From contig JAEOSL010000030.1 of the NCBI GenBank assembly GCA_016840385.1, positions 1 through 31,852 on the forward strand: DNA of 31,852 nucleotides, given 5' to 3'. Origin of the DNA: Candidatus Thorarchaeota archaeon. Its GTDB lineage: Archaea > Asgardarchaeota > Thorarchaeia > Thorarchaeales > Thorarchaeaceae. This document shows, piece by piece, positions 1 to 31,852 of this stretch. The notes below the pieces were generated by a model. It made no database searches, was not told where the DNA came from, and saw only the letters and a program-made list of their open reading frames with translations. The number at the start of each line of letters is the position of its first letter. Positions within the stretch are counted from its first letter, which is position 1. Position numbers and translations under genes: made by a program.

Positions 1-7
1 AACTATA

Positions 8-1048
8 GTGTGTACACCCTTTTTATCAACAGGTGCCGTTCAAGTAGGTGCAGCAGCTTCAGGTCTAATTGTAGGTATTTGGTTTGTAATCTTAGCAGGT
101 GCATGGTATAAAAGAAGTAAAGACAATCTTCTCTGGTCATTAATTACTACTGGTCTTAGCTGGATACTACTTGGAGCTGTAATTTCCCAAATGTCTCAGG
201 CTGCAATGATTCCATTTGCAACATTGACTTGTATTCTATTGTTCTTTTTTTCCTACAAATTCATAGAGCTAAATCCAGAGACTTTCATTCCGATTCCTCG
301 TTTGACAGCTGCTGAGGTTATTCCAGAATATCAACAACAATATCCATACGTTGTTGAACCAAGGAGAACAGAACCGAAATCTTTAGACTCAGGACAGACT
401 TTCCAACCACGTTTCTGGCGTAGTTGGAAAGGAGAAGTTATTCGGGCAATAGCAGAAGCAAGAACTCCGCTAACTTTGAATGAGATTGCTATAAGATCAA
501 AATTGGATTCAGACAAAGCACTAACAGTAATTAAAGAGCTCCATGATCTTGGAGTCATTAGATACGAAAGTGACCACAAGTATTCAGTTGAACGTGGATT
601 ATATCGCGAGTATAGATCCTACATAGAAGAAAATCAGAGAGATATTCCAGATTATACTCAACCAGCTCCAGCACCTCAGAGAACTGGTGGACATAAGCAT
701 CGAACAAAAAATGGTGAGATGGTGCGTTCAAAGAGTGAAGTGATAGTGGCTAATACATTGGCACGGTTAGGTCTCTTCTACGAATATGAGAAGAAACTGT
801 ACAATCCAAATGATAGAACTGACTACATACTGCCTGATTTTACTATTCGTCACAATGGAAGAGAATTCTATTGGGAGCATTTGGGCATGCTTCAGAATCC
901 TAAGTACAAAGCAAAGTGGGAATGGAAGATGACATGGTATAGTAAATGCGGATATGGATACATAATCTCCAGAGATGGATCTGATGGAAGTATAGACGCT
1001 CAGACAATTGAGGCGACTGCAAGGAACAGAATATTACAATCAATTTAG
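8..1048 (+). CDS. Membrane-anchored winged-helix protein with PD-(D/E)XK nuclease domain (possibly 5'-partial)
   Basis: The N-terminus holds about three hydrophobic segments (roughly residues 15-33, 42-60 and 66-85). A winged-helix-like region follows at about 138-200, and then a C-terminal domain at about 235-346. That domain has the pattern RSKSE (E244), LPDF (D277) and YWEHLGM (E290), followed by KAKWEWK. This is the PD-(D/E)XK nuclease module often found at the end of UvrD-like helicases, here without a helicase. Expected activity is DNA cleavage or binding at the inner face of the membrane, which is inference. The GTG at 8 is the first start codon visible, but the frame is open to the window edge, so the real start may lie upstream. 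The next gene is convergent, with a spacer of about 50 bases carrying repeat copy 1. The nuclease family call is fairly sure; the biological role is unknown. Confidence 0.75.
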   Translation: MCTPFLSTGAVQVGAAASGLIVGIWFVILAGAWYKRSKDNLLWSLITTGLSWILLGAVISQMSQAAMIPFATLTCILLFFFSYKFIELNPETFIPIPRLTAAEVIPEYQQQYPYVVEPRRTEPKSLDSGQTFQPRFWRSWKGEVIRAIAEARTPLTLNEIAIRSKLDSDKALTVIKELHDLGVIRYESDHKYSVERGLYREYRSYIEENQRDIPDYTQPAPAPQRTGGHKHRTKNGEMVRSKSEVIVANTLARLGLFYEYEKKLYNPNDRTDYILPDFTIRHNGREFYWEHLGMLQNPKYKAKWEWKMTWYSKCGYGYIISRDGSDGSIDAQTIEATARNRILQSI

Positions 1049-1055
1049 AATTGAC

Positions 1056-1080
1056 CACTACCCGCTACTATTACTTTTCG
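1056..1080 (+). repeat. Intergenic C/T-rich repeat, copy 1
   Basis: CACTACCCGCTACTATTACT, then TTTCG. It lies 8 bases after the nuclease gene stop in a convergent spacer. It shares CACTACCCGCTAC with copies 2 and 3. Confidence 0.7.
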
Positions 1081-1100
1081 TTTTTGAAATCAAACTGTGA

Positions 1101-2687
1101 TTAGCTACTTCCCTGTTTGAGTTTAAGATAATAATCTTCTAAAAGTGTTCCAATTTTACGTATTGGTGCATCGTGCTCGGATCTAACCACTTTCTTTTTC
1201 ACCTCTCGTCTCAAATTCGATATAAATTGACGATATCTGGGTGACTGTTCTCGTTCTCCGAATGTTTTCAAATTTTCAAGCATTTTATCGAAATTGATAT
1301 ATTCCATTCTGGCTGCTAGAGTTGAAACCACACTTTGAATCTCATCAAGGTTCCAACCGACATTATTCTCCATGATAGCTATTGCAGTGAGAGGTCCCAA
1401 TGTACCATTAATTACAGTTGGATGTACCTTCCATAAGGCTACAAGTTTTAGAATCTCAATCATATCTAGTAATTCTTTTTCAGCCGCAGCTACTAGATAA
1501 AATGCCAATCTATTAACTCCAACAAATTCACTTCCGGAATTTGGAATCTTAAGTTTGTTAAGACTGAAGGGTATTTCCTTCAGGATATCGAAATATTGAC
1601 TTAGTATGTTTTCAAAAATCTCTTCATTAAAAATACTGTAAAATTCTGCGGATAGATTTAGAACAGAATCACGACTGGATGTTAATTTGACAAAGTGTCC
1701 CATTACATCTGCAATGGTGGTTTCTTCTTCACTGAAAGACGATTCACGATTCTCACGAATGACGGTTATAGAATCTGTAATTTGCAGTTCCGCATTTTGA
1801 AGACAAATATCTACCCGTTGTGAATTTGGACCATGGATTAATCCAACACTCCATTGCAAAAATCGAAGGAAGTCGTTCACCAATCGCCATAATAGACCTT
1901 CTGGATTTGGGATACCAAGCAGTTCCTCCAAGTTTCTACTTTGGCGATCAAATCCCCTCCAATCACCTCTCACTGCTAAATCAATAGTGGGAGTGACTAT
2001 TTCGAGAGTAGCTTCTAATCTTTCTTTTACGTCTGATATCTTCCCAAAACCCGATTTTCGACGGGAAAGGTCCGTTGATGTATCCTCTTGAAACCATCGT
2101 GCAAATGCGTACTCGATGATTCGTGTGAGTGTGTGTTGATTCTCTCTGAGCAAAAGGTATGCCAGAATACAGCCAATGCCAATTCCACCAGAGAGCAATA
2201 GCAACAAAGGAATTGTGTAGAATACAACCAATGTAATGAGAGAAAAGGGAGTTAACAGAAGTAACCAAAATGCCTGTTTGTAATTATCGATTTGATCTTT
2301 CAATTCTGGACTTCTCAAAGTCCGCTCTAGATCTTTTTGAAGTGATTCCTCTATTCCAAATGCGTTCTTTGGTGATGATTCCCAAGGCATGATATACAAG
2401 AGCGCTGAAGCCATCCGAACCTTAACCTTAGCAAGTTCTTCTCTTTTGTAGATGTATTTGAGTGTATAATGTTCAATCACGCGTCTATCTGGCTGTGTTA
2501 TCCAAAGTAAAAGAGAGAGTAGCCCAACTATCGGTACGATGCCTGCACTCGTTTCTACTGCTATGATGATTTCCAGTTGTAATAGTTGAAGGATCATGAT
2601 TGTGGTACTTACGACTATCAGACCAGCAGCAACAACATAGATTGTTCGACCAGATTTAGATGAATCCATCACTTGAATTATACTCAT
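1101..2687 (-). CDS. Four-helix membrane protein of unknown function (paralogue of the gene at 2921)
   Basis: 528 residues. There are two hydrophobic hairpins, at about residues 16-63 and 139-182, separated by a soluble segment, and then a soluble C-terminal region of about 340 residues with much predicted helix. No catalytic motif is recognised. The order TM pair, about 75 soluble residues, TM pair, long soluble tail is shared with the divergent gene at 2921-4645. Both also share the pattern (I/V)K-x2-L-x(n)-ID-x3-R-x-DW-x2-F after the second pair: here DLAVRGDWRGF, there DTIIRNDWSLF. The two are probably ancient paralogues working in the same membrane. ATG 2687 gives a short polar head before helix 1. 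The function is unknown; signalling, transport or defence are all possible. Confidence 0.75.
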   Translation of the reverse strand: MSIIQVMDSSKSGRTIYVVAAGLIVVSTTIMILQLLQLEIIIAVETSAGIVPIVGLLSLLLWITQPDRRVIEHYTLKYIYKREELAKVKVRMASALLYIMPWESSPKNAFGIEESLQKDLERTLRSPELKDQIDNYKQAFWLLLLTPFSLITLVVFYTIPLLLLLSGGIGIGCILAYLLLRENQHTLTRIIEYAFARWFQEDTSTDLSRRKSGFGKISDVKERLEATLEIVTPTIDLAVRGDWRGFDRQSRNLEELLGIPNPEGLLWRLVNDFLRFLQWSVGLIHGPNSQRVDICLQNAELQITDSITVIRENRESSFSEEETTIADVMGHFVKLTSSRDSVLNLSAEFYSIFNEEIFENILSQYFDILKEIPFSLNKLKIPNSGSEFVGVNRLAFYLVAAAEKELLDMIEILKLVALWKVHPTVINGTLGPLTAIAIMENNVGWNLDEIQSVVSTLAARMEYINFDKMLENLKTFGEREQSPRYRQFISNLRREVKKKVVRSEHDAPIRKIGTLLEDYYLKLKQGSS

Positions 2688-2799
2688 TTGATAACTACTA
2701 CGCTCCCCATTGCAAATAGATTACAGGTAATCTTATTGATGGACTGACATCGAAACTAAATCAATCTTAGCTATCTCTTAAATTTCAAGGATATATCAA

Positions 2800-2820
2800 C
2801 ACTACCCGCTACCACTTTTC
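2800..2820 (+). repeat. Intergenic C/T-rich repeat, copy 2
   Basis: CACTACCCGCTACCACTTTT, then C. It sits in the divergent spacer between the two four-helix membrane protein genes, 113 bases from one start and about 100 from the other. Confidence 0.75.
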
Positions 2821-2887
2821 TATCCATCAACTATACTGTTGTTATTGTGAATAGTATCCATGAATTCCAATTACTGAAACTGAAGAA

Positions 2888-2895
2888 TTTTATAC
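2888..2895 (+). promoter_or_regulatory. TATA box for the membrane protein gene at 2921
   Basis: TTTTATAC lies about 26-40 bases before the candidate starts GTG 2921, GTG 2924 and ATG 2933. This spacing implies a transcript with little or no leader. Confidence 0.45.
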
Positions 2896-2920
2896 AGGAC
2901 TACTTCATACAATAGTAGTC

Positions 2921-4645
2921 GTGGTGAGAAAAATGGCTTTAGCAGCACTTGTTCCTCCGGAGAAGAACGAAGGTCTAATCTATGTTGTTCCCGGATTTGC
3001 AATCGCATTCTATCTTGTATCACAGTTTTGGAACCCAGAACCATCTAATGCAACTTTAACCAATCAGTTGGCAATTATCGGTATTCTTGCTTCTGCCATA
3101 ACCATATTTCTATACATTTTAAAAATTGATGAATGGCTAATCAAGAGCTACATCAGAAAACGAACGAAGTCACATTGGGAAACAAGCATTGAATGGTTAT
3201 ATCTTGCAGGAAATATTCTTGTAAAAACCTGGGAAATCAACCTTGAGGATACTAGTCCCCTGAAGGATGAAAGAAACCATCCTTACCTTAAGGATCAAGC
3301 CTGGACATACATTCAGAACATGGTGTCAAGTTCTTCTATTAGACAAAGATATTGGTCACTTAGGCTTCTGTTCTACTCATGGTTTTGTCTTCTTGGATTG
3401 ATTATCACCGGAAGTTTGAGCGACGGACTATCCAACTTCGATATGAACATTGAAATTTTCTCATCAATCTACAGTACATTGATTTTCTACGGATTGGCCA
3501 TTATTGCACTAGTTTTGATGATTCTACAAGCTATCTACCGAAACACTGGTGGAGAATCACCGTATCCTTGGAAACGAAACAGCCGAATTACTAGAGATAC
3601 AGCGTTTCTTGCTGAATTATCGTATCTCTATGCTTTAATCGCAATGGATTCAATAGAAAACGCTGATGAGTATATTGCTGGAAAGAAATTACACAGCATT
3701 AAGAGCGAACTCGACTTTCTCATAGACACTATAATCAGAAATGATTGGTCATTGTTCAGCGATAGATGGAATAAAGTGAAAGTTAGTATCATTCGACAAG
3801 TGATAGAAGGATTTGATCATACTGTAAAGGACTATGGTTGGAATCTTTGGTCTGATTTCATTCGAAACAAGGAACTTGATCCTTCGACAGAACGTAGGAA
3901 ACTGTGTTGGTTTACTTATTTTACTAGTCAACTACTAGACACAGATGAAATTTCCACCCCTCAATCTACTACATCAAAACCATCAACACCATCCTCAACT
4001 TCACTATCAGGATCTCCAAAATCACCTAAGTCCACAATTCCTCCGAAAGATACACAACATGTTGATAAAATCGTAGAGAGTATAATTGATACACTCAGAA
4101 AGCATTACGATGATGATCCAAGACTTGAAGGTGCTTTGGATATCAGAGAATTTCTGAAGACTAGACCAGACAAATTGATGGGTCACGATAACTCTGATTA
4201 TCGATTCATTATTCAGGTTGCTAGAGCACTAGGAATACCATTCCATGTTACAGCACCGGGAACCGCAATGAAACATGTTTTGACATGCATCAGAGACAGT
4301 TCCGCACCAGGACCTAGACCAGAGCTAAGTAGATTCGTGATGGAGTATTCAAAAGAACTATACAGTCAAGGTCTAAACCCACAGATTTGGTCCCAAATGG
4401 AAACACCGTATTTTGGCTCACTTTATGGTCAGTTAACTCATGAGAATGATAGATTCTTTATCTTGCGTGATTTCACCAAGAACGGAGAACCAGGGTACAT
4501 TGACGAGATTGTGGCAAATGGACAGTGGAATAATGACATACTGACTGATCAAGAAACCATTTTCAATCTCAAAACGAGAATAGAAAAATCTGCTAATCTC
4601 ATGTCAAACTCAATAGAGCTTCTGAAGAAACATAAACTAAATTGA
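2921..4645 (+). CDS. Four-helix membrane protein of unknown function (paralogue of the gene at 1101)
   Basis: 574 residues. Hydrophobic segments lie at about 18-37, 47-68, 150-168 and 182-204. The first pair and second pair are separated by a soluble stretch, as in the divergent neighbour. The shared R-x-DW-x2-F patch follows the second pair at about residue 270. A Ser/Thr/Pro-rich linker (about 345-375) then leads to a second soluble domain of about 200 residues with no motif I can name. Start codons available are GTG 2921, GTG 2924 and ATG 2933. The TATA box fits a near-leaderless transcript, and ATG 2933 is a good alternative. A Ser/Thr/Pro linker suggests a flexible joint between the membrane part and a C-terminal sensor or effector, which is inference. 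Confidence 0.75.
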   Translation: MVRKMALAALVPPEKNEGLIYVVPGFAIAFYLVSQFWNPEPSNATLTNQLAIIGILASAITIFLYILKIDEWLIKSYIRKRTKSHWETSIEWLYLAGNILVKTWEINLEDTSPLKDERNHPYLKDQAWTYIQNMVSSSSIRQRYWSLRLLFYSWFCLLGLIITGSLSDGLSNFDMNIEIFSSIYSTLIFYGLAIIALVLMILQAIYRNTGGESPYPWKRNSRITRDTAFLAELSYLYALIAMDSIENADEYIAGKKLHSIKSELDFLIDTIIRNDWSLFSDRWNKVKVSIIRQVIEGFDHTVKDYGWNLWSDFIRNKELDPSTERRKLCWFTYFTSQLLDTDEISTPQSTTSKPSTPSSTSLSGSPKSPKSTIPPKDTQHVDKIVESIIDTLRKHYDDDPRLEGALDIREFLKTRPDKLMGHDNSDYRFIIQVARALGIPFHVTAPGTAMKHVLTCIRDSSAPGPRPELSRFVMEYSKELYSQGLNPQIWSQMETPYFGSLYGQLTHENDRFFILRDFTKNGEPGYIDEIVANGQWNNDILTDQETIFNLKTRIEKSANLMSNSIELLKKHKLN

Positions 4646-4715
4646 TACTCCATTTCTTGAATTTATCCAATTCATAAGTTGGAGTATTTCTGGTTTATTT
4701 TTGTCATTGCAGAAA

Positions 4716-4740
4716 CACTACCCGCTACCACTTCTTTTCA
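4716..4740 (+). repeat. Intergenic C/T-rich repeat, copy 3
   Basis: CACTACCCGCTACCACTTCT, then TTTCA. It lies in a convergent spacer and its last bases overlap the stop codon of the minus-strand surface protein gene. Confidence 0.75.
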
Positions 4741-5397
4741 TTGCAGTTGCTTAGCAGATTCCTGAGATACACCACGTTTCCTTCTACGAATCAATACTGC
4801 AACAGATAAGATACCTATGATACCGAATACCGCAATTAGTGGGGACATATACACAACCGCAATGTGCCATGGAAGGTTAAGGGTCAACATGCTAATATCA
4901 TGGAATGTTGGCATAGTTGTCCTCCAATTTCCCAAAGAATCGTTCGCAAAGATACGGAACTCGGTAAAGCCACCTCCCTCAGCTTCTGCTCGATGAGATT
5001 CCCAGTCGTACCAGACTTTTTGCACAAATGTATACGAATACTGTCCATCAGTGGAATCACCAGATATCAATGATGGAGTCCGGTTCATCCATTCATTATT
5101 CCTGTTGTGTCTATACTGAAAGAACACAGTATCTACACCATCAGAATCGAAAATTTGACTTGTATAGGGCCATGTACGTTCCGTTTCTCCGACATAAACA
5201 CTATCGATGTGCACTCCAGTTGCTACTGTTGCATTCTCTGAAAACATCCATCCAATTGATGGTGGGTGTGCACCTCCCACATCCAGAGGGTGGATCTCGA
5301 CCGTATTCATATTGTCATTACATTCTACATTTGGAATTCCAGTGAATACCAAAACAATCATTAAACCAAACAGAAGATACCGATTTCCACGCAACAA
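4738..5397 (-). CDS. Secreted surface protein with C-terminal membrane anchor
   Basis: 219 residues. An N-terminal signal peptide (LLFGLMIVLVFTGIP) is followed by an extracellular domain of about 150 residues, rich in Trp, Tyr and Asn with several N-x-S/T glycosylation sites. A single helix (about 178-203) ends in RRRKRG, so the C-terminus faces the cytoplasm. Phrases such as DSDGVDTVFFQYRHNRN and FRIFANDSLGNW look like the Ig/cadherin-like domains of archaeal surface proteins. The start is a TTG at 5397, chosen because GGAG lies six bases upstream and the signal peptide begins straight after. The partner or ligand is unknown. Such single-pass proteins are common in Asgard and Thermoplasmatota genomes. 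Confidence 0.75.
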   Translation of the reverse strand: MLRGNRYLLFGLMIVLVFTGIPNVECNDNMNTVEIHPLDVGGAHPPSIGWMFSENATVATGVHIDSVYVGETERTWPYTSQIFDSDGVDTVFFQYRHNRNNEWMNRTPSLISGDSTDGQYSYTFVQKVWYDWESHRAEAEGGGFTEFRIFANDSLGNWRTTMPTFHDISMLTLNLPWHIAVVYMSPLIAVFGIIGILSVAVLIRRRKRGVSQESAKQLQ

Positions 5398-5485
5398 TTA
5401 CTCCGCTCCATGATAATAATGGATTAACAAAGGTAAAAATCTTCATGTGTATGTGAAATGAAATACAGAGTGAGGATTGGCTGTG

Positions 5486-5507
5486 CCCCGCTACCATCAC
5501 TTTTCTT
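5486..5507 (+). repeat. Intergenic C/T-rich repeat, copy 4
   Basis: CCCCGCTACCATCACTTTTC, then TT. It lies in a divergent spacer upstream of the GNAT gene. It keeps CCCGCTACCA but has lost the leading CACTA. Confidence 0.65.
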
Positions 5508-5535
5508 AACCATTGTTAATAATTCAATCATGATG

Positions 5536-5546
5536 TTTTATATATT
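5536..5546 (+). promoter_or_regulatory. TATA box for the GNAT gene
   Basis: TTTTATATATT is centred about 39 bases before the ATG at 5580, giving an expected leader of roughly 12-15 bases. GGGATG lies a few bases before the start codon. Confidence 0.55.
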
Positions 5547-5579
5547 AGTTAAGTAATTGACAAAATGGGATGAAACGTA

Positions 5580-6635
5580 ATGATTGAGATTAGAGATGCT
5601 GTGGAAACGGATGATGCTGCATTAGTGGACCTCCAGAAGAGGTGCCCCATGGGAAGTAGTCTCATCTTACAGCTCGACAGCTCTCCTAGCTTTTTCAACC
5701 GTTCTAAACATCAGGTTGATAATTACACAATTATAGCAGAGGAAGACGGGAGCGTTGTAGGATCGGAATCTTGTGCTATCATGGAAAAACGAGTGAGTGG
5801 TAAGATGCTTAAAACTGCATATACTTACAATCTCATGGTTGATCCTAACTATAGACGTAGAGGAATTGCTATACTTCTTGGTAAGCGAATCGAGGAGATT
5901 GCAAGGAGCCAGAATTGTGATTTGTTTTTCGGTCAAATTACTGAAGGTAACATTCCATCCATTAAATCACAAGAAAAGTTGGGTTCCAGAGTTATTAAGG
6001 ACTCTACAATGTACGTTCTTTTGGTCTATAAGCCACAAAGACCATCAACTAGTACAGTAATTAGACCAGCAGAAGAGACAGATTTACCAATCATCGTGGA
6101 TCTCATCAATAATACTCATAGTGAATACGACCTCTATTATCCTTACAAACCGAACGAGTTTAGCAATCTTGTTGAGAGAAGAGCATTTTATGACCTTCAC
6201 AATATCATTGTCTTCGAGAAGGAAGGAAAAGTAGAAGCATGCCTTGGATACTGGGACTATAATAAAGTCACAAAAATGACAGTACTTCAGCTCTCAAGAA
6301 AAAATCGGCTCATGAATCTATTACTTGCTTTTGCAGGAATTTTCACTAAGATGCCAAGGATACCTGATTCTGGGCAGCTTATGAAACAGTATTTTCTCCA
6401 AGACATTGGCTTTACAAAACCTGAATACCTGACCGAATTAGTAAAGCACCTCAATAATATTGCATTAGAAAATGATGTTCAATATCTCACAATGCTGGGA
6501 GTAGAAGATCCAATTTCAGAAGTCTTGTCAAAGTTCATGAACACAACTGCGATAGAACACATCCACGCAAAACCACTCAAAGAATTAGACTTGACGGGTT
6601 TTGGACAGAGAAAGCTCTTTCTCTCTATGGAATAG
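5580..6635 (+). CDS. Tandem GNAT-fold N-acetyltransferase
   Basis: 351 residues. The first GNAT domain (about 1-148) opens with IEIRDAVETDDAALVDLQKR and carries the acetyl-CoA loop motif YRRRGIA in strand 4/helix 3 (about residues 98-104), followed by NIPSIKSQEKLG, the usual helix 4 region. A second domain (about 158-351) again starts with the pattern VIRPAEETDLPIIVDLIN but has no clear R/Q-x2-G-x-G/A loop, so it is probably a degenerate GNAT repeat. The first domain should transfer acetyl from acetyl-CoA to an amine; the substrate is unknown. Tandem GNAT proteins of this length occur in several families. The gene has its own TATA box. Confidence 0.85.
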   Translation: MIEIRDAVETDDAALVDLQKRCPMGSSLILQLDSSPSFFNRSKHQVDNYTIIAEEDGSVVGSESCAIMEKRVSGKMLKTAYTYNLMVDPNYRRRGIAILLGKRIEEIARSQNCDLFFGQITEGNIPSIKSQEKLGSRVIKDSTMYVLLVYKPQRPSTSTVIRPAEETDLPIIVDLINNTHSEYDLYYPYKPNEFSNLVERRAFYDLHNIIVFEKEGKVEACLGYWDYNKVTKMTVLQLSRKNRLMNLLLAFAGIFTKMPRIPDSGQLMKQYFLQDIGFTKPEYLTELVKHLNNIALENDVQYLTMLGVEDPISEVLSKFMNTTAIEHIHAKPLKELDLTGFGQRKLFLSME

Positions 6636-6643
6636 ATTGCGTG

Positions 6644-6660
6644 CTCGCTACCATTTCTTC
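6644..6660 (+). repeat. Intergenic C/T-rich repeat, copy 5 (diverged)
   Basis: CTCGCTACCATTTCTTC, 8 bases after the GNAT stop. It keeps CGCTACCA plus the pyrimidine tail of the other copies. Confidence 0.5.
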
Positions 6661-6700
6661 TCCTAATGCCTGTTATTTCCTGCTTAAATCACAAGTCCCA

Positions 6701-6708
6701 TAATATAC
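6701..6708 (+). promoter_or_regulatory. TATA box for the DUF362 gene
   Basis: TAATATAC is centred about 22 bases before the ATG at 6726, which implies a leaderless transcript. Confidence 0.5.
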
Positions 6709-6725
6709 TCTGAAAATGAATATGT

Positions 6726-7679
6726 ATGAGTGAAGAGATTATTGAACTGGGAAATGTGCTATTCTCCTCTGAGGGTGATGAGGCGACCTTCAAGAAGATG
6801 CTTTCTCGATATGAATTCAAGCCACCAGTTGTGATAAAACCAAACTGGTCCTCATCTCTGATTTTCACAGAAAGCCAGATTCTAGACTGGGTACTCTCTG
6901 CGATTGATACTAAGGTCATTGTTGTTGAGAGCTATGCAATGTGGCGAAACGAGAGATTTGCAGATCCCACACAAGTACGGGGAACAGAGTTACTAGAATT
7001 CTTCAGAAAACAGAAGAAAGCTGACCTGAGGAAGAACGACAAATGGTTCTTAGAATTCTCGGGAATACAAGAAGTGCTTGAAAAACACGATGTGGAATAC
7101 TTGAATATCAGCGAAGAATTATGGGCGAATCGGGTCTGCAATCCTGAACTCATTCACGAAGAGGTCAACAAACAATTCCTTCCTGTGGTTACTGAATCCC
7201 TCTCCACATCTGTCCCTTCTTGTCTTTATGATTTGAAGAATGGAACTGTGCTTAACCTTACAAAACCAAAAAGGTCACTGAAGGAAAACTTCGTTTCTCT
7301 AAGTTTGAAGAACATGTTTGGCATGATTCCAACCCCTTGGAGAAGGAAGTATCATGGCGAGAAGGAGGAGCTTCTGACACAGAGTATAATGGACATCAAT
7401 AAAATCTACAACTCTCTCTTTGATGTTGTAGGAATCATTGAGGGAGTATTTACCACATCAGAAACCATAGGCAATCCAATGAATCCTGTTATCCACTCAA
7501 ATACTGGGTATATCTGGGCATCTAGGAGTCCACTGGAACTCGATGCACTAGTAACAACTCAGCTTGGATTGAATCCTCACGATGTTGATTACCTAAAGCA
7601 GGCATCAGAACTTTTTGGTGATTGGAGTGGTCAGGTTGAAGAGCATGGGAAGAAGTATAGAATAGATTTCTCAGAATAA
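6726..7679 (+). CDS. DUF362 domain protein
   Basis: 317 residues. Landmarks of the DUF362 family appear in order: VVIKPNW near residue 35, a KVIVVES strand near 62, a segment like the family's inlPKlK motif at LNLTKPKRSLKENFVSLSLKN (about 177-196) leading into MFGMIP, DINKIYN and FDVVGIIEGVF at about 222-240, and an ELDALVTTQLG helix near 283. Members are often joined to a 4Fe-4S ferredoxin domain; none is present here and cysteines are few. The biochemical role of the family is not settled. The start ATG 6726 fits a leaderless transcript. Confidence 0.7.
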   Translation: MSEEIIELGNVLFSSEGDEATFKKMLSRYEFKPPVVIKPNWSSSLIFTESQILDWVLSAIDTKVIVVESYAMWRNERFADPTQVRGTELLEFFRKQKKADLRKNDKWFLEFSGIQEVLEKHDVEYLNISEELWANRVCNPELIHEEVNKQFLPVVTESLSTSVPSCLYDLKNGTVLNLTKPKRSLKENFVSLSLKNMFGMIPTPWRRKYHGEKEELLTQSIMDINKIYNSLFDVVGIIEGVFTTSETIGNPMNPVIHSNTGYIWASRSPLELDALVTTQLGLNPHDVDYLKQASELFGDWSGQVEEHGKKYRIDFSE

Positions 7680-7692
7680 TAGAAGAACCAAC

Positions 7693-7700
7693 CACTACCC
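7693..7700 (+). repeat. Intergenic repeat, partial copy 6
   Basis: Only CACTACCC matches, 14 bases after the DUF362 stop; the GCTACCA half is replaced by ATACATCA. It is listed because it occupies the same place as the other copies, but it could be chance. Confidence 0.3.
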
Positions 7701-7745
7701 ATACATCAACATGGAGCTTGTGGCATATGTGGCGTTGAACAGTAG

Positions 7746-7754
7746 TTTAAGATA
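7746..7754 (+). promoter_or_regulatory. TATA-like box for the MBL-fold gene
   Basis: TTTAAGATA is centred about 26 bases before the ATG at 7776. The transcript is probably leaderless. Confidence 0.4.
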
Positions 7755-7775
7755 CGAACAAGAGTATCAACGTAT

Positions 7776-8507
7776 ATGTTTCATCCAGGTGTGGGAACTC
7801 CCCAAATACAAGAGATAGCTCCAGGGGTCTTCGTTTTCACTAAATTAGTCCACTTCTTTCACAAGATCGGAGTGAATGCAGGTATCATCCAAACACCGGA
7901 ATCCATCATTTTCATTGATTCTGGAATGTCTGCATACTCGGGTGCATTTCTTTATGATTATGCAAAGGAACGGATGAATGGGAATGAAGATTTGTATCTC
8001 ATTCTCACCCACAAGGACACAGACCACTGCTTTGGTATGAACGAGATGAAGAAGCATGGAGCAACTGTGATCGCTCACGAACATTCCGCAGAAGTGATAG
8101 TTAAAGAGAGCAATCTCTCCACCAACAGAATTGCAAAGATGATCAAGAAAACCTACACTCAGGAAGTTTTGGGAGATGCAGTTCTGAGTAGACCTGATCA
8201 AACTATTACACAAGATACTGTTCTTGATTTAGGTGAAGAGATTCATCTTCTATCAGTTCCAGGGCACACACCTGGTGATATCGCAGTCTATCATCCCCGT
8301 TCCAAGGTTCTCTTTGCAGGTGATGCTCTTCTTGAAGGGATGGACCCATATGTACGTCCGGATTCAATCGATATCAAGACATGGATAAAAAACTTAGAAC
8401 GACTGATAAAATTAGACATTGAGTGGATAGTTCCAGGACATGGTGCACTATCTAGACCTGATATCATTGACTTCAATATTCACTTCTTGAGGAATGGGAA
8501 TCACTAA
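7776..8507 (+). CDS. MBL-fold metallo-hydrolase
   Basis: 243 residues, a full-length single-domain metallo-beta-lactamase fold. Metal ligands are visible: THKDTDH (H79, D81, D83, H84), PGHTPGD (H164), AGDALL (D183) and PGHG (H222). The usual second histidine of HxHxDH is Asp81. This variant occurs in other members of the superfamily and need not abolish activity. The best guess is a glyoxalase II-like or related hydrolase; the substrate cannot be read from sequence. It overlaps the 3' end of the minus-strand gene by four bases. Confidence 0.85.
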   Translation: MFHPGVGTPQIQEIAPGVFVFTKLVHFFHKIGVNAGIIQTPESIIFIDSGMSAYSGAFLYDYAKERMNGNEDLYLILTHKDTDHCFGMNEMKKHGATVIAHEHSAEVIVKESNLSTNRIAKMIKKTYTQEVLGDAVLSRPDQTITQDTVLDLGEEIHLLSVPGHTPGDIAVYHPRSKVLFAGDALLEGMDPYVRPDSIDIKTWIKNLERLIKLDIEWIVPGHGALSRPDIIDFNIHFLRNGNH

Positions 8508-8929
8508 GCAAGAATCATGTCACGAGGAGAATAGGTTCCAGTATCTAGCACATGGTCCCAGTAGATAGAATCATCACTATCGAAATCAGGAAGTCCCTCA
8601 CTGCGACCAAGCCATCGCCAACAGGGTACTGTACCAACAAGCTCCAGTTGATAGAGATTAGCCCGGGTAGCATTGAACTTTACTTCAAGGAGAGTTCCCT
8701 CGGGGAGTGTATCAATATCTACAACATCGAGAAGGGATTTTCCATTGGACCGCTTTTCTCCAATCTGTGAGAGATAATATCTGACCTCTTTTCCTGAATG
8801 TGAATCAGGTAAAATGATAGCTACATGTGGTCGGGCAACAGGATCCCACCATCTAGGAACCGCAGGTCTTCTGATTACATAGTCAATGACCGTATCAATC
8901 CGTGTGGAATAGTCCAGTTGAATCGTCAT
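8504..8929 (-). CDS. Hypothetical protein, about 141 residues
   Basis: I do not recognise a family. The protein is soluble, with mixed alpha/beta composition and many Trp residues (RRPAVPRWWDP, VPCWRWLG, IYWDHVLD). An upstream in-frame ATG at 8947 would add six residues. I prefer ATG 8929 because a TATA box at 8957-8964 would place the transcription start near 8935 and because GGAGAGG directly precedes it. The 3' end overlaps the convergent MBL gene by four bases. Confidence 0.6.
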   Translation of the reverse strand: MTIQLDYSTRIDTVIDYVIRRPAVPRWWDPVARPHVAIILPDSHSGKEVRYYLSQIGEKRSNGKSLLDVVDIDTLPEGTLLEVKFNATRANLYQLELVGTVPCWRWLGRSEGLPDFDSDDSIYWDHVLDTGTYSPRDMILA

Positions 8930-8956
8930 CCTCTCCAAGTAACCCATCTCTTTCTC

Positions 8957-8964
8957 TGTATATA
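8957..8964 (-). promoter_or_regulatory. TATA box for the hypothetical gene at 8504-8929
   Basis: The minus strand reads CCTTATATACAG across this site, about 30 bases before ATG 8929. The spacing argues against ATG 8947 as the start. Confidence 0.5.
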
Positions 8965-9132
8965 AGGAAGGTTCGAGTATTACAGAGTCTCTCTGGGTTA
9001 GTTATATGCCACGTAGACTCGCTCTAAATTGTTAGTAATACAGGGGCACGTATAGGAAAAAACAGCATCCTAACTTCCCTTTACTTCCACTGCAACCTAT
9101 ACTTAACAAATGGCCATGTCCAGATGCTAAGA

Positions 9133-9444
9133 CTAGTCCTCTGCAGGTAGTCCAACTATGAGAGGGCGCCCCTCGACGATAGAACGGGTCACCTTTTCCC
9201 GAGCGCTGACCAGTAGTCTCCATATCGTACCTCGGGAAACCCCCATTGCAGAGCCAGCTTGTTCTTGATACATTCCCTCAAGATCGACAAGTCTCAATAC
9301 TTCGACCTCTGCTAGGTCAATATAGATTGACTCGCCGCTACCTTTTGGCTCTGGTACCATTGTTTTAGCAAACGGCGTACCCTTTATTTTTGGTTGAATA
9401 GGAAACCTTCCACGGCCTCCTTTCCTTTTTCTGTGCATCTGCAT
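9133..9444 (-). CDS. DUF134 (UPF0251) helix-turn-helix DNA-binding protein
   Basis: 103 residues, the family's usual length. The basic N-terminus (RKRKGGRGRFP) is followed by the hallmark run IDLAEVEVLRLVDLEGMYQE, then the recognition region SAMGVSRGTIWRLLVSAREKV and the closing VEGRPLIV. Family members act as small sigma-70 region-4-like HTH proteins and very often sit beside NifX/NifB-like and MinD-ferredoxin genes, as here. It probably regulates the neighbouring operon or itself. Two candidate operators are nearby: the 18-base palindrome at 9497-9514, just upstream of its start, and the paired palindromes at 12194-12231. The starts ATG 9444 and ATG 9438 cannot be separated. Confidence 0.88.
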   Translation of the reverse strand: MQMHRKRKGGRGRFPIQPKIKGTPFAKTMVPEPKGSGESIYIDLAEVEVLRLVDLEGMYQEQAGSAMGVSRGTIWRLLVSAREKVTRSIVEGRPLIVGLPAED

Positions 9445-9496
9445 CCCAGATTATGATATACACCCCTTCTTATTACACTTTTTAACCTACTCAAAT

Positions 9497-9514
9497 TTGG
9501 AATAATTGTTCCAA
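9497..9514. promoter_or_regulatory. 18-base palindrome upstream of DUF134 gene
   Basis: TTGGAATAATTGTTCCAA is symmetric in 8 of its 9 base pairs; only one T/G pair breaks it. It is 53-70 bases before the DUF134 start and downstream of the MinD gene stop. It is a plausible binding site for a dimeric regulator. Confidence 0.5.
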
Positions 9515-9571
9515 TGCACGATTTTTGAGCTTTATTCCATTAATTAGCTAACTAACTGAACTCCTCATCTA

Positions 9572-10435
9572 CTATGGAAGTAGCTCTATGATACGCTTCC
9601 ACACTTTCCTTAGAAGTTGAGAAATCTCATTATCAGGAGCAAACTCTGGAAGTGTTGTTGCTGCTACCATTGAGTCAGTCATGATATGATCAAACTTAAT
9701 TTTACCAAGGATTTCAATATCGTTATCTTTACAGTATCTCTCAATTGCTTCGGTATTTTCCATATTCAGATCGAATTTATTGATAATTACTGTAGCTTTG
9801 ATTTTGAATTTTGCAAGCAATTCCTGAACTCGCTCCATATCATGAATTCCCGACAGGGTTGGCTCTGTCACTATAACACCCAACTTGATTCCGGTCACAG
9901 TCGCAATCACTGGACATCCGATACCCGGAGAACCATCAATGAGAACGGTGGATACTCCATTATCAGTCGCAATCTTTGAGGCTAATTTTCTAACTTCAGT
10001 GACTAATTTTCCAGAGTTGCCTTCACCAGGTAAGAGTTTTGCATGTGCCATCCGACCTACTCTTGTATCAGAATCATATAGGTTGCCAGATTGACGATCT
10101 ACCATCTGTATAGCATTTTCTGGACAAACAATTTCACATACACCACAACCTTCGCATGCAATTGGGTCTATTTTCGAACCAGTAATTGCATTGAATCTAC
10201 ATGCTGTTTCGCATAATCCACAGTCTGTACAGAGATCATAGTCAACTACAGCAACTTTACCCCCGATAAATTCGTTTGTTGTTCTATTTGTTGGATTGAG
10301 CAGTATGTGAAGATCAGGGGCATCAACATCACAATCTGCCATGACAATCTCATCTGCGATAAGCCCTAGGGCTGCGCATACTGTTGTTTTTCCGGTACCG
10401 CCTTTACCGCTTATGACAGCAACTTCATTTGCCAT
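9572..10435 (-). CDS. MinD/Mrp-type P-loop ATPase with inserted 2x[4Fe-4S] ferredoxin domain
   Basis: 287 residues. The deviant Walker A GKGGTGKTT lies at residues 10-18. A ferredoxin domain at about 60-115 carries two cysteine sets: CTDCGLCETAC and CEGCGVCEIVC, each followed by a further Pro- or Arg-containing loop. Walker B is LIDGSPGIGCPV (about 166-177). It ends KRIIELLP. This family is the COG1149-type ATPase, usually encoded as a pair with NifX-like and DUF134 proteins. Roles in iron-sulfur or cofactor assembly are proposed, but not proven. Its start overlaps the end of the upstream paralogue by 11 bases, so the two are translationally coupled. A tandem TAG TAG stop sits in a small inverted repeat. 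Confidence 0.92.
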   Translation of the reverse strand: MANEVAVISGKGGTGKTTVCAALGLIADEIVMADCDVDAPDLHILLNPTNRTTNEFIGGKVAVVDYDLCTDCGLCETACRFNAITGSKIDPIACEGCGVCEIVCPENAIQMVDRQSGNLYDSDTRVGRMAHAKLLPGEGNSGKLVTEVRKLASKIATDNGVSTVLIDGSPGIGCPVIATVTGIKLGVIVTEPTLSGIHDMERVQELLAKFKIKATVIINKFDLNMENTEAIERYCKDNDIEILGKIKFDHIMTDSMVAATTLPEFAPDNEISQLLRKVWKRIIELLP

Positions 10436-11267
10436 TTTTTACTAACCTCTCTATATGATTAAATAAGTCCTTGAATTTCTGACGCCATTCAGGCATCTCT
10501 TGTACAAATGGGACTCCACGAGAATAGAGCTCCGCAATATGTCGATCAAAAGGAATTTCCATCAGTATCTCAAGGTCATTCTCTTTACAGTACTTTACTA
10601 CTCCATCATCACCAATGCCTGCTCTGTTGATAATTATCCCGAGGGGCATTCCTAATTCACGAACAACATCAACAGTCATTGCCAGGTCATGTAACCCAAA
10701 CGGTGTAGGCTCAGTGACAAGAACTAGGTAGTCACTCTCCTTCATTGTTTCCAAGACAGGACAAGCAGTTCCAGGTGGCGCATCAAGAATATTGAGTCCA
10801 TCCTTTGAGATGTGGGTCTTTACTGCGTGAATTACAGTTGTTGCAATCGGTTCTCCAATCTTGAGTTCTCCATATACAAGATGTATATCCTCAATATCTG
10901 ATTCGTGGATATTCCCAATTGGTCTTTCCACCTCGGTGATGGCTTTTTCAGGACAGACTATAGCACAACCACCGCAAGAATGACACATTTCATTGAATAT
11001 CATTACCTTAGTCTTACCTACAAACATTGCATTGAATTGACAGAATTCTGCACACTTTCCACAGAGCGTACATTTTTCTTGGTCAACAATCGGTGTAGGA
11101 ACCGTTACAGGGGATGTTTGCATATCGTCAGGATGAAGAAGAGTATGTACATTAGGTTCTTCTACATCACAGTCCAACAGCTTTGCAGAATCTAACGATA
11201 AAGCCAGATTAACTGCTACTGTAGTCTTTCCAGTACCTCCTTTTCCAGATGCCACTGTAATAATCAA
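10425..11267 (-). CDS. MinD/Mrp-type P-loop ATPase with inserted 2x[4Fe-4S] ferredoxin domain (paralogue)
   Basis: About 280 residues. It has the Walker A GKGGTGKTT near the N-terminus, ferredoxin cysteines CTLCGKCAEFC and CHSCGGCAIVC, and Walker B NILDAPPGTACPV. It is a clear paralogue of the gene at 9572 and the two probably form a heterodimer, as proposed for such pairs (inference). A GTG at 11321 would add 18 residues and overlap the NifX gene. I prefer TTG 11267 because the family begins just before the (I/V)ASGKGG strand and GGAAGTGG lies four bases upstream of the TTG. It belongs to the minus-strand operon with 11299-12176. Confidence 0.9.
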   Translation of the reverse strand: MIITVASGKGGTGKTTVAVNLALSLDSAKLLDCDVEEPNVHTLLHPDDMQTSPVTVPTPIVDQEKCTLCGKCAEFCQFNAMFVGKTKVMIFNEMCHSCGGCAIVCPEKAITEVERPIGNIHESDIEDIHLVYGELKIGEPIATTVIHAVKTHISKDGLNILDAPPGTACPVLETMKESDYLVLVTEPTPFGLHDLAMTVDVVRELGMPLGIIINRAGIGDDGVVKYCKENDLEILMEIPFDRHIAELYSRGVPFVQEMPEWRQKFKDLFNHIERLVKNGK

Positions 11268-11298
11268 TAAACCACTTCCATGAATCAATTTGTAAGTG

Positions 11299-11667
11299 TT
11301 ATTTGTGATGAGCTTCCGCACAGCCCTCAGTGAGTTCGTCTAGCTGCTTTTGTGTATACGCTCGAACCAAATCCTCAACTGAACTACTATTTGCTCGAAG
11401 AACTGCTATGTTCTTGGACTGGAAATTCATAATTCCTCGGGGGCCCATTCCTTGCACAATTATTGCTTGGGGTTGATGTTGTAAAACATTATCATGAGCA
11501 TGACCCTTCCCACCAGAATGTTCTCCCGTATTCGGATGGATCATAATTTCAATAGTATTCCCATGCTCATCCAAATCTATTACAGTGAAGTATGGTGCTC
11601 TCCCAAAATGAGCGGCAACCACCTTACCTTCAGAGTCTTGTGTCGGAATAAGTATCCTGCTTGTCAC
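11299..11667 (-). CDS. NifX/NifB-like (dinitrogenase iron-molybdenum cofactor-binding) domain protein
   Basis: 122 residues. It opens with RILIPTQDSEGKVVAAHFGRAPYFTVIDLDEHG, the classic start of the dinitrogenase FeMo-cofactor family. A His-rich insert follows (GEHSGGKGHAHDNVLQHQPQ, residues about 48-68), then IIVQGMGPRGIMNF and a C-terminal helix with CAEAHHK. In nitrogen-fixing organisms relatives carry FeMo-cofactor precursors, but there are no nif structural genes here, so a more general metal-cluster carrier role is likely. It overlaps the preceding gene by ATGA (11664-11667). Confidence 0.9.
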   Translation of the reverse strand: MTSRILIPTQDSEGKVVAAHFGRAPYFTVIDLDEHGNTIEIMIHPNTGEHSGGKGHAHDNVLQHQPQAIIVQGMGPRGIMNFQSKNIAVLRANSSSVEDLVRAYTQKQLDELTEGCAEAHHK

Positions 11668-12176
11668 AGATTTCCACCTCCGCCACCTCGATGGCGTCTT
11701 CCACGTCCTTGACCGCCACCACGACCATATCCGCCTCCTCCGCCCATTCCTCCACCGCCGCGGCCCATACCGCCTCCGCGACCCATGCCCAGCCCTCGTC
11801 CTGGACCACCTTGACCCTTTCCAACATTAGCTGGACCAGGGGTTGTTAGCTCCTGCAATGTACCAGTCTTGTAGCTCTCAATTGCAGCTTTTACAGTACC
11901 TGACACTCCCGTCATTACTTTTATTCCTGAGTCCTGCAATGCAGGGAATGCATTAGGACCAGCACTACCAGTTAGTACAGCTTCTACATTCATAGAAGCT
12001 ACTGTCTGAGCTGCTCTAATTCCAGCACCACCTGAAGCCATTGCGGCCTCATTTGAAATGGCCTCAAAGTCTAATGTTTCAGGATCGGTTATTATGAAGT
12101 AGGCGCACCTACCAAATCGTGGATCAACTGTTGATTCCAAAGTTGGACCCGATGATGTAACGCAAATTTTCATCAT
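11664..12176 (-). CDS. NifX/NifB-like domain protein with Gly/Arg-rich tail
   Basis: 170 residues. The first 112 or so form the cofactor-binding fold: MKICVTSSGPTLESTVDPRF, GRCAYFIITD, GGAGIRAAQTVASMNVEAVLTGSAGPNAF and a C-terminal helix. The last 50 or so are almost only Gly with Arg and Met (repeated GMGRGGG units), a low-complexity tail often seen on this protein next to MinD-ferredoxin pairs. It is the first gene of a four-gene operon running to 9572. ATG 12176 and ATG 12173 are both possible. The palindromic operator pair at 12194-12231 lies directly upstream. Confidence 0.9.
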   Translation of the reverse strand: MMKICVTSSGPTLESTVDPRFGRCAYFIITDPETLDFEAISNEAAMASGGAGIRAAQTVASMNVEAVLTGSAGPNAFPALQDSGIKVMTGVSGTVKAAIESYKTGTLQELTTPGPANVGKGQGGPGRGLGMGRGGGMGRGGGGMGGGGGYGRGGGQGRGRRHRGGGGGNL

Positions 12177-12193
12177 TGTTCATACCTTTTATA

Positions 12194-12231
12194 ATGAATA
12201 CTGATTCACTATTAATATGAATACTGATTCA
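12194..12231. promoter_or_regulatory. Two identical palindromic operators before the NifX/MinD operon
   Basis: ATGAATACTGATTCA occurs exactly at 12194-12208 and 12217-12231, 23 bases apart, close to two helical turns. Each contains the palindrome TGAAT-N4-ATTCA. They cover the likely promoter (TATA candidates TATTAATA 12211-12218 and TTTAAA 12232-12237), so a bound dimer pair would block transcription. Confidence 0.65.
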
Positions 12232-12296
12232 TTTAAAGTCATCGGTATTTGCACAGAATTGGTCTAGATATCTTCCACAAAATCCCAGAGTGAAGT

Positions 12297-12305
12297 GTTT
12301 AAAAC
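12297..12305. repeat. GTTTAAAAC motif at the downstream end of the first tnpB
   Basis: GTTTAAAAC lies 8 bases outside the tnpB stop and is the inverse of GTTTTAAAC found twice beyond the other end of the gene (14069-14077, 14162-14170). It may mark the element's end. Confidence 0.35.
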
Positions 12306-12312
12306 CCATATC

Positions 12313-14052
12313 TTACAATTGTGAGTGAACTGTAAGAGACTCCTGTGTTTCACATTTCTCACGACTGCTGTCACCAGCCTCCGATAGAACGGAGTCTTTC
12401 AAAGTGTCATGAGCTTTGCCCCTCTTCACTGGAACATCGTTCCTCCGATGGGACCCGGCTTCTGTCCGCTGCATCGATTCACACGCACCAGATGGTGTGA
12501 TAGCAGACGGTGTTTCCACAGCATTTACCATGGCAGGGTCTTCACTCCTCGCAGTAGATTCTGTAAGAATCATCTGGTCATAAGAGTCGGCCACGGACTC
12601 CCCTGTCGAGGCTGGCGTCCTCTGGGGGAGTGCGGACTTCCCATGAGAAGAACGAGTCTTCCTCCGGGCTTTCAGTATGGCCCTATCCTTGACGGTGAGC
12701 CACATCCCTAGTCCGTTCTCATTCCTCAGTGAGGGGATGAGCATAATAAGGCGCTTCCCGATGTTGAGAGCACCATTCAGGTCGGCATTTGTCTTCAATC
12801 CACAGGTGGTACAGATGAAGAGGTTCTGTCGGGGTCTCTGTCCTTTGTGTCCGCACTTGTGACACATGATAGAGGTCCATTGCTCTGGGACTGCAAGATA
12901 TCGTTTGGTATCAAATCCAAGAGAAGCAAGCTTGTGACCTAGCATCTCACGAATTCTCGCAAAGGCCCAGCGATGGATCATCCCTCTGAACCTTCTTCCT
13001 CGATAGTTGCCTTTTCGAGCAGCATTTCTGATACCCTTCAGTTTGCCAATTGAAACATAGAGGTCATAGATCTCGGTCATTTTGTTGATGTAGTCCGAGA
13101 TATCTCTGATCAATTTCTTGTCAAACTCTCTACTGACACGCTCTCTCTTTCCACTTAGATCCCTGAGCTGGGCAGTTACTCTATCAGGATTCTCCCCTTT
13201 GGTAATGAGCTGTTCCTTCTCGTATTGCAGGGAAGCAACCCGCTCATCAAGTGTCTTCATCCGCTTAAGCTTGTCCTCCTGTTTCCAGTAGCGAACCTGT
13301 CTGTAGCCCTTTCTTGTGAGAAGGACGGAGCAAGCAGTCTTCTTTATCCCAAGGTCGATCGATAGTACAGCAGGAGGTCTTCCAGTAGAATCGATTTTTT
13401 CAATAGCGAGCGTCACCGTAAAGATTACCCACCATTTTCTATTGGAGTCCTTGAAGATTCGAACTGTCTTGACCTCTCCCTCTTTCATCTGATTGAGATG
13501 ATAAGAAGAGATAGAGAGGGGAATCATGAGTCTATCGTGTCGTACTCGACCCTGTGATATCGAGTCCAAGGAGTTTCTAAGTTTCAACCAGTGACGAATC
13601 TCAAGCTCCGGTGTATACACCAGCTTGAAACGCTGAGTAAATGCAAATCGCGGGATCTTTCGGGTTGAGTATCCTTTTGTCCTAAGAGGTTTAGAACCCC
13701 CTCGTTCTAGATAGCTCTGCCACATGGCAATAGCTGTATCTCGACACTCCTGAAACTCATTCACAGAGATGTTCGGAAATCTAACCTTGAAGTCATGGGG
13801 AACATAACTTCTGCTAGCCTTACCCTTGGAAGCTGTCAGGGTGAGTTCTTCCAACTTTGAAGTATTGATTCTTGTCTTTTTCTTCCCTGTCAGCAATTCG
13901 TCTTCATACCGTTCAATCACTCCAAGATAGGCCTTGATGACCCTACTATCTCTCCCAGTAATCCGGTTGAGACGAGTCTTCTGTCTATCAGTCATGGAGT
14001 CCCAATTTATCGGGACCTTAACACTGATTATCGTACCCTTGGAGCGACCCAT
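12313..14052 (-). CDS. tnpB: TnpB RNA-guided nuclease (IS605 OrfB family) with rearranged RuvC site
   Basis: 579 residues, longer than the usual 370-450. RuvC-I is LSIDLGIKK (D233). At RuvC-II the usual IxxEdLkgI motif reads YVSIGKLKGIRNA, so the catalytic Glu is Gly336. A Glu (E390) sits instead in VPEQWTS just before the zinc ribbon CHKCG...CTTCG (C397/C400/C414/C417). RuvC-III is NADLNGALNI (D424). A G at RuvC-II plus E before the zinc ribbon is the rearranged-site arrangement seen in some archaeal TnpBs, so it may still cut. The last 140 or so residues form a polar, low-complexity tail. Its DNA probably doubles as the guide (omega) RNA region. Confidence 0.88.
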   Translation of the reverse strand: MGRSKGTIISVKVPINWDSMTDRQKTRLNRITGRDSRVIKAYLGVIERYEDELLTGKKKTRINTSKLEELTLTASKGKASRSYVPHDFKVRFPNISVNEFQECRDTAIAMWQSYLERGGSKPLRTKGYSTRKIPRFAFTQRFKLVYTPELEIRHWLKLRNSLDSISQGRVRHDRLMIPLSISSYHLNQMKEGEVKTVRIFKDSNRKWWVIFTVTLAIEKIDSTGRPPAVLSIDLGIKKTACSVLLTRKGYRQVRYWKQEDKLKRMKTLDERVASLQYEKEQLITKGENPDRVTAQLRDLSGKRERVSREFDKKLIRDISDYINKMTEIYDLYVSIGKLKGIRNAARKGNYRGRRFRGMIHRWAFARIREMLGHKLASLGFDTKRYLAVPEQWTSIMCHKCGHKGQRPRQNLFICTTCGLKTNADLNGALNIGKRLIMLIPSLRNENGLGMWLTVKDRAILKARRKTRSSHGKSALPQRTPASTGESVADSYDQMILTESTARSEDPAMVNAVETPSAITPSGACESMQRTEAGSHRRNDVPVKRGKAHDTLKDSVLSEAGDSSREKCETQESLTVHSQL

Positions 14053-14066
14053 TCATTTCACCTGAA

Positions 14067-14172
14067 CCGTTTTAAACTTCTGACCTTTCTCTTTCGAGTT
14101 CACTCCCATCCTTATCCCCAAGAATGGTTATGTACTCCTACTCTTTTCTATTACACAACCCGTTTTAAACTT
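14067..14172 (+). repeat. 13-base direct repeat CCGTTTTAAACTT
   Basis: Exact copies lie at 14067-14079 and 14160-14172, upstream of tnpB. The 80 bases between hold no ORF I can support. They may be nested insertion boundaries or the left end of the tnpB element. Confidence 0.45.
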
Positions 14173-14251
14173 ATTAAGCAAAATACTGATATTATTCTAT
14201 TCCAGAAATAGATGTATTCTATAACACTAGTCAATTTGCAAACAGATTATA

Positions 14252-14267
14252 ATTACTTATAAGTAAT
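14252..14267. promoter_or_regulatory. Perfect 16-base palindrome containing the TATA box of the giant-protein operon
   Basis: ATTACTTATAAGTAAT is fully self-complementary and its centre CTTATAAG is the best TATA box upstream of ATG 14303. The distance gives a leader of about 17 bases. A dimer bound here would exclude TBP, so the operon is probably repressed. Confidence 0.6.
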
Positions 14268-14302
14268 AGTACATACTGATAACAAGCTAGGTTGAGTTCA
14301 AA

Positions 14303-14542
14303 ATGAATAGATTTTCGTGTTTTATGGACCCCGCCACACATTTTCCAGACACTACTAGATGGCCCAGAGATGCATTAGAAACCCATTATTTCGCCTTTTG
14401 GAATGAGATAATTCCTGATCTACAGGGTTATAGGGTCCACCCCGTTAAAACATTCTGTATGCCCGTACACAATAAACAAGATTGCTATGTACAGGTGTAC
14501 AGAAGGGATAAAATACTATGTGCGTCCGTACAGAAGATGTGA
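14303..14542 (+). CDS. Small protein, first gene of the giant-protein operon
   Basis: 79 residues, no family recognised. It is rich in aromatic residues and His and has four Cys (C6, C52, C61, C73), the last three after residue 50. There is no obvious signal peptide or helix-turn-helix. It is supported by its position behind the palindromic promoter and by the six-base gap to the next gene. It could be a small regulator or antitoxin-like partner, which is speculation. It ends with two consecutive TGA stops. Confidence 0.5.
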   Translation: MNRFSCFMDPATHFPDTTRWPRDALETHYFAFWNEIIPDLQGYRVHPVKTFCMPVHNKQDCYVQVYRRDKILCASVQKM

Positions 14543-14548
14543 TGATCA

Positions 14549-15202
14549 ATGTCTTTACGATTAGAAACCCACCCAACTCTAGATGAGATTGAAGAGTTCA
14601 GAAGATCCGAGTCCACCACGATATACATCAAGAGCCCTATCATGCAAGGAGCGGCTGGACTTTTGATTGGGTCCGTCTGGCGTGCAGACTATTCCGATAG
14701 ATCAATCCGTCTACTAAATTTGAACCTTATCTCGCATTATGAGAAGGTTCCTCTCACTCCCTTTGCTATCCCTGATAGACATCTTCGTGCTATTCGAAAG
14801 ATTGGAGCAGCATTATTCAATGTGCAACGATTTGATAGATTATTCTTTATTGACAGGTCTATTTCATCAACAGGTTATATCGTCAATCGAGATAACGAAA
14901 CTCGTTTGTTTCTTGATCGCATGGATGCAGAATTGTATGTTTCCCAGACCGGTGAAAGAGCAGAGATAGCGACCCAACCACTCACTAAGAAGACCTCCCG
15001 CAAGGCTCAGAAGAATAGTGCAGAGATTCGGACTGAGATACTTCGGCTAATGACTCAGGTCATGACCGGGATGAGTGCATTGAAGCAACTCAAGGCTCTG
15101 AAGGAACGGGGTATAGAACTCAAAGAACTAGAGAAGATCTGGCGTGATGCACATGAACAAGACAATCTCCCAGCTATCCTTGGGACACTCCTCTACGAGT
15201 AA
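14549..15202 (+). CDS. Unknown protein, second gene of the giant-protein operon
   Basis: 217 residues, no family recognised. The first 135 or so are mixed alpha/beta with patches such as IYIKSPIMQGAAGLLIGSVW and RLFFIDRSISSTGYIVNRD. A Lys-rich stretch (LTKKTSRKAQKNSAE, about 144-158) leads to a helical C-terminus with heptad-like Leu spacing (MSALKQLKALKERGIELKEL), likely a coiled coil or protein-contact helix. The giant downstream gene begins inside its last 56 bases, so the two are co-translated and likely act together. Base composition is higher in G+C than in the flanking housekeeping genes. Confidence 0.7.
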   Translation: MSLRLETHPTLDEIEEFRRSESTTIYIKSPIMQGAAGLLIGSVWRADYSDRSIRLLNLNLISHYEKVPLTPFAIPDRHLRAIRKIGAALFNVQRFDRLFFIDRSISSTGYIVNRDNETRLFLDRMDAELYVSQTGERAEIATQPLTKKTSRKAQKNSAEIRTEILRLMTQVMTGMSALKQLKALKERGIELKELEKIWRDAHEQDNLPAILGTLLYE

Positions 15203-18200
15203 GGAACAGAAAACTCCCGGTAAGAGAGTGGTCCCAGCGCAGCCTGCAAAGGTCTTAGCTGCTGCAATCTACTCCGGGTTGGCAGCTTTGGTCCGGCTTG
15301 CTGAACGGCGAGTGACCAGAGACCCAGAGGTCATCAGATTATTTACTGAGATCAAGGAGATGTGGGAAGAGGCTAGCACTGAATATAGACGCCTGAAGAA
15401 GACTGGTGTCTTTGATTTCTCAATCATCTTGAACATTGAGCACAATATGAGAAAGAACTACCTTGGAATGCTATGGTACACAACACGCCCCTTTGGTAAC
15501 ACAGAGTTCAAGCGAGTCTATCGATGGAGAGATGGTACTATTGGCCCACTCAATGACCTCCTCAACTTCGCAGGAGCTGAACTGAGAACAGTTGCCACTA
15601 AGTACTACAGCTTTCCCAAAGTGAAGTACTATCAGGTCCGAGAATACTCGAACAAGAAGATAGAGATACTCCGTAAGAGTATAGCAGCAAAGTACCCTCC
15701 GAAGAAAGATGCAGAGGTTTTGTGGACCGCGGCCTATCCGGGAAACTCAAAGCATCCACTTGTCCGCGTTAGACACTCCACCCTTCCCGAGATGGACTTT
15801 GTGGACATGATACGTGCTCATGTGATTGAGCTGGTCCGTCAGTGTTTCATACACAACGTCCCAAAGACATCTTCAAGGAGATACATCAGACTCCTCATCT
15901 ATAGGCTGCAACCCTTCCTTGACTGGGTGTATACTGATGGTGTTATGGGGAGAGGAAAGTTCTGGCCCGATGCAGACAAGGTCCTTCGTGAGATTGTCTT
16001 GGAGATTCGTACCAGATACAGTGAACGCTTAGGAAGGACTCCTCGACTCACTCAACAGATTGAGTCTAGTCCAAGGAAACCCACGCTGGCTGATATAGTG
16101 ACTCAGATCAATAAGGCTTACAGACAAGACACTTCTGTAGAGATGATGAAGACTACCACTGAGCTTCTGAAGCTGATGGGTCATTCTGTGAACAAGAAGA
16201 GAAAGACTCTGACCCTGAGGTCAGATATCTTACCTGCGATGAAGAAAGCGCTCTCAAGACTTGCTAAAGATATGAAGTATAAGATGAGAGAGGTCGAGGA
16301 GTTCAAAGAACCCATCACACCAGCTCTTACTGATGATGATGCACAGGACCTCTATGACCACATTCTGCAGGTCTCACAACGAGAGGGAAATGACTGGCAC
16401 AGAGTACTCTTTGGAGATATGTTCCATCCGTCCTCTCTGCGACAGCTTGTCCATGCAGGAGATAACTTTCTGGATGCGCCCTCGGAATACTTGATCGCAG
16501 CAGAGGTTCCTGTGAAGAGCATCTCCGGGAGTGGGCAGGCAGATATTGTAGTGTCAGTACGACGCTCCGTAGCAGGAGAGATTCTCTTCACTCCTATCAT
16601 TACATTTGATGTCAAGACAAAGACCGGGATCAACTGGACTATGCGAGGAAAGCGACCTCGAACGAAGAAGGATGACTCACGGGTCCCAGGGTTTGATGTT
16701 CGGAAGAGAGCTTTGACTTCCATTGAATGGTCACGAATAGTCAATAGTACCCCAACTCCCTTAGAACGCACCCAGCTTCAAAGCTACGAATCAGGTCTAA
16801 TAGAAGAGTATGCAGAACTTGTGAAACAAGACCCTGACCGTCCCAAGACCCTCTGGAAGGGAATCGTGCTATTGGACAGTGATGAGGATCGTGAAACCCT
16901 GTTCACCCTCCTACCTGAGCTTGTGAAATTGGTCATCAGCGATCTGAAGACTGGTACTTCTCCAGACGAACGAACTCTGTACACCCTCAATTCGAAGGGA
17001 GTTCGTAAGAAATGGCAGTACAAGTTTGGCATAGTCTTACTTCCATCAAATGGACCACAACATCTGCTTGAGAATACCAGACCCCTTGAATCCGTCACTG
17101 AGGATGACCCCTTCAGAAACAGGGTCAAGGATGATGTCCACTTCACACTATATCTGACGGTTCCCTCCGGAGGGTCTTCTGGTGAGTCAGCAGCATGGAT
17201 ATCTCGTAACTGGCATCTCTTACACTATCTGTCTGAACTTAGAGAGTCTTCAGAAAGACAGAACATCAAGTGGTTAGACCTTACCGGGGAACTCACAGAG
17301 ATCTGTGTGCGTCTTCAACGACTTCGTCTAGTCGGAGACCAGAAACCAGGAAAGTTATCAAGACGGAGACTAGAGCGCTTTCACCACCTTGCAGAAGAGA
17401 TCGAATTCCATGACTTGAGTAGCAACCTGAAGGAGTACTTTTTCTCGAATGTTACCACTGGCATTAATCAACTTGAAGCACAGATAAGAGAGTGCATCCA
17501 ACAGGCATCAGAGGAAAAGTCGATCATTGTCATAGATGGCTGGTCCCAGCTTAGAAAAATCATCCCCTCTCACTTGGACTCATTACTGAAGACCTTAGAA
17601 CATAGGATCATCGAGTGGTTGCCAAAGAAAGCTGCGGAGATCATCTGGCTTGATAGACCAGTTCCTGTACCAATACTGTCCGCCACCTATCAACTGCACA
17701 GAGTGACTCCACTCCCTCACGACTCACCCAGACGGTTACTCCTTGATGAGGTCATCTGGAACCTCCCGACATCCCCACGAAACTTTGGATGGAGAACCCC
17801 TCGAAGGGAGGACATCAGAGTCATAGTCCAAGACATTCCCACATCCAATGAGCCAATGGTGCAATCCTTTGGAGTTCCACACCTAAAGGGATGGGCCCGG
17901 AGGTTCCGAGCAGACTCGAAGAAGGAGCGGATTGTTTCTGTGGAAGAGGTGTTTGGTGATAGCGAGACCTATGGGCGTTCCTTCTATGCTACCTCCTATG
18001 TAGAAATAGGGCACGACTCCAGAGAGGCAGTGCTTGACGATATCTATCAGCTGGTACCGAGTCTGAGCAGATCCCGTAATACAGAGAAGAGATCTTCAGA
18101 TGAACCATCGGAGAACGATTCTCAAACAAAGTATAGAATGAAGAGTCAGGTCCTAGGGACTTCTTCTTCTTCAAAGGGGATATGGAACAGAGTGTCCTTC

Positions 18201-20084
18201 ATTCAAAAACACCAAGGACCTTCCCTTGGTCGACCGGGCACATATTCATCCATTGAGGACATCACCAGGGGTAAGGTCAGGAAACCCTCCAGAAATATCC
18301 CAGTGATAAAGAAAACATCGCGACGTCCTCCAGTGGTACGGCCGACCCCTGTAGATGAAATAGACACAAAACAGACCCGACATGATGAGGTCCTTCGGAT
18401 TCAGAGAACTGCAGAGTTCTTGCTAAAAAGGTGTGACCGTCATGATGCGTCCTTACATGGTGTTCTAGAGAATACCATCAAGCTTTGTAAGAAGTATCAG
18501 AGGGGAAAGAGTACAACCATTGATACCTTTGACCAGCTACAGAAACTCTATACCAGACTTGAGTGTTCACTGAACCTCTGGAAGGACCTTTCGTATGAAC
18601 GAAGATTCGGAAGCGGTCGTGAACAGGCCCCTCGAAGTATAATCCCCGTGGTACAAAAACAACCCGAGCTTCTCACCCGGTATGGCATCCCTCTCTTCCT
18701 GTTACTCCTTGGGGTGATGAGAGAGGCTAACTCTGAGTCCTTGAAAACTCATGTACCTACCCTTTGGAGCGCAGTGGCTGACTGGCAATGGGTGCACATG
18801 GGTTTCAATCCCCGGGTAGATCAACAGGGACTGGCACAGCATAGATTCGACATTCCTGCTCTATGGTCAAACCTTCTCTGGAGAACACAACAGCTACTTT
18901 CAGGACCAGTGAAATCTAGGCTCTTTGAGAGTCACAGGATTGGTGAACTGATTCCAAGGGGTGATGGTGAAGTATGGTTGGTCTTTCAGGAAGAGCCAAT
19001 GAGTGATAGGATGATTGCTGGCCTTCTCACCGGAATCAACATGACTGCTCCATTACGGGGTACTTATGAAACAATAGTAGACCTGGGTGAACTAGCAGAT
19101 TCTATTGATTATACTCTGCAAGAATCCTCTAGTGAACGACAGACCATTATCATCACTCGATTTGATGGGATGGACCACCTCTGGGTAAAGCATCTGGAAG
19201 ACACTGATGATTCGGATTGGACGCTCATTGGAAAGATAAGATACAGAGCACCAAAGGATGGAATGAGTGCTCCAATCAGAGGGGTCACTGTTTCCGGGGT
19301 ACCGAAAAAAGTCATTGAAAGGCTACCATTACCTGATGATGATGTCATTCCCTCGGACCTCAGAGAACGAGTGGATAAGTGTCTGAGACAGATAGTTGGC
19401 GATGTAGGCTCAGTTCAATCAGTGCATGTCAATGTCACTATCAATGAAGAGTCGGGTTCGTATCTGGTCCAACTGATGGGCCCGAATGAGGAACTTATGG
19501 AGGAACCAGAATATGGAACTACTGAGGAAGTGATCGGTGTCTTACGAAGTCCGATGACAAAGAGAGGCTATTATCAGGCCGAGGATGGAGGCCAGTATTC
19601 TTGGAATCCCCTGAAGGATGTCTCGTATGAAGAGGTCGAAATAACAAATGGGCGGTTGAGTCTTACCTTCCTTCGACCACGAGTGGAGAATACGCGATTT
19701 CTCAATGGAATGTATGTCCTTCCGAGGACTGCACGGGAAGTCATTGAGAGTGAGTTGGGTGAGGAGGTCGTCATGGTGGCAACACCGGATCTTGTCCGAT
19801 ATAAGAAGGACTGGAAACGGTGCTGGAGTGTCTTATTCACGAACACGGATGTTGGAGAGGGACTGCGCCAAATGGAATATGTGATCTGTACAATCTATGA
19901 TATTGCACTGCTCTTTGAATGTGAGCAGATATTCAATGTTGACATGAATAAACGACATCCAACATGGACATCAGTCAACCATCTGACTAAGATCAAGATT
20001 CCCGATGAACTTATGCATCGAAGTCGAATGGGATCGAATCTGGAGGTCAGTGCCCTCAGTAAAAGGGATAGGTTATCCTTTTAG
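15147..20084 (+). CDS. Giant protein (about 1645 residues) with PD-(D/E)XK nuclease signature
   Basis: No overall family recognised. Residues about 430-495 look like a PD-(D/E)XK domain: a leading helix (LRQLVHAGDNFLDAPSEYLI), then GSGQADIVV (D about 466), and 22 residues on FDVKTK (D about 488, K about 490). Near 792-798 IIVIDGW resembles a Walker B strand, followed by EIIWLDRP and LLLDEVIW, but no Walker A is present, so any P-loop-like fold would be inactive. Residues about 965-1075 are a polar Ser/Arg/Pro linker. The C-terminal 570 or so hold no named domain. There are no transmembrane helices. ATG 15147 or ATG 15153 are possible starts, both inside the upstream gene. G+C is visibly higher than in ychF next door. 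Flanking TnpBs suggest transfer. A defence effector is the favoured but unproven reading. Confidence 0.8.
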   Translation: MHMNKTISQLSLGHSSTSKEQKTPGKRVVPAQPAKVLAAAIYSGLAALVRLAERRVTRDPEVIRLFTEIKEMWEEASTEYRRLKKTGVFDFSIILNIEHNMRKNYLGMLWYTTRPFGNTEFKRVYRWRDGTIGPLNDLLNFAGAELRTVATKYYSFPKVKYYQVREYSNKKIEILRKSIAAKYPPKKDAEVLWTAAYPGNSKHPLVRVRHSTLPEMDFVDMIRAHVIELVRQCFIHNVPKTSSRRYIRLLIYRLQPFLDWVYTDGVMGRGKFWPDADKVLREIVLEIRTRYSERLGRTPRLTQQIESSPRKPTLADIVTQINKAYRQDTSVEMMKTTTELLKLMGHSVNKKRKTLTLRSDILPAMKKALSRLAKDMKYKMREVEEFKEPITPALTDDDAQDLYDHILQVSQREGNDWHRVLFGDMFHPSSLRQLVHAGDNFLDAPSEYLIAAEVPVKSISGSGQADIVVSVRRSVAGEILFTPIITFDVKTKTGINWTMRGKRPRTKKDDSRVPGFDVRKRALTSIEWSRIVNSTPTPLERTQLQSYESGLIEEYAELVKQDPDRPKTLWKGIVLLDSDEDRETLFTLLPELVKLVISDLKTGTSPDERTLYTLNSKGVRKKWQYKFGIVLLPSNGPQHLLENTRPLESVTEDDPFRNRVKDDVHFTLYLTVPSGGSSGESAAWISRNWHLLHYLSELRESSERQNIKWLDLTGELTEICVRLQRLRLVGDQKPGKLSRRRLERFHHLAEEIEFHDLSSNLKEYFFSNVTTGINQLEAQIRECIQQASEEKSIIVIDGWSQLRKIIPSHLDSLLKTLEHRIIEWLPKKAAEIIWLDRPVPVPILSATYQLHRVTPLPHDSPRRLLLDEVIWNLPTSPRNFGWRTPRREDIRVIVQDIPTSNEPMVQSFGVPHLKGWARRFRADSKKERIVSVEEVFGDSETYGRSFYATSYVEIGHDSREAVLDDIYQLVPSLSRSRNTEKRSSDEPSENDSQTKYRMKSQVLGTSSSSKGIWNRVSFIQKHQGPSLGRPGTYSSIEDITRGKVRKPSRNIPVIKKTSRRPPVVRPTPVDEIDTKQTRHDEVLRIQRTAEFLLKRCDRHDASLHGVLENTIKLCKKYQRGKSTTIDTFDQLQKLYTRLECSLNLWKDLSYERRFGSGREQAPRSIIPVVQKQPELLTRYGIPLFLLLLGVMREANSESLKTHVPTLWSAVADWQWVHMGFNPRVDQQGLAQHRFDIPALWSNLLWRTQQLLSGPVKSRLFESHRIGELIPRGDGEVWLVFQEEPMSDRMIAGLLTGINMTAPLRGTYETIVDLGELADSIDYTLQESSSERQTIIITRFDGMDHLWVKHLEDTDDSDWTLIGKIRYRAPKDGMSAPIRGVTVSGVPKKVIERLPLPDDDVIPSDLRERVDKCLRQIVGDVGSVQSVHVNVTINEESGSYLVQLMGPNEELMEEPEYGTTEEVIGVLRSPMTKRGYYQAEDGGQYSWNPLKDVSYEEVEITNGRLSLTFLRPRVENTRFLNGMYVLPRTAREVIESELGEEVVMVATPDLVRYKKDWKRCWSVLFTNTDVGEGLRQMEYVICTIYDIALLFECEQIFNVDMNKRHPTWTSVNHLTKIKIPDELMHRSRMGSNLEVSALSKRDRLSF
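20061..20082 (+). terminator. Hairpin across the stop of the giant-protein gene
   Basis: AAAAGG-G-ATA-GGT-TAT-CCTTTT forms a nine-pair stem with one bulged G and a three-base loop. The TAG stop begins in the last stem base. Archaea terminate mainly at T-runs, so this may be an mRNA 3'-end structure and not a terminator. Confidence 0.35.
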
Positions 20085-20128
20085 TGGCAAATCTTACATT
20101 TTGCGTTAGTAATTTAGAAAATTGTAAG

Positions 20129-20136
20129 TGTTTATT
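20129..20136 (+). promoter_or_regulatory. Possible TATA box for ychF
   Basis: GTTTATTT lies about 47 bases before the chosen start. GGAG at 20167-20170 is a fair ribosome binding site, nine bases before ATG 20180. Confidence 0.35.
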
Positions 20137-20179
20137 TCTTGGTATAACAATAGAAGAAGTACTACTGGAGAGAAATACA

Positions 20180-21397
20180 ATGGGATTCAGCGTAGGAATT
20201 GTAGGAAAACCATCATGCGGAAAGACATCATTCACTAACGCAGCTTGTATGACGGATTTCAAAGTTGGTAGCTATCCATTTACAACAATTGAAGCGAATG
20301 TTGGAGTGACTCATGTAAGAACTGCCTGTGCATGTGCTGATTTTGATGTAGAGGATAATCCTCAGAATTCGATATGTATTGATAGAGTTCGACTAGTTCC
20401 AATCAAGTTGATTGATGTTGCTGGACTTGTTCCTGGAGCTCACGAGGGTAGAGGAATGGGAAACCAATTCCTAGATGATCTCAGGCAAGCAGATGTATTG
20501 ATTCATATTGTAGATGCTAGTGGAGCTCTTGATTCAGAAGGACAAGAGATTGATGCGGGCACTCAAGACCCAGCTGAAGATGTAAGATTCCTTGAGGAAG
20601 AACTAGTGGAATGGATGCTGGGAATTGTGAAGAAAGACTGGCGAAATCTGACAGGTCGTGTGAGGTCAGAGGGAGCTAAGCTAGATGAATTACTTCTGGA
20701 GAAACTTTCAGGTTTGAAGATTACCAGAGCGCACATTCTGATGGCTCTGAGAAAGTCGGATATGAAAGCTGAAACTGTTGACAAGTGGACCGATGACGAA
20801 ACGAGAGACTTTGTCAAAATACTCCAACAGACTGCAAAACCAATTATCATTGCAGCAAACAAGATTGACAGACCCGGAGCCGAAGAGAATTACAAACGAC
20901 TGCAAGAGGAATTCCCTGACTACATGATTGTTCCTGTAAGTGCCTTAGCTGAGAAAGTACTCAAAGATCTGGAGCAGAAAGGTGTAATCAAATATATTCC
21001 TGGAAATGATGATTTCGAAATTATTCAAGAGGATAGTTTGAAAGAGGCTGAATCTGCACAATTGGAGAAACTGAGGGAAAATCTTCTGAAAAAGTATGGT
21101 GGAACAGGAGTTCAAAATATCCTCAATAAGGCTGTTTTTGATTTCCTACATATGATTACAATTTATCCTGTGCATGATGCGAATGCGCTCACTGATAGCG
21201 ATGATAATGTTCTTCCAGATGTATTCCTAGTTCCAGATGGAACTACCGCCAAGGAGTTCGCAGGTCATATTCATACAGATCTAATGGAATCGTTTGTGCA
21301 TGGTATTGATGCCAGAACAAAGATGAGAATTTCAGACAAACACGTTCTCAAGGACAGAGATGTAATCAAAATAGTGAGTGCTAAGGGACAAAAATAG
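20180..21397 (+). CDS. ychF: YchF/Obg-family GTPase with C-terminal TGS domain
   Basis: About 405 residues. G1 is GKPSCGKTS directly after the initiator MGFSVGIV; G3 is DVAGLVPGAHEGRGMGNQF; G4 is NKID. The insert between G3 and G4 is the long helical domain typical of archaeal members. The C-terminal TGS region (DVFLVPDGTTAKEFAGHIHTD through DRDVIKIV) follows. It is a ribosome-associated nucleotide hydrolase of the translation machinery. The frame is open back to 20084, but ATG 20180 is chosen: GGAG lies upstream and family members start at MxxxGIVGKP. It follows the giant operon directly with lower G+C, so it marks the return to the core chromosome. Confidence 0.95.
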   Translation: MGFSVGIVGKPSCGKTSFTNAACMTDFKVGSYPFTTIEANVGVTHVRTACACADFDVEDNPQNSICIDRVRLVPIKLIDVAGLVPGAHEGRGMGNQFLDDLRQADVLIHIVDASGALDSEGQEIDAGTQDPAEDVRFLEEELVEWMLGIVKKDWRNLTGRVRSEGAKLDELLLEKLSGLKITRAHILMALRKSDMKAETVDKWTDDETRDFVKILQQTAKPIIIAANKIDRPGAEENYKRLQEEFPDYMIVPVSALAEKVLKDLEQKGVIKYIPGNDDFEIIQEDSLKEAESAQLEKLRENLLKKYGGTGVQNILNKAVFDFLHMITIYPVHDANALTDSDDNVLPDVFLVPDGTTAKEFAGHIHTDLMESFVHGIDARTKMRISDKHVLKDRDVIKIVSAKGQK

Positions 21398-21426
21398 GAA
21401 TACTACCATACAGTATGCTCCTATTT
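21392..21426 (+). terminator. Strong hairpin at the ychF stop
   Basis: AAATAGGA-ATACT pairs with AGTAT-(GC)-TCCTATTT: 13 pairs, a two-base bulge and a seven-base loop. The TAG stop lies inside the left arm. It is a probable 3'-end signal or mRNA-stabilising structure. Confidence 0.5.
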
Positions 21427-21576
21427 AGCCCCATACTGAAATTCACTCAATATAATAGAGAAATTGATGGTCAAATGGGTTTCTAGTAGTACCTTTTGAC
21501 TGCCTCTCAATATGTAACGTTCTCCGATTCCAGTAGTGTATGATTGTGAAATAACAAATCAATTTTGGTGAATTTA

Positions 21577-22020
21577 ATGGAGATATTTACAACATTGGAA
21601 GAAGCACGAGCTGCAGGAATGTATCTTGGAAGATTTGGTCAGTATCCCACGATATACAAACGTGGAACAAAGGATTACATTGTAGTTGAGAAGGGCGAAT
21701 GGCCCCCATCAAATTCCTGGCCTTTTCTTAAATGGGACGGGTATAACTGGGTACCAGTTTTAGCCAAGCTTGAAACCGTTGAACAAGCACAAGAGGCTTC
21801 AGATCTCTTTTCTCTTCTGGGTCACAATACAGTTATCGTTGAGTTTCCCGGGATTACATTTGACATATTCTTCAGAGAAGCTCATGTACCAACAGGAGCT
21901 TGGATCGTCAGTGAATCAGATTCCCACTGTTTTGTTAGATACATGAAATCTCCCGAGTCCGTCGAAGATTCTGAGGACTATGAGTCTGAAGTCGTAGACT
22001 TTGAGATTGTACCAATGTGA
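21577..22020 (+). CDS. Hypothetical protein with two SPOR-like repeats
   Basis: 147 residues. Two related units are visible: TTLEEARAAGMYLGRFGQYP followed by TIYKRGTKDYIVVE, and TVEQAQEASDLFSLLGHNTV followed by IVEFPGITFDIFF. Each is helix, turn, strand, as in SPOR-like or phage-tail-associated alpha/beta repeats, but I cannot name the family. The C-terminus is acidic. ATG 21577 is chosen over TTG 21565 and GTG 21568 because GGTGA lies five bases upstream. It is convergent with the flavin reductase, with no gap between the stops. Confidence 0.7.
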   Translation: MEIFTTLEEARAAGMYLGRFGQYPTIYKRGTKDYIVVEKGEWPPSNSWPFLKWDGYNWVPVLAKLETVEQAQEASDLFSLLGHNTVIVEFPGITFDIFFREAHVPTGAWIVSESDSHCFVRYMKSPESVEDSEDYESEVVDFEIVPM

Positions 22021-22557
22021 TTATCGCAGTTTCTTTCCAAGTGTCCAATATTGACCATTAAGAGGAAGATAGGTGAATAGGGTAGTCTTTGAGGCGTCGA
22101 ATCGTCCATTTTCATCAAGTACTGACTCGTCAATATGGGCAGTGACTACTTCTGCAATGAACAAATCATGCGCTCCAAGAGGAACTATCTCTCTTGTCCT
22201 ACACTCAATGTTTATGGGACATTCTTTGATCATAGGTGCTTTAATCTCAGAAGCTGGTTCAGGGGTGAATCCACCTTCGGAGAACTTGTCAAAGTCTCGT
22301 CCTGACTTGCTTCCTGCAAACACTGTACCTTCAATCTGTTCTGCTGAGGGTATATTCAGAACATACTCTCCAGCATTCTTCACAAGATTATAGCTGTGTC
22401 TTTCGGGACGGATTCCTACAACCATTGTGGGAGGTTTACTGCAGACGTTCGCAGCCCATGAGAGTGTGATTATATTGGGTCTATCAGGTCCATCTACACT
22501 CAAGAGAACCACGGGACACGGAACCATTACAGTACCAGGATTAATCTCTCGCTTCAT
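22021..22557 (-). CDS. Flavin reductase-like (FMN-binding split barrel) protein
   Basis: About 178 residues. It begins MKREINPGTVMVPCPVVLLSV and continues PNIITLSWAANVCSKPPTMVVGIRPERHSYNLVKNAGEYVLNIP, the signature of the DIM6/NTAB flavin reductase family, with the FMN-phosphate contacts in the SWAANVCSKPP loop. Later PLGAHDLFIAEVVTAHID matches the dimer strand. It should reduce or bind FMN using NAD(P)H; the partner is unknown. The frame extends to a TTG at 22626, but ATG 22557 matches the family N-terminus better. The upstream side abuts the second tnpB element. Confidence 0.88.
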   Translation of the reverse strand: MKREINPGTVMVPCPVVLLSVDGPDRPNIITLSWAANVCSKPPTMVVGIRPERHSYNLVKNAGEYVLNIPSAEQIEGTVFAGSKSGRDFDKFSEGGFTPEPASEIKAPMIKECPINIECRTREIVPLGAHDLFIAEVVTAHIDESVLDENGRFDASKTTLFTYLPLNGQYWTLGKKLR

Positions 22558-22672
22558 ACCATTTGAGGGTACATACTCAGTTAAGAAAATGTCGGGGTCG
22601 TCAACAGCTGCGCGAATCCTAGACAAACCTGGACATCAATAAAACCAGTAGTTGAACAAAGACCATTCTTGT

Positions 22673-23969
22673 ATGAGCTTTTATGCTCTCAACAAAACCA
22701 TATACCGAACCTGAATGTTGACCAATAAGGCCTACAGGTATGAACTGGACCCCAACAACATCCAGAGGTCATCCCTTGCTCAACATGCAGGAGTAGCTCG
22801 TTTTGCTTACAACTGGGGTCTCGATCAGCGGATCAACCAGTACAAGAACAATCAAGGTGACGACCGATTCACTGATGCCATCAAGCAGCACAAGCACCTC
22901 AATTCACTGAAAAAGTCCGAGTTCCCTTGGATGTATGAAACCTCAAAGTGTGCACCTCAGGAAGCCCTGAGAGACCTCCATCGAGCCTTCCAGAACTTCT
23001 ATCGAGGACTCAAATCTGGGAAGAAGGTCGGATTCCCTCGAATCAAAAGGAGAGGAGTCAGGGATAGCTTCAGACTGACCGGAACCATCAGTTTCCATGA
23101 GCGGGCAATCCAGCTCCCACGAATTGGAAAGGTCCGTATCAAGGAGAAGAGGAAGTGCTACTTCAATGGAAGAATCCTCTCAGTAACTGTACGACGACGA
23201 GCTAACCGGTGGTTTGTGTCTGTCACTGTGGAGGAGGACATCATTGACCCTAAACCGATACAAGGAGCACCAGTGGGAGTGGACCTGGGAGTGAAGACCC
23301 TGGTCACACTCTCTGATGGCACCACCTTTGATAACCCACGAGCTTTGGGAAGACGAATGAGGAAACTACGAAAGTTACACAAATCGCTATCAAGAAAGAG
23401 GAAGGGAAGCAAGAACCGCGAGAAAGCCAAGCTCAAACTTGCTAAGATGTACCTGAGGGTCTTCAACATCCGACAGGACACACTGCACAAGGTGACGACC
23501 TACCTTGCCAAGAGCCACAGTAAGGTAGTGATTGAGGACCTGTTAGTGTCAGGGATGATGAAGAATCGAAGATTAGCGCGAGTCATTGCAGATGTGGGGT
23601 TCTACGAGTTCAGACGGCAGCTGGAGTACAAGTGCCAGTGGTACGGTTCTGAGCTTATCGTTGTTTCGCGAACATTTCCTTCATCGAAGCTGTGTTCACG
23701 GTGTGGGCATAGGAAGAAGGAGCTCTCTCTGTCAGAGAGGGTGTATGAATGTGAACAGTGTGGGTATGAGATCGACAGAGATCTCAATGCTGCACTGAAT
23801 CTGGTCGCCGTCAGTTTGCCGGAGACTGAAAACGCCTGCGGAGAGGAAGTAAGACATAGCAAATCTTCCGAGATTTGTAATGCCGCCTCTATGAAACAGG
23901 AACCGAACATCATTCCAGACTCAATGTCCAAGAATGTCTAGGTTTCGGGTAACGGTCGTCAAGTTTAAG
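22673..23969 (+). mobile_element. IS200/IS605-type element carrying canonical tnpB (approximate bounds)
   Basis: A lone tnpB. Upstream is a small hairpin GAGC-TTTTAT-GCTC (22675-22688), a typical place for a left-end stem. Downstream CGGTCGTCAAGTTTAA ends at 23969 and resembles the right end of such elements. The ends are provisional. There is no tnpA, so movement would need a helper. Confidence 0.45.
22715..23941 (+). CDS. tnpB: TnpB RNA-guided nuclease (IS605 OrfB family), intact
   Basis: 408 residues, normal length. It opens with the usual YRYELDPNN-x(n)-RFAYNWGLDQR. RuvC-I is VGVDLGVKT (D190); RuvC-II is VVIEDLLVSGM (E274); the zinc ribbon is CSRCGHRKK...CEQCG; RuvC-III is DRDLNAALNL (D356). 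All three catalytic acids are present, unlike in the TnpB at 12313. The tail NACGEEVRHS...SMKQEPN is the conserved C-terminal end of this TnpB group, and its DNA overlaps the expected omega RNA. It is expected to cut DNA next to a target-adjacent motif under RNA guidance, helping the element persist. No strong ribosome binding site is seen before ATG 22715. Confidence 0.95.
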   Translation: MLTNKAYRYELDPNNIQRSSLAQHAGVARFAYNWGLDQRINQYKNNQGDDRFTDAIKQHKHLNSLKKSEFPWMYETSKCAPQEALRDLHRAFQNFYRGLKSGKKVGFPRIKRRGVRDSFRLTGTISFHERAIQLPRIGKVRIKEKRKCYFNGRILSVTVRRRANRWFVSVTVEEDIIDPKPIQGAPVGVDLGVKTLVTLSDGTTFDNPRALGRRMRKLRKLHKSLSRKRKGSKNREKAKLKLAKMYLRVFNIRQDTLHKVTTYLAKSHSKVVIEDLLVSGMMKNRRLARVIADVGFYEFRRQLEYKCQWYGSELIVVSRTFPSSKLCSRCGHRKKELSLSERVYECEQCGYEIDRDLNAALNLVAVSLPETENACGEEVRHSKSSEICNAASMKQEPNIIPDSMSKNV

Positions 23970-24016
23970 ATGGAGTTACGAACCGCAGAGCACATCACTC
24001 CTATGAGGTTATTCTG

Positions 24017-24928
24017 ATGGGACGCGTACTTGTAGCAGATCCAATTGCAGATTCGGCCGTTGCCAAAATTGAGGCAGCAGGACTCGAAGTTGTGAAGAGA
24101 AATTATGATACAGATGGACCAATTGAAGAACAAATCAAAGGGTTCGACTGTGTTGTTGTAAGAAGTGCCACTATGATTACTAAAGAGGTAATTGAGGCAT
24201 CTGATAAATTGAAATTGGTAGTCAGAGCAGGAGTCGGTCTCGATAATGTAGACCAAGACGCTGCAAAGGCAAAGGGTGTTGTTGTTCAGAATACTCCCGA
24301 AGCACCAACAGTTTCAGTTGCAGAGATGGTATTTTCATTGATGTTCTCTCTTGCCAGAAATGTTACTCGGGCAGATAGTTCGATGAAAGATGAGCGTTGG
24401 GAAAAGAAAAAGCTCAAGGGAACCGAACTATGGACCAAGACCATTGGAATCGTAGGGTTCGGTAGAATTGGTCAGGAAGTTGGAAAGAGAGCGAAGGCTT
24501 TCGATATGGAAGTTCTAGCCTATGATGTCATCGACATTGATGATGCCTGCAAAGAGGTTGGAGCGAAAAGAGCCGATTTGCAGACCATTATTGAGCAAGC
24601 TGACTACATCTCACTTCATGTTCCCTTACTACCTCAGACAAAGGGTATGTTCGGAGAGAAGGAATTCAAGAAAATGAAGAAGACTGCATTCCTTGTCAAT
24701 ACCGCCCGAGGTGGAGTGGTTGATGAGAAAGCACTCTTGGATGCGTTAAATGAAGGTGATATTGCAGGTGCAGCCTTGGATGTTTTTGAGAAAGAACCTC
24801 CGGTTGACTGGAAACTTGTTAAGCATCCTAAACTCATAGCAACTCCGCACTTAGCATCATCCACAGGTGAAGCTCAAGTTAGAGTTGGAGACCTCACTGC
24901 ACAGAAAGTCATTGACGGTCTGAAATAA
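24017..24928 (+). CDS. serA: D-isomer-specific 2-hydroxyacid dehydrogenase, probable 3-phosphoglycerate dehydrogenase
   Basis: 303 residues, a short form lacking the C-terminal ACT and intervening domains. The NAD-binding motif is GFGRIGQEVGKR (147-158). Catalytic Arg231 lies in NTARGG, Glu in FEKEP (about 258), and His278 in TPHLASST, with the Ser/Thr run typical of SerA. It should oxidise 3-phosphoglycerate in serine synthesis, or a related 2-hydroxyacid. GAGGT lies eight to twelve bases before ATG 24017. A short inverted repeat, AGGAC...GTCCT (24935-24968), follows the stop. Confidence 0.88.
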   Translation: MGRVLVADPIADSAVAKIEAAGLEVVKRNYDTDGPIEEQIKGFDCVVVRSATMITKEVIEASDKLKLVVRAGVGLDNVDQDAAKAKGVVVQNTPEAPTVSVAEMVFSLMFSLARNVTRADSSMKDERWEKKKLKGTELWTKTIGIVGFGRIGQEVGKRAKAFDMEVLAYDVIDIDDACKEVGAKRADLQTIIEQADYISLHVPLLPQTKGMFGEKEFKKMKKTAFLVNTARGGVVDEKALLDALNEGDIAGAALDVFEKEPPVDWKLVKHPKLIATPHLASSTGEAQVRVGDLTAQKVIDGLK

Positions 24929-24934
24929 AGAGAA

Positions 24935-25073
24935 AGGACAAAGCGTTACACCTTTAAGCGAACGTCCTCGAGTTGGCGTGGTCACGGCATGCGTGCCTGA
25001 CCATACCATTCCTTTGTGTTGGCGGATACGTCCGCACGGGATGTGGCCCTTATGGGCTGAACCACAAACAAAG
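24935..25073 (+). ncRNA. Folded RNA segment: r-protein leader or small RNA candidate
   Basis: It is G+C-rich between AT-rich genes. Hairpin A is AGGAC/GTCCT (24935-24968). Hairpin B is TGGTCA-C-GGCA(TGCG)TGCC-TGACCA (24979-25003), ten pairs plus flanking GG/CC. Segment C is closed by CTTTGT/ACAAAG (25012-25017 with 25068-25073) and encloses GCGGA(TACG)TCCGC and TGTG-GCCC(TTAT)GGGC-TGAAC-CACA, a three-way junction. There is no tRNA T-arm. It ends 33 bases before the L15e start, so it is either an autoregulatory leader or a separate RNA. Confidence 0.5.
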
Positions 25074-25105
25074 CGAATCTATTACGACAAAGGATGGAAA
25101 CATCA

Positions 25106-25690
25106 ATGCCAACAGCATACAAGCACATGAATAAAACATGGTTAGGAGAGCAACAAGAACGCTCTGATATGGTAAGAAGCCGATTGATTATCTGGAGAAA
25201 GCAGGGTACTTTGGTTAAACTAGACAGACCCACCAGACTTGGTCGTGCACGATCCCTTGGTTACAAGGCAAAGCAGGGTTATGTTATCGTGAGGGTAAAG
25301 ACCGGTCGCGGACCACGTGAAAAGGTCAGACCAAAGAAGGGTCGTAAGCCAAGAAGTATGGGTGTAACAAAATACACTCCCCAAAAATCACGACGCTGGA
25401 TTTCTGAAGAACGTGTATCCAGAAAATACCCGAATATGCGTGTCTTGAACTCATATTGGGTAGGAAATGACCACAAGTGGCTCTGGCATGAGGTAATACT
25501 TGTTGACCCTAGTCACCCAGTAATCTACAATGATCCTAACATCAATTGGATATGTGACCCAACCCAAAAGGGTAGGGACAGTAGAGGTCTTACTTCTGCT
25601 GGTAAGAGAAGTCGTGGGCTCAGAAAGAAGGGACGAGGCGCTGAAAAGGTCAGACCTTCCCTTGGAGCAAAGGGTAATGTCGCTAAATAG
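25106..25690 (+). CDS. rpl15e: Large-subunit ribosomal protein eL15 (L15e)
   Basis: About 194 residues, strongly basic. The N-terminal MPTAYKHMNKTWLGEQQERSDMVRSRLIIWRKQGTLVKLDRP and the later RLGRARSLGYKAKQGYVIVRVKTGRGPREKVRPKKGRKP are diagnostic of L15e. It binds 23S rRNA in the large subunit. An ATG at 25094 would add METS; ATG 25106 is preferred because the family begins two to four residues before YK and GGATGG lies eight bases upstream. It is the first gene of a plus-strand cluster with DUF54, rnp3 and rnp2. Confidence 0.96.
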   Translation: MPTAYKHMNKTWLGEQQERSDMVRSRLIIWRKQGTLVKLDRPTRLGRARSLGYKAKQGYVIVRVKTGRGPREKVRPKKGRKPRSMGVTKYTPQKSRRWISEERVSRKYPNMRVLNSYWVGNDHKWLWHEVILVDPSHPVIYNDPNINWICDPTQKGRDSRGLTSAGKRSRGLRKKGRGAEKVRPSLGAKGNVAK

Positions 25691-25719
25691 CGGACATTTC
25701 TAAGCTCGAGGGAGCGGCT

Positions 25720-26178
25720 ATGCCGTTCATACGTAAAATCGAAGCCCGTGCATATTCACGAGCTACCGAGATTTCTGAAAGGGTGTCTACTGCAATATGT
25801 GGTATCTTCCCAGAAGATGTCAGACAGAATGTATCTTTCTCAGAGGAGATGGCTGAAGGACAATCTGGGGATTCAATCTCAATCGTAACTGGACTATTGG
25901 ATAACAGAAATGAATGTGAAATTTCGCTTGACTATATGCTCAAACAAATGGAAAAGAAGGACCGTCGTGCAATTAAACGCACACTTGACTTACGTTTGAA
26001 CAATAATTGTGTCTTTTTTCTCAGGATTGATAAGCAAGGAGCGTTTCTTGGAAAGATAAGGCTGGCCGACAATGCAGATGTCATAAGAACCAGAATTTAC
26101 TTCAGGGATAGCCCTCGTTGTAAGAAGAAAGATGCGATTTTACTAATTGAAAAACGGCTTCAAGATGCGGAGGATTGA
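25720..26178 (+). CDS. DUF54 / COG1325 RNA-binding protein, exosome-linked
   Basis: 152 residues. The protein starts FIRKIEARAYSRATEISERVSTAI and includes ITLDYMLK-like ISLDYMLKQM, LDLRLNNNCVFFLRIDKQGAFLGKIRL and IRTRIYF, matching the COG1325 family that is called a predicted exosome subunit. It is placed in the L15e-rnp3-rnp2 run, three bases before rnp3, and GGGAG lies six bases before its ATG. A role in RNA processing is likely; direct exosome membership is not proven. Confidence 0.85.
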   Translation: MPFIRKIEARAYSRATEISERVSTAICGIFPEDVRQNVSFSEEMAEGQSGDSISIVTGLLDNRNECEISLDYMLKQMEKKDRRAIKRTLDLRLNNNCVFFLRIDKQGAFLGKIRLADNADVIRTRIYFRDSPRCKKKDAILLIEKRLQDAED

Positions 26179-26181
26179 GTT

Positions 26182-26871
26182 GTGTCATTTGATTTAGGGG
26201 TCCTAATAACAGATGTCGCCAAGATTGATTCATTTAGCGATATGGCAAACAAGTTAGGACTCAAAGGATTTGCAGTAGTTGGATTGCAATCTGAACCACT
26301 CAAAACAATTACCGCGGATATGCAGGTATGTAACAGAGTCATCCTTCATGGGAAGAGTATCAATTCAGTTAGGAAGCAGATTGACAAGATTAGAAGAAAG
26401 GCAATGATTGTTTCTGTGCCACTTAGATCTATAGAAGTGACTAACTGGGCGGCAGAGGATAAACGTGTAGATCTTCTAACTGTTGATCCAACGCAGGACA
26501 ATCGGCTAAGAGATACTACTGCTCATTTAGCTTCGATAACAAACACACACTTAGAGATTCAAATCGCTCCACTTCTCAAATCATCCGGTCTAAATAGGTC
26601 AAAAATCCTCAAATCCTATCGAGAATCTGTTACTACTGCAATGGATGCAGGAATGGATGTAGTTCTGACAAGTGGAGCAATTCATCCTATGGGATTGCGT
26701 TCATCGGTTGCAATGGCACATATTGGTATACTTCTGGGAATGGACCGAGCGTATGCAGATAGTGCAGCAAGCAGTTTGCCTATGTCAATCATTGAAAGAA
26801 ATATGAAAAAACTACAACCTGGATTCGTAAGTAGTGGAGTAGAGATTCTTCAAAAGGAGGAGGAGAAATGA
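26182..26871 (+). CDS. rnp3: RNase P protein component 3 (Rpp30)
   Basis: 229 residues with a GTG start just after the DUF54 stop. The TIM-barrel landmarks are FDLGVLI, KGFAVVGL, VDLLTVDP, HLEIQIAPLLKSSG, RSKILKSYRESVTTAMDAGMDVVLTSGAI and GMDRAYADSAASSLPMSIIERN. With Pop5, Rpp21 and Rpp29 it forms the protein part of RNase P, which trims the 5' leader of tRNA precursors. It ends in an ATGA overlap with rnp2 and a GGAGGAG ribosome binding site embedded in its last codons serves rnp2. Confidence 0.94.
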   Translation: MSFDLGVLITDVAKIDSFSDMANKLGLKGFAVVGLQSEPLKTITADMQVCNRVILHGKSINSVRKQIDKIRRKAMIVSVPLRSIEVTNWAAEDKRVDLLTVDPTQDNRLRDTTAHLASITNTHLEIQIAPLLKSSGLNRSKILKSYRESVTTAMDAGMDVVLTSGAIHPMGLRSSVAMAHIGILLGMDRAYADSAASSLPMSIIERNMKKLQPGFVSSGVEILQKEEEK

Positions 26872-27176
26872 AGAAAGTAAGAAGAAGATACCTGCTCTTC
26901 AAGCTTCATCAGGAAGGGGCCGCAATTGAGGATAAACAACTTAGTTTGGCTTTCTGGAAAAGCCTGCTCTCATTGTATGGTGAGATTCAAGCTGCAGATT
27001 CCAAATTGTACATAATCGATTACGATGCGTCAACAGGAGAAGGCATACTTCAATGCACTCTACCCTCTTTGCAACAAGTAATAGCAGCTGCAGTAGTTAT
27101 TGGTGAAATTAATGGAACTGCTGTTTCATTCGAACCAAAGAAGACCTCTGGAACTATCAAAGGGTTGAATCGCTAG
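26868..27176 (+). CDS. rnp2: RNase P protein component 2 (Pop5)
   Basis: 102 residues. It begins KKVRRRYLLFKLHQEG and continues with the family pattern AFWKSLLSLYGEIQAADSKLYIIDYDASTGEGILQC, then AAAVVIGEING. Pop5 is the partner of Rpp30 in the archaeal RNase P catalytic-domain subcomplex, which fits the overlapping gene order. The usual archaeal length is 100-130. The 3' end overlaps the convergent JAMM gene by 20 bases. Confidence 0.92.
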   Translation: MKKVRRRYLLFKLHQEGAAIEDKQLSLAFWKSLLSLYGEIQAADSKLYIIDYDASTGEGILQCTLPSLQQVIAAAVVIGEINGTAVSFEPKKTSGTIKGLNR

Positions 27177-27597
27177 AATTTCGATATTTTATGGGAATCT
27201 CATTGGCATTCTCATCTTCCAGGATATACACCTTAGTAATCCATTCTCCTGTTTGTTTCGAAGCAATGAGCCAAGCAACAGGATTCAAGCGCATGTTTCT
27301 TAGGTCCGTTGTAGAGGGCTCTGGTGGTGCTGGATGAGAATGATAAATACCAACTAAAGATTCTCCCAGCTCCTCTGCTTCGACTAGTAATTGATATTCG
27401 CTTTCAGGATTCACAGAAAAAGTGGTCCGATTTGTCTTCGATTCATTGTCAATCAATTCAACACGATTAACAAACACATTGTTTTCTATGATTACACCAA
27501 AGAGTAACGCAACAGCTTCGTCAGGAAGACAGGTTTCTGCGTGTTGTTGTAATCGTGCATAATCCTGCTCAAACAATTGCAGTTCATACTGCATCAT
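27157..27597 (-). CDS. JAMM/MPN+ metalloprotease (deubiquitinase-like)
   Basis: 146 residues, a single MPN domain. The zinc site is complete: E27 in PDEAVALLFG, and HSHPAPPEPSTTD with H86, H88, S95 and D98. In archaea such proteins remove ubiquitin-like SAMP/Urm1 modifiers; in Asgard archaea they can be part of a ubiquitin system. Some are also linked to sulfur transfer. The ATG at 27597 overlaps the stop of the upstream lrp gene (TAATG), so the two are co-translated. No E1/E2/ubiquitin-like gene is visible in this window. Confidence 0.9.
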   Translation of the reverse strand: MMQYELQLFEQDYARLQQHAETCLPDEAVALLFGVIIENNVFVNRVELIDNESKTNRTTFSVNPESEYQLLVEAEELGESLVGIYHSHPAPPEPSTTDLRNMRLNPVAWLIASKQTGEWITKVYILEDENANEIPIKYRNSSDSTL

Positions 27598-28049
27598 TAC
27601 GCACCAATGTCTGAGAAGTGTGTTTTGACTTCTTCAAGCACAATACAGGTTTCTGCATCTCCAATACCTTCAATTGTACCAAGACGTTTTTCGAGGAATT
27701 GATAGAGTTCAGTGAGATCATTCACAGTGACCATTATCATGAGTCCACACGCACCATCTAGAAAATAAGCTTCATTGATTTCATTGAATTTTCTGAGTTT
27801 CTTGGAAATCGCAGTTGCATGTTTCATCACGGTCTTCACACGGATTACTGCTCGGATGCTTTTTCCAATCTTTAATGGGTCTAAAACCACTGTGAAACGT
27901 TTGATGTAACCCTCATCCTTCAAACGTTTTACCCTACGTCGAATTGTGACTTCAGTTCTCCCCACAACTTCTGCAATATCACTGAAGGAGCGTCTACCAT
28001 CTTCTTGAAGCATTGAGATAATCTCAGTATCAATTGGGTCCAGTTTCAT
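27597..28049 (-). CDS. Lrp/AsnC-family transcription regulator
   Basis: About 150 residues. The N-terminal helix-turn-helix reads LDPIDTEIISMLQEDGRRSFSDIAEVVGRTEVTIRRRVKRLKDEGYI; a RAM (ACT-like) domain follows, with VLDPLKIGKS, AYFLDGACGLMIMVTVNDL and the acidic C-terminus. It probably binds DNA as a dimer or octamer in response to an amino acid. The frame runs back to 28139, but ATG 28049 is chosen: GAGGTAACG is a good ribosome binding site seven bases upstream and the family starts at about this point. It is coupled to the JAMM gene. Confidence 0.92.
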   Translation of the reverse strand: MKLDPIDTEIISMLQEDGRRSFSDIAEVVGRTEVTIRRRVKRLKDEGYIKRFTVVLDPLKIGKSIRAVIRVKTVMKHATAISKKLRKFNEINEAYFLDGACGLMIMVTVNDLTELYQFLEKRLGTIEGIGDAETCIVLEEVKTHFSDIGA

Positions 28050-28085
28050 CGACGTTACCTCTATCCGTATGGTATGATAATCCGA

Positions 28086-28152
28086 ATGTCCGATTTCGTA
28101 CATATATACACACCGATGTGTGCGAAGTCGCAAGAACATTTGTCCGAAATCG
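28086..28152 (-). promoter_or_regulatory. lrp promoter with TATA box and operator-like repeats
   Basis: TATATA lies at 28103-28108 (minus strand TGTATATATG). Next to it CACAC-CGAT-GTGTG (28109-28122) is an inverted repeat, and TGTCCGA(T/A)(T/A)TCG occurs on both sides (near 28087 and 28140). The layout suits autoregulation by Lrp. Confidence 0.45.
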
Positions 28153-28168
28153 TTTGAAAGATGTACAA

Positions 28169-28987
28169 TTAAAGCACTCGTAGCTCTTCCTTGAGAATCA
28201 CATCTTTTTGTGGCAACATAATTGCATACAGCTCGATGTGGTCAATGAATTCCTTTGCATTTCGAATCTTCTTTTCAAGAAGCTCCTGTATCTGAAAGAT
28301 ACCTGAAACATTGGTCATCATAACTTCAATTCGGACTGTCTTGGACACTCCCTTGCGAATCTTCACATCTTCTATAGCTAGTGCACTGGCACTATGAATA
28401 TTGATCTCTCCAGCCTCGAATGGAATTCGTGCTCTTCCCTTTGTCATGTCTAAAGCATCTGCAACACCAACAATGCCACCCTCGACTGTAAGCGGTGGTG
28501 CAATTACATCATGACAGTAGATTGCATGCATCACGTGACTACGGATGTGTACCTGTTTCTTACGATCTTTTGGATACACCTTTGCTAGTATTCTGTCGAG
28601 TATGCCAACTGATAGAACTACTGAAAATTCGTCATGGTTTACTCTTCCTACAACCATTCCAATATCATGAAGGTAACAACCTAACATTACAATCAGTTCA
28701 GCATCATTCATGTCACCGGTTTCTTCTTGTACTATTGTTGGAGGGAGTCCCTTACTTAGCTCTTTGAACAATTTGATTCCATTTAGAGCAACAATAAGTG
28801 AGTGCGTATGGCCATGGTCTGAAAATCCCAATCGGTCAATTGCCATTCTATTGCTATCTTCTAGCATAGTTTGAACTTCAATATCTTTCTCAATTTCATT
28901 AAATGCAATCATACAGATTTCATTATCTTTCAATAGTCTACGGACTCTGTCCTTTAGCGTGTTTCTTGGTTTTGGGCTCTTTGCCAT
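28169..28987 (-). CDS. HD-domain phosphohydrolase
   Basis: 272 residues. Conserved metal site: FSDHGHTHS (H58-H62), LHDIG (H107, D108), a further HIRSHVMHAIYCHDV block (about 147-161) and GVADALD (D177, D180). It belongs to the archaeal HD-superfamily hydrolases of unknown substrate, likely acting on a nucleotide or phosphate ester. The C-terminal 90 residues form a separate alpha/beta region (KTVRIEVMMTNVSGIFQIQELL...). It is transcribed on the minus strand, ending 119 bases before the lrp start. Confidence 0.85.
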   Translation of the reverse strand: MAKSPKPRNTLKDRVRRLLKDNEICMIAFNEIEKDIEVQTMLEDSNRMAIDRLGFSDHGHTHSLIVALNGIKLFKELSKGLPPTIVQEETGDMNDAELIVMLGCYLHDIGMVVGRVNHDEFSVVLSVGILDRILAKVYPKDRKKQVHIRSHVMHAIYCHDVIAPPLTVEGGIVGVADALDMTKGRARIPFEAGEINIHSASALAIEDVKIRKGVSKTVRIEVMMTNVSGIFQIQELLEKKIRNAKEFIDHIELYAIMLPQKDVILKEELRVL

Positions 28988-29205
28988 TTTCTTTATGCCC
29001 CTTAATTCTATTTCTTAATTCAATTCTGGCTATCAGCTAATTAGGTAATAAATGAGATACTGGAACAATAGATTGCCAGATTCTTATTCGGATTTCCCTC
29101 AGTCTATACTGAAACATGAGCTGAGTCAGATTCAATTTTTCTTCTACTGCTAGTGAACATCTATTCTCATATGAACTAATGGTAATCGGCACGAAAATTG
29201 TTTGT

Positions 29206-29604
29206 CTACGGATTGTTGAGTTGAAGTGTACTACTGATGGTGTTTACAGAAATTCTAGCAACGAATATTCCTAGGAACACAAGCAGAACAGTAGCAACCA
29301 CATAGATTACCAACATGATAGTTTTCCCTTCTTCGAACATGGTGAAGGCTTCATGACCAAAAGTTGACATGGTAGTGAAAGCACCTAACACACCAATCGT
29401 AAGGAAGATACGGATCTCTGGGGTTATGAATGAAACAAGTTCTGCTGAATAAACTACCATTCCGAGTAGAAGGGTTCCAAGAAAATTGACGAGAAGAGTT
29501 CCTATTGGAATTGCTGAACTATCACTCTGGATCACACTTGACAGCGCATAACGCAGTATCGCTCCGATGAAGCCACCTATTCCTACTAGTATCAAATCTC
29601 TCAT
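29206..29604 (-). CDS. crcB: Fluoride channel/exporter CrcB (Fluc)
   Basis: 132 residues, four hydrophobic helices. It starts MRDLILVGIGGFIGAILRYALS, the standard CrcB N-terminus, with IPIGTLLVNFLGTLLLG (the Asn in LVNxxG is the pore/ion-binding region) and LTIGVLGAFTTMSTFGHEAF (the TTFSTF-type motif). It exports toxic fluoride from the cytoplasm as a dual-topology dimer. ATG 29604 is chosen: the longer frame back to 29631 runs through the riboswitch. Regulation is by the fluoride riboswitch just upstream. Confidence 0.95.
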   Translation of the reverse strand: MRDLILVGIGGFIGAILRYALSSVIQSDSSAIPIGTLLVNFLGTLLLGMVVYSAELVSFITPEIRIFLTIGVLGAFTTMSTFGHEAFTMFEEGKTIMLVIYVVATVLLVFLGIFVARISVNTISSTLQLNNP

Positions 29605-29621
29605 TATATCACGACGTTGAA

Positions 29622-29680
29622 AAGAAGTCATCAGCTCGCGGCGGTTTCGACTACGTCGTGGTGGACTTCATCACCTAAGC
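29622..29680 (-). promoter_or_regulatory. Fluoride riboswitch (crcB motif RNA)
   Basis: The minus strand reads AGGTGATGAAGTCCACC, then AAACCGCC and AGCTGATGACTTCT. It fits the crcB motif: stem GGTG/CACC (29675-29672 with 29663-29660) and a pseudoknot of loop GAAGTC (29669-29664) with GACTTC (29629-29624), six of six pairs. An extra CGAC/GTCG hairpin lies between. It ends about 20 bases before ATG 29604. Stem P3 is weak here (GC/GC). Confidence 0.82.
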
Positions 29681-29702
29681 AAGACGGGTCGACTTGCGTG
29701 AT

Positions 29703-29712
29703 GATAATAAGG
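29703..29712 (-). promoter_or_regulatory. TATA box for crcB leader
   Basis: The minus strand reads CCTTATTATC. Transcription would then start about 25 bases on, near 29682, directly before the riboswitch. Confidence 0.5.
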
Positions 29713-29736
29713 ATTCTGCAGACGGCATAGCAAATT

Positions 29737-30059
29737 TTGTATCTAATGAATGGAAAAGAGTCGCCATATTCAATACAACTAGATTCACATCTTCAATTGG
29801 TGGATTTTTTGAAGATTCGTCAATTTGAACAGAGGGATATGGATGCAGTACTCCGCTTAGCTAATGAGCATGCATTTTTTGTGATGTATACAATCTTGTC
29901 ACCTGTGTTGTCGTACCAACACGCCGTAGTAAGTGGCTGCTTTTTGACTCAGCACGTGCAAAAAAACGCGATGGAATCATTGATAGTGACAATGGCATGG
30001 AACTTCTGGTACTTTCGACATACAAGTGAGGGCGATTAAGGAAGTGAGGGCGATTAAGG
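29737..30059 (+). pseudogene. Frameshifted gene remnant
   Basis: The first frame (from 29737) carries LKIRQFEQRDMDAVLRLANEHAFF, which looks like the start of a GNAT-type domain, and then degrades into a hydrophobic, unlikely tail. A second frame, open from about 29870, reads DVYNLVTCVVVPTRR and then SKWLLFDSARAKKRDGIIDS, ending LLVLSTYK, which looks more protein-like. This suggests a shift near 29880. The 3' end runs into an exact 18-base tandem duplication. The original function is uncertain. It lies divergent to crcB. Confidence 0.4.
30024..30059 (+). repeat. 18-base tandem duplication
   Basis: AAGTGAGGGCGATTAAGG occurs twice in a row without mismatch (30024-30041, 30042-30059), at the end of the decayed gene. 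Confidence 0.85.
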
Positions 30060-30100
30060 CGGTCCTACTGAACAGAGATGACTAATTGCCTTGACCAAAT

Positions 30101-30150
30101 CAGGTGTTCTACCATCCAGAATTTCATCTCCAGGGCGTTCGGGACACCTG
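30101..30150. repeat. Inverted repeat CAGGTGT...ACACCTG
   Basis: Seven-base arms at 30101-30107 and 30144-30150, followed by GAATTTTT. They lie in the 280-base gene-poor stretch between the remnant and the LVIVD gene. Otherwise I see nothing in that stretch apart from the TATA box near 30261. Confidence 0.3.
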
Positions 30151-30260
30151 GAATTTTTACAGTCCATTATTTTCTACAACTTACTACTTCGATCCTAGGG
30201 ATTATTGAAACCAAAAGATTAATGTCCAACTAATCAAATGAGTTAAGCTAATAGGGTTCC

Positions 30261-30266
30261 TATATA
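30261..30266 (+). promoter_or_regulatory. TATA box for the LVIVD repeat gene
   Basis: TATATA lies within GTTC-CTATATA-GAAC. The expected transcription start near 30288 would exclude the upstream GTG 30282 and favours TTG 30342. Confidence 0.5.
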
Positions 30267-30341
30267 GAACAAGGAACTTGTGTGGTAGAAGCGATTCCAT
30301 TGATTGCAGCCCTATCATCAATATACGAAAGAGGTGATGTC

Positions 30342-31852
30342 TTGAGGAGTGCTGGACTGAAACTCGCGTTTCTTTTGACACTAGTCATAATCTTGACAAC
30401 TGCATCAACTTGCTCCGAGTATCCTTGTCTGAATGCGACTACGAATGGGATTGAGAACACAGGCAGTATGGAACTTGCAGAGGTGTATTATAGGAACACG
30501 CTAGGTACTTCCAATGGTGTCTATGTGAGCGGTGATTATGCTTATGTAGCAGATGGGAGTCAAGGTCTGGCAGTGATTGACATCTCAGACCCCACGAACC
30601 CAGGCACTCCTGTCTATGAGGATACGACTGGCGAAAGCTGTGGTGTCTATGTGAGTGGTGACTATACCTACATAGCAGATGGGAGTCAAGGTCTGGCAGT
30701 GATTGACATCTCAGACCCCACGAACCCAGGCACTCCTGTCTATGAGAATACGACTGTTCAAGCATACGATGTCTTTGTGAGTGGTGACTATGCCTACGTA
30801 GCAGTGTCGCTGGCGGGTCTGGCAGTGATTGACATCTCAAACCCCACAAACCCAGGTACTCCTGTCTATGAGGATACGACTGGTGAAGCATACGGTGTCT
30901 TTGTAAGCGGTGACTATGCCTACGTAGCAATTGGGTCTTCAGGTCTGGCAGTGATTGACATCTCAGACCCCACGAACCCAGGTATTCCGGTCTATGAAGA
31001 CACTAGTTGGTCGGCAGTTGGTGTCTATGTGAGTGGTGACTATGCCTATGTAGCAGATCGTGCTTCAGGTCTGGCAGTGATTGACATCTCAGACCCCACG
31101 AACCCAGGCACTCCTTTCTATGAGGATACGAATGGCGACGCATCGGATGTCTATGTGAGTGGTGACTATGCCTACGTAGCAGATGGTTCAGGTCTGGCAT
31201 TGATTGACATCTCAGACCCCACGAACCCAGGTACTCCTGTCTATGAAAGCACTGGGTCGGCACTTGATGTCTATGTGAGTGGTGAGTATGCCTATATAGG
31301 AGGTTCTTCAGGTCTAGCAGTGATTGACACCTCACACCCCATGAACCCAGGTACTCCTGTCTATGAAAGCACTAGTAGTCCTGCAAGGGGTGTCTTTGTG
31401 AGTGGTGACTATGCCTACGTAGCAGATGCTGATTCAGGTCTGGCAGTGATTGATATCTCAGACCCCACGAACCCAGGCGCTCCTGTCTTTGAGGATACGA
31501 GTACTTATGCATGGGATATCTATGTGAGTGGTGACTATGCCTACGTAGCAGATGAGAGTTCAGGTCTGGCAGTGATTGACATCTCAGACCCCACGAACCC
31601 AGGTACTCCTGTCTATGAAAGCACTAGTTCTGCAAGGGGTGTCTTTGTGAGTGGAAACTTTGCTTACGTAGCAGATGGGGGTTCAGGTCTGGCAGTGATT
31701 GACATCTCAGACCCCACGAACCCAGGCACTCCTTTCTATGAGGATACGACTGGCACCGCTTACGGCGTCTTTGTGAGTGGTGACTATGCCTACGTAGCAA
31801 TTGGGTCTTCAGGTCTGGCAGTGATTGACATCTCAGACCCCACGAACCCAGG
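30342..31852 (+). CDS. Secreted LVIVD-type repeat protein (3'-partial)
   Basis: Open to the window edge, more than 500 residues. It starts with TTG 30342 behind GAGGTGAT (30331-30338), then a signal peptide (KLAFLLTLVIILTTAS) with Cys residues after it. Eleven units of 40-42 residues follow, each of form GVYVSGDYAYVADGxxGLA, VIDISDPTNPGTPVYEDT. They match LVIVD repeats, which form beta-propeller-like extracellular domains in archaea. Units are nearly identical at DNA level. The protein should be exported and is probably attached to the cell surface, for adhesion or interaction; the anchor would lie beyond the window. An upstream in-frame GTG at 30282 is less likely. Confidence 0.88.
   Translation, partial: MRSAGLKLAFLLTLVIILTTASTCSEYPCLNATTNGIENTGSMELAEVYYRNTLGTSNGVYVSGDYAYVADGSQGLAVIDISDPTNPGTPVYEDTTGESCGVYVSGDYTYIADGSQGLAVIDISDPTNPGTPVYENTTVQAYDVFVSGDYAYVAVSLAGLAVIDISNPTNPGTPVYEDTTGEAYGVFVSGDYAYVAIGSSGLAVIDISDPTNPGIPVYEDTSWSAVGVYVSGDYAYVADRASGLAVIDISDPTNPGTPFYEDTNGDASDVYVSGDYAYVADGSGLALIDISDPTNPGTPVYESTGSALDVYVSGEYAYIGGSSGLAVIDTSHPMNPGTPVYESTSSPARGVFVSGDYAYVADADSGLAVIDISDPTNPGAPVFEDTSTYAWDIYVSGDYAYVADESSGLAVIDISDPTNPGTPVYESTSSARGVFVSGNFAYVADGGSGLAVIDISDPTNPGTPFYEDTTGTAYGVFVSGDYAYVAIGSSGLAVIDISDPTNP
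30515..31852 (+). repeat. Array of eleven about 126-base coding repeats
   Basis: The block GGTCTGGCAGTGATTGACAT recurs (with rare changes) at 30564, 30690, 30816, 30942, 31068, 31191, 31311, 31437, 31563, 31686 and 31812. Spacing is 126 in seven intervals and 120-123 in the rest, always a multiple of three. Confidence 0.92.

What the first reader, a model, noticed from the sequence alone, without database searches (positions are those of the whole stretch)
14252..20084. Three-gene operon ending in a giant PD-(D/E)XK protein: candidate undescribed system
Seen: a small 79-residue gene, a 217-residue gene and a gene of about 1645 residues, with a six-base gap and then a 56-base overlap, all behind one promoter. 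The giant protein has GxxADIVV and, 22 residues later, FDVK, which suits a PD-(D/E)XK nuclease, plus a Walker-B-like strand without Walker A and a long C-terminal part with no family I recognise. A sampled line of this gene (15241-15300) has 34 G/C of 60, against 23 of 60 in ychF (20221-20280). Inference: an acquired defence-like or mobile-element module.
Basis: partly seen in the sequence, partly recalled or inferred. Interest (0 to 1): 0.82.

Follow-up and report, generated by a model that had tools for sequence, protein, structure and literature searches.

The report
Asgard transposon pairing Cas1-like integrase, TnpB
What looked like an odd three-gene operon is the larger part of a jumping DNA element of Thorarchaeota, whose giant protein appears to carry a distant relative of the CRISPR integrase Cas1 and usually lies next to an RNA-guided DNA cutter (TnpB), thus bringing together relatives of the two mobile-element proteins thought to have given rise to CRISPR type V systems.

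The parts
12293..12301 (.). left copy of the 9-bp target-site duplication AAGTGTTTA
   Evidence: single copy at the empty site of relatives
12302..20125 (.). the whole transposon, 7,824 bp (left end AAACCCATATCTTACA much alike among close copies, right end variable)
   Evidence: blastn to L002 with unrelated flanks, empty sites, TSD
12302..12417 (-). omega-RNA-like scaffold at the tnpB 3' end; the guide would be copied from the flank left of 12302
   Evidence: covarying stem in 26 copies: 93.8% paired, 39 double-change cells, 0 of 500 shuffles
12313..14052 (-). tnpB, 579 aa, RNA-guided nuclease family, alternative RuvC-II Glu (E390)
   Evidence: NF040570 guided_TnpB above cut-off, PF07282, PDB TnpB/Cas12f, invariant D233, E390, D424 and G336 at the canonical Glu in 28 sequences
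14053..14302 (.). divergent intergenic region between tnpB and the operon
   Evidence: ORF table; sequence
14303..14542 (+). 79-aa ORF, probably not a gene
   Evidence: frame broken in L002; hits only in window and L002
14549..15202 (+). P217, accessory protein of unknown function (found in 10 loci, upstream or downstream of the giant)
15144..20084 (+). giant protein, 1646 aa, predicted integrase
15213..16178 (+). giant residues 24-345: Cas1-like domain (E99, R103, R124, N137, H211, D218, D221, R224 invariant)
16296..16973 (+). giant residues 385-610: RecB-type PD-(D/E)XK nuclease motifs (GxxxH, E454, D467, (D/E)xK491, QxxxY)
17133..17882 (+). giant residues 664-913: RAD51/RecA-like fold with degenerate P-loop
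17961..20081 (+). giant residues 940-1646: modelled with pLDDT 80, unassigned; part (about 19410-19697) weakly RNase H-like
20126..20134 (.). right copy of the target-site duplication AAGTGTTTA
20135..20138 (.). target-adjacent TTTC (GAAA on the guide strand, candidate TAM)
   Evidence: TTC within 5 nt of the right TSD in 8 of 12 copies, 0 of 5000 controls

Best explanation
It is a transposon of Thorarchaeota made of tnpB with its omega-RNA end, an accessory gene (P217) and a giant integrase gene. SHOWN by comparison: the element is mobile, inserts with a target duplication of about 9 bp beside a TTC motif, has a well-kept left end and a variable right end, and internally deleted copies with both ends have spread. 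INFERRED: the Cas1-like domain of the giant performs the integration by joining element 3' ends to the two target strands 9 bp apart; the PD-(D/E)XK domain cuts or trims the ends (perhaps why the right end varies); the RAD51-like domain and C-terminal part assemble on DNA. TnpB, guided by RNA that runs out of the left end into the flank, cuts empty sites next to a GAA-type motif, so that repair restores the element, as TnpB is thought to do for IS605-type elements (recalled).
Confidence: 0.7

Rival explanations
1. The giant is a homing or repair factor, not the integrase: TnpB cuts the empty site and the giant (RecB-type nuclease plus RAD51-like domain) drives recombination that copies the element in; primary insertion is done by another enzyme, such as an IS607-type TnpA or an enzyme acting in trans. 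(The rivals are not fully exclusive of one another.)
For: RAD51-like and RecB-type parts; IS607-type TnpA next to the giant in 7 of 14 long-TnpB divergent loci.
Against: 9-bp duplications are not expected of serine recombinases or of recombination-based homing (recalled); no IS607 TnpA seen in the 33 short-TnpB loci; Cas1-type residue pattern invariant in the 54 rows with letters.
Confidence: 0.15
2. The operon is a defence or anti-element cargo carried by a TnpB transposon.
For: A large nuclease and ATPase-like fusion resembles defence proteins; acquired, GC-shifted. Since loci were collected by the giant, it is not shown that the element needs it.
Against: No PADLOC match; many copies per genome (41 matches in G001); Cas1-type residues kept in every row with letters; derivatives that keep only the ends have spread, as expected if the deleted part supplies the moving enzyme.
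Confidence: 0.08
3. The N-terminal domain is a helical DNA-binding domain with chance likeness to Cas1; the strand-transfer enzyme is another part of the giant (the C-terminal RNase H-like stretch or the PD-(D/E)XK domain).
Against: In the C-terminal part the only invariant column of two alignments is W1487, so no conserved acidic triad is seen; the order E-R-N-H-D-D-R of the N-terminal domain is invariant and E, N, D, D, R align with Cas1.
Confidence: 0.12

Closest known systems
Casposons (Cas1-encoding transposons)
   Same: Cas1-family integrase in a mobile element, target-site duplication, some encode Cas4-like nucleases (PMC9939771 and PMC6452270, passages read).
   Different: No family B polymerase, no terminal inverted repeats, duplication about 9 bp instead of about 15, Cas1-like domain within a 1646-aa multidomain protein, TnpB beside it in 50 of 59 loci.
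IS200/IS605 and IS607 elements with TnpB
   Same: tnpB whose 3' end forms an omega-RNA-like end of the element; IS607-type TnpA beside the giant in some relatives.
   Different: No Y1 or serine transposase matched in this element, target duplication present, giant protein added.
Ealt TnpBs / Fanzor-like TnpBs (Yoon et al. 2023, PMC10711439, passages read)
   Same: RuvC-II Glu moved to E-x6-C-x2-C before the zinc finger (E390, C397, C400).
   Different: RuvC-I is DLG, not DPG; archaeal; paired with a giant protein.
Asgard Cas1 homologues, some possibly on unknown mobile elements (Makarova et al. 2020, CRISPR J 3:156; not held; known from its title, recall of its abstract, and citing passages in PMC8730458 and PMC9939771)
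   Same: Diverged Cas1 in Asgard archaea, some associated with mobile elements; may include this family.
   Different: Could not be checked; whether giant, TnpB, TSD or ends were described there is unknown to me.
Aloposons (Wu et al. 2022, PMC8813620, passages read)
   Same: Asgard transposons with giant proteins.
   Different: Tandem 3,000-6,000-aa proteins, a ParA-like gene, integration at tRNA genes; none of these here.

Membership tests
Casposon | Cas1-family integrase encoded | tested here: inconclusive
Casposon | family B DNA polymerase in the element | tested here: not met
   Main ORFs within 12302-20125 are tnpB, the 79-aa ORF, P217 and the giant; no Pfam polymerase match for these four
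Casposon | terminal inverted repeats | tested here: not met
   6 copies with both ends: at most 5 of 12 terminal bases alike, local scores within shuffles
Casposon | target duplication of about 15 bp (A. boonei, PMC9939771 passage) | tested here: not met
   9 bp in the window; matches of 7-13 nt in other copies
IS200/IS605 or IS607 element | Y1 or serine TnpA | tested here: not met
   IS607 TnpA tblastn negative in the window; no Y1 or serine family match among the element's products
TnpB family | RuvC acidic triad, zinc ribbon, TnpB profile | tested here: met
   NF040570 108 bits over cut-off 100; D233, E390 (alternative place), D424 and four Cys invariant in 28
TnpB family | structured guide RNA at the tnpB 3' end | tested here: met
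   covarying stem; expression not tested
PD-(D/E)XK (RecB type) | GxxxH, D, (D/E)xK, QxxxY motifs (set recalled) | tested here: met
   invariant in the 55-57 of 59 rows with letters; no family profile matched
Cas4 | Cas4 profile and its cysteine cluster | tested here: not met
   hhalign against 25 Asgard Cas4: E 0.17 and 0.12; no Cys among the invariant columns
RecA/RAD51-like ATPase | fold | tested here: met
RecA/RAD51-like ATPase | Walker A lysine | tested here: not met
   GK[ST] in 7 of 59 rows by eye, not in the window
Aloposon | tandem 3,000-6,000-aa proteins at tRNA sites with ParA-like gene | tested here: not met
   gene content; no tRNA found in the joined window flanks
Known anti-phage defence system | match to a PADLOC system | tested here: not met
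   no PADLOC family for the three operon proteins; TnpB matched Cas12-family models and one Csx1 model

The most novel reading that the evidence does not exclude
A natural unit in which a Cas1-type integrase and an RNA-guided TnpB work together: the integrase inserts beside the motif that TnpB needs (GAA on the guide strand), so every insertion arms TnpB against its own empty site. It would be a living counterpart of the meeting of casposon-like and TnpB-like parts behind type V CRISPR systems, and possibly RNA-guided insertion.
Probability: 0.35. Interest if true: 0.95.

Novelty: new variant of a known kind. Interest (0 to 1): 0.84.

Why it matters
Current scenarios derive the CRISPR adaptation module from casposons and type V effectors from TnpB transposons, two separate kinds of element (PMC6452270, passages read). 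Here relatives of both proteins sit side by side in one multi-copy transposon family of Asgard archaea. That makes it directly testable whether a Cas1-type integrase and a TnpB can share target rules. It also gives many giant 'hypothetical proteins' of Thorarchaeota a likely role and offers a new integrase to test.

Tried and rejected
Nuclease-dead TnpB (Cas12k- or TldR-like): first suspected because the canonical Glu is Gly in 28 of 28; dropped because an invariant Glu stands at the alternative site.

Post hoc choices: left ends were picked by eye by a motif; 22 loci were named and 19 used, the other three (L036, L041, L047) having the giant cut by a contig end. One search used 12 of 13 sites (L097 lacked flank); two of its duplications (L046, L156) may be chance, and both carry TTC. 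The motif was seen before it was tested; the control allows any 3-mer. The stem came from a consensus fold of the same sequences. The joined row used provisional limits, a few bases off the final ones; only 6 of 15 loci laid out there were aligned, and L176 and L177 match on the right side only.

Full report
WHAT WAS CHECKED. The three ORFs exist at the stated places and the composition samples are exact. The giant has no Pfam, NCBIfam, PADLOC or PDB sequence match at E up to 1, and two PHROGs hits at 0.08 and 0.23. A protein search listed 51 proteins, the window's own included, named Thorarchaeota or Promethearchaeati where an organism is given (only the 7,994 best candidates were scored); a search from a distant member added one named Lokiarchaeota.

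IT IS A TRANSPOSON. A relative locus (L002, Thorarchaeota MAG CSMAG_2458) matches window 12301-20102 at 82% with unrelated flanks. The window element is 12302-20125, with AAGTGTTTA on both sides. In L172-L175 (G013, G001, G014, G006) both window flanks match and the region before ychF is uninterrupted, with one copy of the sequence (AAGTGTTTA, or a one-base variant AGCGTTTA/AAGCGTTTA); L176 and L177 agree on the right side only (6 of 15 loci aligned). In 7 copies with both ends, the longest match between left flank and right region was 8, 9, 11, 4, 7, 8 and 9 nt, against at most 7 in 42 cross pairs. In 19 copies of wider subfamilies (window and L002 again included) 9 had 8 nt or more (1.7 expected) and 5 had 9 or more (0.28 expected); ten had less than 8. 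The left end is well kept, mostly (A/G)ACCY; the right end is not: in six copies the duplication lies 18-85 nt beyond the start of the AAATCTTAC motif. There are no inverted terminal repeats.

TRANS MOBILISATION. Derivatives that keep the 3' part of tnpB, a filler of about 40 bp and, where long enough, the 3' end of the giant gene share one junction in 14 fetched copies from 5 genomes: nine in G001, two in G006, one each in G014, G013 and G008; ten of the 14 alignments run on into the giant part (found). Two of the 14 (L160, L161) sit at the same flank. The ends seem to be enough for spread when the proteins come from elsewhere.

DISTRIBUTION. G001 has 41 tblastn matches, fragments included; 34 of 149 genomes searched have a match, G001 included (at most 3 candidates per genome were scored there). 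I analysed 59 loci with a giant reading frame over 600 aa. 50 have a TnpB beside it: 33 short type and 12 long type by profile, and 5 more (L043, L095, L099, L103, L105) recognised by eye as long-type from an ORF cluster. The 9 others (L001, L033, L035, L042, L086, L098, L112, L113, L120) end at or near a contig end, most of them within the giant or its 5' flank. The loci were collected by the giant, so the reverse (such TnpBs without it) was not counted. Layouts: A, short TnpB (544-642 aa when complete) divergent to the giant, no IS607 TnpA seen (33 loci, the window among them); B, long TnpB (complete ones 701-763 aa by profile, canonical RuvC motifs) divergent to the giant, with an IS607-type TnpA convergent with the giant in 7 of 14 (L045, L096, L099, L100, L101, L104, L105; L096 and L099 partial); C, genes in a row, tnpA-giant-RadA-like-P217-tnpB, seen whole in L044 (P217 inverted) and in part in L043 and L048.

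TNPB AND RNA. The 579-aa protein is a TnpB. The canonical RuvC-II Glu is Gly in 28 of 28, but Glu 390 in the E-x6-C-x2-C pattern is invariant; this is the alternative position described for Fanzors and some TnpBs (PMC10711439, passages). It is therefore probably active, not dead. The DNA at the left end is alike even where it lies outside the tnpB frame, and its outer stem covaries: 93.8% paired cells against 75.6% in shuffles, 39 double changes against 11.7, 0 of 500.

TARGET RULE. Directly after the right duplication TTC occurs within 5 nt in 8 of 12 copies; the control mean is 0.87, and no 3-mer reached 8 in 5000 draws. On the strand of the guide this is GAA just 5' of the would-be TnpB target, hence a candidate TAM. 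It also supports the duplications independently.

MECHANISM. The giant most likely integrates the element; TnpB, with a guide copied from the left flank, would cut the empty allele and let repair restore the element. Insertion and limits are shown by comparison; trans movement is inferred from the derivatives; the enzyme roles are inferred.

NOVELTY. Searches for TnpB with Thorarchaeota (no paper), Asgard with Cas1 homologs, two of casposon, TnpB and Thorarchaeota, casposase with TnpB, Asgard with casposon, Asgard with TnpB, the 2020 title with related terms and Thorarchaeota, Cas1 and transposon listed no paper whose title or abstract start describes this element. The library is open-access only and does not hold Makarova et al. 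2020 on Asgard Cas1 homologues, some of which a citing essay calls possibly associated with novel mobile elements (PMC8730458, passages). So I call it a new variant of a known kind.

Noticed in passing
L222:6038-10126, L223:6769-10776, L224:4973-8941: Proteins of 1,323-1,363 aa that look like an N-terminal helicase (by eye) with a Cas1 family match in the same frame, next to two proteins of about 270 aa; they resemble the ARAMP systems mentioned in PMC8730458.
   Followed up: partly
window 22715-23941 (+): A second TnpB-family gene (408 aa); a similar one is in L052.
   Followed up: no
L042, L043, L044, L048, L112: In the 1,410-1,430-aa branch of the giant family a separate RadA-like gene follows the giant (GGILAGS seen near the start in L043 and L048), followed by P217 in four of the five.
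   Followed up: partly
window 2-1048 (+): The C-terminal part of this open frame (RSKSEVIVANTL ... DYILPDFTI ... EFYWEHLG) looks like another small PD-(D/E)XK endonuclease domain; recalled pattern, not searched.
   Followed up: no
L160 and L161 (G014, G006): The deleted derivative sits at the same flank in two genomes, so some copies may be old and inherited.
   Followed up: no
window 30282-31850 (+): Repetitive protein of DPTNPGTPVYE...SGDYAYVAD repeats; a related long repeat protein lies in L002.
   Followed up: no
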